DNA from: Planctomycetota bacterium
Lineage (GTDB): Bacteria > Planctomycetota > Planctomycetia > Pirellulales > Pirellulaceae
Reading direction: 5' to 3'
NCBI GenBank assembly: GCA_024276655.1
Contig: JAJRWU010000326.1
Location: 1-64,000 of the forward strand
DNA length: 64,000 nt
Each line of letters opens with the position of its first letter. Within the stretch, counting starts at the first letter, position 1. Position numbers and translations under genes: made by a program. Of this stretch, positions 1-64,000 are shown in pieces. A model generated the notes under the pieces. The model was not told where the DNA came from, ran no database searches, and saw only the letters and a program-made list of their open reading frames with translations.

Positions 1-9
1 ACTATACTT

Positions 10-145
10 CACGCGGCTGGCAATGGCTCGTTTAACGGCAAGCCGAAGGCGGCTGTGTTTTGAGCCCACGCGTTCGGACAGAACAGAAAACACAGCCGCC
101 TTCGGCTTGCCGTTAAACGAAAAAAGCGACATTTTCAGCCGCGTG
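10..145 (-). repeat. R1 palindromic element, copy 1
   Basis: The arms at 28-61 and 87-120 are perfect 34-bp reverse complements around a 25-nt loop. The outer ends (CACGCGGCTG and CAGCCGCGTG) are also inverted. Two related copies lie at 32451-32582 and 63021-63152 in the opposite orientation. No protein is credible here: the small frames that start MARLTASRRRL are translations of the arm. It looks like a MITE or REP-type element; that reading is inference. Confidence 0.85.
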
Positions 146-344
146 CGGTATAACGAGAGTGTTGCCTGTCTGAAACGCTCTCCGTGGAGGGGTGCGGCAA
201 TTCGGCCGGGAGAAAAAACTCTTGAAATCCGCCCCCAGGCCGGTTGGCTTGGTTGAGTTTGACGGTTGTGTTTTCTGGACTCAGAACGCCCAATGTGCAT
301 AATATTCAGAAGTGTGGGAGTTTGCCGGAAATTAGGATACGATC

Positions 345-647
345 TTGTTCACGCTCGAATGGTCGCAGGTGTTGGATTTTCTGAGCACACCGACAGCGCA
401 GAGCATTCTGCTGGTGGCTGTGCTGCTGGTTATGATGGCGTCGTCGTTCTACGCGCTGCGAAGGTTGCGCGATCAAATCAATGAAGCCCCCTCAGCGGCC
501 AGCGAACGGCTAACGAATTACCGAGAAATGCATCAGCGGGGTGACATTTCCGACTCAGAATACCGAACAATAAAAAGCCTCCTTGCGGAAGAACTGCAAG
601 AGGAGTTAAGCAACGCTGGTGGCGCCGATTCCGACGAAGAAGCTTAA
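345..647 (+). CDS. small single-pass membrane protein with SHOCT-like C-terminus
   Basis: This is a 100-residue protein with a TTG start; AGGA sits about 8 nt upstream and no in-frame ATG lies earlier. Residues about 18-38 form one hydrophobic helix (ILLVAVLLVMMASSFYAL) followed by basic residues. Residues about 57-83 (YREMHQRGDISDSEYRTIK) resemble the short SHOCT helix pair with its G-D/E-I-[ST] turn. The C-terminus is acidic. I cannot assign a function. Small membrane proteins of this plan are common hypothetical proteins in planctomycetes (general knowledge). It stands alone, 341 nt before clpX. Confidence 0.6.
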   Translation: MFTLEWSQVLDFLSTPTAQSILLVAVLLVMMASSFYALRRLRDQINEAPSAASERLTNYREMHQRGDISDSEYRTIKSLLAEELQEELSNAGGADSDEEA

Positions 648-988
648 TCGAACGTTGAGGTAAAAGTTGCCATCACGAACGAACGTATCGATTAGGAAAA
701 GTGTCGCCAGGGGCCTGGGAGGCCTAGAATATTACGACCTATACCTCGGGCGGCCTGAATTTGCTTGTTGGCATTGCTAAAGTGCAAACACTTCAACTTC
801 AGGCTGCGTTAAGTATAAACAAGATCAACACGCGATAGCTAGACAGCAGTGGTCAGGGACGCCCTCACCGACCCGGCGGCATGTGCGCCGTCAATGGGGT
901 CAATCGAGCATACAACCGGGATTCGTCTCACCTCCGCCTCATCAAACGATTGGGTGTTTGGGCGGTGGAGCACGGAAAGGAAATACTT
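648..988. other. intergenic region upstream of clpX
   Basis: These 341 nt hold no gene that I can support. Several open frames cross into clpX but lack ribosome binding sites. The region presumably carries the clpX promoter; I cannot place -35 and -10 boxes with confidence. No member of the repeat families seen elsewhere is present. Confidence 0.5.
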
Positions 989-2263
989 ATGCCTTCTGGC
1001 AAAGATGGGAGCGGCGAGAGCCGCGCGGCCACGAAAAAGAACGCCTTCTGTTCGTTTTGCCGAAAGAGTTACCGCGATGTCGGACCGCTGGTCGAAGGGC
1101 CAGGCGATGTTTATATCTGTGGCGAATGCATTGAACTTTGCCAGTCGATTCTCGACCAGGAGCAACGCCGTCGCGGCTCCTCCAAGCAACTGTTCAACAA
1201 AATCCCCACGCCGCGAGAAATCGTCGCCGACCTGGACGAATACGTAATCGGCCAGGGCAGCGCCAAGAAAGTGTTGGCCGTCGCGGTTCACAATCACTAC
1301 AAACGCCTCTCCCTCAATTGGGACGGCTGCGAAGTGGAAATCGAAAAGTCCAACATCTTGCTGGTCGGCCCCACCGGCTCCGGCAAAACCTTGCTCGCGC
1401 GCACTTTGGCTCGCGTGCTGAATGTTCCCTTCGCCATCGGCGACGCCACCACCCTGACCGAAGCCGGTTACGTGGGCGAAGATGTCGAGAACCTGCTGCT
1501 CAAACTTTTGCACGCCGCCGACTTCGACCTCGAAGTCGCCCAGCGGGGTATTTTGTATATTGACGAAATCGACAAAATCGGCAAAACCTCGCAGAACGTG
1601 TCTATCACGCGAGATGTGTCTGGCGAAGGCGTCCAACAAGCGTTGCTGAAAATGCTCGAAGGCACGGTCGCCAATGTACCGCCCCAAGGCGGGCGGAAGC
1701 ATCCTGAGCAGCAATACATCCAGATGGACACCAGCAATATTTTGTTCATCTGCGGCGGCACGTTCGTCGGCGTGGACGACATCATCCGCAAGCGGCTGGG
1801 TAAAAAGACCATCGGTTTCGGCGGCGAAGCCGGCTTCCGCGACGAACAAGACATGGCCGAACTGTTGCCGCAAGTCACGACCGACGACATCCTGGAATTC
1901 GGCCTGATTCCCGAACTGGTCGGCCGCTTGCCGGTGGCCTGCGCCCTGACGCCGCTCGACTCCGACGGCCTGGTTCGCGTGCTCACGGAGCCGAAGAATT
2001 CGCTCATCAAGCAGTACATGAGCCTGTTCGAAATGGAAGATAGCAAGCTCGACTTCACCCCAGAAGCCTTGCAATCGATCGCACGATTGGCGCTCAAAAA
2101 GAAAACGGGCGCCCGCGGTTTGCGGTCGATTCTGGAAAAATCCATGCTCGATATCATGTTTGAACTGCCCGACCAACCCACCGGCAGTCATTACGTGGTC
2201 AACGACGACGTCGTGGAAGGTCGGCAGTCGCTCTTCCCGATGCCGGAATCGAAAAGCGCCTAA
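989..2263 (+). CDS. clpX: ATP-dependent Clp protease ATP-binding subunit ClpX
   Basis: This is the AAA+ unfoldase that feeds proteins to ClpP in the cytoplasm. It has 424 residues, normal for the family. A zinc-binding domain has C21, C24, C44 and C47. Walker A is GPTGSGKT at 127-134, the pore loop is GYVG at about 160-163 and Walker B is ILYIDEID with D192 and E193. An RKH pore-2 loop, an IGF loop ([10 protein letters not shown]) for ClpP docking and a GARGLR sensor 2 follow. The ATG at 989 has GGAAAGGAA just upstream and gives the usual N-terminus; the frame stays open further upstream without support. No clpP is adjacent, so it is a lone gene ended by a strong terminator. Confidence 0.97.
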
Positions 2264-2294
2264 AACGGCGTCCTCGCAACAAAAATCGCCCTCC

Positions 2295-2329
2295 AGCCCG
2301 GCTGTGTCTTGCACGCAGCCGGGCTTTTT
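2295..2329 (+). terminator. rho-independent terminator of clpX
   Basis: A 10-bp GC-rich perfect stem (AGCCCGGCTG paired with CAGCCGGGCT) has an 11-nt loop and runs straight into a T-tract, 31 nt after the clpX stop codon. Confidence 0.92.
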
Positions 2330-2555
2330 CCTTTGGCGCTTCGCTGAAGTTTGATACGGCGGGCGCGGCCTTCAAGTCATGAGGCGCCAGCTTCTTCGCG
2401 GTGGTTTTGGCGGAGCACGTTCGTAATAACTTATTTGTTGGCGGTGACTCGCTGTACCGCGCACGCTTGCAAAATGATACAATTCCTGGAGCGATTGCGA
2501 GTTGGATTTTGTGGTCTTGGTGCCCCGTGGTTACAAGGTTCGCCCCGTCAAAAAA

Positions 2556-3503
2556 ATGACCCACTCCCCGCCTCGCATCGTTGTTTTGGGATCGATCAAT
2601 CTGGATCTTGTCATTCGTTGCGCGTCTATTCCACGGCCGGGCGAGACGCTGCTGGCGGCGGCGGCGGCTGAAGTCTGTGGCGGCAAGGGAGCGAATCAGG
2701 CGGTGGCCGCGGCACGCGCCGGGGGAAGCGTCACGATGATTGGCCGCGTGGGCGACGACGCCTTCGCCGGCCGCTTGGTGGCGAATTTGGAGCGGGAGAA
2801 CATCGATTGCCAATGGGTGCGAACGACGTCGCAATGCGCCAGCGGTTTGGCGATTGTGTCGGTGGCGCAGACCGGCGAAAACGCGATCACCGTAGTTTCC
2901 GGCGCCAATGCTCGTTTGAGCGCGGCCGACGTCGCAGCAGCGCAAGACGTGATCGCCGCCGCCGATGTGTTGCTGGTGCAATGGGAAGTTCCTCTCGACA
3001 CCGTGCTGGCGGCGATGAAAATCGCCCATGCGGCCGGCGTGCGGATCATTCTTGATCCGGCGCCAACGCCCAAGCAGCGCCCGGCGGCTCTGTTCGACGC
3101 GGCTCTGTTCGATGTCGATCTGATCTGTCCTAATGAATCGGAAGCAGCGGCGCTCACCGGCAGCGCGGTGGAAACGCCAGAACAAATCGAAGCCGCCGCC
3201 GCGGCGCTGCACCACAAAGGCGCCCGGCAGGTCGCGATCACGGTTGGCCGGCGGGGCGCGATGTTATGGACCGGCGAAAAATCAGCTTGGGTCGAACCGT
3301 TTTCAGTAACCGCCGTCGACACCACCGCTGCTGGCGACGCTTTCGCCGGCGCGTTGGCGGTTTTTTGGGCGGAGCAAGACGACCTCTTGGAGGCGGTCCG
3401 ATTTGCGAACGCAGCCGGCGCGCTGGCGGCCTCTCGCCGGGGAGCGCAACCTAGCCTGGGCGCGCGCGGCGAGATCGAAACACTCTGGAAAACAAAAAAA
3501 TGA
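2556..3503 (+). CDS. rbsK: ribokinase (PfkB family)
   Basis: This enzyme phosphorylates D-ribose to ribose 5-phosphate with ATP in the cytosol. It has 315 residues, close to the usual 305-310. The N-terminal motif GGKGANQAVAAARAG and the C-terminal PfkB signature DTTAAGDAFAGAL, whose last Asp is the catalytic base, are intact. The start GSINLDLV is typical of RbsK. I chose the ATG at 2556 because it gives this N-terminus; the ribosome binding site is poor. It is first in a four-gene unit, and its stop overlaps the next start by 4 nt (ATGA). Ribose is inferred from similarity to RbsK; a related pentose or nucleoside-derived sugar is possible. Confidence 0.9.
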   Translation: MTHSPPRIVVLGSINLDLVIRCASIPRPGETLLAAAAAEVCGGKGANQAVAAARAGGSVTMIGRVGDDAFAGRLVANLERENIDCQWVRTTSQCASGLAIVSVAQTGENAITVVSGANARLSAADVAAAQDVIAAADVLLVQWEVPLDTVLAAMKIAHAAGVRIILDPAPTPKQRPAALFDAALFDVDLICPNESEAAALTGSAVETPEQIEAAAAALHHKGARQVAITVGRRGAMLWTGEKSAWVEPFSVTAVDTTAAGDAFAGALAVFWAEQDDLLEAVRFANAAGALAASRRGAQPSLGARGEIETLWKTKK

Positions 3504-4462
3504 AATACGCATCGCTACTATTCGCATTCGTTCTGCTCGGCTGTTCCGGCCCAGGCGAACCGCAAACAAGCACCGTTGGCGATGCCTCCGCCGACGGCGC
3601 GCCTCGCATCGCCTTGGTGATGAAATCGCTGGCGAACGAGTTTTTCTCGACCATGGCCGACGGCGCCAAGAAGCATCAAGCCGAACACGCCGACGACTAC
3701 CGTTTGATTGTCAACGGCATCAAGGACGAACGCGATTTGAGCCGGCAAGTGGCCTTGGTCGAAGAGATGGTCGCGAGCGGCGTCGACGCCATCGTGATCG
3801 CGCCCGCCGATTCCAAAGCTCTGGCGCCCGCGCTCCGCAGGGCGATGCAAGCGGGCGTCGTGGTGGTCAATATCGACAACCGGCTGGATGTCGGCGTGCT
3901 CCAGCGGGAGAAGATCAGCATTCCGTTCGTGGGGCCCGACAACAAAGCCGGCGCCAAAAAGGTGGGCGATTACCTAGCCTCGAAATTGACGAAAGGAGAC
4001 GCCGTCGCGATGCTCGAAGGGCTGCGAACTTCGTTCAATGGCGCTCAACGCCGCGAAGGTTTTGAACAAGCGATGCGGCAGGCGGGCATCGAAATCGTGG
4101 CCAACCAGTCGGCCGAATGGGAGATGAGCAAAGCCAACACCATCGCGGCGGCCATGCTCAGCGAACACCCTCAAATCAAGGCCATTCTCGCCGCCAACGA
4201 CAGCATGGCCTTGGGCGCCATGGCGGCGGTTAAAAGTTCCGGCCGCGGCGGAGAAGTGCAGATCGTGGGGTTTGATAACATCTCGGCGATCAAAAGCGCC
4301 ATTGGCGAGGGCAAGGTTCTGGCCACCGCCGACCAACACGGCGCCTTGCTGGCTGTATATGGAATCGAAGCCGCCTTGGCCATGCTGGAGAACCCTGAGG
4401 AAACGCCGGCCGATATCGAAACACCCGTCGAGCTGATCACAGCCGGAACGCCAACCCAGTGA
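3500..4462 (+). CDS. sugar ABC transporter substrate-binding lipoprotein (RbsB-like)
   Basis: This is a periplasmic-binding-protein family I / LacI-type sugar binder of 320 residues. A short lipoprotein signal ends in the lipobox LLGC with Cys15. The mature part has the usual opening IALVMKSLANEFF, then DAIVIAPADSKAL, NIDNRLD and ILAANDSMALGA. It would deliver sugar to the ATPase/permease encoded next. The lipid anchor is unlike the free periplasmic RbsB of enterobacteria. It overlaps rbsK and the ATPase gene by 4 nt each, so the genes are translationally coupled. Substrate identity is inference from the linked ribokinase. Confidence 0.9.
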   Translation: MKYASLLFAFVLLGCSGPGEPQTSTVGDASADGAPRIALVMKSLANEFFSTMADGAKKHQAEHADDYRLIVNGIKDERDLSRQVALVEEMVASGVDAIVIAPADSKALAPALRRAMQAGVVVVNIDNRLDVGVLQREKISIPFVGPDNKAGAKKVGDYLASKLTKGDAVAMLEGLRTSFNGAQRREGFEQAMRQAGIEIVANQSAEWEMSKANTIAAAMLSEHPQIKAILAANDSMALGAMAAVKSSGRGGEVQIVGFDNISAIKSAIGEGKVLATADQHGALLAVYGIEAALAMLENPEETPADIETPVELITAGTPTQ

Positions 4463-6057
4463 ATCGCGACGCCAACCCATTGTTAGACGTCGCCGGCGCC
4501 ACGAAGCGGTACGCGGTTACCGTTTTAGACCACTGCAACTTGCAGGTTCGCGCGGGCGAAATCCACGCCTTGCTGGGCGCCAACGGCGCCGGCAAGAGCA
4601 CGCTCTGCAAAATCATCGCCGGTTTGCTCGCGCCGAATGCGGGCCATATGACGTTGGCGGGCCAGCCGTACGCCCCCGCGAATAAACAGGCGGCCGAAGC
4701 GGCCGGCGTGCAAATCGTGCAACAGGAATTAAACCTCATTCCGACGCTCTCCGTCGCGGAGAATCTGCTGTTGAATCGCCTGCCGGCCCGCGCCGGCGTG
4801 ATCCGGCGCAAAGAGTTGCACGTCCGCGCGCGGCGGGCGCTCGACCGATTTGGCTTGAGCGATGTTCACACCGAAGCGCTTGTCGGTTCGCTCGGAGTAG
4901 GGAGGCAACAGATGCTCGAAGTTGCCGCCGCGCTCGACCGCCCATGCAAGCTGCTGATTCTCGACGAACCCACCGCGGCGCTGAGCGCCGCGGAAACGAA
5001 AACTCTTTTCCAACTGCTGGAGCAACTCCGGCGACAAGGCGCGGGCGTCATTTATATCAGCCATCGGTTGTCGGAAGTGGCGGCCTTGGCTGGTCGCATC
5101 ACCGTTCTGCGCGATGGCAAATACGTCTGCACGCAGAAGGCGAGTGAACTGAGCACCGAACAGATGGTCGACCTGATGAGTGGCGAATCTTCCCAGCAGG
5201 CGGCTCGGAAAATCGGGAATAACATCGCGGCGGCGGCATCTTCGGAGCAAGTGGCGTTGCGGGTGGAAGGCCTCTCGCGGGGCATCGTGCAAGACGTTTC
5301 TTTCACGCTCTATCGCGGCGAATGCGTGGGAGTTGCCGGTCTGGTGGGCGCCGGCCGAACGGAACTCTTGCGCGCTATTTACGGCGCCGACATCGCCGAA
5401 GCGGGCCGCGTGTATCTCGGAAAGGCCCCACGGCCGCATCGGTTCCGGCATCCTGGCCAAGCGGTGGCGGCGGGTGTCGCGATGGTCACCGAAGACCGCA
5501 AGCAAAACGGCCTGTTGCTTTCGCAGTCGATCAAAATCAATACCACGCTCAGCGCGATGTGGAAACGATTTTCTATTGGCGGTTTGATTCGCCATCGGGC
5601 GGAAGAGCAGGCGGTTCGTTCGATGTGCGAATCGTTGGAGATTCGCAGCACGAGCATATTTCAGACAGTGGGCGCGCTGAGCGGCGGCAACCAGCAGAAA
5701 GTGGCCGTCGGAAAATGGCTGGTCCGCGATGCCGACGTATTTCTGTTCGATGAACCGACGCGGGGAATCGATGTCGCGGCCCGCCGCCGCATCTACCGTC
5801 TGTTGGAATCGCTGGCTCGCGCTGGCAAGGCGATGCTGGTCGTGAGCAGCGACCTGGAAGAACTGCTGGAAATTTGCGACCGAATTATTGTTCTCTCGGC
5901 CGGCCGCGTGGCGGGAATATTCGAGCGAGACGATTGGTCGGCCGAAAAGATCATGCAGGCCGCTTTCTCGGGATACGTGGCCGACACGCCCGTTCAGGCA
6001 ACCTCGCGGAAACCCGCCCAAAAAACCGCCCGGAAAACTACTCGGCGGCGGCCATAA
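4459..6057 (+). CDS. sugar ABC transporter, double ATP-binding subunit (RbsA-like)
   Basis: This is the ATPase of a CUT2-type sugar importer, with 532 residues and two fused nucleotide-binding domains. NBD1 has Walker A GANGAGKST, a signature variant LGVGRQQM and Walker B LLILDEPTAALS. NBD2 has the degenerate P-loop typical of CUT2 proteins (GLVGAGRTELL), the signature LSGGNQQK and FLFDEPTRGIDV. It starts with GTG inside the stop of the preceding gene (GTGA). The C-terminus is unusually basic (repeated K, T and R). The permease gene follows 10 nt later. Confidence 0.92.
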   Translation: MNRDANPLLDVAGATKRYAVTVLDHCNLQVRAGEIHALLGANGAGKSTLCKIIAGLLAPNAGHMTLAGQPYAPANKQAAEAAGVQIVQQELNLIPTLSVAENLLLNRLPARAGVIRRKELHVRARRALDRFGLSDVHTEALVGSLGVGRQQMLEVAAALDRPCKLLILDEPTAALSAAETKTLFQLLEQLRRQGAGVIYISHRLSEVAALAGRITVLRDGKYVCTQKASELSTEQMVDLMSGESSQQAARKIGNNIAAAASSEQVALRVEGLSRGIVQDVSFTLYRGECVGVAGLVGAGRTELLRAIYGADIAEAGRVYLGKAPRPHRFRHPGQAVAAGVAMVTEDRKQNGLLLSQSIKINTTLSAMWKRFSIGGLIRHRAEEQAVRSMCESLEIRSTSIFQTVGALSGGNQQKVAVGKWLVRDADVFLFDEPTRGIDVAARRRIYRLLESLARAGKAMLVVSSDLEELLEICDRIIVLSAGRVAGIFERDDWSAEKIMQAAFSGYVADTPVQATSRKPAQKTARKTTRRRP

Positions 6058-6067
6058 GCGAATAAAG

Positions 6068-7024
6068 ATGAATCGTCACAAACTCACACAAATGTTGGTG
6101 CAATACGCCGGGCTGCTGATCGTGCTGGCGGTGTTGGTGGGCGTGTTCAGTTATGGCAGCGAAAACTTCTTTCAGAAAAACACGTTTGTTTCCATCGCCA
6201 ATCAAATTCCCGACCTCACGCTCGTAGCCGTCGGCATGACGCTGGTGCTGATCGTGGGCGGCATTGATTTATCGGTGGGTTCGGTGCTGGCGTTGTCGTC
6301 GGCGGTGTTGGGCGTCTTGATGGTCCAATATGGCTGGCCGCTCTGGGCTGCAATTCCTCTTTGCCTGCTGGCCGCCGCCGCTTGTGGACTGTTCAACGGA
6401 ATGGTGTCGATCGGGTTCGGCATACCGTCGTTCATTGTCACGCTGGGCATGCTGGAAATTGCCCGGGGGGCGACGAAAGTCGTCACCGATTCGCAGTTGA
6501 TCTACATCGGGTCGGCGGTGGAGCCGATCGGCGAACCGTTGCCCGGCGTGCTACTTTCACCGGCTTTTTTACTGGCGGTGGCGGCGGTTATCGTCGGCCA
6601 ATTCCTGCTGACCTGCACCGTATTTGGCAGGTACTGCGTGGCGATCGGGACCAACGCCGAAGCGGTGCGGATGTCGGGAATTCGCTCGGCTCCGTATTCG
6701 ATCAGTGTGTTCGTGATCAGCGGCGTTCTTTGTGGGCTGGCCGGGCTGGCTCACGCTTCGCGGCTTTCCAGCGCCGACCCCAACGCCGCCATCGGCATTG
6801 AACTCTCCGCGATTGCGGCCTGTGTGATTGGCGGCACAAGTTTAATGGGCGGACGCGGCAGCGTGATCAGCTCCTTCATTGGCGTGCTGATCATCGCCGT
6901 GTTGCAAACGGGCTTGGCGCAGTTGGGCGTATCGGACGCACAAAAACAGATCATCACCGGCAGCGTAATCGTGATCGCGGTGATCGTCGACGCCCTCCGC
7001 AGCCGCTGGGTGAACGAACATTGA
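6068..7024 (+). CDS. sugar ABC transporter permease (RbsC-like)
   Basis: This is the inner-membrane channel subunit of a CUT2 importer (BPD_transp_2 family), 318 residues with about eight to ten hydrophobic segments. The family hallmarks are GGIDLSVGSVLALS after the second segment and GGTSLMGGRGS in the last third. The ATG at 6068 gives a normal short N-terminus. It is the last gene of the sugar unit. No rbsD, transcription regulator or second permease is present, so the regulator must lie elsewhere. Confidence 0.92.
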   Translation: MNRHKLTQMLVQYAGLLIVLAVLVGVFSYGSENFFQKNTFVSIANQIPDLTLVAVGMTLVLIVGGIDLSVGSVLALSSAVLGVLMVQYGWPLWAAIPLCLLAAAACGLFNGMVSIGFGIPSFIVTLGMLEIARGATKVVTDSQLIYIGSAVEPIGEPLPGVLLSPAFLLAVAAVIVGQFLLTCTVFGRYCVAIGTNAEAVRMSGIRSAPYSISVFVISGVLCGLAGLAHASRLSSADPNAAIGIELSAIAACVIGGTSLMGGRGSVISSFIGVLIIAVLQTGLAQLGVSDAQKQIITGSVIVIAVIVDALRSRWVNEH

Positions 7025-7043
7025 CGAAAGGGAACATTCACAC

Positions 7044-7070
7044 CACGCTGCAGCGCACACTCCAACCGTG
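7044..7070 (-). repeat. R6 half-element
   Basis: CACGCTGCAGCGCACACTCC and the following AACCGTG match one arm of the R6 palindrome at 33760-33821 with few changes. Only one arm is present. It lies in the short convergent gap after the permease gene. Confidence 0.5.
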
Positions 7071-7089
7071 CGGACCAAAGGCAGACACG

Positions 7090-7413
7090 CTACCGCGCCA
7101 CGACTTCGCCCAGCGAACGCAGCGATTCAAACGTATAAATGCCGGTGTCGTGCCCGTCGCTGAATTCGATGCTGTAGGCGTACGCCCCCACCGGCTTCAT
7201 GCTTTTTATGGTCAGCGGCGCGGCTTCTCGCACGTCGATCACTTGCAACAGCGGCGGCGCTTCCGGCTCCGCTTTGCGTTGCTCCCGGCAGGTGGCGCAG
7301 GGGCATTGTTTGCGAAGCTCCGAGATGGCATAGCAGCGCACTTGGCCATCGGTCCAGACGATGCGAAGTTCGCTTTCGGCGCTGCGTTCTAGTTTGGTTG
7401 GAATCGCGTTCAT
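7090..7413 (-). CDS. DUF971 domain protein
   Basis: This 107-residue protein matches the DUF971 fold, which also forms the N-terminal domain of gamma-butyrobetaine hydroxylase-like enzymes. Visible are LRIVWTDGQVRCYAISELR, a CPCATCRE cysteine cluster and the closing SIEFSDGHDTGIYTFESLR. In the family the cysteines are thought to bind metal. Its ATG shares one base with the upstream stop (TAATG), so it is translated with the desulfurase-like gene. Stand-alone DUF971 proteins have been linked to Fe-S or cofactor metabolism by context; a role here is inference. Confidence 0.88.
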   Translation of the reverse strand: MNAIPTKLERSAESELRIVWTDGQVRCYAISELRKQCPCATCREQRKAEPEAPPLLQVIDVREAAPLTIKSMKPVGAYAYSIEFSDGHDTGIYTFESLRSLGEVVAR

Positions 7414-8669
7414 TAGAAAATCGGCTCCTTTGCCAATACGGCCAACAGCCGGTCGACCTCTTCTTCGGTGTTGTAGTGGGCTAGGCCGATACGCAACATG
7501 CCCTCCGGCTCCAACTCCAACGCCTCGGAAAATTGCAAGGCGTAAAAATTTCCCGGCCAGGTGAAGATGCCGTGTTCGTCGAGCAACGTGGCGAGTTTCC
7601 GGGGTGAATAATGAGCATGCGTGATCGAAACGGTGGGGCAACGCTGGTCGAATTTTCCAGGGTCGGTTATGCCCAGCACGCGAACGTCGGGCAGCTTGGC
7701 CAACCCGGCCAACAGACGACCGACGAGTTTCTTCTCGTACGGCGCAATAGCTTCAAAGGCCGCTTCGAGCGCCGCCCGACGTGTTAACGTTGGCCTGCCG
7801 GTTGCCGTTCTGCCGACATCGGCCAGATACTCCACGGCTTGCCGCGCCGCGGCAATCGCTTCGTGGCTCTGTGTTCCGGTCATCCATTTTCCGGGCGGAT
7901 GCGCCGGCGCCGGCCGCAATTTGTAGGCTGTGAGTTTTTCCAATAAGTCGAGCCGGCCCCAGAGAACGCCCAGATGCGGTCCAAAAAATTTGTAGGGAGA
8001 GCAGGCCAGAAAATCGCACTCCAGCGTGGCCACGTCGAGCAAGGCATGCGGCGCGTAATGCACGGCATCGAGAAACACGAGCGCGCCGGCGTCGTGCGCC
8101 CAGTCCACGATTTCCGCCACGCGGTTGATGGAGCCGCTGGCGTTGGAGGCGCAGCCGACCGCAACGAGCCGCGTTTTGTTGTTGATCAGCGAATGCAGAT
8201 GTTCGTGATCGAGCGTGCAGTCTTGGGTGTGCATGCGCGCTTGGCGGATGGTGGCGCCGGCGTCGCGAGCGGCCAACACCCAGGGTGAAATATTGGCGTC
8301 GTGGTCGAGCTGCGTGACAACAACTTCATCGCCGGCGCTCCAGGTTCGCGCCAGCGCGCGAGAGAGCGCCAAGGTGAGCGTGGTCATGTTGGGGCCGAAC
8401 GCGATTTCCTTGGGGTTTTCGGCGCCCAGGAAATCGGCGAAGGCGGCATGCGCTTCAGCCAGCAGCGCATCGCTTTCGCGGCTGGTGGTGAAGCCTCCGC
8501 CGCAATTGGCGTTGCACGTCGAGAGATACGCCACCATGGCGTCAATCACGCGGGTGGGCGTTTGCGTTCCGGCGGGGCCATCGAAATAAACGGCGGGACG
8601 TCCCTTGATCTGACGCGAAAGAGCCGGAAACTGACGCCGACACGCATCAACCTGCTGAGTGCTGAGCAT
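7413..8669 (-). CDS. PLP-dependent cysteine desulfurase-like protein (VC1184 type)
   Basis: This is a class V aminotransferase-fold enzyme of 418 residues. The opening FPALSRQIKGRPAVYFDGPAGTQ fits the VC1184 subfamily of desulfurase-like proteins better than IscS or SufS. The PLP lysine is probably in SPYKFFGPHLG, preceded by the Asp of VFLDAVHYAPH. I see no clear mobile-loop cysteine of the RXCXX type, so sulfur transfer from cysteine is unproven. It is the middle gene of three, with one-base TAATG overlaps on both sides. Other class V reactions, such as selenocysteine lyase- or isopenicillin epimerase-like chemistry, remain possible. Confidence 0.85.
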   Translation of the reverse strand: MLSTQQVDACRRQFPALSRQIKGRPAVYFDGPAGTQTPTRVIDAMVAYLSTCNANCGGGFTTSRESDALLAEAHAAFADFLGAENPKEIAFGPNMTTLTLALSRALARTWSAGDEVVVTQLDHDANISPWVLAARDAGATIRQARMHTQDCTLDHEHLHSLINNKTRLVAVGCASNASGSINRVAEIVDWAHDAGALVFLDAVHYAPHALLDVATLECDFLACSPYKFFGPHLGVLWGRLDLLEKLTAYKLRPAPAHPPGKWMTGTQSHEAIAAARQAVEYLADVGRTATGRPTLTRRAALEAAFEAIAPYEKKLVGRLLAGLAKLPDVRVLGITDPGKFDQRCPTVSITHAHYSPRKLATLLDEHGIFTWPGNFYALQFSEALELEPEGMLRIGLAHYNTEEEVDRLLAVLAKEPIF

Positions 8670-9949
8670 TAGCGATTGTCCACGAAACGTTTGCCCTTGC
8701 CTTCAAAACGGGGCAGCGAGCCGAGCGGAACACAATTCACGTCGATGCGGAGGCCCAGCCGCAGTTCCAGTTCCTGCGCGATGCGCGGCGGAGATTCAAG
8801 CCGATCTTCCACCTCGATATGCAGTTCGTCCATTTCGCCGTCCTTGCTGGCCGTCATGCGAAATTCCACGATTTCGGGAAAGCCTCGCAGTATATGTTCG
8901 ATCGAACCCGGGAAAATATTCACGCCGCGCACGATCAGCATGTCGTCGACCCGGCCCAGCACGCCGCCCTCCAGAAACACATACCGATTCGGCCCCGGTT
9001 TGCTCCACACCGGCCGCACCAAATCTCCGGTTCGGTAGCGAATCACGGGGCTGCCGGTTCGCCCCAGCGAGGTCAAGACAAGTTCGGCGGCTTCGCCTTC
9101 AGTCGCCGGTTTTCCCGTTTCCACGGAAAGAAACTCGGCCAAGAATTCGCTCTCGACAATATGCAGACCGGTTCCTTCGGCGTCGGGATACCCCCAAGGG
9201 CCCACTTCCGAGGCTCCGGCATGGTCGATCACGCGGGCGTCCCAGGCTTCTTCAATACGCTTGCGAATAGACGACGTCGAGCCGCCCGGCTCCCCCGCCA
9301 CGATAATACGGCTGACCGACATGGCCGCCAGATTGATTTGGTTTTCCTCCGCCGCTTCAACCATGTGCAAGGCGTACGTGGGCGTGCAGAACAAGACCGT
9401 CGTGTGCGAAGCCGCGATTAAATCGAGCCGCGCCACCGTTGTCAGCCCGCCGCCCGGTATCACCAACGCGCCGCGGGAAACAGCGGCCGCATGGGCCGAC
9501 CAAAAACCGATAAAAGGCCCATAGGAAAAAGCCATCATGGCCCGATCCGAGGGAGCGAATTCGGCCACGTCGAGCACATGCTGCCAGACGTCGACCCACC
9601 ATTGCCAATCGTCGGCGGAATCGAGCACGACCAACGGCCGGCCGCGCGTGCCGGAGGTGCGATGAAAATGGGTGTAGTGGTCTGGCGGGAAGGTAAGGTT
9701 CGCGGCAAACTCGCCTTTCCGCCGACTACTCAATTCATCTTTATAGGTGAAGGGCCACTGGGAAAACTCCTCCAGCGAAGCCAGCGGCCATTTGCAGCCC
9801 GCCAGTTTCTCGGCGTAAAAATGGTTTTCCGGCAAGATGCCGCCCAGCAACGTATTCAGCTTCCGTAGCTGGTGCTCAGCCATGGCTTCCGCGTCGAGGC
9901 TTTCGAGGCGGCGGCGTTGTTCAAAACTGATATGCGTCATACCCATCAT
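8669..9949 (-). CDS. phenylacetate-CoA ligase-like adenylate-forming enzyme (PaaK family)
   Basis: This ANL-superfamily protein of 426 residues has PaaK proportions. HRTSGTRGRPLVVLDS is the phosphate-binding loop, YRTGDLVRP carries the ribose-binding Asp, and GRVDDMLIVRGVNIFPGSIE starts the small C-terminal lid domain. It would activate a carboxylic acid as acyl-AMP and probably transfer it to CoA or another thiol. It is first in a three-gene operon with the PLP enzyme and DUF971, without other phenylacetate genes, so phenylacetate itself is unlikely. The start could also be the ATG at 9946 or 9940; the ribosome binding site is weak. Confidence 0.87.
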   Translation of the reverse strand: MMGMTHISFEQRRRLESLDAEAMAEHQLRKLNTLLGGILPENHFYAEKLAGCKWPLASLEEFSQWPFTYKDELSSRRKGEFAANLTFPPDHYTHFHRTSGTRGRPLVVLDSADDWQWWVDVWQHVLDVAEFAPSDRAMMAFSYGPFIGFWSAHAAAVSRGALVIPGGGLTTVARLDLIAASHTTVLFCTPTYALHMVEAAEENQINLAAMSVSRIIVAGEPGGSTSSIRKRIEEAWDARVIDHAGASEVGPWGYPDAEGTGLHIVESEFLAEFLSVETGKPATEGEAAELVLTSLGRTGSPVIRYRTGDLVRPVWSKPGPNRYVFLEGGVLGRVDDMLIVRGVNIFPGSIEHILRGFPEIVEFRMTASKDGEMDELHIEVEDRLESPPRIAQELELRLGLRIDVNCVPLGSLPRFEGKGKRFVDNR

Positions 9950-10026
9950 GATACGGGCAGGCGCCGCCCCGGCATAGCCACCGCCCCTGCGTTACTGCGT
10001 CTTTTTCAACCGCTTGCGGTATCGCC

Positions 10027-10383
10027 TCACTCCTCGGGAACGTACACCACTTCGCCCGTTTTGAGGCGGTACGCCGTGCCGAGTTTTTCGCCTTCGCCGC
10101 CCAGAGTCTGCTTGGTCATTCGGTAGTGTTCCAGCTTCTGGCCCTTGCGGCGGATGATTTCCATGTTCGGCCTGCCAGGATTCTTGACGATCGTGATATC
10201 CTCGCCGGAGAGGAGTTCCGGCAAGTGGAAATGCGCCACCAACGCCAGCAAAAGCGCCACGGCGAACACCATCGCGACATCAAACAGATTGGCCACGCTG
10301 GTGAGCGGATCTTCGTCTTGGCTGGCGAGCAGCCGTTTATGCGCGGAGAGCTTCGTGTTGCGGTTGCGAGTTGCCCGAGGCAT
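10027..10383 (-). CDS. DUF2149 protein (HmuV/ExbD-like position)
   Basis: This is a 118-residue protein with a basic N-terminus, one transmembrane helix (VAMVFAVALLLALVAHF) and a periplasmic tail containing ITIVKNPG and GTAYRLKTGEVVYVPE, as in DUF2149. The topology is like ExbD or TolR. The ATG at 10383 has a strong GGAAGGAGAA site and overlaps the 3' end of the MotA/ExbB gene by 47 nt. With the CobN-like protein and the ExbB-like protein it forms a three-gene unit. From memory, hmuV of Bacteroidetes haem loci belongs to this family. Confidence 0.85.
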   Translation of the reverse strand: MPRATRNRNTKLSAHKRLLASQDEDPLTSVANLFDVAMVFAVALLLALVAHFHLPELLSGEDITIVKNPGRPNMEIIRRKGQKLEHYRMTKQTLGGEGEKLGTAYRLKTGEVVYVPEE

Positions 10384-11002
10384 TAGTCTGTTCTCCTTCC
10401 GTTGCATGTAAACATTGGTAGACATATTCGATATCGGCCAGATCGCGCGCGTACCATTGCCGCCGCGCCAACCAGAGGCCGTAACATAGTCCGCCCACGA
10501 ACAACCCCAACACCGTGGTGCTGAAGGCCACCACGAGGTGGCGGGCCATGTCTTGAATGTTGCCAGTCGAGAGGCCGATCAGCGCCGGTCCCAGAGGAAT
10601 GAGCGTGCCCATTAAACCGAGCATTGGGCCGACTCGTACGCCGAGGCTCATGCGCGTCAGCCGACTGGCGGCTTCTATTTCCAAATCGGAAACCAGCTTG
10701 CCCAAGTGCAATTCGCTTTCTTGAATTTCGCGGCCGGCGGCGGAGAAAGAACCGAGCAGCCCGGAATAGCCGCCGTTCCGGAAAAACGTGGCGATGGCTG
10801 CCTCTGCGGGCGGTCCGGCTTGTTGGTGAAGACCCGCCAGAAAAGATTTCCAAGCGGCGTTCTGTTTGCGGCGTTCTCGCATTTCTCGCACGAACCCGCC
10901 GACTTCCAGCAACACCCAGGCCACGAACCCGAGCAATGCAACGATCACCGGGACCAACAGCGCGGTCGAAATAAAGAAGAGAATTTCTACGAGTGCATTC
11001 AT
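10337..11002 (-). CDS. MotA/TolQ/ExbB-type proton channel protein
   Basis: This 221-residue protein has an N-terminal membrane helix at about 5-35, a cytoplasmic helical part, and two C-terminal helices holding the family core VGPMLGLMGTLIPLGPAL and AFSTTVLGLFVGGLCYG. Proteins of this family use the proton gradient to drive a partner. It starts 24 nt after the CobN-like stop codon and overlaps the DUF2149 gene, which supplies an ExbD-like single-pass partner. I infer a proton-driven machine working with the membrane-anchored CobN-like protein, not a flagellar motor; no flagellar genes are present. Confidence 0.88.
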   Translation of the reverse strand: MNALVEILFFISTALLVPVIVALLGFVAWVLLEVGGFVREMRERRKQNAAWKSFLAGLHQQAGPPAEAAIATFFRNGGYSGLLGSFSAAGREIQESELHLGKLVSDLEIEAASRLTRMSLGVRVGPMLGLMGTLIPLGPALIGLSTGNIQDMARHLVVAFSTTVLGLFVGGLCYGLWLARRQWYARDLADIEYVYQCLHATEGEQTNASGNSQPQHEALRA

Positions 11003-11026
11003 TCAGTGTGTTTCCTGCTTTGACCG

Positions 11027-14000
11027 CTACAATCGCGGCGAACCGCGGCGGAATCGATAACCGAGCAAGATCAAGCCCAGGCAAGCAACCGCCAACACGA
11101 TGCCCAGCAGCCGCCACGTTTGCGGAGCTTCCGGCTGCGGCGGCGAAGACGATTCCGGCGCTAATTCGCGGCCCGTAACAACTTCTGTAATCGGTGCTTC
11201 GGCGGTTGGTGTTTCCACGGGTTTCGATTCACTGACTTCCGTTTCAGGCACGGGCGGTGAAGCGGATGTCGCTGTGGACGCCTCTTTTGCCTTGGCTTGA
11301 AATTCGGCCAGCAGGGTGTCTAACTCTCGGCTGCCGGGGGCGCTGAGAACTTGTTCGACGAACGCCTCCAACTTTTTGTTGCCGCCGCCGCGAAGCCCGC
11401 CGCCTTCGCCGTGCCGCGCGACCGAGCGGGCGTATTCCGTGGCGATTTCGCGGAGCGTGGCTTCGCTCGGCTCCCAGTAGCCCTTGCGAACGGTTTCCAA
11501 CAAGATTTCCGTGATCTCTTGAAAAGCGAACGGGTTCTCAGCCTCGAACCATTCGCGAATGTTGAGGTTCCGTTTATCGCGAATGTAAATGTCGACGATC
11601 TCCTCCCAGATGTCGTCCGACACGCTGTTCTCTCGCATGATCTTCCAGCCCATCGTGTTCGACACATGCACGGCAACTTGATCGGCCCCGGCGTAACCTT
11701 CCTTCATCATGCCTTCGATCCATTTGCGGTTGAACAGCCGCACGCGGTAGTCTTTCCGCAGGGCGTCTTCCGCCCGGACCATGGAGGCTTGGTCGGGGTC
11801 GCGAACGTCGGAGAGGAACCACTCCGGCTCCTTGCCGGTAAGATGTTTGATTGCCAACGAAAGGCTGCCGCCCTTGTACCAGGTGTACTTATTGGAGAGC
11901 GGGCTGCGGGTGCGGTCCGCCCAACTCCGCAGCAGTACATCGGTTCCTTGAATGTGGCGGTTGTAGGTTTCCGGGGCGTCTTCGCCCCAGATGCCTTCGG
12001 TGTAAACATAACGCGAGAAGCCGAGATACGTGCTCATCAACTCTTCGCGGCTGTCCCATTCGCCGGATTTTTCCACCAGATAATAATACCCAGCGCTGCC
12101 GAACTGCCCAGGCGGACCGCCAAAGATGCGGGCTTGCGAAAGCGCTGCCGCCTTCTCCGGTTCGACGCCCTGTTTTTCCAGTTCCGCTCGAACGCGCAAA
12201 CTGTTCTCATAGACAAGGTTCTCGTCTTCTTTGTGAGACGCCACCAAACGCACGGCTTTGTCGAGCAGCCGCATTCGCGTGGGCAGCATGTCGCGATAAT
12301 AACCGAGCGACGAAATGAAAACGTCGATTCGGGGCCGCGCGAGTTCAGCGGCGGGAATCAGCTCCAAATCAGCCACCAAGTTTCGCGCATCCCACACCGG
12401 GCGGACGCCCATCAGGTACAGAATCTGCGATTCCATCACACCGTAATCTTGAAACGTGGCGAACGAATTCAAGGTGAAGGCGACTTTTCGAGGATAATGG
12501 CCCTTGGCTTCCATCTGCCCGGCCAGCAGTTGGTCGACCAGTTGCTTGCCGATTTCCCACGATGGCCGCGTGGGAACTTCCTCAGGATTCATCACATACA
12601 TATTGCGGCCGGTGGGCACGACGGCGGGGTTGCGGTCGGGACTGTTGCCCGGCCCCGGCGGAATGAACTTTCCGTCGAGCGCCGCCAGGAGGTTGTCGAC
12701 TTCGTTGTGCGTGCGAGCGAAGTCGTCTTTCAATCGCTCGGCCAGTTCGATTCCTTTTTTCACCGTGTCGGGAAGTTCCTTCTCTGAAAACTCTCCACCG
12801 ACAGACCGTATCGCCTCTTCGCCCCCGAACCCTTGCCGCACCACCAGCGAGATAATCTCCTCCGCCTTTCGCCGCAGATATTTTTGCCGATCACCGGGGT
12901 TGAGCGCCTCTTCCGCCGGCACTTTAATCACTTCACCCAACCCATCGCGAAACTGTTTGCGGAGGCAGGTCACGATCCAGGGGATCAGTAAATCGTCGCG
13001 CGGAGGTTCGCCGAACACATGCAAACTAACCGGCGTGGTTTCATTATGGATATTATGCAGATACTCCAACACATGTTCGACTTCCGCCGGTGTTAGCAGC
13101 CGACCATCAGACAAATCCCCGTCAGACAGGTTGATGTGCAGATCTTGCTCTAGTTTCGCCTCTCGAAACTGCTTCGTGATCGCCTCCCGAAACTTTTTCT
13201 TCAGCGCCCCGGTTTCCAGCACCACCCATTTGTCGATGTCGTTATGCAGGTTCAGCAGTTCGTCGGAGAGTTCCGCATTGACCGACGGCGGCACAAGATG
13301 ATCGATCAGCACGGCATACGCCCGGCGGCGGTCGGGCGACGATTCCCCCAGATTGTTGATGATCCAGGGATTGATATTGGGCGTGGTCCCCATGACGACA
13401 TCCGGCCAATCGGCTTGCGACAGGCCAACCCCCTTGCCCGGTAGCATGAACTCCGTGCCATGCGTGCCGAAGTGGATCATGGCGTTGGCCTGAAACGATT
13501 CTTGCAGCCAAAAGTACGTGGCTAAATAATTGTGCGGCGGCGGCACGAGTTTGTCATGCACCAACGACGTATCGTGTGCTTCGCCACGCAGCGGCTGCGG
13601 CAAGAGAATCACATTCCCCAGTTCGATGCGGGGAACGACGATGAACTGTTGGCCCTTGTTTTCCCAAACCAAAAATTTCCCCGGCGGCGGCCCCCAACGC
13701 TTGATCAGAGCCTGCTGTTGTTTTTCAGGGACTTTCGTTTCAAACCACGTTTTGTATTGCTCGGCGGGAATCAAAACGGCATCACCGCTACGGGCGAGTT
13801 GATCTAATACGCCCGGCGCCCAGATGCCGATTTGCCGGCCGCGCTGCATCATCCAGCCGACGAGTTCGTCTTCGTCGGAGGGCACGCGGGGCATTGTGTA
13901 GCCGGCCTTTTGCATCTGGCTCAACACATTGACCAAACTGCGCGGTCCGTTCATGAACATGCCGGTGGCGCTGCCCCGCATCAGTTCCGCCTTGCCCATT

Positions 14001-15226
14001 TCGCGGTCGTAATAGACGAAGGCGATTTTTTTATCTCGGTTCTGCGTGCGGGCCAGTTGCATCCAGGCGATTGCGCGGCCGACCAAATGTTCGATGCGTT
14101 CCGCAATCGGCGTGAACGCTTCGGAACTCCCTCCGCCAACGCGTGTGCCGGCGCCGATTTGCGGCTCAATCGCGCCGCGCAGTTCTTGGCCAATCACGTG
14201 AAAGGCCATTTCGCTGGAGGAAATTCCTTGCAGGTTCGTTTGCCAGTCGGCGATCGATTGCTTGCGGAAGAAAATCGAATGCAAATGCGGCACGCCGAGC
14301 TTCTCCCGAAACGACGTCCTTTCGCGACTGTGGCAAGTGTGAATGACGGCCAGCGGCTTGAACTCCAGCAGGCTTTGTTCGTAGGCCGGTCCCAGATCGA
14401 TCATCGCGACGGCCAGCACGCCCTGTTTTTCGAACGCACGAATGAGCGCCTCCACGACTTTCGGCTGTTGGAAAATGAGGTGTGTCGAATGCACGGCGAT
14501 CACAACGCGCGGCGCGTCTTCCAGCTTGTGGCCTTTGGTCAACTTTCGCTCGCGCGCCCAACGCAAAAACTGCCCGGCGTTCTCGAACAGGCCTTCGTGG
14601 TCGGGATGAAACAACCCGCCGAGGCGTTCACTTTCCACGGGAGGCAAAATGTTGCCGGGACGCTTCAAGTGTGTCACATTGATATAGATCAGCATCCGCT
14701 GGAGGTTCTCGGGCGAGGAGCCGTAATAGGCCTTTAATTTCGGATCGCTTTGGATAACGCCTTGCTTGGTCAGATCCGGCAGATGGCGTTCGGCCAACCC
14801 TGAAATCGAGAAGATTTGTAATTCGGGATTACGTTTTTTGGCGGCGGCGATCAAGCGGCGGTAATGCTCGCGGTCTTCCCCGCGAAGGTGCTGCAAGAAA
14901 ACAGCCCGATACACCGAAAGATCGACTTCTTCCTTGGAAAGCGCCGCGTCTTGCACGTAATCCAGTTGCAGCCCTAGTTCGGGTTCGAACCGCTGAAGAA
15001 CTTCAAAGATACCGCCGTGCAGGCCCACGAAAGCGATGCGGTTGGCGGCTGGAGCGTTGGCGTCGCTAGTCTTTTCTTGTCCCAGCACGGGTTGGCAAAA
15101 AGCGGGTTGACAAAACAGGCAGCACAGCAACGAGCCAACCGCCAGCCGGCTACCAATCCGCCCGGAAATTATTCGCCGAATTAAAAGCCCGACATTTTGA
15201 AAATGCCGGGCTTTGTTGTGCAACAA
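11027..15226 (-). CDS. membrane-anchored CobN/HmuS-like chelatase superfamily protein
   Basis: This is about 1,400 residues of CobN / magnesium-chelatase H-subunit type: RWGPPPGKFLVWENKGQQF, MIHFGTHGTEFMLPGK, VHVSNTMGWKIMRE and NPFAFQEITEILLETVRKGYW are class-typical. CobN normally inserts cobalt in the cytoplasm, but this one has a signal-like N-terminus (RLAVGSLLCCLFCQPAFCQP) and a C-terminal Thr/Pro/Glu-rich linker with one transmembrane helix (LLGIVLAVACLGLILLGYRF), so it should face the periplasm. The two following genes encode ExbB-like and DUF2149 proteins. This is the plan of HmuS in Bacteroidetes haem loci. No CobS, CobT or ChlI/D is near. The start is uncertain: no in-frame ATG exists downstream of the DUF1559 stop; TTG at 15226 or 15223, with GAAGGCGG upstream, is my best choice. 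Confidence 0.85.
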   Translation of the reverse strand: MLHNKARHFQNVGLLIRRIISGRIGSRLAVGSLLCCLFCQPAFCQPVLGQEKTSDANAPAANRIAFVGLHGGIFEVLQRFEPELGLQLDYVQDAALSKEEVDLSVYRAVFLQHLRGEDREHYRRLIAAAKKRNPELQIFSISGLAERHLPDLTKQGVIQSDPKLKAYYGSSPENLQRMLIYINVTHLKRPGNILPPVESERLGGLFHPDHEGLFENAGQFLRWARERKLTKGHKLEDAPRVVIAVHSTHLIFQQPKVVEALIRAFEKQGVLAVAMIDLGPAYEQSLLEFKPLAVIHTCHSRERTSFREKLGVPHLHSIFFRKQSIADWQTNLQGISSSEMAFHVIGQELRGAIEPQIGAGTRVGGGSSEAFTPIAERIEHLVGRAIAWMQLARTQNRDKKIAFVYYDREMGKAELMRGSATGMFMNGPRSLVNVLSQMQKAGYTMPRVPSDEDELVGWMMQRGRQIGIWAPGVLDQLARSGDAVLIPAEQYKTWFETKVPEKQQQALIKRWGPPPGKFLVWENKGQQFIVVPRIELGNVILLPQPLRGEAHDTSLVHDKLVPPPHNYLATYFWLQESFQANAMIHFGTHGTEFMLPGKGVGLSQADWPDVVMGTTPNINPWIINNLGESSPDRRRAYAVLIDHLVPPSVNAELSDELLNLHNDIDKWVVLETGALKKKFREAITKQFREAKLEQDLHINLSDGDLSDGRLLTPAEVEHVLEYLHNIHNETTPVSLHVFGEPPRDDLLIPWIVTCLRKQFRDGLGEVIKVPAEEALNPGDRQKYLRRKAEEIISLVVRQGFGGEEAIRSVGGEFSEKELPDTVKKGIELAERLKDDFARTHNEVDNLLAALDGKFIPPGPGNSPDRNPAVVPTGRNMYVMNPEEVPTRPSWEIGKQLVDQLLAGQMEAKGHYPRKVAFTLNSFATFQDYGVMESQILYLMGVRPVWDARNLVADLELIPAAELARPRIDVFISSLGYYRDMLPTRMRLLDKAVRLVASHKEDENLVYENSLRVRAELEKQGVEPEKAAALSQARIFGGPPGQFGSAGYYYLVEKSGEWDSREELMSTYLGFSRYVYTEGIWGEDAPETYNRHIQGTDVLLRSWADRTRSPLSNKYTWYKGGSLSLAIKHLTGKEPEWFLSDVRDPDQASMVRAEDALRKDYRVRLFNRKWIEGMMKEGYAGADQVAVHVSNTMGWKIMRENSVSDDIWEEIVDIYIRDKRNLNIREWFEAENPFAFQEITEILLETVRKGYWEPSEATLREIATEYARSVARHGEGGGLRGGGNKKLEAFVEQVLSAPGSRELDTLLAEFQAKAKEASTATSASPPVPETEVSESKPVETPTAEAPITEVVTGRELAPESSSPPQPEAPQTWRLLGIVLAVACLGLILLGYRFRRGSPRL
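15183..15214. repeat. R2 palindrome inside the 5' end of the CobN-like gene
   Basis: AAAGCCCGRCATTTT followed by its reverse complement forms a near-perfect hairpin with a tiny loop. If the CobN-like gene starts at TTG 15226, this hairpin encodes part of its N-terminal leader; otherwise it sits between the DUF1559 stop and an unknown start. The same 30-35-bp palindrome recurs at 16354, 20392, 29286, 55061, 56073 and 63182. Confidence 0.8.
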
Positions 15227-15281
15227 CCCGTTCCCGCCTTCATCTTTCAGGTGCTGTCTTGGCGCGGAACACCGATCACGA

Positions 15282-16256
15282 TCAGAATTGCCCGACAACT
15301 TCGCCTCCCCTCTTAGTGCCCAACGCCCTGATGATGACGAGATCGATCGTGTCTGGAATATACTGAATCGAACCATCGCACAGAGTGAAAACGGCGCCGC
15401 CGACGTGTGCGCTGCGGGCGGCGAAATTGGTGCAGCCATTATTCGGGGCCTTGCAATCGAACCGGCCATCGTTTGGCGCCCGATCGGTGCTGAACATGTT
15501 GTGCTGGGGATGTCCGCCAAACCAAACGGTGGCGCGGTCGGAGGCGTTGGGCGTCAGACCCTGGCAGGTGTTGATGTTTTGGGCGTCGGCGCCGACGCCG
15601 CCTCCCCGACGGCCGAAGATGTAATTGTCTTGCAGGGTGCCGGGGTCGAGATCACCCTTGAGTGTTTCTCCAAGTGCGATCGTGTTCGACGTGCCATCGG
15701 TAATTTCCGCGAAACGCGTCCAGGTGTCGTGGCCGAACACTCCGATGCAAGATTTCCCCCGGCAGCGGCAGCTTGTGCCTTGGTTCGCCAGGTAGTTGGT
15801 GGGCCCCCAGGTCGCGGTGGCCACTCGGCTGACAGGATCGCTAGGACAAATAAACGCGCTGATATCGGCGCCCCCCGCAGCAAAAAAAGCGGGGTTGCCG
15901 GTGGCCGATCCGTTGGGATTGGGGCTGCTCGTGCTGGGGCCGATTTTGGTGAAATCGATCAATTCGTAGACCGGCGTCTGTTCGATGTAGGGCAGCAGGT
16001 AAGTCGACCAGGCGATCTGGTGCCGGTAAGCACGGCCGGTGGTCCCGGTGTCGAGATGCCCGGCGGGAAACATATTATGGGCGCCATGATAGTTATGCAG
16101 GGCCAAGCCGAGCTGTTTCATGTTGTTCTGGCACTGCATCCGCCGCGCTGCGCCACGAGCCGCCTGCACGGCTGGCAGCAACATGGCAACCAAAATCCCG
16201 ATGATCGCAATCACGACCAGCAATTCGACCAGCGTAAAACCACGTTGTTTTCGCAT
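15282..16256 (-). CDS. DUF1559 prepilin-like protein
   Basis: This is a type II secretion pseudopilin-like protein of 324 residues. The N-terminus MRKQRGFTLVELLVVIAII is a perfect type IV prepilin leader; cleavage is expected between G6 and F7. After the helix comes the DUF1559 domain, MQCQNNMKQLGLALHNYHG, and near the C-terminus SAHVGGAVFTLCDGSIQ is the H-x-G-G...DG motif typical of these planctomycete proteins. They occur in large families per genome and are thought to be surface or secretion fibres. The ATG at 16256 gives the canonical leader. Hairpins flank it at 15183 and 16354, so it may be its own transcript. Confidence 0.93.
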   Translation of the reverse strand: MRKQRGFTLVELLVVIAIIGILVAMLLPAVQAARGAARRMQCQNNMKQLGLALHNYHGAHNMFPAGHLDTGTTGRAYRHQIAWSTYLLPYIEQTPVYELIDFTKIGPSTSSPNPNGSATGNPAFFAAGGADISAFICPSDPVSRVATATWGPTNYLANQGTSCRCRGKSCIGVFGHDTWTRFAEITDGTSNTIALGETLKGDLDPGTLQDNYIFGRRGGGVGADAQNINTCQGLTPNASDRATVWFGGHPQHNMFSTDRAPNDGRFDCKAPNNGCTNFAARSAHVGGAVFTLCDGSIQYIPDTIDLVIIRALGTKRGGEVVGQF

Positions 16257-16353
16257 GAAACATTCATTCCCTTCAACGGATGTGTGTTTAATTTCAATCA
16301 ACGAGCGATCATAAGGAACAACGAAAGGATCAGTTACTGGTCGCTCAGTAAAT

Positions 16354-16384
16354 AAGCCCGGCATTTTCAAAATGCCGGGCTTTT
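16354..16384. terminator. R2 palindrome acting as likely bidirectional terminator
   Basis: AAGCCCGGCATTTT and its reverse complement form a near-perfect hairpin that ends in TTTT. It sits between the small lipoprotein gene and the DUF1559 gene. It is a member of the R2 family; the terminator role is inferred from shape and place. Confidence 0.7.
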
Positions 16385-16417
16385 AATCCGGCAACTAAAT
16401 TCCACGCGGCGCCTTCG

Positions 16418-16711
16418 CTACTGCTCGGCGATCCATTTCTTGAGATCGGCCGCGCATTTTTCGTCGCAAACGATGTACTCAACTCCCTCAACGGTGACGA
16501 GGTTCTCTTTACTGACGTCGTCAATCTTTTTGTCGCATTGTACACAAACGCCCGGCCGCCCTACCGGGCTGCTGACCTTCGCTTCCAGCTCGGGTGCGTG
16601 TTCGCCGCAGCCGCTCAAAAAAAACGCCAACATCGCACAACCCAACAGCACTGTCGCCCGCCGAAAGACCGCACGATGTTGAAACGTATTTTCCATAAAT
16701 GTATTTTGCAT
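16418..16711 (-). CDS. small lipoprotein with a four-cysteine metal-site motif
   Basis: The protein has 97 residues. A signal peptide ends in the lipobox FLSGC with Cys35. The mature part carries C56-x2-C59 (CVQC) and C82-x3-C86 (CDEKC), which look like a zinc- or heavy-metal-binding knuckle of TRASH/YHS style. The start may be ATG 16711 or ATG 16696; GAGAG lies ahead of the first. It is upstream of the DUF1559 gene on the same strand but separated by a hairpin. Function unknown. Confidence 0.75.
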   Translation of the reverse strand: MQNTFMENTFQHRAVFRRATVLLGCAMLAFFLSGCGEHAPELEAKVSSPVGRPGVCVQCDKKIDDVSKENLVTVEGVEYIVCDEKCAADLKKWIAEQ

Positions 16712-16733
16712 ATTTGAAGCTCTCGATTGTTTC

Positions 16734-16884
16734 TTAGGCGAGCGGCAGGTGAAAATTTACCTAATACAAGCACGAAGCGCAAGCGAGTGAATCAGTAAAC
16801 GGTCATTCCCGCGTAGGTGGGAACCAAAAAAAAGTCTTGGATTCCCGCCGCGTGCGGGTAAGTTATTTTCCGCCGCTCGCCTTA
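16734..16884 (-). repeat. R4 MITE-like element, copy A (empty site)
   Basis: The terminal inverted repeats TTAGGCGAGCGGCAGGTGAA and its counterpart ending CCGCTCGCCTTA enclose about 100 bp that contain TCACTCGCTTGCGCTTCG on the other strand. Related copies lie at 20019, 43305 and 44397. This copy has the uninterrupted GTATTAGGTAAA site that is split by R5 in copy B. Confidence 0.8.
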
Positions 16885-17621
16885 GGAGCATTCGCGAAAC
16901 AATTGTTCTGTAGTCGCCCGCGGCTTGCCGTTCAACGAACCATTGCTACCGACGCGCCGTATATAATAATTGAGCCTTGCCTTGCCAAGGAAGGGTCCTC
17001 CATGTTTGCCCTCAAACCAAGGGGGGGAGCTAAAGGGCGTCGTCTCGAACAAGCGCCCCCGCTTATCCCCCTTGGCTAGAGGAAAAATGTATTCGCCGCT
17101 CCCTTGGCGCCGCTCGATAAATAACTGTCGCATTTGTGTAGCCATCGTCTTTGTGTAGCCATCGTCGCTAGACGGTGGGTGAGCGGTGAACCATCCCACG
17201 CTCTGGCGAGCATGGCTACGACACTAATTTTTCGATCCTTAGTGCAAACGCCAGGCCAAATCGGGCGCCTCTTCGCTGACGCTGGTTTTACCTGCTGGAG
17301 CAACACGCTCGCCGAAGTAACTACCGGCGATCTGGCGGTTTTTTCGCCTCGCCGGCGAAAACTTGGCCGTCCGGCGCCAACGCGAAAATATTTTGGTGCA
17401 GAGCCCCTTCAGGAAACACAGCCGCCTCAAATGAAACAGACGCTGGCTATGCCAACTGAAACGATCGCGCCCGCAGCCGACGGCTAAACCAGATCAGCTC
17501 GCCTTGGTCACTCTGGCCGCTCCGCCGGACGATAAAAGATGAAACTGGCGCCGCCATTTTTGCTGGGAATCGCCGCCTCTCTCCTCGCAAACACGCGTAA
17601 AACGGCCTGTGCGAGCCGCTT
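16885..17621. other. gene-free region with stacked repeats
   Basis: About 740 nt lie between the small lipoprotein gene and the HemX-like gene. They contain part of a purine-rich stretch with an inverted copy (AACCAAGGGGG near 17017 and CCCCCTTGG near 17067), an R3 element at 17111-17238, and unassigned sequence at 17240-17600. Short open frames here have no ribosome binding site and overlap repeats, so I call none of them. Confidence 0.6.
17111..17238 (+). repeat. R3 palindromic element, copy 1
   Basis: GTGTAGCCATCGTCG on the left pairs with GGCGAGCATGGCTACGACAC on the right around GGTGAGCGGTGAACC. The ends carry CGCTCGAT and CGATCC. In this copy a 17-nt piece of the left arm (TTTGTGTAGCCATCGTC) is repeated in tandem at about 17134-17166. 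Other copies: 19908-20014 and 55164-55280, inverted. Confidence 0.8.
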
Positions 17622-18632
17622 ATGTGCGATATGATGGTAACAATGATTGATCGTATTCAAGTATTCTGTTTTGTGGCCAGCTATGGCGTAGCCCTCCTTT
17701 TGGAGGGGGGGCGGGTTTTTACGCGGTTCAAGCCGCCGCCGGCGGCAACCCTCGTTTTCTCCATCGCCGGGTTTCTCGCTCAAACATTATTCCTGGTTGC
17801 CGAAGCAAGACGCTCGGCCTTGCACGGATTGCCGATCTCGGACTGGCGCGATTGGTGTTTGCTCACAGCGTGGATTTTGGCGGCGGTTTATATCGCGGCT
17901 TCTTGGAGTCGACCGAAGGCCGCCTTGGGGCTTTTTCTTTTGCCGCTGGTGCTGGCAATCATCGCGGTGGGCAACGCCTTCAAGGGGGTTGCCGGTCCGT
18001 TTCCTCGGGAGGAAGCCCCCTTTCGTTGGGAAATCGTGCATGGACTTTCGCTCTCGCTGGGAACAGTCGTCGTGACGCTCGGCTTCGCGGCGGGTGTCAT
18101 GTATTTGATCCAGTCGTACCGCCTCAAACACCATTTGTCGACTGCGGCGGGCGTGCCATTGCCGAGTTTGGAGTGGTTGCAGAGGATCAACGAAGGCTCG
18201 TTCATTTACTCCTCTTTGCTTTTGTTGGGCGGTTTGGTTTCGGGCGTGGTGCTTAATGGGATTCGTCACGCCAATCAAACCGACGCCGTTCCCTGGACCG
18301 ACCCCGTGGTGTGGACATCGGGCGTCCTTTTTTTATGGCTGCTGGCGGCGGTCGTGTTCAATTTTGTTTACCAACCAGCCAGAATCGGCAGGAAAGTTGC
18401 TTACCTCACGGTGGCGAGTTTTCTGTTTTTGAGTTTGGAATTATCGATTGTGCTTCTCGCGCCTTCGCAACACGCCACGCGACGAAGCAAAACGCAGAAT
18501 GACTGGCCGGACATGCGGGGTTCGTCCGCCGTTGCCGAAGTTTGCTTAACGGCTCCGCCGCAGCGCTTCAAACGGGCGCCGCGCGAGGTTTATTTAGACG
18601 CGTCTCCCAGCCAGGAGGCGACACGGCCATGA
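17622..18632 (+). CDS. cytochrome c assembly / HemX-like membrane protein
   Basis: This is a polytopic inner-membrane protein of up to 336 residues with about eight helices, of the CcsA/CcmC-like family. FPREEAPFRWEIVHGLSLSL includes the conserved His region, and KVAYLTVASFLF is typical near the end. A copy directly upstream of hemA is usually called HemX and is thought to affect glutamyl-tRNA reductase level or haem handling. Its stop overlaps the hemA start (ATGA). Several starts are close together (17622, 17631, 17643); none has a good ribosome binding site. The C-terminal 50 residues are hydrophilic and low in similarity. Confidence 0.8.
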   Translation: MCDMMVTMIDRIQVFCFVASYGVALLLEGGRVFTRFKPPPAATLVFSIAGFLAQTLFLVAEARRSALHGLPISDWRDWCLLTAWILAAVYIAASWSRPKAALGLFLLPLVLAIIAVGNAFKGVAGPFPREEAPFRWEIVHGLSLSLGTVVVTLGFAAGVMYLIQSYRLKHHLSTAAGVPLPSLEWLQRINEGSFIYSSLLLLGGLVSGVVLNGIRHANQTDAVPWTDPVVWTSGVLFLWLLAAVVFNFVYQPARIGRKVAYLTVASFLFLSLELSIVLLAPSQHATRRSKTQNDWPDMRGSSAVAEVCLTAPPQRFKRAPREVYLDASPSQEATRP

Positions 18633-19900
18633 AATTGCAAATTGTCGGCTGTAGCCACCATCAATCTTCGCTGGAGGTTAGGGAGCAACTTGCTTTCAGC
18701 CCCGATCAGGCCCGCCTAGCGTTAGGGCGGTTGCGGGAGTTGTATCCCCGTTCGGAGGTGGTGTTGCTCTCCACCTGTAACCGCATGGAGCTATATACGG
18801 CGTCGGACGATCCTCAGTTGTGCCCCAGTCATCGAGAAGTCGTGAACTTTTTGGCCGAATTTCATGGCCTGGATCCTGTCGGTATTTTTGAAGATCTTTT
18901 CGAGCATTCGGGTGAAGACGCAGTTCGACATTTGTTCACCGTGGCGGCCAGTCTGGATAGCATGGTGGTGGGCGAGGGGCAAATTCTTTCGCAGGTCAAG
19001 CAGGCCTACGATTTGGCGAAGTCGGGCAATACGGCGGGTCCTTTAACGCACGCCGTGTTTCAAGCCGCGATTCGCGTGGCCAAGAGCGTCGCCCGCGATA
19101 CCGCGATCCAGCAGAAGCGCGTGAGTATTCCCAGCGTGGCGGTGGCGGATTTTGCCAGCGGCGTGTTCGACTCTTACCACGACAAAAACGTGTTGGTGGT
19201 GGGCGCCGGCGAAATGGCCGAAGAAACGCTTACGTATCTGGTGGCCGAAGGCGCGCGGCATATTCACGTGGTGAATCGAAGTTTCGATCGGGCCGAGAAA
19301 CTGGCCGAACAGTTTTCGGCGCGCGCCGCGCCTTGGACGGAGTTATCGTCGTTGTTGGAGCGGGCTGATATTATCGTCAGCACCACCGGCGCGACAGCGC
19401 CCGTGATTACGCTCGAATCGTTCCAGGCGATTGAGCGCCAGCGGGCGCAGCGGAACTTGGTGCTGTTCGACCTTGCCGTCCCGCGAGATGTCGAATCGGC
19501 AGTCGGCGACTGCTTGGGCGTCTACCTCTACACGATCGACGACTTGCAACAAACCTGCGAGGCGAATCGTAGGGCGCGAGAGAAGGAATGGCCCAAGGCG
19601 GAAAAAATCATCGAAGATGAAACCACTCGTTTCATGGTCGATTTGAATCACCGCGCCACCGGCCCCACCATCAGACGGCTCCGCTCGCAGGCCGATGATA
19701 TCAAGAACGAAGAGTTGACTCGCCTGCTCAACAAACTGGCCGATCTTGACGATCGCTCGCAAAACGAAATCCGGCGTTCGTTTGATCGCCTGGTCAATAA
19801 AATGCTACACCCGCCCTTGGAAACATTGCGAGACGCCGCCAAGGAAGGCCCGCCGCACGGCCTCTTGGAAGCCCTCCGCGATCTCTTCAAAATCCACTAA
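18629..19900 (+). CDS. hemA: glutamyl-tRNA reductase
   Basis: This enzyme reduces glutamyl-tRNA(Glu) with NADPH to glutamate-1-semialdehyde, the first committed step of tetrapyrrole synthesis. It has 423 residues. LSTCNRMELY holds the catalytic Cys50, and GEGQILSQVKQAYDLA and VLVVGAGEMAEETL (NADPH-binding Rossmann fold) follow, then the C-terminal dimerisation helices ending KMLHPPLETLRDAA. The ATG at 18629 has AGGAGG upstream, overlaps the HemX-like stop and yields a standard N-terminus. The rest of the haem pathway is not in the window. Confidence 0.96.
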   Translation: MKLQIVGCSHHQSSLEVREQLAFSPDQARLALGRLRELYPRSEVVLLSTCNRMELYTASDDPQLCPSHREVVNFLAEFHGLDPVGIFEDLFEHSGEDAVRHLFTVAASLDSMVVGEGQILSQVKQAYDLAKSGNTAGPLTHAVFQAAIRVAKSVARDTAIQQKRVSIPSVAVADFASGVFDSYHDKNVLVVGAGEMAEETLTYLVAEGARHIHVVNRSFDRAEKLAEQFSARAAPWTELSSLLERADIIVSTTGATAPVITLESFQAIERQRAQRNLVLFDLAVPRDVESAVGDCLGVYLYTIDDLQQTCEANRRAREKEWPKAEKIIEDETTRFMVDLNHRATGPTIRRLRSQADDIKNEELTRLLNKLADLDDRSQNEIRRSFDRLVNKMLHPPLETLRDAAKEGPPHGLLEALRDLFKIH

Positions 19901-19907
19901 GCACCGT

Positions 19908-20014
19908 TCGCGAAATTAGTGTCGTAGCCATGCTCGCCAGAGTGGGATGGTTCACCGCTCACCCACCGTCTGGCGACGATGGCTACACAAATGCGACCGT
20001 TATTTATCGAGCGG
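19908..20014 (-). repeat. R3 palindromic element, copy 2
   Basis: It matches 17111-17238 in inverted orientation, with GTGTCGTAGCCATGCTCGCC at one end and CGACGATGGCTACACAAATG at the other. It begins 8 nt after the hemA stop codon. Its right end (ATCGAGCGG) runs directly into the interior of an R4 element. Confidence 0.8.
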
Positions 20015-20018
20015 TCCT

Positions 20019-20226
20019 TAGCCGCACGCAGCGGGAGTCCGGGAGTTTTTTTGGGGGTTCCCGCTTGCGCGGGAATGACCGTTTGCTGATTCACTCGCTT
20101 GCGCTTCGTGCTTGTATTATACCTTCTAACACAACTTGGTAGGTCAGCATCAAACTCCGTGTGTGAAATGCCAAACAGGGGTTATGTTAGGAGCTCTAGG
20201 TAAATTTCCATCTGCCGCTCGCCTAA
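20019..20226 (+). repeat. R4 MITE-like element, copy B, carrying a nested R5
   Basis: The interior GATTCACTCGCTTGCGCTTC and the right terminal repeat CATCTGCCGCTCGCCTAA are present. The left terminal repeat is missing; R3 is joined at about 20015. R5 is inserted at 20120-20196. Confidence 0.78.
20120..20196 (-). repeat. R5 77-bp element nested in R4
   Basis: It is flanked by TA on both sides (20118-20119 and 20197-20198). The empty site GTATTAGGTAAA is seen in R4 copy A (opposite strand, about 16765). The ends carry CTAACACAAC and GTTATGTTAG as an inverted pair. A second copy is at 43192-43268 in the other orientation. Confidence 0.8.
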
Positions 20227-20391
20227 CACGATAGACACGGAATATTTCTCGGAATTCTAAAATTGCTCTTCTTGCCCGGGCGTTGGTATGTGAAATTAGG
20301 AGAAGCGGTCGGATGGTCGATCCAATTCATCGACTGCAAAGTGATCGAATCCTAGAAAACATGGAATAGTTAAATCCCGAATTGGCGCCGG

Positions 20392-20424
20392 AGAAGCCCG
20401 GCTTTTTGAAAAAGCCGGGCTTCT
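20392..20424. repeat. R2 palindrome (AGAAGCCCGGC variant)
   Basis: AGAAGCCCGGCTTTTT and its reverse complement meet at a single central base. It lies upstream of the M28 peptidase gene. The same variant recurs at 29286-29318. Confidence 0.8.
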
Positions 20425-20475
20425 GAATCGGGAAGTCGTTTTTCCACACTTCCCCGCCGAAGCGAAAGCGTGTTC

Positions 20476-21471
20476 ATGCGTAAACCTAACGGCCAAACTA
20501 TTTTTCTCACCGCCGCCATCGTGTTCGCGCTCGCGATGCTTGGCGGTTGGCTGGTTTGGCATCGCGATGGCAACGCGTCTGCGCAAGCCGCGCCGCGCAA
20601 GATTCCGTTCAATGGAGAGCGAGCGTATCGGCATTTAGTGGAAATTTGCCGGCTTGGCGCGCGTGTCAGCGGCACGCAGGGGATGGCGCGGCAGCAGAAA
20701 CTGTTGGCCGCGCATTTCAGGGCTTTGGGGGCGCGCGTGTCGTGGCAACGTTTCAGTGCGCGGCATCCTGAAACGGGGCAACCGGTGGCGATGGCCAATA
20801 TGATCGTGCAGTGGCATCCGACGGCGCGCGAACGCATTTTGTTCTGTGCACATTACGACACCCGCCCTTTTCCCGACAGCGACCCCGACCGCCGCCGCCG
20901 CCGCGATCTCTTTCTGGGCGCCAACGACGGCGCCAGCGGCGTGGCGGTGTTATGTGAACTTGGCCGGCACATGGCGAACCTGGAAAGTCGGTATGGGGTC
21001 GATTTTGTATTGTTCGACGGCGAAGAGTTGGTCTACGACGCCCAGCGAGATCCTTACTTCCGTGGCTCGGAACACTTCGCCCGGATGTACAAATCGGCGC
21101 CGCCGGCGTATCGCTACCGTTGGGGCGTGCTGCTCGACATGGTGGGTGATCGGGAGTTGCAGTTGTATTACGAGAAGAACAGTTACGGCTGGCGCGATAC
21201 GCGGCCGCTGGTGCTCGATATTTGGAAGACGGCCAAACGTTTGGGCGTGAAGGAGTTTATTCCCCGCACGCGGCACCGCGTCAACGACGACCATCTGGCC
21301 TTGCGCAATGTTGCCGGAATTCCCACCTGCGATATCATCGATTTTGATTATCCTCGCCCCGGCCGCCTCAATTATTGGCACACCACGGCCGACAATCCCG
21401 CGAATTGCTCGGCCGATTCCCTGGCCAAGGTCGGCTGGGTGTTGTTGGAGTGGCTGAAGCAGGCGGAGTAA
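20476..21471 (+). CDS. membrane-anchored M28-family zinc peptidase / glutaminyl cyclase-like protein
   Basis: This 331-residue protein has a single N-terminal membrane anchor at about 9-28, so the catalytic domain is extracytoplasmic. The M28 metal ligands can be followed in order: AHYDTRP, GANDGASG, DGEEL, MVGD and YWHTTAD. The placement and the short form with YDAQRDPYFRGSEHF resemble the glutaminyl-peptide cyclotransferase branch of M28 as much as aminopeptidases. The start could be GTG 20470 or ATG 20476. It stands alone, between a hairpin and a short GTTGGCGG stem. Confidence 0.85.
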   Translation: MRKPNGQTIFLTAAIVFALAMLGGWLVWHRDGNASAQAAPRKIPFNGERAYRHLVEICRLGARVSGTQGMARQQKLLAAHFRALGARVSWQRFSARHPETGQPVAMANMIVQWHPTARERILFCAHYDTRPFPDSDPDRRRRRDLFLGANDGASGVAVLCELGRHMANLESRYGVDFVLFDGEELVYDAQRDPYFRGSEHFARMYKSAPPAYRYRWGVLLDMVGDRELQLYYEKNSYGWRDTRPLVLDIWKTAKRLGVKEFIPRTRHRVNDDHLALRNVAGIPTCDIIDFDYPRPGRLNYWHTTADNPANCSADSLAKVGWVLLEWLKQAE

Positions 21472-21477
21472 AACAAC

Positions 21478-21504
21478 GTTGGCGGGCGGGTGGCGTCCGC
21501 CAAC
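21478..21504 (+). terminator. possible terminator hairpin after the M28 gene
   Basis: GTTGGCGG pairs with CCGCCAAC around an 11-nt loop, 6 nt after the stop codon. No T-tract follows, so intrinsic termination is uncertain. Confidence 0.4.
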
Positions 21505-21672
21505 ATCCGGTGCATTCCCTGCGATCGTTCGCGACGGCCTTTTGCTGGGGCCTCGCATATTTCCGCGTCGATGGTATTTTACCTAGGCGGAAGAATCGCC
21601 ATATTTTTACTCGGCGGGCGCGAATTACTGGAATAGCTCCATTTTCACCCCCAGGGAAAGAACTCCTCCATT

Positions 21673-22734
21673 ATGGTAAGTCGCGACTCCTTCCCTCAAT
21701 CCAACGACGACCTACAAGCCATTTTCCGGCAATACGGCGGCCTTTTTTTGGGAATTGCCGTTCTGTTGCTGGTGGGTGTGTTGTTGTCGACCATGTTTTA
21801 CCGCGTCGAAGCGACCGACGAAGCCGTCGTGTTGCGGTTTGGGCGCCAACACGCCACGGCGAATCCTGGCTTGAATTTCAAGGCGCCTTGGCCGATCGAT
21901 AAAGTCTATCATGTGCCGGTGCGAAGCATTCAGTCGCTGGAGTTCGGCTTTAGCACCGAGCGCGCCGGGCGTCGCACAAAATACAGCGCCCAAAGCAAAC
22001 AGCAGCTCGATGTCACGGAAATGCTCACCGGCGATTTGAACCTCGCGCATCTCGAGTGGGTGGTTCAATATCGCATTAAAGACGCCGCGAATGCACTCTT
22101 CAAAATGGGCGGCGTCGGCGGCGACTCCTGGATGACCGCCTCCGCCGAAGGTTCGTTGGCGGTGAACCCCGCCGTGCCCGACACCATTCGCGATGTTTCG
22201 GAATCGGTGATGCGGAAACTCGTGGGCGATATCAGCATCGATTCCGTGCTCACGCTGGGCCGCGAACAAATCGCCTTCGATGCAAAGGAGGCAATCCAGG
22301 AAATGCTCGACCAGTACGAGGCGGGCGTCGAGATTGTCGCCGTGAAGCTGCAAACCACGGAGCCGCCGGCGGCCGTTCGAGACGCCTTCCAGGAAGTGAA
22401 CCGTGCTCGCCAACTCAAGGAAAAAACGGTCAATGAAGCGGAAGGCCAACGCAACCGTCAAATACCCGCCGCACGCGGCGCACGCGATAAAGCAATTTCG
22501 GAATCGGAAGGATACAAGGAGCGTATTATCTTGGAGACCAAGGGCCGTATCAACGCGTTTTTGTCGCAACTGAAGGAGTACGAAAAATCGCCCGACGTGA
22601 CCAGAACGCGTCTGTACCTGGAAACGCTGGAAGAAGTCCTGCAAAGCGTGGGCGAGAAAACCATCATTGATGAATCGGTCGAAGGTGTGCTGCCGTTGTT
22701 GAACCTGGATACGACCTCTGGAGGTAAGCGATGA
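21673..22734 (+). CDS. hflK: FtsH protease modulator HflK
   Basis: This SPFH/prohibitin-family inner-membrane protein of 353 residues has one N-terminal helix at about 22-42 and a periplasmic SPFH domain starting FYRVEATDEAVVLRFGR. The central part shows LTGDLNLAHLEWVVQYRIKD, typical of HflK, followed by the long helical region rich in Glu, Lys and Arg. With HflC it forms a cage around FtsH and controls its access to membrane substrates. A GGAAAGAA site precedes the ATG. The stop overlaps the hflC start by 4 nt. Confidence 0.93.
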   Translation: MVSRDSFPQSNDDLQAIFRQYGGLFLGIAVLLLVGVLLSTMFYRVEATDEAVVLRFGRQHATANPGLNFKAPWPIDKVYHVPVRSIQSLEFGFSTERAGRRTKYSAQSKQQLDVTEMLTGDLNLAHLEWVVQYRIKDAANALFKMGGVGGDSWMTASAEGSLAVNPAVPDTIRDVSESVMRKLVGDISIDSVLTLGREQIAFDAKEAIQEMLDQYEAGVEIVAVKLQTTEPPAAVRDAFQEVNRARQLKEKTVNEAEGQRNRQIPAARGARDKAISESEGYKERIILETKGRINAFLSQLKEYEKSPDVTRTRLYLETLEEVLQSVGEKTIIDESVEGVLPLLNLDTTSGGKR

Positions 22735-23690
22735 AAGCCAAACTCATCGGCGTCGGCGTAGTTCTCGCCGTGTTGTTATTCGTATTGTTTTCCAGCGCGT
22801 ACGTGGTCGAAGAAGGCCGGCAGGCGGTGATCACGCAGTTCGGCAAGCCGGTCAACTTCACGACCGAAGCCGGTTTGCATTTCCGCATACCGTTTATTCA
22901 GCAGACGCACATTCTGGAAAAACGCATGTTGCCCTGGGATGGCGCCGCCAAAAACATGCAAACTCGCGACAAAAAACGGATTTTCATCGATGTTTGGGCC
23001 CGCTGGCAGATTGTTGATGTACAAACCTTTTTTCAAGCGGTCGGCACGCAAAACCGCGGCCAGAAAATTCTCGACGATATTGTCGACTCCGCCGTGCAAG
23101 ATGTTGTCGCTCGCAACAATCTGATTGACGTCGTCCGCAGCACCGACGACAAACTCATCTACGAAGATGAAGAAGCCACGCAAAGTTCCTCGACGCGGCG
23201 CGAAGCAGTGACCTCCGGCCGGGTGGAAATGGAAACCCAGATTCTCAAAGTCGCTAGCGCCGGTTTGAAAGAACGCTATGGCATTGAACTACGCGATGTG
23301 CATCTGAAACGGGTCAACTATTTTGAGGCGGTCAAGGAAACCGTTTACGAGCGCATGCGTTCGGAACGCATGCGTATCGCACAACTTTACGAATCGGAGG
23401 CGGAAGAGGAAAAAAACAAAATCGAGGGCGTGACGCGCAAGGAGCTTGATCTGCTGCAAGGCGAAATGGAGCAGAAATCGGCCGAAATTCGCGGCCAAGC
23501 CGAAGCCGAAGTGATTCGCCTAACTGCCGAAGGGTATGGCCAATCGCTCGAATTCTATCGATTCATTCGCGGCTTGGAGGCCTTGAAAAAGTCGCTCGGG
23601 AAAGATACGCGACTCATCCTCAGTACTGACAGCGAACTGCTCAGGCTGATAAAACAACCGGATGCCCAGCCTGCAACCAGCCAAAAATAA
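22731..23690 (+). CDS. hflC: FtsH protease modulator HflC
   Basis: This SPFH-domain partner of HflK has 319 residues. The N-terminal helix covers about 4-22, then YVVEEGRQAVITQFGKPV opens the SPFH domain. RIFIDVWARWQIVD and MRSERMRIAQLYESEAEEE are characteristic of HflC. The ATG overlaps the hflK stop (ATGA). Its 3' end overlaps the next gene by 29 nt in another frame, which suggests all three are cotranscribed. Confidence 0.93.
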   Translation: MKAKLIGVGVVLAVLLFVLFSSAYVVEEGRQAVITQFGKPVNFTTEAGLHFRIPFIQQTHILEKRMLPWDGAAKNMQTRDKKRIFIDVWARWQIVDVQTFFQAVGTQNRGQKILDDIVDSAVQDVVARNNLIDVVRSTDDKLIYEDEEATQSSSTRREAVTSGRVEMETQILKVASAGLKERYGIELRDVHLKRVNYFEAVKETVYERMRSERMRIAQLYESEAEEEKNKIEGVTRKELDLLQGEMEQKSAEIRGQAEAEVIRLTAEGYGQSLEFYRFIRGLEALKKSLGKDTRLILSTDSELLRLIKQPDAQPATSQK

Positions 23691-26523
23691 GTCGACCGGA
23701 CGACTCGCCGCCGCACTCGCGTTGGCCATTCCGTTCGGCGTTATTTTTGGGCCGGCGCTCGCCAGCCGCGCCACGTTTGTGTTTCGCGACGCGGCCCATT
23801 TCTATTACCCGACTTTCCATTGGGTAAACGCCCAATGGCGCGCCGGCCATATTCCGCTTTGGAATGTTCAAGAGAACACGGGTGTTCCGGCCCTGGCCGA
23901 TGCAACATCCAGCGTGTTCTACCCCGGCAAGCTGCTGTTCCTCTTGCCGGGCTCGTTCGCCTGGCGCTATAAGTTATACATACTGGCTCATGTGCTGCTG
24001 GCCGCCTGGGCCGCCTATTACGTTGCTCGGCGGTGGCGCCGCTCGCGCGAAGCCGCTGCCTTGGCGGCTGCCTGTTACGCCTTTGGCGGACCGGTTGTTT
24101 TCCAGTATTGCAACGTGGTTTTTCTCGTGGGCGCGGCTTGGCTGCCGTTGGGTTTGTTTTTCTATGAGCGGAGTCTGAGGCGACGCCACATTCGCGACGC
24201 GGCGGCGGCCGGCGTCGTGATGGCCATGATGGTTCTCGGCGGAGATCCTCAATCGGCTTACCACACCGTGCTCGCTGGCGGACTGCTCGGTTTGTTCGCT
24301 TGGTTTCGACGTTGGCGCCGCCTGAAAGCTGTTCCTTCGCCGGACGGCCACGCGCTCCGGCGGCGAGAATGGCCAAGCTTCTCGGTTGGGAGTCGGCATC
24401 CTCTGGCTTTGTTGTGCGGCGGCGCGGCGCTGGCATTGGCGCTGTCGGCGGTGCAAGTGTGGCCTTCATGGGAATGGTCGCGACAGAGCACGCGGGCGGC
24501 GCACGACGCGCCGCGAAATATCTATGAAGCGGCAGCCCTCGCTGTTGGCGGAAACGTCAACGCTGGCGGCGGCGAAAATGATGCGCCGTCGCAACGCTGG
24601 GGCACGATCAAACAAGGGCTCCTCCGCGCGCCGGCAATAGGTTCGCATCATCGGCAACTCTACGAATTTAGCGTGGGGCCTTGGCGTTGGCCGGAGATGA
24701 TTTGGCCGAACATCTCGGGCAGGTTGTTTCCCGTCCACCGACGTTGGATTCGCGCCCTCCCCGCCGAAGGCCGCACCTGGACGCCCACCCTATATCTCGG
24801 ACTGCCCTGCCTGCTGCTGGCCCTGCTGGCCGGTAAAAGATGGGGCATGCGCGGGCGATGGTGCGCCGCGTTGATTTTTGTGGGCGTCGTCGGCGCGCTG
24901 GGTTGGTTCGGCCTCGCTTGGTTGGCGCATGAAATTCAGTACGCCATGGGCGGCGCGAATAAGCCGACGCTAGCCGCACCGGTGGGCGGGCTGTATTGGT
25001 TTTTCGTCGTGTGTTTGCCGGGCTACGCGATGTTTCGTTATCCGGCCAAGCTGTTTGTGCTGGCCGCGTTCGGAATCAGCCAGTTGGCCGCCGGCGGACT
25101 CGACGCCAAACACCCGCAACTCCAGCAGAACATGCAACGGTTGGCCATTGCCTTGGGCGGTGTGAGTGCGGCCCTGCTGGCGGCTTCCTTTACGATGGCC
25201 AATGTTTGGGCCGGCCAACTGCGAAACATACCCGGCGATGATCTGTTCGGGCCTTTCGACGCTCCCGGCGCGTTGGTCGATGTGCGCTGCGCCGTGGCGC
25301 ATACGCTGCTGGTATGTGTCGTGCTGGTGCTGCTGGTGCGCTGGAGCGGCGGTCGGTTTGGAAGGCCTTGGCGGCTGGCGTTGTTGCTGCTCAGCGTGCT
25401 CGATTTGGCGGTGGCGCAGCGGGCATTGGTTCCGCTCGACGACCGCTTGCCGCGGAACCCCGCCTCCGCCTCCGCCCGGCAAATAGAACAGCACCAGCGG
25501 TCGCTGCATTCCGACGCATCGCATCGGCAACCGCTGCGCGTGTTTCGTGAAAGGTCGGCCGCTTGGCAACCAGCGCGGTGGGCTCAAACGCGGAGTTGGC
25601 GGCGGCAGTCGGCCGGCTTGCAGTGGGATCTGGATACGCTCGCCCCGCGCTATCAACTCCTCTCACGGTTGGCGTTGCTGGAATCAGCCAGTTCGTTGCA
25701 ATCGCACGACTACGCCGCCGTACTGACCGAAGGTTTTCGACATGTCGATTCCGAACACGCCGGGCGGCGTCCACATGCGTCGGTCTTGAACGTATTAGGA
25801 GCACGTTATTGCATTGGCGCCACAGACACCCCCACCAATGAGGAGAAGTTACCGCCTTCGCTAGTCTCGACAGCGCCCGACTCAAAAGCGCTACCCGAGA
25901 ATACGCGAATCACGTTTCGGTCGGCGGCCTTTCCTCGTGTTTGGTTGGTCGGGCGCGTGGCGCAATTACCCCTGCTCGACCGACCAACGTCGAGCGAAAT
26001 CGAGCAGCGAACGCGAGAGGTTTTTTTCCCCGCGAATTTCCCTCGTGATTTTCATCACAGCGCAGTCGTGGAAGGAAAACTCCCCGCCTCTTGGCTAGGC
26101 TCGCTGAAAACAGAAGGGGGGCCCGGCCGCGCCCAAGTCCACGTGGTTACCCGAGTGGTGAGCAAAAACTCTGGTACTCTGGAAATCGAAGTGCGCGCCG
26201 AACAAGCCTCGTTGTTGGTCGTGAGCGACTTTTTCCACCCTGGTTGGACGGCCGAAATAACGAATTTGGAATCGGGCCAACGTCGCGTCGCGCCTATTCT
26301 ACGCACCAACCGCATCATGCGCGGAGTCGCCTTGCCGGCGGGACGTAGCCGTATCGTGATGCATTATCGGCCATGGAGTTTCTACGGCGGCTCGGCATTG
26401 AGCCTCATCGCTTGGGCTGGGCTGGCCATCGCTTACTTCCGACTCCGATCAAACCGCCGAAACGGAACCACGAAAACACGAAAGGTGGGCAACACCGGGA
26501 AAGTCGGCGGTGGGTCGCTGTAA
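23662..26523 (+). CDS. large polytopic membrane protein, YfhO family
   Basis: This 953-residue protein has about 12 hydrophobic segments in the first 560 residues. It has the YfhO/GT-C-like opening with FRDAAHFYYPTFHW in the first loop and IPLWNVQENTGVP, the usual WNP/WN-type motif. A large soluble C-terminal domain ends in one more helix (GSALSLIAWAGLAIAYF). Related Bacillus YfhO proteins add sugars to lipoteichoic acid; the planctomycete substrate is unknown. No later start is available, so translation begins inside hflC. Confidence 0.82.
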   Translation: MPSLQPAKNKSTGRLAAALALAIPFGVIFGPALASRATFVFRDAAHFYYPTFHWVNAQWRAGHIPLWNVQENTGVPALADATSSVFYPGKLLFLLPGSFAWRYKLYILAHVLLAAWAAYYVARRWRRSREAAALAAACYAFGGPVVFQYCNVVFLVGAAWLPLGLFFYERSLRRRHIRDAAAAGVVMAMMVLGGDPQSAYHTVLAGGLLGLFAWFRRWRRLKAVPSPDGHALRRREWPSFSVGSRHPLALLCGGAALALALSAVQVWPSWEWSRQSTRAAHDAPRNIYEAAALAVGGNVNAGGGENDAPSQRWGTIKQGLLRAPAIGSHHRQLYEFSVGPWRWPEMIWPNISGRLFPVHRRWIRALPAEGRTWTPTLYLGLPCLLLALLAGKRWGMRGRWCAALIFVGVVGALGWFGLAWLAHEIQYAMGGANKPTLAAPVGGLYWFFVVCLPGYAMFRYPAKLFVLAAFGISQLAAGGLDAKHPQLQQNMQRLAIALGGVSAALLAASFTMANVWAGQLRNIPGDDLFGPFDAPGALVDVRCAVAHTLLVCVVLVLLVRWSGGRFGRPWRLALLLLSVLDLAVAQRALVPLDDRLPRNPASASARQIEQHQRSLHSDASHRQPLRVFRERSAAWQPARWAQTRSWRRQSAGLQWDLDTLAPRYQLLSRLALLESASSLQSHDYAAVLTEGFRHVDSEHAGRRPHASVLNVLGARYCIGATDTPTNEEKLPPSLVSTAPDSKALPENTRITFRSAAFPRVWLVGRVAQLPLLDRPTSSEIEQRTREVFFPANFPRDFHHSAVVEGKLPASWLGSLKTEGGPGRAQVHVVTRVVSKNSGTLEIEVRAEQASLLVVSDFFHPGWTAEITNLESGQRRVAPILRTNRIMRGVALPAGRSRIVMHYRPWSFYGGSALSLIAWAGLAIAYFRLRSNRRNGTTKTRKVGNTGKVGGGSL

Positions 26524-26800
26524 CAGATCGTCGACCGTTTAGGATGGAAATGCGGTTCGGCGCTGTAAAACAAGGGGAAGTCGGCTGTGTTGGGCTGGAA
26601 ATGCAGCCGTTCATACATTCGGCGCCGCTCGCTTGTGAAAAAGCCGCCTATCAGAGTTGCGGGGGGTTCTGCTACGATACAGTGGTCGGTCGGACCCCGC
26701 TTGCGGTCCTCCCACCTCTCCACGACCGCCCCACTTTAACACTTTCCCCCTATCGATACGCTTTCCGGGCGCCCTTTGAGCGCCCAATGAATGAACGAAC

Positions 26801-28615
26801 ATGCGACGCGAAGACATACGAAATATCGTTATTATTGCTCATGTAGACCATGGAAAAACGACGCTGGTCGACTGCATGCTTCGCCAAAGCGGCCAGTTCC
26901 GCTCCGGCCAATTGCGCCAAGAGTGTGTGCTCGACAGCAACGATTTGGAGCGCGAGCGGGGCATCACGATTCTCGCCAAAAATATTTCGCTGCCCTACAA
27001 GGGCGTGAAAATCAATATCATCGATACGCCGGGCCACGCCGATTTCGGCGGCGAAGTTGAACGCGTGTTACGCATGGCTGACGCCGCCCTGGTGTTGGTC
27101 GATGCGGCGGAAGGCCCCATGCCGCAAACGCGTTTCGTGCTCACCAAGGCGCTCGAATGCGGAGTGCGGCCGATCGTGGTGGTGAACAAAATCGATCGCC
27201 CCGACGCCCGCATCGACGAAGTGCTCGACGAAACCTTCGAACTCCTGATGGATCTTGGCTGTGACGACTACCTCAACGACCTGCCGATCATCTTCGCCAG
27301 TGCGAAAGAGGGCTACGCCACCCACGACCCCAAAAAAAGAACCGATTCCATCCAACCTTTGATGGACATGATTCTCGAACACGCGCCCGGTCCGGAAGTG
27401 GAGCGGGAAGCGCCGCTCAAGATGCTCGTCACGACGCTCGACTGGTCGGAGTACGTGGGCCGCATCGCGATTGGGCGGATTCATTCCGGCACGATTAGCA
27501 ACGGCCAACGCGTGGCCTTGATGCAGTCGGACGGCCGCATGCAAACGCAAAGGATATCGCAACTGATGGTCTTTGAAGATCTGGGCCGGGCGGAAGTGGA
27601 GCAAGCCGAAGCGGGGGATATTGTCGCGGTGGTGGGTTTGGAGTCGGTCGAAATAGGCGACACGATCAGCGATATTGAAAACCAGCAGGCGTTTCCCCGG
27701 TTGACGGTCGGCGAACCGACGCTCGAGATGATCTTCTCGGTGAACTCCTCTCCCTTTGCCGGACGCGAAGGTAAATATGTTACCAGCCGACAACTGCGCG
27801 AGCGACTGTACCGCGAACTGGAACGCAACGTGGCGTTGCGCGTGCGCGACGTTTCCGGCGCCGAAGCGTTCGCGGTGGCGGGGCGAGGCGTGTTGCATTT
27901 ATCAGTGCTGATCGAAACGATGCGCCGCGAGGGCTACGAACTTTCCGTCGGCAAACCGAAAGTGATTGTGCGCGATATTGACGGCGTCAAACAGGAGCCG
28001 TTTGAAACACTCTCGGTCGAAGTGCCCACCGAGCGATTGGGCCCCGTAATGGAGTTGGTTGGCGCCCGCCGCGGTGAAATGGAAGAATTGCAGCCCCGGG
28101 GCGACTACTCCCTGGTCCGCTTTCGCATTCCCTCGCGAGGTCTGATTGGCCTACGAACGCGAATGCTCAACGCCACGCAAGGCGGCGCGATCATGCATCA
28201 TCGATTCGCTGGTTATGGACCGCTCGAAGTCGACCCGCCGGGCCGAGCCACGGGCGTGTTGATCTCGAACAATACCGCCAAGGCGGTCGCTTTCGGGTTG
28301 GACGGCCTCCAACAGCGGGCCGATCTTTTTGTCGCCCCCGGCGATGAAATTTATGAAGGTATGCTCGTTGGCGAAAACAGCCGTAGCGACGACATGACCG
28401 TCAATCCGACCCGTGAGAAAAAATTGACCAACATGCGAGCCTCCGGAAACGACGACAACATCGTTTTGCAACCGCCGCGGCGGATGTCGCTCGAAGAAGC
28501 GTTGGAATACATCGCTGAGGATGAGTTGGTGGAAGTCACGCCGCAGACCATTCGGCTCCGCAAGATACTGCTCAAGGAATCGGACCGCCGCCGCGCCGGC
28601 CGCATGCGAGCCTAA
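26801..28615 (+). CDS. typA: ribosome-binding GTPase TypA/BipA
   Basis: This translational GTPase of 604 residues has normal length. G1 is AHVDHGKTT at 13-21, the G2 region has ERERGITI, G3 is DTPGHADF, and G4 is NKIDRP, the form typical of TypA. The C-terminus carries the BipA-specific domain with [19 protein letters not shown] and [10 protein letters not shown]. It assists 50S assembly and stress or cold adaptation. The start fits family length; the ribosome binding site is weak. The 277 nt before it hold no gene. Confidence 0.96.
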
Positions 28616-28744
28616 TTCGAGCGAAATACGAACGGCAACTGGCCCCGCTCGTCGACAAATCGGTTGAATTCGTGCGGGTTTGGCCTAGAATCGGTGCGTG
28701 CCGCTGAAGCGGTGCGGCAATTCCTCCTCGAATGATCTTTGCTG

Positions 28745-29251
28745 ATGTCGAAAAAATTCTCTCTCGGCGATGTCGAGACGGCTCTGTCTCCTCGCGAACG
28801 CTTCGAGGAATATCTGCACAGCAAAAAAATGCGTTTCACCCAGGAACGCAAGCTGTTGGTGGAGCATGTGTTCGCGCGCCACGAACATTTCGACGCCAAC
28901 TCGCTGCTCGACGACTTGACGGCGAATGTCGAACGCAAGCACCGTCCTAGCCGACCGACGGTTTACCGCACCTTGGGCGAATTGGTGGAAGCCGGACTAC
29001 TGCGAAAGTTCGAGTTGGACGGCCGCGCCGTGTTCGAACACGACTACGGCTACCCGCCGCACGATCATCTGTACTGCACGAAATGCGAAAGCCTGATCGA
29101 ATTCCATAGCGACGACCTACTTGAATTGAGAAACCGGGTGGCACAGGAACACGGCTTTCGCGTGGCCGGCCATCTGTTGATTATTCAGGGCGTGTGCGCC
29201 GAATGCAGTCAGGCCAAACGGCGCGCCAAACGCAAGCAAGATCTGCTCTAA
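28745..29251 (+). CDS. Fur-family transcriptional regulator
   Basis: This is a metal-responsive repressor of 168 residues. The N-terminal winged helix has KMRFTQERKLLVEHVF and RPSRPTVYRTLGELVEAGLL. The metal-sensing part shows H106-x-H108 (PHDHLYC), C111-x2-C114 and C151-x2-C154, the structural zinc site. Fur, Zur and PerR cannot be told apart from this sequence. A TTG at 28739 precedes the ATG at 28745 in the same frame; I chose the ATG. It follows typA by about 130 nt and ends before an R2 hairpin. Confidence 0.9.
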   Translation: MSKKFSLGDVETALSPRERFEEYLHSKKMRFTQERKLLVEHVFARHEHFDANSLLDDLTANVERKHRPSRPTVYRTLGELVEAGLLRKFELDGRAVFEHDYGYPPHDHLYCTKCESLIEFHSDDLLELRNRVAQEHGFRVAGHLLIIQGVCAECSQAKRRAKRKQDLL

Positions 29252-29285
29252 CTTTTGGAATTGTGGAAAAGCGACTGCCCGGCTC

Positions 29286-29318
29286 AGAAGCCCGGCTTTT
29301 TCAAAAAGCCGGGCTTCT
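29286..29318. terminator. R2 palindrome, likely terminator of the Fur-family gene
   Basis: AGAAGCCCGGCTTTTT and its reverse complement form a perfect hairpin 35 nt after the Fur-family stop and 28 nt before queC. It is identical in design to 20392-20424. Confidence 0.65.
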
Positions 29319-29345
29319 AATTCGACATAAAAATTCGAGAAGCAC

Positions 29346-30014
29346 ATGCAATCCTCGGCCGAAAAAGTTGGCGTTCTGTACAGCGGCGGCGTCGATAGTT
29401 CGGTGCTGCTGGCGGAACTGCTCGCACTTGGCCATCTGGTGCAGCCCATTTACGTGCGTTGTGGACTGGTGTGGGAGTCGGCGGAACTGGCCGCCGCCAA
29501 GGCTTTTCTACAAGCAATTCAAGTTCCCACATTATGGCCATTGGTCGTCTTGAAAGCGGCGCCGGGGCCGGAGTACGTCGAACATTGGAGCCTGACCGGA
29601 CGAAACGCGCCCGATGCCCAAACCGACGACGCCGCCGTCTTTCTGCCCCACCGCAACGCATTACTGGCCGGCGCCGCGCTGCGTTGGCGGCAAACCGACG
29701 TATTGGCTTTCGCACATTTACGGGCGAATCCGTTCGCCGACGCGACACCAGCCTTCTTTCGCTCGCTGGAAACGCGGTTCAACCGGCCGTTGGCGGGCGA
29801 TTCCGCCAAGGCGGGCGTGAAAATCATCCAACCTTATCTGGGGCTTTCCAAGGCCGACGTGCTCGAACGAGGACGCTCACTGCCGCTGCATCTTACCTTC
29901 TCCTGCCTTTCCCCCCGCCGCCAGCAGGCTTGCGGCGCCTGCAACAAGTGTGCGGAACGCTCGCGAGTGATTACAGCCGACGCCCTTTGCGAACCGTTGG
30001 AGTGCAGCCATTAG
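29346..30014 (+). CDS. 7-cyano-7-deazaguanine synthase-like protein (QueC/ExsB family)
   Basis: This adenine-nucleotide alpha-hydrolase fold protein of 222 residues has the PP-loop SGGVDSS at 13-19. The C-terminal FSC...ACGACNKC supplies the four-cysteine zinc site of QueC. QueC makes preQ0 for queuosine synthesis. The middle section is diverged (HWSLTGRNAPDAQTDDAAVF), and no queD, queE or queF lies nearby, so a QueC relative acting on another substrate is possible. GAGAAG precedes the ATG. Confidence 0.82.
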   Translation: MQSSAEKVGVLYSGGVDSSVLLAELLALGHLVQPIYVRCGLVWESAELAAAKAFLQAIQVPTLWPLVVLKAAPGPEYVEHWSLTGRNAPDAQTDDAAVFLPHRNALLAGAALRWRQTDVLAFAHLRANPFADATPAFFRSLETRFNRPLAGDSAKAGVKIIQPYLGLSKADVLERGRSLPLHLTFSCLSPRRQQACGACNKCAERSRVITADALCEPLECSH

Positions 30015-30433
30015 GCGGTTTCGGCCCTGACCGGCAACTCTATAAAACACGCAAAGTCGACACCCCAACGGCTTGAAAACACGGCGCGAACCAAAGTGGC
30101 GTGGGGGCGTCGGTTAAGGTGAAACCTGGGTTTGAGCGGGTTTCGGCGGCCCCTTGTCGCTTTGTGGGCGGGAAACTAAGATATCTGCTTCCATTTCCGC
30201 CTTTGGCGGCATACGAGAACGAGTGGTCTGTCAGCATTGAATTATAGGATTAGCCGCTGGGCGCTAGCCCACGGTTGTACAGGAAAAACCGGACGCTAGC
30301 GCGTTCCGGCTGATTTGAGTAATCCGAATTTTCATCCGTGACAAACCACTAGGTGCGTGAGAACGGTTTTTGAACTTCGAGCGGCGCCGAAATGCATCGT
30401 TTGAACTGTTTGCAGAGGGAGTTGTGTTTCACG
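30015..30433. other. gene-free region upstream of ilvH
   Basis: About 420 nt without a supported gene. At about 30266-30315 a stretch (GCTGGGCGCTAGCCCACGG, then CCGGACGCTAGCGCGTTCCGG) has local inverted symmetry and looks like another small intergenic palindrome, seen once in this window. No attenuator peptide with a run of Ile, Val or Leu codons was found. Confidence 0.5.
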
Positions 30434-30976
30434 ATGCGTCACGTTTTGTCCGCCGTTGTGCAGAATGTTCCCGGAGTGCTTTCACATATTTCGGGCATGT
30501 TGGCGTCGCGCGGCTATAACATCGATTCGCTCGCCGTCGGCGAAATGGAAGACCCTCACCTTTCCAGGATGACATTTGTCGTGGTGGGCGACGACCGCGT
30601 TTTGGAGCAGGTCAGCAAGCAGCTTGAGAAAATCGTGACGGTTGTTCGCGTGATGGATATCAGCTCGCAAGATTACGTCGACCGAGATCTGATGTTAATC
30701 AAGGTGCAAGCGCCGGCGAACGGCAAACGTAGTGAAATCAAAGAGCTGGCTGACATCTTTCGGGGGCGAATCGTCGACATCGCCGCGGATGATTTAATGA
30801 TCGAAATTTCCGGGCAGGAGCGGAAGATCGAGGCGTTTATCGATTTGATGCGGCCGTACGGAATTTTAGAATTAGTGCGCAGTGGACGAATCGCGATGGT
30901 TCGAGGCAACTTCGACGAGAAAGTTTCGCCCGAAGCCGTAGCTGCGGAACAGCCGGCGCCAAGTTCGCAGAAGTAA
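30434..30976 (+). CDS. ilvH: acetolactate synthase small (regulatory) subunit
   Basis: This regulatory subunit of acetohydroxyacid synthase has 180 residues. An N-terminal ACT domain (HVLSAVVQNVPGVLSHISGM, RGYNIDSLAVGEME) binds valine; the C-terminal domain holds GRIVDIAADDLMIEISG. It activates the large subunit and confers feedback inhibition. The large subunit gene is not next to it, which is unusual. The ATG at 30434 (MRHVLSAVV) gives the normal start; an earlier in-frame ATG at 30392 would add 14 residues. ilvC follows after 106 nt. Confidence 0.94.
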   Translation: MRHVLSAVVQNVPGVLSHISGMLASRGYNIDSLAVGEMEDPHLSRMTFVVVGDDRVLEQVSKQLEKIVTVVRVMDISSQDYVDRDLMLIKVQAPANGKRSEIKELADIFRGRIVDIAADDLMIEISGQERKIEAFIDLMRPYGILELVRSGRIAMVRGNFDEKVSPEAVAAEQPAPSSQK

Positions 30977-31082
30977 GTCGGGTTTCCTGACCACCCGTGC
31001 GGGCGGCGCACTTGAGAATATCAGCGGTTTCACCGCAAACCGAAGTTGATTTTTGTATCAAACACACAATATAAAAAGCACC

Positions 31083-32087
31083 ATGCCAGCGAAAATTTAT
31101 TACGATAGCGATGCTGATCTCGCCCTCCTGAAAAACAAAACCATCGCCATTTTGGGTTACGGCTCACAAGGCCACGCCCAGGCGCAGAACCTGAAAGACA
31201 GCGGCTGCAATGTCGTGGTGGGGCAACGCTCCGGCAGCGCCAATTACGACTTGGCCGTGAGCCATGGCTTCGAGCCATTGCCGATCGAGGAAGCCACGAA
31301 AAAGGCCGATATCGTCAACATCCTCCTGCCCGACGAAGTGCAGGCCGATCTTTATCGCGACAAAATCCGGGGAAACCTTGAGCCCGGCAATATCCTGATG
31401 TGCTCCCACGGATTCAACGTCCATTTCGACCAAGTGGTTGCGCCTCAGGGTGTCGATACCTTGCTGGTGGCGCCCAAGGGGCCGGGGCATTTGGTGCGCA
31501 GCGAATTCGTGGCTGGCGGCGGCGTGCCGTGTCTGGTGGCGGTGGGCGACGGCGCCAACGAGCAAACGCTCAACATCGGTTTGGCGTACGCCAAGGGCGT
31601 TGGCGGCACGCGCGGCGGCGTCATCGAAACAACCTTCGCCGAGGAAACCGAAACCGATCTGTTTGGCGAGCAAGTGGTGCTTTGCGGCGGCGTCAGCGAA
31701 CTGGTCAAGGCCGGTTTCGATACGCTGGTCGAAGCCGGCTACCAACCGGAAATGGCCTACTTCGAGTGCATGCACGAATTGAAGTTGATCGTCGACCTAT
31801 TCTATCAGGGCGGCTTGAATTACATGCGGTACAGCGTATCGAACACGGCGGAATTCGGCGATTACACGCGAGGTCCTCGTATCGTGACCGACGAAACCCG
31901 CGCCGAAATGAAACGTATTTTAACCGAGATTCAAACCGGGCAGTTCGCCAAGGAATGGATTCTCGAAAACAAAGCGGGCGCGCCGGCGTTCAAGGCGGTC
32001 CGACGATTAAACCGAGAACTGCAAATCGAAAAAGTCGGCCGTCGCCTGCGAGGGCTGATGTCGTGGATCGATAGCAAGGAAGTTTGA
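31083..32087 (+). CDS. ilvC: ketol-acid reductoisomerase (NADP+)
   Basis: This is the second step of valine/isoleucine synthesis: isomerisation and NADPH-dependent reduction of acetolactate. It is the 334-residue class I form. [18 protein letters not shown] is the nucleotide-binding loop, [13 protein letters not shown] follows, and [18 protein letters not shown] carries metal ligands. The start at [12 protein letters not shown] is canonical. It is probably cotranscribed with ilvH. Confidence 0.97.
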
Positions 32088-32156
32088 ACGATCTCTCGGC
32101 AAGATCGCCGATTCTGATTTGCCCCAGGCGTACGCCAACGGGAGACGCCAAAGAAA

Positions 32157-32444
32157 ATGAACCACCAAAAAACACTCGAAGTTTACAATCTGTTGCGGCC
32201 GGGCGATGAAGTCGAGTTGAAGCACGAAGTAAAAATCGGCTTCAAACGCTGGCTGACCACCACCACCGGAACCGTGGTCCGCAAGGAGCGCCGCCGCCAC
32301 GGCTTGCACCACCGGCGGAACCACGACGACAAAGTCTTTAGCGACCTGATCGTGCTGCGGCGGGAAAGCGGCGAATTAACAACGGTTTCGCTCGATGAAT
32401 TCTCCGAATTGCGTTGTTTGACTGCTGAAAAGCAGGCCAGCTAA
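32157..32444 (+). CDS. small basic protein of unknown function
   Basis: This 95-residue hydrophilic protein has no membrane segment. A region rich in Arg and His (RKERRRHGLHHRRNHDD) lies in the middle, preceded by a short beta-rich part (GDEVELKHEVKIGFKRW) that looks like a small barrel or KOW-like fold. The ATG at 32157 has GAGACGCC upstream. It follows ilvC by 69 nt on the same strand and is directly followed by an R1 repeat. I do not recognise a family. Confidence 0.6.
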   Translation: MNHQKTLEVYNLLRPGDEVELKHEVKIGFKRWLTTTTGTVVRKERRRHGLHHRRNHDDKVFSDLIVLRRESGELTTVSLDEFSELRCLTAEKQAS

Positions 32445-32450
32445 ACCGCT

Positions 32451-32582
32451 CACGGTTGAAAATGTCGCATTTTTCGTTTAGCGGCAAGCCGAAGGCGACT
32501 GTGTTTTTCTGTCTTGCCAGACGCGTTGGCGCCAAACGCAGTCGCCTTCGGCTTGCCGTTAAACGAGCCATTGCCATCCGTG
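32451..32582 (+). repeat. R1 palindromic element, copy 2
   Basis: TCGTTTAGCGGCAAGCCGAA pairs with TTCGGCTTGCCGTTAAACGA with few mismatches, and the loop contains TCTTGCCAGACGCG. It starts 7 nt after the stop codon of the preceding small gene. Confidence 0.85.
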
Positions 32583-32617
32583 TGAAGTGTAAGAGCGAGT
32601 AAGGGCGGTGCGGAAGT

Positions 32618-33484
32618 ATGGCGTCTGACCAACTTTACCGGCAACACGCGAGGTTGTTCGAGAACAACCGGTTTGTATATCCGGTGTTGAGTCGGCGGGC
32701 TGGCGGAATCTCCCTGGGAGTGAACCTGAATCCCGATAAAGTCTGTAACTTCGATTGCATCTATTGCCAAGTCGACCGCAGCACACAAAGTGAAACGCGG
32801 TTCGTCGCGATGCAGCAGTTGGCCCAAGAGCTGGACGAAGCGCTGGCCTTGATCGTCGACGGCCGGCTCTTTGAGAACGAACAATTTTCCAGCACGCCGG
32901 CGCCGCTGCGGCGGTTGAACGACATCGCCTTCTCCGGCGATGGCGAACCGACCACCTACCAGAATTTTGACGACATCATCCGCACGTGCGCGGAAATTAA
33001 GCGCCGCCGCCAGTTGCACGCTGTCAAAATGGTGCTGATCAGCAACGCCAGCATGTTTCACCGGGCGCCTGTTCAGCGCGGCCTGCGTCTGTTGGATCAA
33101 AATCAAGGCGAAATCTGGGCCAAGCTCGACGCCGGAACTCCCGAGTATTTCACCCGCGTCGACCGCACAAAAATCCCTTTCCAACAGGTATTGGATAACA
33201 TCACCGCGGCGGCCAAACAGCGGCCGCTCGTGATTCAATCGCTGTTCATGCAGATCGAGAATATTTCGCCCGGCGCCGACGAACTCCGAGCGTATTGCGG
33301 CCGTCTGCTCGATGTTCTTGAAGCGGGCGGTCGGATCAAACTGGTGCAAATCTACACCGTGGCGCGCCGCCCAGCGGAGAGTTTTGTCGCGCCGCTGCCA
33401 GACCAGGAAGTCGACCGTTGGGTCGAGCAGGTGCAGAGGAAAACCGGGCTGCCCACGCAAGGATATTACGGAATTTCGTCATGA
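32618..33484 (+). CDS. radical SAM protein
   Basis: This 288-residue protein has the 4Fe-4S/SAM motif C43-x3-C47-x2-C50 (CNFDCIYC) followed by a TIM-barrel pattern: FSGDGEPTTY is the GGE-like SAM-binding strand and VLISNASMFH is typical of the COG0731-like group. The substrate is unknown. RLFENNRFVYPVLSRRAGGI before the motif is usual for this uncharacterised branch. Its stop overlaps the next gene by 4 nt. Confidence 0.87.
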   Translation: MASDQLYRQHARLFENNRFVYPVLSRRAGGISLGVNLNPDKVCNFDCIYCQVDRSTQSETRFVAMQQLAQELDEALALIVDGRLFENEQFSSTPAPLRRLNDIAFSGDGEPTTYQNFDDIIRTCAEIKRRRQLHAVKMVLISNASMFHRAPVQRGLRLLDQNQGEIWAKLDAGTPEYFTRVDRTKIPFQQVLDNITAAAKQRPLVIQSLFMQIENISPGADELRAYCGRLLDVLEAGGRIKLVQIYTVARRPAESFVAPLPDQEVDRWVEQVQRKTGLPTQGYYGISS

Positions 33485-33750
33485 AAAAAACCACGCCCAC
33501 GGAGTCGCCAGCACCCGCAAAGCCGAACGAGTCGTCTCTACGAACACAGCGGCGGCGGCCAACGGTTCTTTGGGCGATGCTTGCCGTGGTGGTTTGGTGT
33601 TCGGCAATCGCGGCGGGCCCCATCGTTTATGGACAACGGCTGGCGGTTGTAAAATCGCTGATTATTCTGGCGAGCATGTCTATCTTTTTGGGGGTGTGGG
33701 CGTTTGCTCTTTGGGTGCGGCGGCGGCGGGACCTGGAAAAAGGCAAATGA
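33481..33750 (+). CDS. small two-helix membrane protein
   Basis: This is an 89-residue protein with a hydrophilic Pro/Thr-rich N-terminus and two membrane helices at about 28-47 and 57-79, separated by a short loop. The positive residues (RTQRRR and RRRRDLEKGK) put both ends in the cytoplasm. Its ATG overlaps the radical SAM stop (ATGA), so it is translationally coupled. Function unknown. Confidence 0.65.
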   Translation: MKKTTPTESPAPAKPNESSLRTQRRRPTVLWAMLAVVVWCSAIAAGPIVYGQRLAVVKSLIILASMSIFLGVWAFALWVRRRRDLEKGK

Positions 33751-33759
33751 CGCCAAACA

Positions 33760-33821
33760 CCGTTGGAGTGTACGCTTCAGTGCGGCCAAGACGAAACACG
33801 CTGAAGCGTACACTCCAACGG
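33760..33821. repeat. R6 palindrome
   Basis: CCGTTGGAGTGTACGCTTCAG at the left is a perfect inverted copy of the right arm at 33801-33821, with a 20-nt spacer. A related full palindrome is at 54441-54520, and single arms lie at 7044-7070 and 37546-37572. Confidence 0.8.
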
Positions 33822-33927
33822 TGGGCGGCAAAGCGCCTGTCGTCGGCCCACACGCGGGGGGGACTTTCCACTGGACAAAGGATACGATTCAGTAGAAGTT
33901 TCATAACCATTGACTAAAGGTGGCGCC

Positions 33928-35688
33928 ATGCAGGACCCACATTCCGCGCACGCGAAATCTCCATCTCGGAATCCCGCTGGCGGTTCGTCGGGCCCCGGCT
34001 TTCCAGACGATGCAACCGGCAAGTCGATTGGCCAGTATTTGATCGACCGCTTGCAAGACTACGGCGTGTACGATCTGTTCGGCATTCCCGGCGACTACGT
34101 GCTGACCTTCTACAGCCAGTTGGAGCAGAGCCCGATTCGCACCATCGGCTGCACGCGGGAAGATTGCGCCGGTTTCGCGGCCGATGCCTACGCCCGCCTC
34201 AACGGCATGGGCGCCGTGTGTGTGACTTATGGCGTGGGCGGTTTGAGCACCTGCAATTCGATCGCCGGCGCCTATGCGGAAAAGTCGCCGGTGGTCTTGA
34301 TTTCCGGTTCGCCCGGAATGAATGAGCGGGCGGGCAATCCGCTCTTACATCATAAAATCCGAGACTTTCGCACGCAGTACGAAGTCTTTGAAAAGTTGTG
34401 CGTCGCGGGTTCGGAATTGCACGACCCGGTCACGGCGTTTAACGAAATTGATCGCGTGCTCGATGCCGCGGCGCGTTTCAAACGGCCGGTGTATCTTGAA
34501 CTTCCGCGAGACATGGTCGACGTCATACCTCACATAAGTCATGGCTTTCGGCCCATTCCGCCGCAAAGCGACGCCACTGCCTTGGCGGAAGCGGCCGGCG
34601 AAGCAGCAACATTGTTGGCCTCCGCCGAAAAACCGGTGGTGCTGGCGGGCGTCGAAATCCAACGTTTCGGTCTGCAAGACCAACTGCTGACGCTGCTGGA
34701 GCAATCGAAAATACCGGTGGCCTCCACGCTGCTGGGCAAGAGCGTTGTTCGTGAAACGCATCCTTTGTATGTCGGCTTGTATGAAGGTGCGTTGGGCGAC
34801 GACGCCGTGACGGAGTTCGTCGAAGACAGCGATTGCGTGCTGCTGCTGGGCGCCTTCATGACCGACATCAATCTTGGTATTTACACCGCGAATCTTGACG
34901 CCGATCGTTGCATTTACGCCACCAGCGAGGAACTGCGAATCCACCACCATCACTACCATGGCGTTGTGTTGGAGGATTTTCTGCGAGAGCTGATACAACG
35001 CATATCGAAATTGAAGTGCAACTCTTCCTCGCGGCGCGTTTTGCCGGCGGTTCGGGCTGCATTGTCGGGCGAAAACACGGAGCCGTGGCGGGCTAGGCCC
35101 AAAACGCCCATTTCCATCACCCGCATGTACGCTCGCCTGAACGAGCAGTTGGACGACGACACCATCGTGATCGCGGATATCGGCGACGCGCTCTTCGGCG
35201 CCACGGAGCTAACGGTTCCCGGCCGGGGCGATTTTCTCAGTCCGGCGTATTATACGTCGATGGGGTTTTCGATTCCCGCCGCGCTCGGGGCGCAAATCGC
35301 CCGCCCGGAGCAGCGCGTGGTGGCGATCGTTGGCGATGGCGCCTTTCAAATGACCGGCATGGAAATGTCGTCGTTGCTTCGCTACGGTTGCACGCCGATC
35401 ATCATAGTGCTCGATAACCATGGCTACGGCACCGAGCGGATTTTGCACCCCGGCCAATGGGAGTACAATGAAATCCATCCTTGGCGTTACAGCAAGTTGC
35501 CCGAAGTGCTGGGAGGCGGCGTCGGGTATGAGGTTCGCACCGAAGAGGAATTCGAGCAGGCGCTCGTCGCGGCGTGGGCCGACGACAAACAACTGAGCCT
35601 GCTTCAGGTCCATCTTCCAGACGACGATTCGAGCGTGGCGCTGCGGCGTTTGGCTTCGCGGCTGGGACAGCGCGTGCGAGCGGAATAG
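33928..35688 (+). CDS. thiamine diphosphate-dependent 2-oxoacid decarboxylase
   Basis: This is a pyruvate/indolepyruvate decarboxylase-type enzyme of 586 residues. The N-terminal Pyr domain has the catalytic Glu78 in CTREDCAGFAADAYAR, and H141-H142 (LLHHK) is the paired histidine typical of decarboxylases. The central TPP-M domain spans about 210-330. The C-terminal PP domain has GDGAFQMTG and the closing Asn of LDNHGYGTE, the ThDP-binding GDG...N motif. The first 30 residues are an extra polar extension. AAGGTGG precedes the ATG at 33928. The carbamoyltransferase gene starts 7 nt after the stop. The exact 2-oxoacid cannot be told. Confidence 0.88.
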   Translation: MQDPHSAHAKSPSRNPAGGSSGPGFPDDATGKSIGQYLIDRLQDYGVYDLFGIPGDYVLTFYSQLEQSPIRTIGCTREDCAGFAADAYARLNGMGAVCVTYGVGGLSTCNSIAGAYAEKSPVVLISGSPGMNERAGNPLLHHKIRDFRTQYEVFEKLCVAGSELHDPVTAFNEIDRVLDAAARFKRPVYLELPRDMVDVIPHISHGFRPIPPQSDATALAEAAGEAATLLASAEKPVVLAGVEIQRFGLQDQLLTLLEQSKIPVASTLLGKSVVRETHPLYVGLYEGALGDDAVTEFVEDSDCVLLLGAFMTDINLGIYTANLDADRCIYATSEELRIHHHHYHGVVLEDFLRELIQRISKLKCNSSSRRVLPAVRAALSGENTEPWRARPKTPISITRMYARLNEQLDDDTIVIADIGDALFGATELTVPGRGDFLSPAYYTSMGFSIPAALGAQIARPEQRVVAIVGDGAFQMTGMEMSSLLRYGCTPIIIVLDNHGYGTERILHPGQWEYNEIHPWRYSKLPEVLGGGVGYEVRTEEEFEQALVAAWADDKQLSLLQVHLPDDDSSVALRRLASRLGQRVRAE

Positions 35689-35695
35689 ATAGAAC

Positions 35696-37537
35696 ATGAA
35701 AGCCATACTCGGCATATCGGCTTTCTACCACGACTCCGCCGCTGCGCTGGTGGTGGACGGTGAAATCGTCGCCGCGGCGCAGGAAGAGCGTTTCACGCGA
35801 AAAAAACACGACCACGCTTTCCCCCAAAACGCGGTCGATTTTTGTCTCGCACAAGCCGGCATCGCCCCCGAACAATTGGAGTACGTCGGCTTTTACGACA
35901 AGCCCCTCACTAAATTCGAGCGGCTGTTGGAAACGTACCTGGCATTCGCGCCGGCCGGCTACCGTTCCTTCCGGCAAGCCCTGCCGCTGTGGCTGAAGCA
36001 AAAACTCCATCTGCCGCGAGAAATGAGCCAAGGGCTGCACGGCCGCTACTCCGGGCGATACGTTTTCACCGAGCACCACCAATCGCACGCGGCGAGCGCC
36101 TTTTTTCCTTCGCCGTTTGAAGAAGCCGCCATCCTCACGCTCGATGGCGTGGGCGAATGGTCGACCGCCTGCTTCGGCGTCGGGCGGGGCGACAAAATTG
36201 AACTGACCGACGAAATTCGCTTCCCGCATTCTCTCGGCCTGCTGTATTCGGCGTTCACCTATTACACCGGGTTTCGTGTGAACAGTGGCGAGTACAAGCT
36301 GATGGGGCTGGCGCCGTATGGACGCCCTGCCTATCAAGAAAAAATCCTCCAGCACCTCCTAGACCTCAAGCAAGATGGCTCCTTTCGCCTCGACATGAGC
36401 TACTTCAACTATTGCCAAGGTCTGACCATGACGTCGCCAAAATTCCACCATCTTTTCGGTGGCCCGCCGCGCCAGCCGGAATCGGAAATCACGCAACGCG
36501 AGATGGACTTGGCGGCGTCGGTGCAGGCGGTCACGGAAGAAATCATGCTCCGCATGGCGAGGCATGTGCATGACAAAACGGGCCTGAAAAATCTTGTCTT
36601 GGCGGGCGGCGTGGCTTTGAACTGCGTCGGAAACGGACGCCTGCTCCGCGAAGGCCCGTTTGAAAACCTCTGGATCCAACCCGCCGCCGGAGATGCCGGC
36701 GGAGCATTGGGCGCGGCGCTGTTCATTTGGCATCAACTGCTGGAACAACCGAGGAAACCGCAACAGCCAGATGGTCAACACGGCTCGTTTCTGGGGCCGG
36801 AGTTTTCCGAGGATCAAATCCTACAAATGCTCGCGCGGCACGATGCCGTCTTCACTTCCTGCGATTCCGACGAACATCTTTGCGAGCAAGTCGCGGAACT
36901 AATCGCGCGGGAGAAAGTGGTCGGCTGGTTTCAAGGACGCATGGAATTCGGCCCTCGCGCACTGGGCGCTCGCAGTATTCTGGGAGATGCTCGCAGCCCA
37001 ACGATGCAGTCGGTGATGAACTTGAAAATCAAGTTCCGAGAATCGTTTCGCCCGTTCGCGCCGATCGTGCTGCGAGAATACGTGGACCAGTTTTTCGAGA
37101 TGCGTCCCCACGAAGATAGTCCTTACATGCTGCTCGTTGCGCCGGTGCGTCAAGCCATTCGCCAAGAGCTTGCCCCAGAAGACGAACAGACTTTTGGCAT
37201 CGACAAGTTACACCATTGCCGGTCTTCGATTCCAGCCGTCACCCACGTCGACTACTCAGCGCGTGTGCAAACGATCGACCAGCAGCGAAACCCGTTATTG
37301 CACCAATTGCTGATGAGTTTCCATGAAAAGACGGGCTGCCCCGTGATGATTAACACGAGTTTCAACGTGCGCGGCGAACCGATTGTTTGCACGCCGGACG
37401 ACGCCTACCGCTGCTTCATGATGACCGACCTCGACGTGCTCGTGCTGGGGCGAAACATCTTGTTGAAAGAGCAACAAGGCGAACAGACGACCGCCGCCCA
37501 TCGCGAAGAACACTTGGGCCAATTTCATCTCGATTGA
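35696..37537 (+). CDS. NodU/CmcH-family carbamoyltransferase
   Basis: This 613-residue enzyme transfers a carbamoyl group from carbamoyl phosphate to a hydroxyl. The N-terminal YrdC/HypF-like ASKHA domain has LGISAFYHDSAAALV, the metal site EHHQSHAASAFFPSPF and ILTLDGVGEWS. The C-terminal domain has VVGWFQGRMEFGPRALGARS and GCPVMINTSFNVRGEPIVC. Both halves are intact. Relatives act on antibiotics, Nod factors and polysaccharides. No glycosyltransferase or NRPS/PKS gene is adjacent, so the acceptor is unknown. Confidence 0.9.
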   Translation: MKAILGISAFYHDSAAALVVDGEIVAAAQEERFTRKKHDHAFPQNAVDFCLAQAGIAPEQLEYVGFYDKPLTKFERLLETYLAFAPAGYRSFRQALPLWLKQKLHLPREMSQGLHGRYSGRYVFTEHHQSHAASAFFPSPFEEAAILTLDGVGEWSTACFGVGRGDKIELTDEIRFPHSLGLLYSAFTYYTGFRVNSGEYKLMGLAPYGRPAYQEKILQHLLDLKQDGSFRLDMSYFNYCQGLTMTSPKFHHLFGGPPRQPESEITQREMDLAASVQAVTEEIMLRMARHVHDKTGLKNLVLAGGVALNCVGNGRLLREGPFENLWIQPAAGDAGGALGAALFIWHQLLEQPRKPQQPDGQHGSFLGPEFSEDQILQMLARHDAVFTSCDSDEHLCEQVAELIAREKVVGWFQGRMEFGPRALGARSILGDARSPTMQSVMNLKIKFRESFRPFAPIVLREYVDQFFEMRPHEDSPYMLLVAPVRQAIRQELAPEDEQTFGIDKLHHCRSSIPAVTHVDYSARVQTIDQQRNPLLHQLLMSFHEKTGCPVMINTSFNVRGEPIVCTPDDAYRCFMMTDLDVLVLGRNILLKEQQGEQTTAAHREEHLGQFHLD

Positions 37538-37545
37538 GTCGCCCG

Positions 37546-37572
37546 CGTCGTTGGAGTTCACGCTTCGGCGCG
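37546..37572 (+). repeat. R6 half-element
   Basis: CGTTGGAGTTCACGCTTCGG matches one arm of R6. It begins 8 nt after the carbamoyltransferase stop, in the short convergent gap. Confidence 0.5.
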
Positions 37573-37593
37573 TTTTCCTTCCTTCCGCTGCAA

Positions 37594-39054
37594 TCAATAT
37601 GGTTTCGATTGCCCGCGCATCACCGGAGAGCCGTGAGTGTGGTTGTGCGAATCGCGCGGCCGCGTGCGCGCTACTTCCGCAACCGGCGATGACGAAGAAT
37701 CGCCGGCCTCGCGCATCAGTTGCTCAAGCAAACGTGAGGAAGGATTTCGAACCACTAACACCTGGTCGCGCTGGGCGGGTCCGCCTGGGCGCACAAAATA
37801 GACAACCTCGGAGGCGGCGTCTGCCGGCGGGGTGAACGCCGACGGATTGAATGCCGACGGGGCCGCGACGGCGGCGGTCTGGAGGCGATTCGGTCGGCCG
37901 GCGTTGGCGGGATTGTCTTGCGTGTAGTCGAACGTGGCGGGCATCGCTGGAATGCCGGACACGCCGTCGTTGGTCTCCGCTGGGGCGGTCGGCGCCAGAC
38001 GCGTGTTCGCCGCGAAGCGAGTCGGTTCGACGGGTTGAAGGCTGCCGGGCTGTCGACGATAAAGTTCCGACAAACCGAGTTTGTCGAGTTCCTGATGGAT
38101 GCTCGCATAGGCGGCGTAGAGCCCTTCTTGGTCGGCGGCGTCGGCGGCATTGCAGACGCCAATCAATCGGCCGTCGGCCGCGAACAGCCCGCCGCCGCTA
38201 CGGCCATCGGCCGGCACGCCCGCCACTTCGATATTCGCCGGCCCCACATATTTATTGATCGCCGCAATCCGGCTGTGCAACACATTGGGGTTTTCTCCGT
38301 GGTCGCAACCAATGGTAAAAACAGGTGCGCCCTTTTGTGGTCGATACTGCTCGCCGGCAATTTGAACCGGCCGCACGCCGGGGCCCGGCCGAATGCTAAT
38401 CAGCGCCAGGTCGGGATCGAAATTGTACGACAGCAACGCGCCTTCCACTGTTTTCTTTCGGCCGCCCTCAAAAAGGTCGATCGTGATCGAACCTTTTCCC
38501 TGGGAGTCTCGAAAGAGATGGCCGCAGGTCAGCACGAGCGCTTCGTCGCCATGCACGTCGACAATCGTTCCCGCGCCCACCGACCGGCCTTGAGGATCTT
38601 CGACGTAAATACGCACCGACGCATCGAGCCCTTGTTGGACAACATCAACCGGCCGTTCGGAGTACGCCGCCGCGGCGGAAGGCCTTCGGACGCCGGGCGG
38701 CGCGGAAGGCGATTGCCCGCGAATCGTGGCCGGGTTGGGCGCCGCGCCAGACGCGCTGCGAAAAATACCGGCCAAGCGGGCGTAGTCGGTTCGGCCCTCG
38801 ATGCGGTCGATTTCTCGTCCACCGGCCATGAGCACAAAACTGGGTACGGCTTGAACGCGGAACTTCCGGGCGAGCGCTCGTTGTTGCATCACGTTGATGT
38901 CTTGCACTCGATAGCCGGCCGATTTCAACCGCGCCACCAGCGGCGCCATGGCCGTACAGTGCTGGCACGAAGGCGACGAAAAACTCAAGAGCACGGGGTC
39001 GGTGTTCCCAGCCGTGAGTACGGCTGCGAGCATGCACAATTTGAGAGAAAACAT
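37594..39054 (-). CDS. thioredoxin-like domain fused to a trypsin-like serine protease
   Basis: This 486-residue exported protein starts with a short signal. Residues about 18-100 form a thioredoxin fold with CQHC at 30-33 and the cis-Pro in AVPSF. A Pro/Ser-rich linker follows. At about 135-320 lies an S1C/trypsin-like protease with a complete triad: H179 in TCGHLF, D215 in DPDLAL and S286 in GRSGGGL. The last 150 residues are low-complexity, rich in Pro, Ala and Thr. There is no PDZ domain. The ATG at 39054 has AAGGATGGAG upstream; the frame is open further upstream but runs through tandem repeats. Confidence 0.85.
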   Translation of the reverse strand: MFSLKLCMLAAVLTAGNTDPVLLSFSSPSCQHCTAMAPLVARLKSAGYRVQDINVMQQRALARKFRVQAVPSFVLMAGGREIDRIEGRTDYARLAGIFRSASGAAPNPATIRGQSPSAPPGVRRPSAAAAYSERPVDVVQQGLDASVRIYVEDPQGRSVGAGTIVDVHGDEALVLTCGHLFRDSQGKGSITIDLFEGGRKKTVEGALLSYNFDPDLALISIRPGPGVRPVQIAGEQYRPQKGAPVFTIGCDHGENPNVLHSRIAAINKYVGPANIEVAGVPADGRSGGGLFAADGRLIGVCNAADAADQEGLYAAYASIHQELDKLGLSELYRRQPGSLQPVEPTRFAANTRLAPTAPAETNDGVSGIPAMPATFDYTQDNPANAGRPNRLQTAAVAAPSAFNPSAFTPPADAASEVVYFVRPGGPAQRDQVLVVRNPSSRLLEQLMREAGDSSSSPVAEVARTRPRDSHNHTHGSPVMRGQSKPY

Positions 39055-39593
39055 GGCTCCATCCTTGGTTGACCGCCGTTTGCGATGCGGCGGCGCCTTG
39101 TGGGTCTGGCGAACCGGGAAGGGGCCTTGCGGCGTGCTACGATGGGTCGTGGTCTTTCTGAGCACGACCGCCGCACGCCGTTGGGCGACTTCCCTGTCGC
39201 CGAAATAATTGTCGCCGAAATAACTGTCGCCGAAATGTAGGACCACGCCATAAGTCGAGGAACAAGACGGCATCCTGCCGTTGCATGGCCTCGCCTGCGG
39301 GAGACGCACTCCAGGTCTCTTTTTCAGAAGGAGCAATGTGCCCTGAAAGCGGCTTTGTGGCAAGACCAATTTGAAGCGTTTTTGCCTGCTTAATCGTCTG
39401 CTAGCATTGCTCGCCTGGGGAGTGGTCCCGAAATAAGTTCCCGGTTTAGCTCGGAGTCGCGCCCGTAAAGTTCTCCTAATCTGCCAAGTTTTCTTAATCC
39501 GTACAGGCCGGATAACCGAATACGTCTATCGGCGGCGGACTGCGCCAATGGTGCGGTGTTTGGATTTCGAATCATTTTTCTGGGGCTGATTGC
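39055..39593. other. divergent intergenic region with a 15-bp tandem repeat
   Basis: The 539 nt separate the start of the protease fusion (left) from the BBP7 gene (right), so both promoters should be here. At 39195-39237 a 15-bp unit (TGTCGCCGAAATAAT) is repeated 2.8 times. Open frames crossing it have no ribosome binding site. Confidence 0.55.
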
Positions 39594-40925
39594 ATGTGCA
39601 TTCTCAAAGCCAAGCGGACGTTTGCGTGGGTGGTTCTGCTGACGGGCGTCTGTTCCGTGCTGGCTTTGCCATCGGTGGGCCAAGGCGATGAGTTGCAAGA
39701 ATACTTGTACGGCGCCCCAACGTCGTTCGCACCGCCCTTGGAAGCGGCGCCGCTGGAGGCGCCGTCTGAAATACCATCGCACGAAACACACGATTCGCCT
39801 TCCGACCTCCCAGCGGCGACCCTCCAAGGGGCCACGGCGGGAGTGGGCGGACCATCAGGATTTGGCTACGACCCAACGGCGCCCATTCGTTCCGACGATT
39901 ACCTCGGCTGTTCGTTTCTGCACGACGGAATTTGGCCGGCCTGCGGCCTGCCGGCGCAGTGGGGCGGCGTGGAATACCTGGCTTGGTGGCGGAAGGGTCG
40001 GCGCCTGCCGGCGCTGGTGACCGACGGAGTCATGGCGCCGGGAGTGAATGTGCTCTTCGGCAATGGCTATTTTGAATCGGACGTTGAATCCGGCGCTCGT
40101 GTAACACTCGGTTATTGGATCGACAACGACACGCGTATTGGCGTCGGCGGCCGTTTGTGGGGACTCGGCAATTCCGAAATCAACTATAGCCAGTCGTCCA
40201 ACGGAAACACGACGTTGGCCCGTCCGTTTACCAATACGAGCAATGATCCGGCCACGGCCGATGCGTTTCTTGTCGCGACGAACGGGCAAGCCGGGCAAAT
40301 CGATATTGGCGTCGACTCGGTGATCTACGGCGGCGACATTTTCTTGCGAAAACTCATCACCGCCACCCTCAGCGCGCGGCTCGACCTGCTCTTCGGTTAC
40401 CAGTTTTCACGGATCGACGAGGGAATAAATATTTCCACGCAAAACGCCATCACCGGCGGCGGCACGTTCACCGCATTCGACGACTTCCAAACCGAAAACG
40501 AATTCCATGGCGGGCTGCTGGGTCTTTGGGCGCAACACGAACGCGGTTTTCTCACGGTCGACTTCATCGGCAAAGTCGCCCTGGGCAACATGCGGCAAGT
40601 CGCCAGAATATCGGGCGGCAGCAACGGCAATAGTCCTAACGCGGGCCTACTCGCCCAAGCCACCAACATTGGCGTATTCACCAACGACGACTTCATTGCG
40701 GTTCCGGAAATCAACCTCAACATTTCGTGTCATATCACGCAACACCTTGACGTCACGCTCGGGTACTCAATGTTGTATTGGAGCCGCGTCGTCCAGCCCG
40801 GCGACATTATCGACTTGAATGTCGACCCAACCGCTGGCGCCGGCGCCACAACTCCGGCGTTCGCCTTCGACTACACCGACTTCTGGGTGCAAGGCCTCAG
40901 TGTGGGCGTAAATTGGGTTTTCTGA
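39594..40925 (+). CDS. BBP7-type outer-membrane beta-barrel protein
   Basis: This 443-residue protein has a signal peptide (WVVLLTGVCSVLALPSVGQG) and a Pro/Glu-rich spacer at about 35-90. The barrel then starts WGGVEYLAWWRKGRRLPALV and continues with alternating strands: GARVTLGYWIDNDTRIGVGG, LRKLITATLSARLDLLFGYQ and HLDVTLGYSMLYWSRV. It closes with WVQGLSVGVNWVF and a terminal Phe, as needed for BAM insertion. BBP7 proteins are planctomycete outer-membrane barrels of unknown cargo. It is monocistronic by appearance. Confidence 0.88.
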   Translation: MCILKAKRTFAWVVLLTGVCSVLALPSVGQGDELQEYLYGAPTSFAPPLEAAPLEAPSEIPSHETHDSPSDLPAATLQGATAGVGGPSGFGYDPTAPIRSDDYLGCSFLHDGIWPACGLPAQWGGVEYLAWWRKGRRLPALVTDGVMAPGVNVLFGNGYFESDVESGARVTLGYWIDNDTRIGVGGRLWGLGNSEINYSQSSNGNTTLARPFTNTSNDPATADAFLVATNGQAGQIDIGVDSVIYGGDIFLRKLITATLSARLDLLFGYQFSRIDEGINISTQNAITGGGTFTAFDDFQTENEFHGGLLGLWAQHERGFLTVDFIGKVALGNMRQVARISGGSNGNSPNAGLLAQATNIGVFTNDDFIAVPEINLNISCHITQHLDVTLGYSMLYWSRVVQPGDIIDLNVDPTAGAGATTPAFAFDYTDFWVQGLSVGVNWVF

Positions 40926-41077
40926 GAACGGGAACCGGCCTGCAACCTTCAATCACCCCCTCTTCCTATGGGTTTTGGTTGCTGAATTTGGCCTCGCGAC
41001 GTAAGATGGTCAGTTAGAGGAGTTTGTGGTTATTTCACGACTCGAATGACACTTCTTCGTCAGCGGAGATGCGGCGC

Positions 41078-43180
41078 ATGAATCCGGCGGGGCTTTACAA
41101 GACGTGGCTGGGGGTCGAATTCCAGGGGGAGCGCCCGAACCATTACGAGTTGTTTGGTTTGAGCGAGGGCGAGCAAGACCGGGAGAAAATCGACGCCGCG
41201 GCGGAATCCGCCATCGGTCGATTGAGAAGCGTCCAGCCCAGGCCAGGACAAACCGATCTCTGGGCGCAACTGTTGGACGAACTCTACCAAGCCAAAGCCT
41301 GCCTGACCGACTCCCAAGCCAAGAAACATTATGATGCCGGTTTGCGGGCGGCGGCGAGGCAACCGGTGACGCCAAGCCCGATGACGCCCGCAGCGCCCAT
41401 GGCCGCCGACCCCATGGCCGCCGTAGCGCCGGTGAATCCCGCCATGCAGCCGTTGGCGGCGCAGCCCGTTGCCGCACAGCCTGTTGCCGCCCAGCCCGTT
41501 GCCGCCCAGCCTGTTGTTGCTCGTCCGGTGGCGATTGCTCAGGCCACGCCGGTTGCTCAGACCACGCCGGTGGCTGCACAGTCAAAGCCCGCAGGTCCGC
41601 AGGTCCGCACGTCGCGTTCGGCTTCAAAGATCGCGCGTCAGCGAGCCCGAAAAAAATCACCCGTGTTACCGATCGTAATTGTCACGTTGCTGTTCGTCGG
41701 CGGCGGGGTTGCCGCGGTGCAGTACTTCGTCGGCGACAACAGCAAGCAAGATTTGGCAGTGCAAAATTTGCCGCCATCGGCGCCAACCTCCGTCGCGCGA
41801 ACTACCGTCGTTAGAAGACCGCGAAAGCCGGCAACGCGGCCGCCGCGAAATCGCGATACCGTGGGTGAGGCCCTCTCGGGCGGTTTCGACGAATCGGCTG
41901 CGAACAGTTTTTCCAATGGAGGGAATCCCGGCGGGCCTGCGTCTGATCCGGCTATGTCTGAGCCGGCCATGCCCGATAAAGGCGCCGCGCCTGCTCCGAG
42001 CGAGCCATCGTCTTCTTCCCCGTCCAACCCGCCGTCCGCTCCCGCACCGACGGACAACGACCGCAAGCAACTGGCGGAGGCCATCGCCCAAGCGCGAGCT
42101 GCGGTGGAGGCGTCGAAATGGAACGACGCCCAACGTTTTCTGGCGGCGGTGGAAAAAACGCCCAAAACCAGCGACGACGACTCGCAATACCGCCGCCTGG
42201 CCACGTTTGTTCGCTACCGTGTGGCATTGGGCGACGCCGTTCTCAGCGGCTATGCCAACCTCAAGGCGGGCGAGCGTTTGCCTCTGCGCAACACCACGAT
42301 CGAGATTCTGGAAGTCCGTCCTAAATATTTGAAGGTCAAAATCGGCGACGTGATCAAGCGATACCCGGCCGACGAACTTCGTCCCGGCTTGCAATTGGCG
42401 GTCGCGTTGACCACCACCAAGGAAAACGCCGAGCGCGCCTCGTTACTCAAGAGCGTCTTTTACGCCACGCATGTCGATCCTAACTACCTCCAAGCCCGTG
42501 CGGAGTTGTCGGCCATCAGCGGTTCCAGCGACGACGCCCGCAACGTGCTGGACTACTTGAACACCGAACACTCCGGTAGCGAAGGGGCCGGTGCGGCCCC
42601 GGCAATGGCGGCAACCCCGGCGACAAAAAAACCTTCCAAACCGGCGCCTGAACCCGAAGCGTCTTCTCTGGGGGCCACGTTCCAAGCCGCTCGCGACGCC
42701 CTCGCCGTTCGCGATATCGCGTTGGCGAACGAGTTGCTGGAGAAGGCGGAAAAAATGGAGCAGACCGACGACCAAAAAGCGATGCACAAGCGTCTTAAAC
42801 AACTCACGCATTTTACCGGCGAGTATTGGATCGCCGTCGCCAAGGGGCGTGACGGCCTGAAGGCCAACGACGAAATTTCGATTCGCGGCGAGTTGGTTTT
42901 GGTGGTCTCGTCGACCGAAGACGAACTCATCATTCGGGCGCGGGGCCGCAACATTCCCGTCAATCTGGCTGAGCCGCTTCCCGAAAATCTGGCTTACGCG
43001 CTGGCCACGCGGTGGCTCAAACAAGACGACCCCGTCTCGGCGGTGACGCTAGGCGCTTATTTCGCCACTCTCAAAAAGCCCGACTTCGGCGAAGCCCGCC
43101 GCCTCTGGGGACTGGCCGCGAAATCGGGCGCCGACATCGGCGATTTAGCCCTCGTCCTGCGAGACCGATATAAGTTCTAA
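41078..43180 (+). CDS. membrane protein with J-like N-terminal domain
   Basis: This 700-residue protein begins MNPAGLYKTWLGV, followed by a DnaJ-like helical domain at about 20-95 (NHYELFGLSE, KACLTDSQAKKHYDAGLRAA). The HPD tripeptide of true J-proteins is absent. At about 125-150 the pentapeptide AAQPV is repeated about five times, encoded by a 15-bp tandem repeat. One transmembrane helix lies at about 196-218 (LPIVIVTLLFVGGGVAAVQYF). The outer part has two similar segments with TPR-like helices (ALAVRDIALANELLEKAEKM). ATG 41078 has GGAG at good spacing; 41069 and 41024 are alternatives. Confidence 0.78.
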   Translation: MNPAGLYKTWLGVEFQGERPNHYELFGLSEGEQDREKIDAAAESAIGRLRSVQPRPGQTDLWAQLLDELYQAKACLTDSQAKKHYDAGLRAAARQPVTPSPMTPAAPMAADPMAAVAPVNPAMQPLAAQPVAAQPVAAQPVAAQPVVARPVAIAQATPVAQTTPVAAQSKPAGPQVRTSRSASKIARQRARKKSPVLPIVIVTLLFVGGGVAAVQYFVGDNSKQDLAVQNLPPSAPTSVARTTVVRRPRKPATRPPRNRDTVGEALSGGFDESAANSFSNGGNPGGPASDPAMSEPAMPDKGAAPAPSEPSSSSPSNPPSAPAPTDNDRKQLAEAIAQARAAVEASKWNDAQRFLAAVEKTPKTSDDDSQYRRLATFVRYRVALGDAVLSGYANLKAGERLPLRNTTIEILEVRPKYLKVKIGDVIKRYPADELRPGLQLAVALTTTKENAERASLLKSVFYATHVDPNYLQARAELSAISGSSDDARNVLDYLNTEHSGSEGAGAAPAMAATPATKKPSKPAPEPEASSLGATFQAARDALAVRDIALANELLEKAEKMEQTDDQKAMHKRLKQLTHFTGEYWIAVAKGRDGLKANDEISIRGELVLVVSSTEDELIIRARGRNIPVNLAEPLPENLAYALATRWLKQDDPVSAVTLGAYFATLKKPDFGEARRLWGLAAKSGADIGDLALVLRDRYKF

Positions 43181-43191
43181 CCTTAGTCTTA

Positions 43192-43268
43192 GAACTCCTA
43201 ACATAACCCCTGTTTGGCGTTTCAAACGCGGAGTTTGATGCTGACCTACCAAGTTGTGTTAGAAGGTA
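43192..43268 (+). repeat. R5 77-bp element, solo copy
   Basis: It runs from GAACTCCTAACATAACCCC to AAGTTGTGTTAGAAGGTA and is the same length as the nested copy at 20120-20196, in opposite orientation. It begins 11 nt after the stop codon of the preceding gene, with TA on its left. Confidence 0.8.
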
Positions 43269-43304
43269 TTAGCACCTGTCCAAGATCTATTCCGTGTAAT
43301 GGTG

Positions 43305-43456
43305 TTAGGCGAGCGGCAGATAAAAGTTTACCCGCATGCAACGGGAGTCCGTGAGTTTTTTTGGGTTCCCACCCACGCGGGCACGACCGTTTGCTGATTC
43401 ACTCGCTTGCGCTTCGTGCTTGTATATAGGTGAATTTTCATCTGTCGCTCACTTTA
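43305..43456 (+). repeat. R4 MITE-like element, copy C
   Basis: TTAGGCGAGCGGCAGATAAA at the left pairs with TTTCATCTGTCGCTCACTTTA at the right. The interior has GATTCACTCGCTTGCGCTTC. Its right terminal repeat covers the last codons and stop of the TM2 protein gene. Confidence 0.8.
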
Positions 43457-43862
43457 GGCCTTGGTTCAGTTGGCTATTGATCTGGCTGACTTGCTCGTTC
43501 AAGGTGCAAAAGTCGTAAAGATAACCCAAGCCAAACAGCCCGCCGGTGAGCAGGAAAATAATTCCCGTGCCGATCTTCCCCATGTAGAACCGGTGTAATC
43601 CCAGCAGCCCCAGGAAAGTGAGCAGCAACCAGGCGAGGGTGTAGTCGAGCGGGCCGGGGCAATACCGCCAGTCGGCTTGACGGTCCATGCTGGGAATCAG
43701 AAAAAGGTCGAGCAGCCAACCGATGCCGCAGAGCCCGAAGGTGAAGAACCAAATGATCCCCGAGAGCGTATTGCCGAAATAGAAGCGGTGGGCGCCGAAA
43801 AAACCGAAGATCCAGAGGACGTAACCAATAGCGACGGAATGTGTGTTTTGAGGAGAATTCAT
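43449..43862 (-). CDS. protein with two TM2 domains
   Basis: This 137-residue membrane protein has two TM2 repeats. Each has a helix, a short turn and a second helix: [20 protein letters not shown] with [12 protein letters not shown], and [20 protein letters not shown] with GLGYLYDF. The GxxGxHRFYxG motif is diagnostic of TM2. Function is unknown in bacteria. I prefer ATG 43862 (MNSPQNT); ATG 43886 is possible. The stop codon lies within an R4 terminal repeat, which may have replaced the original 3' end. Confidence 0.85.
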
Positions 43863-44056
43863 CGGTCGAATGTGGGCGCCTTTCATGTCGCCACGGCCCG
43901 AAGTGGCGTTGTCGAATTCGAGAACGGGCCCATAATAGTGTATTCGGTGAATCGTGGCGAAAATTGGCCACCGGCCGCTGGAATGTTCTCCTTGTATTGT
44001 TTAATGTCCTGAAATGCAACGCTATCTGACGCTCACACCCTAGAGGAATACTCGAA

Positions 44057-44362
44057 ATGCCCAGTATGAAGATTGATGTCGCGCATACGCTCGGCAAGGA
44101 TGCGGCAGTGGAATCGCTCAAGGGTTTTCTCGGCAGGATTCGCGAGAAGTACCAAGACCAAGTCAGCGATTTCGAGGAAGCGTGGGCGGAAAACGTGCTG
44201 ACTTATTCCTTCAAAACCTATGGGTTCAAAATCAGCGGCGTGATCACCGTGACCGACGACGAAGTATCGCTCGACGGCAAACTCCCAATTGCCGCCATGG
44301 CGTTTCGCGGCAAAATCGAGCAATCGATACGCCACGAGATCGAACGCATGGTGAAGGCCTAA
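44057..44362 (+). CDS. polyhydroxyalkanoic acid system family protein
   Basis: This 101-residue soluble protein of the PHA_gran_rgn family (PF09650 by recall) has KIDVAHTLGKDAAVESLKGF at the start, VLTYSFKTYGFKISGVITV in the middle and GKIEQSIRHEIERMV at the end. Some relatives sit by PHA synthase genes, but none is visible here. AGAGGA precedes the ATG. The fold may bind a hydrophobic ligand; the function is unknown. Confidence 0.82.
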   Translation: MPSMKIDVAHTLGKDAAVESLKGFLGRIREKYQDQVSDFEEAWAENVLTYSFKTYGFKISGVITVTDDEVSLDGKLPIAAMAFRGKIEQSIRHEIERMVKA

Positions 44363-44396
44363 GCACCCTGCCCAAGATATATTCCGCGCTATGGTG

Positions 44397-44546
44397 TTAG
44401 GCGAGCGCCGGAAAATAACTACCCGCACGCAACGGGAATCCGTGAGTTTTTTTGGGTTCCCACCCACGCGGGAATGACCGTTTTCTGATTCACTCGCTTG
44501 CGCTTCGTGCTTGTATTAGGTGAATTCTTTTCCGCCGCTTGCCTTA
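44397..44546 (+). repeat. R4 MITE-like element, copy D
   Basis: TTAGGCGAGCG at the left pairs with CCGCTTGCCTTA at the right, with an interior as in copies A to C. The final TTA (44544-44546) is the complement of the UbiB-family stop codon. The stretch before it, GCACCCTGCCCAAGATATAT, also precedes copy C. Confidence 0.8.
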
Positions 44547-46073
44547 CTCCATCCAGACGCGAATCTTTTTCGCGCCTTCGCTCATTTGGAAGACCGGGCC
44601 CGGCGTGTAGCCTCGCTGGCGAACGGCCAGGACTTTTGCATCCAGGTCGATGTTTTGCGATGCGATGCGCGCTTTGAGGTCGTGGTCGAGAAGCGTGTCC
44701 AGATCGTCGATGGCGTGCGGCACGCAGGTCAGTTGCACTTTCAAATTGCCGTTTTCGGTCACTCTGATTTTCAAGTGGCTTGCCGGTGGTGAGGGACTGC
44801 CGGCGTCTGAGCCGGAGTTTGGAAGTTGTAAATTATTGATCGCGGTTTTGGAGGTGTTCAGACACGCCTCGAAGGATCGGCGCCACTGTGTTTTCGTGTC
44901 CAGGCCGCGCAGGTAGTAGAGCAAACCGTGAAACGATCGCAAGAGGAAAACCAATGCGGGCGGCCCCGCGAGGCGCAAATTCCAACGGTCGTCGCCGAGC
45001 AAAACATGCATTCGCTCACTGAGCCGCCAACGGTTGCTGTCGAATGCATCATGCTGGAGAAACGGTTCAAAAAGCAATTTGGCAAGTTCGGGGAGTTTTC
45101 CTGAAATGGGCTCCAAGTGTTCTTCGTCGAAGCCGAGTTGGAGAAACAGCGGCCAAACCGACTCGTTACCGTAGATCGTGGCTCGAATAAGCCGCATCAA
45201 CCCGAAGCGTTCCGTTTCACTGGGGCGATAGACGCAGCCAAAATCGTAGAGCAAAATTCGCACCCGCCCCTCTGCTCGCAAAAACCGCACGTTTCCAGGG
45301 TGCAGGTCGGCATGCATGAGGCCTCGCTCGAACAGCGTGGACACGAACCAGTGCGTCAGTTTTTGTGCAAGCTGTTCTTTTTCCGTGGCGGTCCAATCCG
45401 CGACGACTGTTTGCCAGTCGTCGCCGGTGCGCCATTCGGAAACGAGAACGTGGTCGTTCGACAACTCCTCAACGACGCCAGGTGTGACCACAAACGGATC
45501 GGCCCAGGAGCGAAACGTGGCCTGATTTCGGGCTTCGGCTCGGTAGTCAAGCTCGCGCTCCAGGTCTTGGAGCATGGTTTCACGATAGCCTTGGAGGTCG
45601 AATCCTCGCCGCAAATTACCGACCGGCGCGCTCAACCAGCCGAGCATTTTGAGGTCGGTCGCGATGGCTTCGCGAATGCCGGGGTATTGCACTTTTATGG
45701 CGACTTGGCGTCCATCTTGCAGGCGGGCAAAGTGGACTTGGCCCAGTGAGGCGGCCAGCGCGTTTTCGTCGAGGTGCTGGAGAATTTCGCCGCTCGGCCG
45801 CCGCCAAGCCGACTCCAAAATAGGCAGCACCTGCTCTATGGGAAGCGGCTCGGCTTGCTGTTGCAGGGCGGCAAAATCGTCGGCGGCGGCGTGATTGGAG
45901 AAGCTCAGCATCTGGCCGAGTTTTTGCGGCAGGCCGCGCATGGCGCCCATGCGGTCGACCAAACGTTGCCGCGCCATTCTGGCGGCTTCCTCAGAATTCG
46001 CGGTGCGCAAACGGAAAGCGTCGCCAGCCATGCCAGCGTACGCACCGAACCTGCGAAGCGTGGCGATACCCAT
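44544..46073 (-). CDS. ABC1/AarF/UbiB-family atypical kinase
   Basis: This 509-residue kinase-like protein has the KxGQ motif in RGLPQKLGQMLS, then AASLGQVHFARL (Ala-rich loop variant), VAIKVQYPG with the ATP lysine, MHADLHPGNVRF (catalytic loop) and LLYDFGCVYR (DFG). UbiB proteins support quinone and other lipid pathways. No ubiquinone gene is near. It starts 29 nt after cheY and closes the chemosensory operon, an unusual place. About 90 C-terminal residues show no clear family. The stop codon is shared with an R4 end. Confidence 0.88.
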   Translation of the reverse strand: MGIATLRRFGAYAGMAGDAFRLRTANSEEAARMARQRLVDRMGAMRGLPQKLGQMLSFSNHAAADDFAALQQQAEPLPIEQVLPILESAWRRPSGEILQHLDENALAASLGQVHFARLQDGRQVAIKVQYPGIREAIATDLKMLGWLSAPVGNLRRGFDLQGYRETMLQDLERELDYRAEARNQATFRSWADPFVVTPGVVEELSNDHVLVSEWRTGDDWQTVVADWTATEKEQLAQKLTHWFVSTLFERGLMHADLHPGNVRFLRAEGRVRILLYDFGCVYRPSETERFGLMRLIRATIYGNESVWPLFLQLGFDEEHLEPISGKLPELAKLLFEPFLQHDAFDSNRWRLSERMHVLLGDDRWNLRLAGPPALVFLLRSFHGLLYYLRGLDTKTQWRRSFEACLNTSKTAINNLQLPNSGSDAGSPSPPASHLKIRVTENGNLKVQLTCVPHAIDDLDTLLDHDLKARIASQNIDLDAKVLAVRQRGYTPGPVFQMSEGAKKIRVWME

Positions 46074-46102
46074 ATCGTTTGGTTTCCGAATGGTTTCTCA
46101 AG

Positions 46103-46471
46103 CTAGGTGGCGAGGCACTCGAGTGTTTTGACGAGAACTTTTTGATCGAACGGCTTGACGAGAAAGTCGGACACTCCCAATTCAAAGGCGTCGGTGAGAA
46201 CCGATTTTTGATCCACCGCGCTGACCATCACGATGCGCGCGTCGGGATGCTTCTCCATGATATGCCGCACGGCGTAGATGCCGTCGAATTCGGGCATCAC
46301 GACGTCGAGCGTGACGGCGTCGGGATGCAACTCCTCGAATTTCTCCACCGCTTCCTTGCCGTTTTCAGCTTCTCCGACGATCTCCCAGCCGGCCTGGATC
46401 GCGATGTCCTTGATCATTTCCCGGATGATTAGAGCGTCGTCGGCAACAAGTAATGTTTTTGTCACTTTCAA
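46103..46471 (-). CDS. cheY: CheY-type response regulator
   Basis: This single receiver domain of 122 residues has the acidic pair D11-D12, phosphoacceptor D56 in VTLDVVMP, a Ser in MVSAVD and the conserved Lys in FLVKPF. As a lone receiver in the chemosensory operon it is the likely output protein of CheA. No flagellar switch gene is present, so the output target is open. It lies between cheD and the UbiB-family gene. Confidence 0.93.
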   Translation of the reverse strand: MKVTKTLLVADDALIIREMIKDIAIQAGWEIVGEAENGKEAVEKFEELHPDAVTLDVVMPEFDGIYAVRHIMEKHPDARIVMVSAVDQKSVLTDAFELGVSDFLVKPFDQKVLVKTLECLAT

Positions 46472-46524
46472 ATCCTCAACTCGAAATTGGCAATTCAGAA
46501 TGGCCTAAGATATCTTGGCGCGAA

Positions 46525-47016
46525 TTACAGTTCGACCGGTTTCTGGCCGGCGATTTCCACTCGTAGTATTCCGGTCGAACAGTCGAACTCAACGCGGCGC
46601 CCCTTGGCGCCTTGAAGGTGCTCTCCCAAAATTGGAATTTTGGCTTCGGCCAGTTTCTCACGCACCGCCGCCTCGTTGGCCTCGCCAATTTGGATCGGCC
46701 CCTTACTGTTAAACATACTTGCGCCGCCGGCGATTTTGGCGACTATTTCCCTTATCGGAATACCCTGCTGCTGGAACAAGCGAATCAGGCAGGGAATGGC
46801 GGTGTCGGCGAATTTCCCTTCGGGACCGGAGCGTCCTAACGATTCGGGGAGCACAATATGCACAAACGCCCCCGTATGCGTGCGGGGATGGTAAAACGCC
46901 ACCCCGATGCAGGAGCCCAAAACCGAGGTGAACCGATCTGGTGCTTGGCCAAATACATGCTGCCCCATATTGACCGGAGCGTGTTTTTTCTCTTGTGCTA
47001 CAGCACTAGGCGACAT
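46525..47016 (-). CDS. cheD: chemoreceptor glutamine deamidase CheD
   Basis: This 163-residue enzyme deamidates receptor glutamines and binds CheC. The active-site cysteine is C36 in LGSCIGVAFY, and the histidine is H53 in FVHIVLPES. ISMFNSKGPIQIGEAN-like sequence (GGASMFNSKGPIQIGEAN) is the usual central block. The ATG at 47016 has GAGGA upstream; a TTG at 47040 would add eight residues. It lies 58 nt after the cheC-like gene, in keeping with CheC-CheD partnership. Confidence 0.93.
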   Translation of the reverse strand: MSPSAVAQEKKHAPVNMGQHVFGQAPDRFTSVLGSCIGVAFYHPRTHTGAFVHIVLPESLGRSGPEGKFADTAIPCLIRLFQQQGIPIREIVAKIAGGASMFNSKGPIQIGEANEAAVREKLAEAKIPILGEHLQGAKGRRVEFDCSTGILRVEIAGQKPVEL

Positions 47017-47074
47017 GGCGATCACATCCTCAAGAATCAATGCATCAAATAATGTCCGAACGACTTAGCTTGCA

Positions 47075-47692
47075 TCAGACTTCGCGAGCCACGGCCTGAT
47101 CTAAACGTTCACGCATTCCGGGGCTGGGAACAAAAAACACATCCCAACTGAGTTCTCGTCCATCGCGTTGGAACCGCGTCTGGCAAATCAACGCTGTTTC
47201 GGAGCACATCGCCTGCTCCATCAAGGCTTGTTCCAGCACGCTGGCGCCGAAGTCTTGAATAAAGTAGGGCGGCGATGGAACCAACTCCACGCCGATGAAT
47301 CGGGTGAGTGCGTTCAGATACGCGCAACCCAAAATATTGCCGGTTTCGTTGAGCGCCGATTTTTCAATCGCACTCCATTCCGGGTCGGACGACCTTTCGC
47401 GGTTCAAGAGCGCGGCCGCCAAATCGCGGCCATTTTCTTCATCGAAGGCGAGAATCAGAGTGCCGCCCGATTCGCCGTCGAGCGTCAAAACGACCATCGT
47501 CAGGAGTTCGTCGCCGAGGTCGGCTTCCTCGCTCACGCATTCCAGAGGCGTTTCCTTGACAGCATCCAAGGTGAGCGAAACCTGGCCGTTGGTCCAACGT
47601 TTCATGGCCTCGGAGGCTTCGTGCGTGGCGGACGCCAACAAGTGGTGCATGCGATCCATGTTCGCCGTGCTGCAACTGGTGGATGTATTCAT
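47075..47692 (-). CDS. cheC: CheC-like phosphatase-family protein
   Basis: This 205-residue protein of the CheC/CheX/FliY family has one clear active-site helix, EKSALNETGNILGCAYLNAL, with the conserved Glu and Asn. Sheet strands on either side (SGGTLILAFDEENG, SWDVFFVPSPGM) fit. The second CheC helix is not obvious; EASEAMKRWTN near the N-terminus may be its remnant. It probably dephosphorylates CheY-P and docks CheD. It starts 10 nt after the cheA stop. Confidence 0.82.
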   Translation of the reverse strand: MNTSTSCSTANMDRMHHLLASATHEASEAMKRWTNGQVSLTLDAVKETPLECVSEEADLGDELLTMVVLTLDGESGGTLILAFDEENGRDLAAALLNRERSSDPEWSAIEKSALNETGNILGCAYLNALTRFIGVELVPSPPYFIQDFGASVLEQALMEQAMCSETALICQTRFQRDGRELSWDVFFVPSPGMRERLDQAVAREV

Positions 47693-47702
47693 AGACTCAC
47701 TC

Positions 47703-48596
47703 CTAGGTGGCCACCGCTTCGGCGGTGTCTTTCTGTTGAACGGTTCCGGCCGACATTTCGATCAACGCGGCGGTGTCGAGAATCAGCGAAACGCTGCCAT
47801 TTCCGAGAATACTCGCGCCAGCTATTCCAGGAATGTTCTGGAAGTTCTCCGCCATCGATTTAATCACGACATCTTGCTCGCCCAGCAAATGATCGACCAC
47901 GAGCCCGATTTCCTTGCCTTCGTGCGTTAACACCACGAGCGTGCATTCGGCGTTTGATGAGGTTTCCGCGGAGGGCGCGGCTTGCGGCCAGGTGAAAATG
48001 TCGGTCAAGGCGACCACGGAAACAATGCGGTCGCGAATCGTGGCCGTCGTTTGACCATGAACACGGTCGAGACGTTCCATCGGCAGGCTGACAATCTCTT
48101 GAATCGACTCGATCGGCAAGGCAAAAACATCGCCCTGGATCGTGGCCATCAAACTGGGAAGAATCGCCATGGTGAGCGGCAGTTTGATGGTGAAAGTGGA
48201 GCCCTTGCCCACTTCGCTGTCGACTTCCACCAAGCCGTTGAGTTGTTCTATCTTCGAGCGGACGATATCCATTCCCATGCCGCGTCCTGATATTTCAGTA
48301 ACGTGTTCCGCCGTGGTGAAGCCAGGATCCCAGATGAACTGTTGGATTTGGAAGCGGGTGAGTCGTTCGGCGTCGGCTGCGGTAACGATTCCCTTTTCAA
48401 TCGCTCGATTGAGAATTTTGGTTTCGTCCAGCCCTTGGCCGTCGTCGGTCACCTGGATCATAATGCTGTTGCCTTGGTGGAAGGCGTCCAACACCACGAC
48501 GCCTTCTTCCGGTTTTCCGCTCGCGATTCGATCCTCGGGCGATTCAACACCGTGATCGGCGGAATTGCGCACCATGTGAATCAGGGGATCACCCAA
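47703..48596 (-). CDS. cheA: CheA C-terminal part (kinase and CheW-like domains), after an in-frame TAG
   Basis: These 297 codons continue the cheA frame directly after the TAG. The part opens with LGDPLIHMVRNSADHGVE, the N-box, then VTDDGQGLDETKI (G1), GRGMGMDIVRSKIEQL (G2) and a CheW-like P5 domain from about residue 165. The first codon is TTG, so re-initiation at the stop could give a free P4-P5 polypeptide. Without its N-terminal half the ATPase domain lacks its first strand and helix and the dimerisation domain. Together with 48597-50147 it represents one CheA of 814 codons. Confidence 0.85.
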   Translation of the reverse strand: MGDPLIHMVRNSADHGVESPEDRIASGKPEEGVVVLDAFHQGNSIMIQVTDDGQGLDETKILNRAIEKGIVTAADAERLTRFQIQQFIWDPGFTTAEHVTEISGRGMGMDIVRSKIEQLNGLVEVDSEVGKGSTFTIKLPLTMAILPSLMATIQGDVFALPIESIQEIVSLPMERLDRVHGQTTATIRDRIVSVVALTDIFTWPQAAPSAETSSNAECTLVVLTHEGKEIGLVVDHLLGEQDVVIKSMAENFQNIPGIAGASILGNGSVSLILDTAALIEMSAGTVQQKDTAEAVAT

Positions 48597-48599
48597 CTA
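48597..48599 (-). other. in-frame TAG interrupting cheA
   Basis: The minus-strand reading is CGC ATG ATC GAC TAG TTG GGT GAT CCC. CheA proteins have one residue at this place between the Asp of LDK..ID and LGDP or its equivalent, so the TAG stands for a normal sense codon (a single change from CAG, GAG, AAG, TCG, TTG, TGG or TAC/TAT). The flanking frame is perfectly conserved. Confidence 0.9.
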
Positions 48600-50147
48600 G
48601 TCGATCATGCGTTTGTCGAGTTCTGTTTTCTCACCGCGAATTTCCAGCCGTATTTTCTTGCCATTAGCTCGGGTGATGTCGCGGATGACGCGTTTGAACC
48701 GACCGAAGAGCGGGCCAACCGGCACCATGCGGGTTTCCATCACACTCTTCTGGATGCCATCGGTGACGCGGTCTAGTTGATGCACGGCTTCGAGCAGGCC
48801 ATTAATGCCGGTTCGCAGCGCCGTCAGACGATTGACTTCCTTGGAAACCGCCGCCAAGTCGGCGCGCATGCGGCGGGCGTGTGCTCGCATCACGTCAAGG
48901 TCGAGGTTGGCCGCCGAAGCGCCCGGTTGTTGGTCGATGACGTCGACCATTTTGCCAGCCAACGATTCCACGTTCTGCACAAGTTGCGGCGCCTGTTTGG
49001 CCGGCAGCGACGCCTTGAGACCTTCGCTGATTTGACTGAAACGCGCCTTATTGATAACCAACTGCCCGGCCAGATTCATCAGGTGATCGAGTCGATCGAT
49101 ATCGACGCGAACCGTTTCCACGGGCGTATTGCTAGGATCGCGCGGCGGAGACGCGGCTTTCTTCTTATTGTTGGCAGTTCCCTCATTCGCCGGCGCCGGT
49201 GTGTCGACGCTCTGCGAAACACTCCCGACGGGGCTTGATTTCGCACCCTCGGATTTTGCGGCGGTATTTGCCGCGGGAGCCGACGAAAGCGGCGTTTCCC
49301 CGGTTTGCCGGGCCGCCGAATCGGTGGCCAAGGTCTGCAACTGGATTTCGTTGACTCCGGAAACAGTGATCGCTTGACGGATGGCTTGTTCGTCCGACTC
49401 GCTCACGATTACGAATTCGATGGCGCCTAGGTCGTCGAGTTCTTCAATTGCCTCAGAGGGCGGGTCAAAGTAGCAAACCTTTCCCAGACGCTGAAGTTTA
49501 TCAAACACCAGCCGGGCCTTGAGTCCCGCCAAGGGCAGGCTTTCATCGAACCAGACTCTCCCAGCCACCGTTGGACTGCCTTCGGTGGCGTGGAGCCTGG
49601 CTTCGGCGAGCAATGTTTCGTCGATTTCACGAATTGCGGACGACTCTCGAAGCGCCGCCGCCGGCTCTGGTTGCGAGACCTGTTCGTCGGCGGAGTTGTC
49701 GCCGGGCGCCTCCTTCGTGGCGGAATAGCGTTCCAGTAATTTGTTGGCGCAGGTGTTAAAACCCGACGACTCCGGCGCGCCTGTTCGCAAGCCTGAAACA
49801 TACAGCCGGAGCGCGTCGATGCAGTCGAGAAAAGGGTCGGTCAAATCGGTTGCAAGGCCGCCTCCCGATTCTCGAAGTTCTTGGAGTACGTCTTCCATGA
49901 GGTGGGCGAGTTTCGCCGGGCGATTCAACCCCACCGACGCCGCCGAACCCTTGATGCGGTGCGACAAGATCAGTAACGATTCGACATCTTCGGAAGAACC
50001 GCCCGATTCCGCCTCCAGGCAGACCAACGTTTCGGCCAGTGAATCGAGCGCCATATCGGTTTCGTCGATGAAGATCGAAAGATATTTCGCCGGTACTTGT
50101 TGTTCGTCTACGATTTCGGCAAACGAGTCGGGGGCGGAAGTGTTCAT
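48597..50147 (-). CDS. cheA: CheA N-terminal part (HPt, P2-like and dimerisation domains), ended by TAG
   Basis: This is the 516-residue N-terminal portion of a CheA histidine kinase. The HPt domain has H63 in LSHRIKGSAASVG. A P2-like domain covers about 180-280. A Pro/Ser/Ala-rich linker follows, then the P3 dimerisation helices starting VETVRVDIDRLDHLMNLAGQ and the first part of the ATPase domain (EIRGEKTELDKRMID). The frame stops at TAG one codon before the N-box and continues in phase. The ATG at 50147 is chosen over GTG 50228, which lies close to the cheR stop. Confidence 0.87.
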   Translation of the reverse strand: MNTSAPDSFAEIVDEQQVPAKYLSIFIDETDMALDSLAETLVCLEAESGGSSEDVESLLILSHRIKGSAASVGLNRPAKLAHLMEDVLQELRESGGGLATDLTDPFLDCIDALRLYVSGLRTGAPESSGFNTCANKLLERYSATKEAPGDNSADEQVSQPEPAAALRESSAIREIDETLLAEARLHATEGSPTVAGRVWFDESLPLAGLKARLVFDKLQRLGKVCYFDPPSEAIEELDDLGAIEFVIVSESDEQAIRQAITVSGVNEIQLQTLATDSAARQTGETPLSSAPAANTAAKSEGAKSSPVGSVSQSVDTPAPANEGTANNKKKAASPPRDPSNTPVETVRVDIDRLDHLMNLAGQLVINKARFSQISEGLKASLPAKQAPQLVQNVESLAGKMVDVIDQQPGASAANLDLDVMRAHARRMRADLAAVSKEVNRLTALRTGINGLLEAVHQLDRVTDGIQKSVMETRMVPVGPLFGRFKRVIRDITRANGKKIRLEIRGEKTELDKRMID

Positions 50148-50206
50148 GGCAATGTCCGTTGATGGCGCCTTCACGATGGCTGTTATTGTTTCTTCCGGGG
50201 CTTTAT

Positions 50207-51049
50207 TCAAGGGGTTCGGTAGAGCCACGGATAAACGCGTTCCAGGCCGTCGAGCAGGTCGGAAATTCCCTCCGCGGCGCCGCAGATGAGCATCCCCTGG
50301 GGCTTCATTTTTTGGCGAATGTTGGCCAGAACTTTTTTCTTGGAGGCTGTGTCGAAGTAGATCAAGACGTTCTTCACGAACACCAGATCAAACGGCGATT
50401 CGCTCAGCACGTCGAGTAAATTGTGTGGGTTGAATTTGGTCATGTCGGTCAAAACCGGCTTTGCGCGCCACTGTTCGCCAGAGGCGTCTTTCTGGAAGAA
50501 CCGGCGTTTGAAGCCGTCTGGCACGAGTCGCATGGCCCGCAAACCGAATTCCGCCGCTCTCGCTTTTTCCACGGCGCCGATACCGATATCGGTGCCCACA
50601 ATCGATATTTTCCATTGCGTGAATTGAGGCAAACAACCTGCAATACAAGCGGCAATCGTGGCGGCTTCGTCGCCCGTGCTACAAGCAGCCGACCAAATCC
50701 GCAAACTCTTCGGGCGTTTCCCTTGTTTGGCCTGCTGCGAAATTTCCGGCAGGTAGGTGTTTTGGAACCAGTTCCAATTCGGCTCATCCCGAAACAGGAA
50801 GGTTTCGTGCGTGGTGATTTCCTGCAGGAAGGCGTCCCACTCCGGGTCGTCGGCCTTGAGAGTTTGCAGATGCTTGAAGTAGGCGTCGAAATCGGCGATG
50901 CCGGTCGCTTTCAGGCGTCGGCGAAGCCGGTTCGAGAGCAACGTTTTTTTCTGCGGGGAAATAACGATGCCGGTGCTCTTGTAGATCATCTTCGCGTAGC
51001 GTTCGAGCTGAACATCGGTTATTTTCAAATCTAGAATACTGGCGGCCAT
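50207..51049 (-). CDS. cheR: chemotaxis protein methyltransferase CheR
   Basis: This 280-residue SAM-dependent enzyme methylates receptor glutamates. The N-terminal helical domain has YKSTGIVISPQKKTLLSNRL, typical of CheR; the SAM-binding part has RIWSAACSTGDEAATIA and VGTDIGIGAVEKA, and FDLVFVKNVLIYFDTASKK ends the core. The ATG at 51049 has GGAGAA upstream. No cheB methylesterase is in the operon; CheD and CheC may take part of the adaptation role. Confidence 0.94.
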   Translation of the reverse strand: MAASILDLKITDVQLERYAKMIYKSTGIVISPQKKTLLSNRLRRRLKATGIADFDAYFKHLQTLKADDPEWDAFLQEITTHETFLFRDEPNWNWFQNTYLPEISQQAKQGKRPKSLRIWSAACSTGDEAATIAACIAGCLPQFTQWKISIVGTDIGIGAVEKARAAEFGLRAMRLVPDGFKRRFFQKDASGEQWRAKPVLTDMTKFNPHNLLDVLSESPFDLVFVKNVLIYFDTASKKKVLANIRQKMKPQGMLICGAAEGISDLLDGLERVYPWLYRTP

Positions 51050-51163
51050 GCTTCTGCGTTCTCCAGCCAAGGCGTGTACGGCGATAAAACAGGTTTTTTA
51101 TGGTAAATACAAACGCGAGAGCGGCGCGCCGGTTGCCCGGCGCGCCGCTGGTTTGCGTTTGAA

Positions 51164-53392
51164 CTACTCGGTCTTGAAGCGTTGCACCAAGTCACGCAGC
51201 GCGGACGCCTGGGCGCCCAACTCTTCGCTGCTGGAGGCCATCTCTTCGCTGGAGGCCGCCGATTGCTCAGTGACCTGCGAAACCTGTTGGATGGCGTTGG
51301 CCACTTCGTTGGCGTTTTGAGCCTGTTCGACCGTGGCGGTCGCGATCTCGGAGATTTTCTTGGCCGTCTCTTCGACGCCCGAGATGATCTTCTGGAGAGA
51401 ATCGCCGGTTTCCTCGCTTTGCTTGGCTCCATCTTCGACGCGTTGGGTCGACTCCTTGATCAAGGCCGAAATTTCCTTCGCCGCTTCGCTCGAACGCTCG
51501 GCCAATTTGCGAACTTCGTCGGCCACGACCGCGAAACCAAGTCCGTGTTCGCCGGCTCGGGCGGCTTCGATTGCCGCATTGAGGGCCAGCAGGTTGGTTT
51601 GGCTCGCGATCTCCGAAATCACTTGAATGATTTCGCTGATCTGCTCGGACGAAGCCTTGATGAGGTCCATCGATTCGACCGATTTCTGCACCGCCTGACC
51701 ACCTTGTTCGGCCATCTTGCTGGTTTCGTCGGCCACGTCGTTGGCGTTGGCGGCGTTTTCCTTCACCGCTTCAATGCTGCGAGTGAGCTGTTCAATCGAA
51801 GCACTCATTTCCTCGACCGAAGCGCTCTGCGATTGGGCGCCTTGAGCCAGGTTCTGAGCGTTTTCGGCAATCACGGTGGAGCCTTCGGCAAACTGCCCCG
51901 AACCTTCCACCACTTGTGAAATCACTTGGCGAAGGTCGGTGATCATGCGATCCATTCCCGAGCCAAGTTGCCCGATGGCATCTTCGCCCTGAACGGTGAT
52001 GTCGCGGGTGAGGTCGCCTTCGGCGGCGGCGTTGGCCACCGACAGAAGCTGGTCGACTTTCCCCTGCAACTCCTCTTGGGCGATGCGTTCCCGCTCGATC
52101 ATGTCTTTCAAGTCGGAAAGCATCTTGCTTAAACCGGCCGCTAATTCGACCACGGCGCCCTCGCCCGTGACCTTGACCTCCTTGGTCAGATCTCCGTCGG
52201 CGGCGGCGGTCACGACTTCCAGCAACGAATCGACGTTATTCCGCAGCTCCACTTTGGCTCGCACCTGCTCGGTGATATCCGTGGCGAACTTCACGACCTT
52301 GAACGGCACCCCATTCCCATCAAGAATCGGGTTGTAAGAGGCTTGAATCCAGATTTCCTTGCCGCCCTTGCCGATGCGTTTGTATTCCTTGGCTTCGTAT
52401 TCGCCGCGGTTCAGTTTCGCCCAGAAGTCCTTGTATTCAGGACTATTAGCGAACGAATTCTCCACGAATATGCGGTGGTGCTGGCCCTTGACTTCGTCCA
52501 GCGTATAACCGAGCGTGCTGAGGAAGTTCTCATTCGCGTCGATGATGGTGCCGTCCATCTCGAAGTGGATCACGGCCTGGGCCTTGTTGATGGCTTCGAT
52601 CTGGCCGCCGAAGTCTCGCTTCAGTCGGACCTTCTCGGTAACAACTTCCCAGGTGACCATCGGGCCGGTGAAATTGCCGTCGCCATCGAACACGGCGGCT
52701 GCGGACAAGGCCAAATACTCGCCGTTGAGTTGGATTTCCGCCTCCAGCGGAAGATTCGCCGGGTCGCTCAAGAGCTTTCGCTGGTGCGCCGGGTTTTTAT
52801 GGAATACGTCGTAACTGCCGCCCACGATCTGATCAGCCGGAACCGGCAAAATGTGTTCGATCGAACGCAAGGTCTTGAGCGAAGCCGGATTCATGTAAGT
52901 GATGATTCCGTTGGTGTCGGCCAGCATGATATTGATCGGCACATTTTCGATCATGGCCGTTTTTCTAGCTGTCTCGAACTCCATCTTGAGTTTTTCGGTG
53001 ACGATATCCCAGGTGACCATCGGCCCCAGGTACTTGTTGTTTTCGTCGTAGGTGGGGCTGACCAACAAGTCGAGCTTTTCATCGGCAAGTTCGATGATGG
53101 CCCGGTGCGGCAAGTTTTTTTCGTTGCCGAGAATGCGGCGCTGGTAGGCGGGATCTTTGTGGAAGATGTCAATGTTTTTGCCCACGAGTTCGGCAATCGG
53201 GGCCGGCAGCAAATGCTGCAACGGTGTGAGCGTGCGTACGCTGGCCGGGTTGATGTACGTGATGTTCAGATCGGTATCGGCCAGAATGATGTTGATCGGC
53301 GAGTTTTCGGCCATGGCCCGATTGATCGCCAACTCTTGTTGCAGTTCTTCCAATTTCACGCTGTCTTTGCCTTTTGCTTTCGCTTGTGTCAT
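51164..53392 (-). CDS. soluble methyl-accepting chemotaxis protein with three PAS domains
   Basis: This 742-residue receptor has no transmembrane helix, so it is cytoplasmic. PAS1 covers about 30-130 and PAS2 about 150-250; they are near-duplicates ([16 protein letters not shown] and [16 protein letters not shown]). PAS3 at about 270-378 has the classic [16 protein letters not shown] type. Two HAMP-like repeats follow at about 385-500, each with [10 protein letters not shown]- or [10 protein letters not shown]-like sequence. The signalling hairpin contains [20 protein letters not shown]. There is no C-terminal tether for CheR. AAGGGGA precedes the ATG at 53392. The signal may be redox, light or a ligand bound by PAS. 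Confidence 0.93.
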
Positions 53393-53511
53393 GACGGTAT
53401 CCCCTTTTGTTCGCTCAAAAAAGTTCGTGTGTGTTAAAAATCGAAATGAAAAAGTGTGTGCTCCGGGTTGGCCGTCGGTTGTTGACCGCTCACCCAACGG
53501 TAGACGCCTTG

Positions 53512-54012
53512 TTAGCCGATAGCGGCGATCGAACCGGCTTCCTCCTCGCCAAGAATCTTGTCGATGTCGAGCAAGATCAGCAGGCGGCTTTCGAGCTTCA
53601 CCAGCCCGGTTAAGTACTCGCGCCCCAGGCCCGCCACGGTCGGCGGCGGCGGCGCGATTTGATTATGCGAGATGCGCAACACCTCGCTGACGGCGTCGAC
53701 AATAATGCCGATCGTTTTCCCCAATACATTCACCACCATGATTCTGGTTTCGTCGGTGGCGTCTTGTTCGCGCAAGCCGAATCGGCGCCGCAAATCCACG
53801 ATCGGGATAACGGTGCTTCTCAGGTTGATCAGCCCCTTGATGTAGTCGGGTGTTTGCGGCACTCGCGTGATTTCGCCGACTAGAATGATTTCCTGAACCT
53901 TGGTGATCGCGATTCCGTACTCTTCCTGGTCAAGGCGAAAGCCCACCAGTTGTTCGGACGCGACATTCTCCGCTGCATCTCCGGCAACAGATTCAGTGAC
54001 CGTCGTTGACAC
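53512..54012 (-). CDS. cheW: chemotaxis coupling protein CheW
   Basis: This 166-residue protein couples the receptor to CheA. The SH3-like double barrel shows [40 protein letters not shown] and VDLRRRFGL, all diagnostic. I chose the GTG at 54012, which has GAAAGGAGC 7 nt upstream and gives a normal N-terminus; the open frame continues about 400 nt further without support. It is the first gene of the - strand chemosensory operon. Confidence 0.94.
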
Positions 54013-54645
54013 GTAAGAGCTCCTTTCTAAAAAACTCTTCCCCCCCCACAGCAAACAGACCAAACTCGAACAGATCGCCGGCATGCGACGCATCGAGATT
54101 GTTTTGTCAAACGTAGAACGCAAATGGCGCGTGTGTCGGCGAATCGATTTTTGAGCGGGCCGGTTTACAACAATTCTCTCAGCGATCGCTGCAGGAAACG
54201 GCGCCTTTGGGTGAGAACGCCCCCTTGGGAGGACGCCACTGATGTTTTCGTAACTCTCATAACCACAGTCGGTTAACGAATTACGTAGTCCGTCTTCTCG
54301 GCCGTCTCCTTGAAGTGACGCCCCCCAAACGGGGATGCGCAAAGCCACATTAAAAAAAGGCAAACCTTTTTTTATCTGTTGGACTGTCGAACCTGAATTC
54401 CGCCGATTCATTGCCGAGACCGGGCAAGCAGGCGTTTACGCGCCGTGGGAGTTCACGCTTCAGCGTGTATTAGAAGTGTGCGGAAGAAGAAAACACGCTG
54501 AAGCATGAACTCCAACGGCGCGTGCTTGACTTCACATGGGAGCAACCTAAAGTTTGCCAAGCGTTTATTGAGCAGAACCAACAATGCGTTTTGCATCGAT
54601 GCGCACGGAACACCATCCAACACGCCGCCTCTCAAGGAATTGAAA
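54013..54645. other. divergent intergenic region between cheW and the second cheY-like gene
   Basis: The 633 nt should contain the promoters of the chemosensory operon and of the + strand cheY-like gene. It holds one R6 palindrome (54441-54520), and I see no other gene. Promoter boxes are not assigned. Confidence 0.5.
54441..54520. repeat. R6 palindrome, second full copy
   Basis: CGCCGTGGGAGTTCACGCTT and the right arm ending AAGCATGAACTCCAACGGCG are imperfect inverted copies with a spacer of about 24 nt. It is related to 33760-33821, with TTCACG in place of GTACG. Confidence 0.75.
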
Positions 54646-55008
54646 ATGTCTACAAAGGTTTTGGTTGCCGACGATTCGAGCACAATGCGCAAGATTATTC
54701 TTCGTTCACTGCAAGCCGTTGGAGTGCCCGGCGCCGTGGAAGCCGCCGATGGCATCGAAGCGGTGCAAAAGTTCGGCGAAGGCGAGTTTGATCTTGTCTT
54801 GACCGACTGGAACATGCCGGGAAAAAGCGGCCTGGAAGTGATTCAGGAAATTCGCAAAACGAATACCTCGGTGCCGATCATCATGGTCACGACGGAAGCC
54901 GAAAAGTCGCGCGTTCTGGAAGCGATTCAAGCCGGTTGCTCCGACTATCTGGTCAAGCCGTTTACGGCCGACACGCTGCGTGAAAAACTGGAAAAATTCG
55001 GCTGCTGA
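54646..55008 (+). CDS. second CheY-type response regulator
   Basis: This 120-residue receiver has D9-D10, phosphoacceptor D54 in VLTDWNMPG, the Thr of MVTTEA and the Lys of YLVKPF. The MSTKVLVADDSSTMRKIILR opening and the DWNMPGKSG block are close to true chemotaxis CheY. The ATG at 54646 has AAGGAA upstream; the frame extends 47 codons further back without support. It is transcribed away from the operon and ends in a hairpin with seven Ts. Confidence 0.93.
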   Translation: MSTKVLVADDSSTMRKIILRSLQAVGVPGAVEAADGIEAVQKFGEGEFDLVLTDWNMPGKSGLEVIQEIRKTNTSVPIIMVTTEAEKSRVLEAIQAGCSDYLVKPFTADTLREKLEKFGC

Positions 55009-55060
55009 GAAGAGCCAGAGCGCTGCCTTGGCGTTCCCCCCCAAAATTTGTCTGCAAATG

Positions 55061-55096
55061 AAAAGCCGGGCATTTTGAAAATGCCGGGCTTTTTTT
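55061..55096 (+). terminator. R2 palindrome as terminator of the cheY-like gene
   Basis: AAAAGCCGGGCATTTT is paired with AAAATGCCGGGCTTTT with one mismatch, followed by more Ts. It is a member of the R2 family placed 52 nt after the stop codon. Confidence 0.75.
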
Positions 55097-55163
55097 CGCC
55101 ACAACCGCCGGGCTTTTGCGCTGGGTAACCGTTGTTCTGCTTTTCCGTGACGCCTTATTTAGC

Positions 55164-55280
55164 ATCGAGCGGAAAATTAGTGTCGTAGCCATGCTCGCCA
55201 GAGAGCGTGGGATGGTTCACCGCTCACCCACCGTCTGGCGGACGATGGCTACACAAATGCGACAGTTATTTATCGAGCGG
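55164..55280 (-). repeat. R3 palindromic element, copy 3
   Basis: It matches copy 2 over nearly the whole length: GTGTCGTAGCCATGCTCGCC, then GATGGTTCACCGCTCACCCA, then GATGGCTACACAAATGCGAC. Both ends carry ATCGAGCGG. It ends 4 nt before the stop codon of the lipoate ligase-family gene. Confidence 0.82.
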
Positions 55281-55283
55281 TAT

Positions 55284-56024
55284 TTACCGGCAAAAATTCC
55301 AATGGTCGCTTGAGTATTTCTCCACAACCAATTGTTGCGTCGCCGCCGCGGGCCATGCTGAGCGCGATTCCTCGGCGCCGAACGCCAGCATGATTGCCGA
55401 CTTCAGCCCGTCAGAATCGGTGTGGAGGTTCGCCACGAAGTCATCGTGCGAGCGCCCACGGCGGTAGTCGGGTTGGCGCGGAGCCGTGCGCAGGCATTTT
55501 CCGATCAGAGCGAGAGGGAAGTCATGCAGCAAGGCGCCATGATACAGCAACGTGTTTCGCAGCACTCGGAGACTGTTGCCGGAAACCTTTCGGTCGGCAA
55601 CCGTGAGGTCGCTCACGCCCGATATTTCCACCTCCAGCGATAACCCGCGCAACGCCGTTTGGATTCGACCCAGCACGAATCGATGCGCCGCCGACACGAC
55701 CCGCAACTCGGCGTGCTGGTCAAGATCCAAGATCAGGCTGTACATCAGGCAACCGGGGCCCATCAGAACACTCGCTCCACCGCTCGTTCGCCGCAAAATA
55801 GGAATATTTTGTTGGCGGCAAAACGCTTGGTCCACTTCGTCGGCCACTTGCGAACTTCGCCCCACCACGACCGCCGTGGAGGCGGGCGCCCAAAGCCTCA
55901 AAATGCCGTCCGCCCGATTCGCGGCGCCTGGCTCGCGGGACCTTTGTTCAAAGGAATTCAGCAACGCTTCGTCGAGCGCGAGGTTGGCGGCGGCGGTTTC
56001 CAGGGTTAGGTCCAGCAGTTGCAT
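55284..56024 (-). CDS. lipoate-protein ligase A / octanoyltransferase (LplA-LipM) family protein
   Basis: This 246-residue protein of the BPL/LplA/LipB fold has ILRLWAPASTAVVVGRSSQ, then RRTSGGASVLMGPGCLMYS (the RRxSGG motif) and DLTVADRKVSGNSLRVLRN with the lysine expected to bind the acyl-adenylate. The opening LTLETAAANLALDEALL is typical. It attaches lipoate or octanoate to E2/GcvH domains. No lipA is close. ATG 56024 gives the family start. The last residues (NFCR) lie at the edge of an R3 repeat. Confidence 0.87.
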   Translation of the reverse strand: MQLLDLTLETAAANLALDEALLNSFEQRSREPGAANRADGILRLWAPASTAVVVGRSSQVADEVDQAFCRQQNIPILRRTSGGASVLMGPGCLMYSLILDLDQHAELRVVSAAHRFVLGRIQTALRGLSLEVEISGVSDLTVADRKVSGNSLRVLRNTLLYHGALLHDFPLALIGKCLRTAPRQPDYRRGRSHDDFVANLHTDSDGLKSAIMLAFGAEESRSAWPAAATQQLVVEKYSSDHWNFCR

Positions 56025-56072
56025 GATTTCGGATCTGACAGCCGATTTGAGTGGGCGACCACGTCCTCGTTT

Positions 56073-56105
56073 AAAAGCCCGGCATTTTGAAAATGCCGGG
56101 CTTTT
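56073..56105. repeat. R2 palindrome
   Basis: AAAAGCCCGGCATTTT and its reverse complement meet at one central base. It lies in the divergent gap between the lipoate ligase-family gene and the HEAT-repeat gene, where a terminator for those two genes is not expected. Confidence 0.8.
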
Positions 56106-56295
56106 CCGAACGGCAACCGGCAACTCATTTACGCACGAATAATTTATGGGCGAACTCATTGCCCATCGAACTACGACTGAACATTTTAGCCCGGCTTTGA
56201 CGGCAAACACTCCGGTGGCCCGCCGCGCTCGCCTTTCGGATTGTGCCGTTGGTGGTAAACTGTACACGGTACGTTTCACGAGGGGGAGGCCACAG

Positions 56296-57342
56296 ATGCC
56301 GGTATCGGAAGACGCAGCGGAACAACAGCAACCGGTTCGACCCGTTCCGGCCACGGAAGACGTCTTGCCGAATGTCACGCCTCCCGGCGCTGGCTTTATT
56401 CTCCAGCTTTTCCTGATTCCGCTGATCATCGTCACAATTATTGTGTCGTTGTATCTGATGTTCAGTTGGTTCGCCCACATGGGCGGCAGCCCGGCCAAGC
56501 TCGCCGCCGAAATCGATCGGGGCGGAAACGCCACTTGGCAAAAGGCCGCCACATTGGCCGACCTTTTGAGGAATCCGCAATACGAATACCTAAAAAAAGA
56601 TAAGAAACTCGCGCAAAGTTTGGCCCACTCGTTGGAGGCTCGGCTCGACAAAACCGACGAAGAGCAGATCAGCCTGTGTGTGTTTCTGAGCCGCGCGCTG
56701 GGCGAGTTTTACATCGACGATGGTTTGCCGGCGCTGTGTCTGGCGGCCGGACCAGACACAGCCCCCGACGTACGGCGCACCGCCGTGGAAGCCATTGCCG
56801 TATTGGCGCCAAGCCTGGGCCGCGAAAAAATGCAAAACAATCGGCAAGTCATGGCGGTTCTCAAGAAAGCCGCCACCGCGAACACCGCTGGGGAAGATCC
56901 CCAAGACGAACTTGGCGTCCTCCGTCAGACGGCCGCTTTTGCGCTCGGCGTGGTGGGCGGAGATGAAGCCATCGCGGCGCTCAACGTTCTGCTGGCCGAC
57001 GCCTACCCGAACGCGCGTTACAACGCCGCCACCGGCCTGGCTCGCAACGGAGACATCCGGGCCAAGGAAGGCCTTCTGGAAATGCTTGACCCCAACAATG
57101 AGCAAGTGGTGGCCGATGAGAGTAACGAATATGGGGTCAAATTCAAACGAGGCTTGGTGCTGATCAATGCGATTCGGTCGGTGGAGTTGCTGGCCCGGGC
57201 CAACCCCGGCGCGGATGTCAGCGAACTGAAAGCGGCGATAAAGCGGCTCTTGGAAGCAGACATCAACACCAACATAAAACTCAACGCGCGCGAAGTCCTT
57301 GATCGGCTGAAGAGCATTGAGGCGGCCAGCGCCGCTCACTAG
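56296..57342 (+). CDS. membrane protein with HEAT repeats
   Basis: This 348-residue protein has a Pro-rich cytoplasmic head, one transmembrane helix at about 33-59 (FILQLFLIPLIIVTIIVSLY) and an extracytoplasmic alpha-solenoid. Repeats such as PDTAPDVRRTAVEAIAVLA, VLRQTAAFALGVVGGDEAIA and NARYNAATGLARNGD are HEAT/PBS-like. GGGAGG precedes ATG 56296. The scaffold role is inferred from fold only. The next gene also encodes HEAT repeats. Confidence 0.82.
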   Translation: MPVSEDAAEQQQPVRPVPATEDVLPNVTPPGAGFILQLFLIPLIIVTIIVSLYLMFSWFAHMGGSPAKLAAEIDRGGNATWQKAATLADLLRNPQYEYLKKDKKLAQSLAHSLEARLDKTDEEQISLCVFLSRALGEFYIDDGLPALCLAAGPDTAPDVRRTAVEAIAVLAPSLGREKMQNNRQVMAVLKKAATANTAGEDPQDELGVLRQTAAFALGVVGGDEAIAALNVLLADAYPNARYNAATGLARNGDIRAKEGLLEMLDPNNEQVVADESNEYGVKFKRGLVLINAIRSVELLARANPGADVSELKAAIKRLLEADINTNIKLNAREVLDRLKSIEAASAAH

Positions 57343-57577
57343 TCTTCACTATCTTATGTATGACCGCCAGTCTTGCTTTTCTACCCATGCTTCATGCACG
57401 ACGCATTTCCCCGCAATGAACCTCGTTGCAACCTCTACTCCGCCTAGCATTCGGTGTAAACGGAAACGTGGTCCCAAATATCGCAAACTTACATTGTCTG
57501 GCGGCCGATCTTTCTGATATAGTCCCACGCCCTGCATGGTGGGAAATTAGGAATGGCCTGCAAGAATGGATAGCGAT

Positions 57578-58279
57578 ATGCGGAAATGGATCCTCCTGGC
57601 ATCTACCGGGTTGTTCTTTTTGAACGTCGGTTGTTCGCAGTTGTCGACCATGCCGGCGCCGAGTTTCTGGCCCTTTCACACCGATCGGTCGGACGACCTC
57701 AAACGATACGGACCCACTCTCGACCAACGCGAAGAAGCCACGCTTTCGTTGGGGCGCCAAGCGGCGAGCATGGCGCCGGAAGAGTACGCGCGTCTGGCGC
57801 ATGAGTTGTCGGTGGGCGTCGAGAACGAACCGAATTCGCGTTTACGGGCGGCGGCGGTCAGGGCCTTGGGTCATTTCGACACGCCCGACACAATCGCCGC
57901 ATTAAAAATTGCCATGCACGACGGCGACTCCCGTGTGCGGATCGCGGCTTGCGAATCGTGGCAAAATCTCAAAACAGCCGATTCGACAGCCGCCTTGGCC
58001 GAAATGATTGGCGGCGACACCAATGTCGATGTGCGTCTTGCCGCCACGCGCGCCTTGGGCGATTTCGCCGCAAGCCGAACCGTGATCGAATCGTTGGAAC
58101 TGGGGCTCGACGATCCCGACCCAGCCATACAACATGAGACCGTTCTCTCACTGAAGAAAGTTACTGGTAAAGACTACGGCGGCGACTTGGCCGCCTGGCG
58201 AACCTTTATCGCTGGCGGCGAGCCTGTTGCGGCGCCGACGCCTTCGCTCGCCGATCGTCTGATGGGCTGGGTCCGATGA
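57578..58279 (+). CDS. lipoprotein with HEAT repeats
   Basis: This 233-residue protein has a lipoprotein signal MRKWILLASTGLFFLNVGC, with Cys19 as the lipid site. The mature part has four or five HEAT-like helical pairs: RAAAVRALGHFDTPDTIAAL, RVRIAACESWQNLKTAD and VRLAATRALGDFAASRTV. An ATG at 57566 is also possible and adds four residues. With the previous gene it may form a periplasmic scaffold; that is inference. Confidence 0.83.
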   Translation: MRKWILLASTGLFFLNVGCSQLSTMPAPSFWPFHTDRSDDLKRYGPTLDQREEATLSLGRQAASMAPEEYARLAHELSVGVENEPNSRLRAAAVRALGHFDTPDTIAALKIAMHDGDSRVRIAACESWQNLKTADSTAALAEMIGGDTNVDVRLAATRALGDFAASRTVIESLELGLDDPDPAIQHETVLSLKKVTGKDYGGDLAAWRTFIAGGEPVAAPTPSLADRLMGWVR

Positions 58280-58552
58280 CGTCGATCGAGAAAGCCGGAA
58301 ATTTTTCCAGGCTGCTCCTTTGGGCGAAGTAACGGTCGCGGTGGTTATGCATTCTGTTCGTTGCCGTTTACCGATGGTGCGCCGGAAAGTTGTGATCGTC
58401 GTCACATGCCGACAACCCTTCGTCGATAAAAAAGTCGCCCGGAGTTCATCTGTATGCATCGAGCGTCGTTGGAGACTGCCTCATTTGATTTTCCCCGATA
58501 ATCGGGATTTTCCCCGTCTAGCTCTCTCACTGTTTCAGGATAAGCACGCAAC

Positions 58553-60211
58553 ATGTCTGGTACGTTCGGTTTTAGGAAATGTGAAGCGACGCCGTCTCGG
58601 TTCAAGCGCCCCGAATGGTTGCAAGTCCATGCTTTGAGGCCATTGATTCGGGCCCGCATTATTACGCCCTTTTTTATTCTCGCTTTGATCTTGCCGTTGG
58701 CGGCGAAGTCGTTCTCGTTCTTCTTAAAAGAAGCCGCCGGAGAAGACGTCGTTTTCAATTCGCCCGATGAGCCGACGCTGGGCTTGGGGCTGATCAAAAC
58801 TTCCGCCGCTCCCGCCCGGTCGCGGAGCGAACGAGAAGACTCCGGGCCGGTCGTTTTGGAATCGACCAAAAAACGAACCGTGTCGTCTAGACGCCGCAAT
58901 ACAACAGACGTCAAGCGAAAAAAATCAGCCAGCGCCGCCGCCCTCAACCCGAGAAAACCGAAAAAAATCGCCTCGCGCGTCGAGTTGGCGCCGCCCACGC
59001 CGCCCACGCCGCCCACGCCAATCACGCCAATCACGCCAATCACGCCGCCCACGCCGCCCACGCCGCCCACGCCAATCACGCCAATCACGCCAATCACGCC
59101 AATCACGCCGCCCACGCCAATCACGCCAATCACGCCAATCACGCCAATCACGCCAATCACGCCAATCACGCCAATCACGCCAATCACGCCCGAACCAAGC
59201 CGCCCTGCATTAAGCCGTCGCCAGCGACAGTTGCGAGATTCGATCGACGCCACACTTTCGCTCTACGCACGACGCGTGGAAAACGTGGGGAATCGGAACT
59301 GCTGGGAAATCATGCATTGGCTGATCGGCTACGGCGTTGAGGCGAAGGTATCGGTGCGAGGACGCTCGGCCAACGCGATCGGCTGGCTGTGTCAGAACGG
59401 GCGTTGCAAAGGCACGCAGCTATTTCATTTATCGGGTGAGCGATTGCAAGCCCGCGTTGGCGTCGGCGTGCAGGGGCACCACGGGCAGTTTTTGGCCATG
59501 TTAGCGCAATCGAAAGTGAAACAAGAATATCCGATTGTTGTTGGCGGCCGCAAATTTACGCTTGCCGACCTGATCGCGTTTGAACAAGGGAATTGCCGTC
59601 TTGGCGAAGAGCTGACCTTCAAGCTCATCGCTTTCTCCCATTACCTCCCGCTCGACGCCAAATGGCAAAACAGGCAGGGCCAGAAATGGGATATCCCGCG
59701 ACTGATCCAGGAAGAACTCAAGCAGCCGGTCGTGGGCGCCGCCTGTGGTGGAACGCACCGACTGATGGGAATCTCTTACGCGGCTCGGAAAAGACAAGCC
59801 AGCGGGCAGCCGCTGGAGGGGCAATGGAAACGCGCCGAAAAATACATCGACGACTTCCAAATCTATACGCTGCGTTTGCAAAACCGAGACGGCAGCTTCA
59901 GCACCGATTGGTTCAAGGGACGGGCCGATTCCGGCGACGCCGCTCGAAAACTCCAAACCACCGGCCACATTGCCGAATGGCTGACCTACTCACTGCCCGA
60001 AGAAGAATTGCATGGCCCTCAAATGACCAAGGCGATCGGCTTCTTGGCGTCGTTAATGCGAAAACACGCTCGCAAAAAATGGGAAAGCGGTCCTCAAGGA
60101 CACGCCATTCGCGCGTTGCGGCTTTACCGAGAACGCGCCTTCCCCGAGCCGGATTCGCTCCATCCCCATGAAGAATTGGCCGGGCCATCGTCGACCAAAC
60201 AACCCCGCTGA
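58553..60211 (+). CDS. exported protein with Thr-Pro tandem-repeat linker
   Basis: This 552-residue protein has an N-terminal membrane segment at about 36-52 (ITPFFILALILPLAAKSF), a basic Ser/Arg-rich part, then residues about 147-212 made of 22 TPP or TPI triplets. The C-terminal 330 residues are a globular domain with NCWEIMHWLIGYGVEAKV, GVQGHHGQFLAMLAQSKV, VVGAACGGTHRLMGISYA and GHIAEWLTYSLPEEEL; the His/Cys-rich blocks hint at an alpha-toroid like the terpene-cyclase fold, but I do not recognise the family. The repeat probably spans the cell wall or extends the domain from the membrane. Confidence 0.8.
   Translation: MSGTFGFRKCEATPSRFKRPEWLQVHALRPLIRARIITPFFILALILPLAAKSFSFFLKEAAGEDVVFNSPDEPTLGLGLIKTSAAPARSRSEREDSGPVVLESTKKRTVSSRRRNTTDVKRKKSASAAALNPRKPKKIASRVELAPPTPPTPPTPITPITPITPPTPPTPPTPITPITPITPITPPTPITPITPITPITPITPITPITPITPEPSRPALSRRQRQLRDSIDATLSLYARRVENVGNRNCWEIMHWLIGYGVEAKVSVRGRSANAIGWLCQNGRCKGTQLFHLSGERLQARVGVGVQGHHGQFLAMLAQSKVKQEYPIVVGGRKFTLADLIAFEQGNCRLGEELTFKLIAFSHYLPLDAKWQNRQGQKWDIPRLIQEELKQPVVGAACGGTHRLMGISYAARKRQASGQPLEGQWKRAEKYIDDFQIYTLRLQNRDGSFSTDWFKGRADSGDAARKLQTTGHIAEWLTYSLPEEELHGPQMTKAIGFLASLMRKHARKKWESGPQGHAIRALRLYRERAFPEPDSLHPHEELAGPSSTKQPR
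58991..59188 (+). repeat. 22 x 9-bp tandem repeat in coding sequence
   Basis: Units are CCGCCCACG (PPT) or CCAATCACG (PIT), ordered 3 PPT, 3 PIT, 3 PPT, 4 PIT, 1 PPT, 8 PIT. All are in frame. Units of one kind are identical at DNA level, including the third bases, which points to recent slippage or unequal exchange and not to selection on protein alone. Confidence 0.97.
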
Positions 60212-61115
60212 TCCTCAGATCCGTTCTGTCGTTCCCACGCAGGCGGGACCCCAGTGATGTGCGCGACCGGCTGGATTCCCGCCCGGTTGTTTATACATGA
60301 GTTTTTCGACAACCCGCCCGGTTTTTTCACCAGGGACGCAAGATTCGCGCCGCCGATTGAAGCAAGAAGGCGTTCGTTGCAGGCAAGAGTTCGTTACAAG
60401 CCGGAGGCTTGGCAGCCATTAGCCGGCGGTCAGCGCAGCGCCACCGCCGGTATCGGCCGCGCGATAACTCCCGCATCCCGGCGGGATGCGAGGATGCAGC
60501 GGTCGAAACGGCGGCCAACGGCGGCGTCCATTGCCGACACCGCTGGCATCCTTTCAGGATGCGGTGTTTCAGCGATTCGAACCTCCGGTGGTGTTCGCTG
60601 CGCTCTACCGCCGGCTAATGGCTATGATCCTTCCAGGATATGAAATCAACCATGCCCGGCGCATTTGTCCTTTTCCGCCCCTCGCCAAGAAATCGAAATT
60701 CTGCTAAATTGCCGGTAGTGATTGATTCACTTCCGGCCAGATTCAGATTCCCACCTTGTTGGGCTTGCTTCGCGTTTTGCGAATTCTCCTTTTTAGACCG
60801 CATAACGTAAACTCATTGCCCATCGATTCCTGAACAGCACCTGACGCGTTCGATCATTTCTTGCAAGTAGCTATGGCATTCCATGGTGTGCGTCGATAAG
60901 CGGCGCCTTCTGGTTGCTGGGCTAACGCCTGTCGTTTTTGACGATAGCAAGGGCTTGCACCGTTGTTCGTCCGCGATTGCACTCCAGGTGAAACTTCCTT
61001 TGAACGATTCCAAAGCAGGGGCTTTCCCCGTTTTGGCAGGGCTCGTGTCGCCCCTCGACGACTCTCCGTGGCGGTCGTTGGTTCAAACGGTTTACCAAGA
61101 ATATTCAGGTACTTT
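60212..61115. other. 900-nt gene-free region upstream of the RNA helicase gene
   Basis: It contains a large imperfect palindrome at 60405-60645 and otherwise nothing that I can call a gene. Open frames at 60254-60643 and on into the helicase gene lack ribosome binding sites and follow repeats. A long leader is usual for csdA-type cold-shock helicase mRNAs, so part of 60900-61115 may be an untranslated regulatory region; that is inference. Confidence 0.5.
60405..60645. repeat. large composite palindrome
   Basis: The left arm at 60411-60450 (AGCCATTAGCCGGCGG, then AGCGCAGCG) is inverted at 60585-60623. Between them are two small hairpins: CGCATCCCG/CGGGATGCG at about 60472-60490 and GCATCCT/AGGATGC at about 60546-60562. 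Confidence 0.7.
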
Positions 61116-62984
61116 ATGTCTGTGTCCGAAATTGAGTTTGAGAGAGAAGTTGCGTCGATTGATTCCGATACCACTGGCGACCATGCGGCAGTTCCAACGC
61201 CCGAGAGTGAAAGCGAAACGCCGGCAGCCGATGCCGGGTTCCCTTCGCTCGGCCTGAGCGATGCTCTCCTGGCAACGCTCCGCAAGCTCGACTACGCCAC
61301 GCCCACCCCGATTCAAGCCCAAACCATCCCGCTGTTGTTGGCCGGTCGCGATGTTCTCGGTCAGGCCCAAACTGGCACCGGAAAAACCGCCGCCTTCGCC
61401 CTGCCGTTGCTCGACAGGATTGATCTCTCCAGCAGGCAGCCGCAGGTTTTGGTCCTCACGCCGACGCGCGAACTAGCGATTCAAGTCGCCGAAGCGTTTG
61501 AGAAATACGCCGCCAACACGCCCGGCTTGCGAGTCGCGCCGATTTATGGCGGGCAAGACTATCAAATCCAATTTCGGCAGCTCGACCGGGGCGTGCATGT
61601 TGTTGTCGGCACGCCGGGACGCGTCATGGACCACATGCGCCGCGGCTCTCTCAAACTCGGCAAACTGCAATGCTTGGTGCTGGACGAAGCCGACGAAATG
61701 CTCCGCATGGGCTTTGCCGAAGATGTCGAATGGGTGCTGACGCAGGTTCCGGGGGATCGCCAAATGGCGTTGTTCTCGGCCACCATTCCGAAACCGATTC
61801 GCGAAATCGCGAAGCAGCATCTCAAAGACCCGGCCGAAATTACGATCACGCAAAAAACGGCCACCGCCGACACCATTAACCAGCGGTATATCGTGGCGGC
61901 GCCGCACCAGAAGCAGGCGGTGCTGGCGAGGCTCTTGGAAGCGGAGCCCACCGAGGGCGTTCTTGTTTTCGTCAAGACCAGAAACATGACCGAAACGCTG
62001 GCCGAATACCTCTCCCAAGGCGGTTTCAAAGCCGCCGCCCTGAGCGGCGATATCGCCCAAAAGCAGCGCGAGCGGATTGTCGAACGTCTGCGGAAGGGCA
62101 GGGTCGATATTATTGTCGCGACCGACGTCGCGGCCCGCGGTTTAGATGTGCAACGCATCAGCCATGTGATCAATTTCGACCTGCCCTTCGATAGCGAAGC
62201 TTACGTGCATCGCATTGGCCGCACCGGGCGCGCGGGCCGCAGCGGCGAGGCGATTCTGTTCGTGCATCCTCGCGAACGCCGCTTACTGGAGCGACTCGAA
62301 TACGCCACGCGGCAAACGATTGAACCGATGGACCTGCCGTCCAATCGCGATATCAACAAGCAACGCGTGGCGCGGTTTCATGAGCGAATCACGCAGGGGT
62401 TGGCTTGTAAAGATCTGGAAACATTCCAGTCAATCGTCGAGCAATACCGGCAAGAAAACGACATACCGATCGAGTTGGTCGCCGCTTCATTGGCGGTTCT
62501 GTCCAATGAGGAAAGTCCGCTGCTGGTTAAAAACGAGTTGAAGCAAGTTCATTTCACCGGCGATACGCGAAAAGGAGGAAGCGACAGTCGCTCCCAAAGG
62601 CCGAAACGCGAGTTTCGAAACGACCGCGATTCCGGTCCTCGCCGCACGGAAGCCGGCATGCAAACGTATCGCATTGAAGTGGGGCGGAACCATCGTGTTC
62701 GACCGGCGAATATTGTCGGCGCGATTGCCAACGAAGCCGGTATCGGCAATGAATCGATCGGCAGGATCACGATCTTCGATAGCTTTAGTTCGATCGACCT
62801 GCCCCAAGGCATGCCCAGCGAATTGCTCGAATCGCTCCAGAACGTTTCCGTGGTCGGACGCAAGTTGAGAATCTCGAAGATGGACGAAGCCGCGCCGCGC
62901 CCCTCCCGTTTTCAAAATAGCAAACGGCCGTTCAATAAAGGCAAGTCGAAGTCGAAATTCAAATCGAAATCGAAGACGCGATAA
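61116..62984 (+). CDS. deaD: DEAD-box RNA helicase of CsdA/DeaD type
   Basis: This 622-residue ATP-dependent RNA helicase has the Q motif YATPTPIQAQTIP, motif I AQTGTGKT at 84-91, PTRELAIQ, TPGRVMDH, DEAD, SAT, and HRIGRTGRAGR as motif VI. After the two RecA domains comes a DbpA-like RNA-binding domain (MQTYRIEVGRNHRVRPANIV, RITIFDSFSSIDLP) and a basic tail of repeated K-S-K-F units. CsdA unwinds structured mRNA and helps ribosome assembly in the cold. ATG 61116 is chosen because it starts the acidic N-terminal extension; the ribosome binding site is weak. Confidence 0.95.
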   Translation: MSVSEIEFEREVASIDSDTTGDHAAVPTPESESETPAADAGFPSLGLSDALLATLRKLDYATPTPIQAQTIPLLLAGRDVLGQAQTGTGKTAAFALPLLDRIDLSSRQPQVLVLTPTRELAIQVAEAFEKYAANTPGLRVAPIYGGQDYQIQFRQLDRGVHVVVGTPGRVMDHMRRGSLKLGKLQCLVLDEADEMLRMGFAEDVEWVLTQVPGDRQMALFSATIPKPIREIAKQHLKDPAEITITQKTATADTINQRYIVAAPHQKQAVLARLLEAEPTEGVLVFVKTRNMTETLAEYLSQGGFKAAALSGDIAQKQRERIVERLRKGRVDIIVATDVAARGLDVQRISHVINFDLPFDSEAYVHRIGRTGRAGRSGEAILFVHPRERRLLERLEYATRQTIEPMDLPSNRDINKQRVARFHERITQGLACKDLETFQSIVEQYRQENDIPIELVAASLAVLSNEESPLLVKNELKQVHFTGDTRKGGSDSRSQRPKREFRNDRDSGPRRTEAGMQTYRIEVGRNHRVRPANIVGAIANEAGIGNESIGRITIFDSFSSIDLPQGMPSELLESLQNVSVVGRKLRISKMDEAAPRPSRFQNSKRPFNKGKSKSKFKSKSKTR

Positions 62985-63020
62985 CATCTCGCGTAAGCAC
63001 CTGTCCGTGAATATACCGCG

Positions 63021-63152
63021 CACGGTTGAAATGTCGCTTTTTTCGTTTAACGGCAAGCCGAAGGCGACTGCGTTTCTCTGTCTCGCCAGTACGCGCTTGC
63101 GCAAAACGCAGTCGCCTTCGGCTTGCCGTTAAACGAGCCATTGCTGGCCGTG
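63021..63152 (+). repeat. R1 palindromic element, copy 3
   Basis: TCGTTTAACGGCAAGCCGAA and TTCGGCTTGCCGTTAAACGA form the arms; CACGGTTG and GGCCGTG lie at the ends. The stretch before it (GCACCTGTCCGTGAATATAC) resembles the sequence before R4 copies C and D. Confidence 0.85.
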
Positions 63153-63181
63153 TGATGAATAAGTTACCGGTGGTGGTTCAG

Positions 63182-63214
63182 AAAAACCCGGCATTTTCAA
63201 AATGCCGGGCTTTT
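63182..63214. repeat. R2 palindrome
   Basis: AAACCCGGCATTTT is paired with AAAATGCCGGGCTTTT. It lies between the helicase and dehydratase genes, which converge, so it may end both transcripts. Confidence 0.75.
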
Positions 63215-63257
63215 AACTTGGGCGATTCTCAACCGCTGCGTAAGCCGCCTCTCGCGA

Positions 63258-64000
63258 CTACCAATCGCCCACGGCGCCGTCGGGATGGTTCACACGCTGC
63301 AAAACCTCTTGTTCAAACGGATGCTTGCGGACTTCTTCTTCATTGACAATCACGCCCAAGCCGGGCTGAGTGTTCGGACGCACCGTGCGCGTTGTTTTGT
63401 CAAGCGTGTAGCCTTCTTGCACGACGTCGCTCCGCCAGGGCACATCGTTGTGAACCGTCTCGCAAATGATATAGCTGGGCTGCGAAAAACCGAACTCCAA
63501 CGAAGCGGCGGTGCTCACCGGTCCTTGAGGATTGTGCGGCGCCAAGGCAATGCGGTGCGCTTCGGCCAAGGCGGCAATGCGGCGGGCTTCGGTGAAGCCG
63601 CCGCAATGGGTGAGGTCCATCTGGCAGACGTCGCAACCGCGCTGGGCGAACAGATCGCGAAAGGCGGCCAAGTGCGTTAATCGTTCGCCGGTGGCAATCG
63701 GCGTGGCCACCGCGGCGTTGATGCGGGCCAGCCCTTCAATCGATTCCGGCCAACAAGGCTCCTCGAAAAAGTAAAGGCCGTACGGATCGAGTGCGTGCGC
63801 CAGTTTGAGGCCCATTGCCGGTGAAGGGCGGGCGTGGCAATCGACCATGATATCAATATCGTCGCCCACGGCTTCTCGCATTCCGGCCACGCAAGCCTCG
63901 GCCGCCTTGATCGGTTTCAAACCCTCCAACGGCATGGTGGGCGGCGCGGCCATGGCCTTGAAGGCGGTGAAGCCTTGCGCCACCGCCTGCCGCGCGAGGT
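63258..64000 (-). CDS. acid-sugar dehydratase of the enolase superfamily, 5' part beyond the window
   Basis: The last 247 codons or so of a mandelate racemase/muconate-lactonising-type enzyme are visible. Metal ligands are Asp in [10 protein letters not shown] (with the His two residues later), Glu in [10 protein letters not shown] and Glu in ATGERLTH; the catalytic-type His is in LAPHNPQGP. This D-x-H, EE, GER, H set is that of D-galactonate dehydratase and close acid-sugar dehydratases. The substrate cannot be fixed without the N-terminal capping domain, which lies outside. The frame is open to the window edge. Confidence 0.9.

Follow-up and report, generated by a model that had tools for sequence, protein, structure and literature searches.

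R5, a 77-bp mobile repeat of probable IS5 type with a TWA target duplication, nests reciprocally with the repeat R4 in a planctomycete genus

Introduction

Several described systems bear comparison with the short repeat considered here, termed R5. Bacterial MITEs of the IS630/Tc1-mariner type are, like R5, short inverted-repeat elements with a TA-containing insertion core, and they duplicate TA (2 bp); R5 differs from them in duplicating TWA and in having ends that match those of IS5 elements. PIF/Harbinger (Tourist) MITEs have a TWA target. These elements, which are eukaryotic and are likened to R5 by target duplication rather than by sequence comparison, show a 3-bp target duplication (PMC2213677). 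Members of the IS1031 subgroup of IS5, such as ISLrh, duplicate a 3-bp TNA (PMC12016507), a type of duplication shared with R5, but the ends of ISLrh (GAACCTGTCTAGTATCT) are unlike those of R5 past the first bases. The ISMra6-like group of IS5 (DUF4096 plus DDE_Tnp_1; NF033580) has in common with R5 both ends of the GAGNNYCTAACAMAAC type and a 3-bp TWA duplication at CTWA(G). These elements are ~0.85-0.97 kb long and carry a transposase gene, whereas R5 spans 77 bp and has no gene.

The stretch of DNA analyzed here (the window; 64,000 nucleotides) is part of a planctomycete assembly of 5.96 Mb in 328 contigs (G000, the "own" genome). Comparisons were made with a sister species from the same genus (G001) at ~94% identity. 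Copy statistics cover ~0.94 Mb from the own genome and 0.3 Mb from G001, in both cases taken from the surroundings of R5 copies.

Results

The window contains one copy of the repeat R4 that is empty for R5 and one that is filled (Table 1). Copy A reads CTTGTATTAGGTAAATTTTC without a break (minus strand, ~16760), whereas copy B reads CTTGTATTA-[77 bp: TACCTTCTAACACAAC...GTTAGGAGCTC]-TAGGTAAATTTCC, with R5 in the middle, and both sequences are as an earlier note on this DNA had described them. The statement in that note that the copies differ only by the 77-bp insert and a TA holds for the 12-bp site itself but not elsewhere, given ~10% divergence outside the site and the missing left end of copy B. 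A solo R5 of equal length is present where the note had placed it and is 95% complementary over 80 nt to the R5 of copy B, though its flanks are TTA rather than TA. Read in R5 orientation, the flanks in copy B are CTA on one side and TAA on the other, placing this copy among five in which CTA lies opposite TAA or TTA. The note had inferred a TA target because TA alone is common to both sides here. No Rfam family matched anywhere in the window.

Table 1. Positions of R5, R4 and other repeats in the window
Feature	Coordinates	Strand	Remarks
R5 MITE (probable) within R4 copy B	20120..20196	-	77 bp; minus strand is the orientation GAGCTCC...GGTA; empty at G001 orthologue
TA, left target-duplication copy	20118..20119	.	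atypical, 2 bp
TA, right target-duplication copy	20197..20198	.	
R4 copy B, segment before R5	20022..20119	+	without outer left end; adjoins another repeat
R4 copy B, segment after R5	20197..20226	+	
R4 copy A	16737..16881	-	145 bp, empty for R5; TAA flanks at 16734-16736 and 16882-16884
R4, further copies	43307..43425, 44407..44544		
Solo R5	43192..43268	+	TTA on both sides (43189-43191, 43269-43271)
Empty R5 target, TAA in GCTAAAG	778..780	+	R5 with TAA on both sides at G001 orthologue
Repeat with GCACCG(T/C)TCG ends	19900..20018, 17110..17237, 55161..55292		
Terminator-like hairpins	15160-15217, 16329-16386, 20369-20426, 29263-29320, 55038-55095, 56050-56107, 63159-63216		
9-bp tandem repeat	58935..59231		~20 units

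The decisive comparison is with G001, where the R4 orthologous to copy B has the sequence CTTGTATTAGATATATTTCCATCTG, followed by the same unique downstream sequence, and contains no R5. Identity over the adjoining sequence is 93-96%, and the downstream flank is the basis for the orthology, the G001 contig consisting upstream of a partial R4 and unrelated sequence up to its end. R5 is thus a mobile element that entered R4 copy B. In four further orthologous pairs the difference consists of R5 and exactly 3 bases: two sites are filled in the own genome (C81 and C150) and empty in G001, and two are filled in G001 (C71 and C35) and empty in the own genome (C304 and window 778-780, respectively). 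For the R5 present at own C304:6198, where the alignment is shifted, the comparison is GCCTTTA[R5]TTAGGCTG versus GCCTTTAGGCTG. Another seven R5 sites are filled in both species and, together with the filled and empty pairs, they indicate that R5 moved both before and after the species split.

A search for further copies by the ends of R5, which the earlier note had recommended, gave 77 matches in the 5.96-Mb genome (≤3 mismatches) as compared with 0 for a reversed control pattern, so the repeat is not a product of chance. These matches, along with the empty orthologous sites and the duplicated targets, bear out the view that R5 is a discrete 77-bp non-autonomous mobile unit. It displays the features of a MITE: it is 77 bp long without a transposase gene, its ends (GAGCTCCTAACATAAC and TACCTTCTAACACAAC) agree at 12/16 positions, and it is present in many copies, accompanied by duplicated targets and by empty sites. 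No R5 was found in 58 genomes outside the genus, and an exact scan of a genome-contig collection returned a match only in Planctomycetaceae bacterium SZUA-33, which is probably G001. A shortened R5 of ~60 bp, composed of two left ends face to face, lies between TAA and TTA on G001 contig C90 (L183 1155-1215).

The flanks of these copies define the target. Among the 79 R5 matches listed with their flanks (~0.94 Mb of own sequence), identical triplets occur on both sides in 55 of the 70 intact copies with usable flanks (TAA in 35, TTA in 20); in G001, 20 of 21 copies have identical TWA triplets on both sides. The triplets represent a true duplication and not a fixed end of the element, because the middle bases of the left and right triplets vary together. 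The triplet is mostly preceded by C and mostly followed by G, which makes CTWAG the preferred target. Within it, R5 therefore duplicates three bases, either TTA or TAA, and the window copy is an exception, sharing its TA-only duplication with a few other copies.

These data bear directly on the proposal of the earlier note, by which R5 would be a MITE of the IS630/Tc1-mariner type with TA as both its target and its duplication. The junction in R4 copy B does duplicate TA alone, also when compared with the G001 orthologue, and every TWA target contains a TA. However, the 3-bp triplets with their covarying middle base match in 75/91 intact copies from the two species, the duplication is exactly 3 bp in the four orthologous pairs, the ends of R5 match IS5 elements, and no DDE_3 domain (PF13358) of the IS630 type was found in the own genome, the one genome searched for it, whose assembly may be incomplete. 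The TA target is thus replaced by TWA, the IS630/Tc1 enzyme finds no support in domains or ends, and the proposal is largely refuted and extremely improbable.

The possibility that R5 originally belonged to R4 and was lost by deletion from most copies was the alternative named in the earlier note, and it does not survive inspection of the R4 copies. In its favor, five of these copies, from the two genomes combined, have R5 at one and the same position. Nonetheless, in the sequence examined R5 is absent from the GTATTAGG site of R4 in 34 own copies and 12 from G001, and present there in 4 and 1, respectively, so that most R4 copies (46/51) lack it. In addition, R5 stands alone at dozens of unrelated sites with target duplications, is inserted at the same site but in the opposite orientation in the R4 copy of contig C202, and is missing from the G001 orthologue of copy B. 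The probability of an ancestral origin within R4 is therefore negligible.

The same copies raise the question of whether R5 entered an R4 only once, with the resulting composite then transposing as a whole, since a shared position and orientation of R5 is seen in three copies of the own genome and one of G001. Against this stand the inverted R5 in C202, the variation of the junctions among copies, and the presence in G001 of an R4 without R5 at the copy-B locus. Because G001 has this R4 without R5, the R5 at the locus arrived after the R4, and a single-insertion composite is excluded for the window copy unless R5 was precisely excised in G001. As a general account of the filled R4 copies, the composite is highly improbable.

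R4 serves as a recipient and is also a mobile element. R4 is 145 bp long, has inverted ends (GGCGAGCGGC) and is mainly flanked by TTA or TAA on both sides; matching flanks, mainly TAA or TTA, were present in 13/22 intact own copies and 7/13 G001 copies. On own contig C46 (L047 10491-10800) the nesting is reversed, with R4 situated inside R5 and CAA on both sides. R4 thus also duplicates TWA and has jumped into an R5, and the two repeats nest reciprocally.

Other repeats accompany R5. Another repeat adjoins R5 (≥5 matches, ≤56 bp) in 40/69 cases as compared with 28/400 random positions, a control that disregards the intergenic preference of the repeats. A repeat with ends GCACCG(T/C)TCG...CGAGCGGT often has R5 beside it, in the same TWA, and is missing at the G001 orthologue of window position 19900. 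Also present in the window are a 9-bp tandem repeat (CGCCAATCA / CGCCGCCCA) and perfect terminator-like hairpins, AAGCCCGGC(A/T)TTTT(C/G)AAAA(A/T)GCCGGGCTT, which recur intergenically.

The ends of R5 resemble the ends found in complete elements of the IS5 family that likewise duplicate TWA. Two such elements were read to both ends, one from Paracoccus (GAGTGCCTAACAAAAC/GAACACCTAACAAAAC) and ISMra6 (GAGCGTCTAACAAAAC/GAGCCTCTAACAAAAC); each has a TAA duplication, contains DUF4096 and DDE_Tnp_1, and reaches the NCBIfam NF033580 cut-off. With the Paracoccus transposase as query, relatives were detected in 57/196 genomes, and the seven best-scoring loci are planctomycete elements of 903-967 bp with CTAACA-type ends, one of them with GAGACCCTAACACAACCC, and TTA or TAA duplications. 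Compared with the ends from G001, ISMra6 and the Paracoccus element, R5 agrees at 13/16 positions on the left and at 10-12/16 on the right, and one R5 copy, near C104:33500, begins with exactly GAGTCCCTAACACAAC. Scored against IS5 ends, 19,825 post-TWA positions in the own sequence examined form a two-peaked distribution with a separate group at 11-16/16.

A search of both genomes with the R5 left end recovered not only R5 copies but also the ends of three G001 contigs (C1, C8 and C297), in which CTWA and GAGTCCCTAACACAAC are followed by other sequence. A collapsed multi-copy IS makes contigs stop inside the repeat; these three break off in what is probably the parent IS of R5. One G001 contig end encodes ...RDDIHEGFMTLAEALICLNFINAELC, with the stop codon inside the terminal repeat; the best matches of this 26-residue fragment in a plasmid collection are, where annotated, transposases of the IS5 family (52-77% identity in short segments, with weak E-values), and it had no match in Pfam and NCBIfam. 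A further search located the same end in own contig C109 (L194 1-187), in which 29 bp of the presumed parent left end are followed, up to the contig end, by sequence unlike that of G001; another IS has possibly inserted there. Contig-end fragments are all that either assembly holds of the parent, an IS5 transposase query giving no match and no full gene in G000 and G001, and the presumed left end was not found in viral contigs. As for other transposases, an IS5 remnant at G001 C95 (L197) was rejected as the parent for want of R5-type ends, and two DDE_Tnp_1 matches (C326 and C88) appear to be broken remnants of other transposases and were not linked to the ends of R5. DDE_Tnp_4 (PF13359) was not found in the own genome.

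Discussion

Taken together, R5 is very probably a non-autonomous MITE of the IS5 family, with features of the ISMra6-like group in both its ends and its TWA target duplication. This assignment draws on 16-bp ends (the right one agreeing at only 10-12/16 positions), the duplication, and the 26-residue fragment with its weak E-values. A putative transposase, encoded by an IS5 element of this genus that is partly assembled and has ends GAGTCCCTAACACAAC, would recognize the ends of R5 and move it, presumably by binding the CTAACAYAAC core common to both ends. The 77-bp unit would then be inserted into CTWAG through cuts staggered by 3 bases. At R4 copy B, the TA-only duplication could stem either from an infrequent kind of insertion with 2 bp duplicated or from a 3-bp duplication that later lost one base. 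Conceivably, a single transposase of IS5 type, unusually permissive in the ends it recognizes, could mobilize R4, R5 and the other palindromic repeats of this genus, which have different ends and the TWA target in common, as a self-nesting community in which each duplicated CTWAG is the next landing site, although this is very unlikely.

R5 itself is new, while IS5-derived MITEs are of a known kind. The transposase family and the target rule suggested by a single copy of R5 are now corrected, and one filled and empty pair is insufficient for reading off a target duplication. For this uncultured planctomycete genus, R5 represents an expansion of a MITE, in all probability of IS5 type, that is verified by orthologues in two species, with filled and empty sites, insertions in both orientations, and reciprocal nesting with R4.
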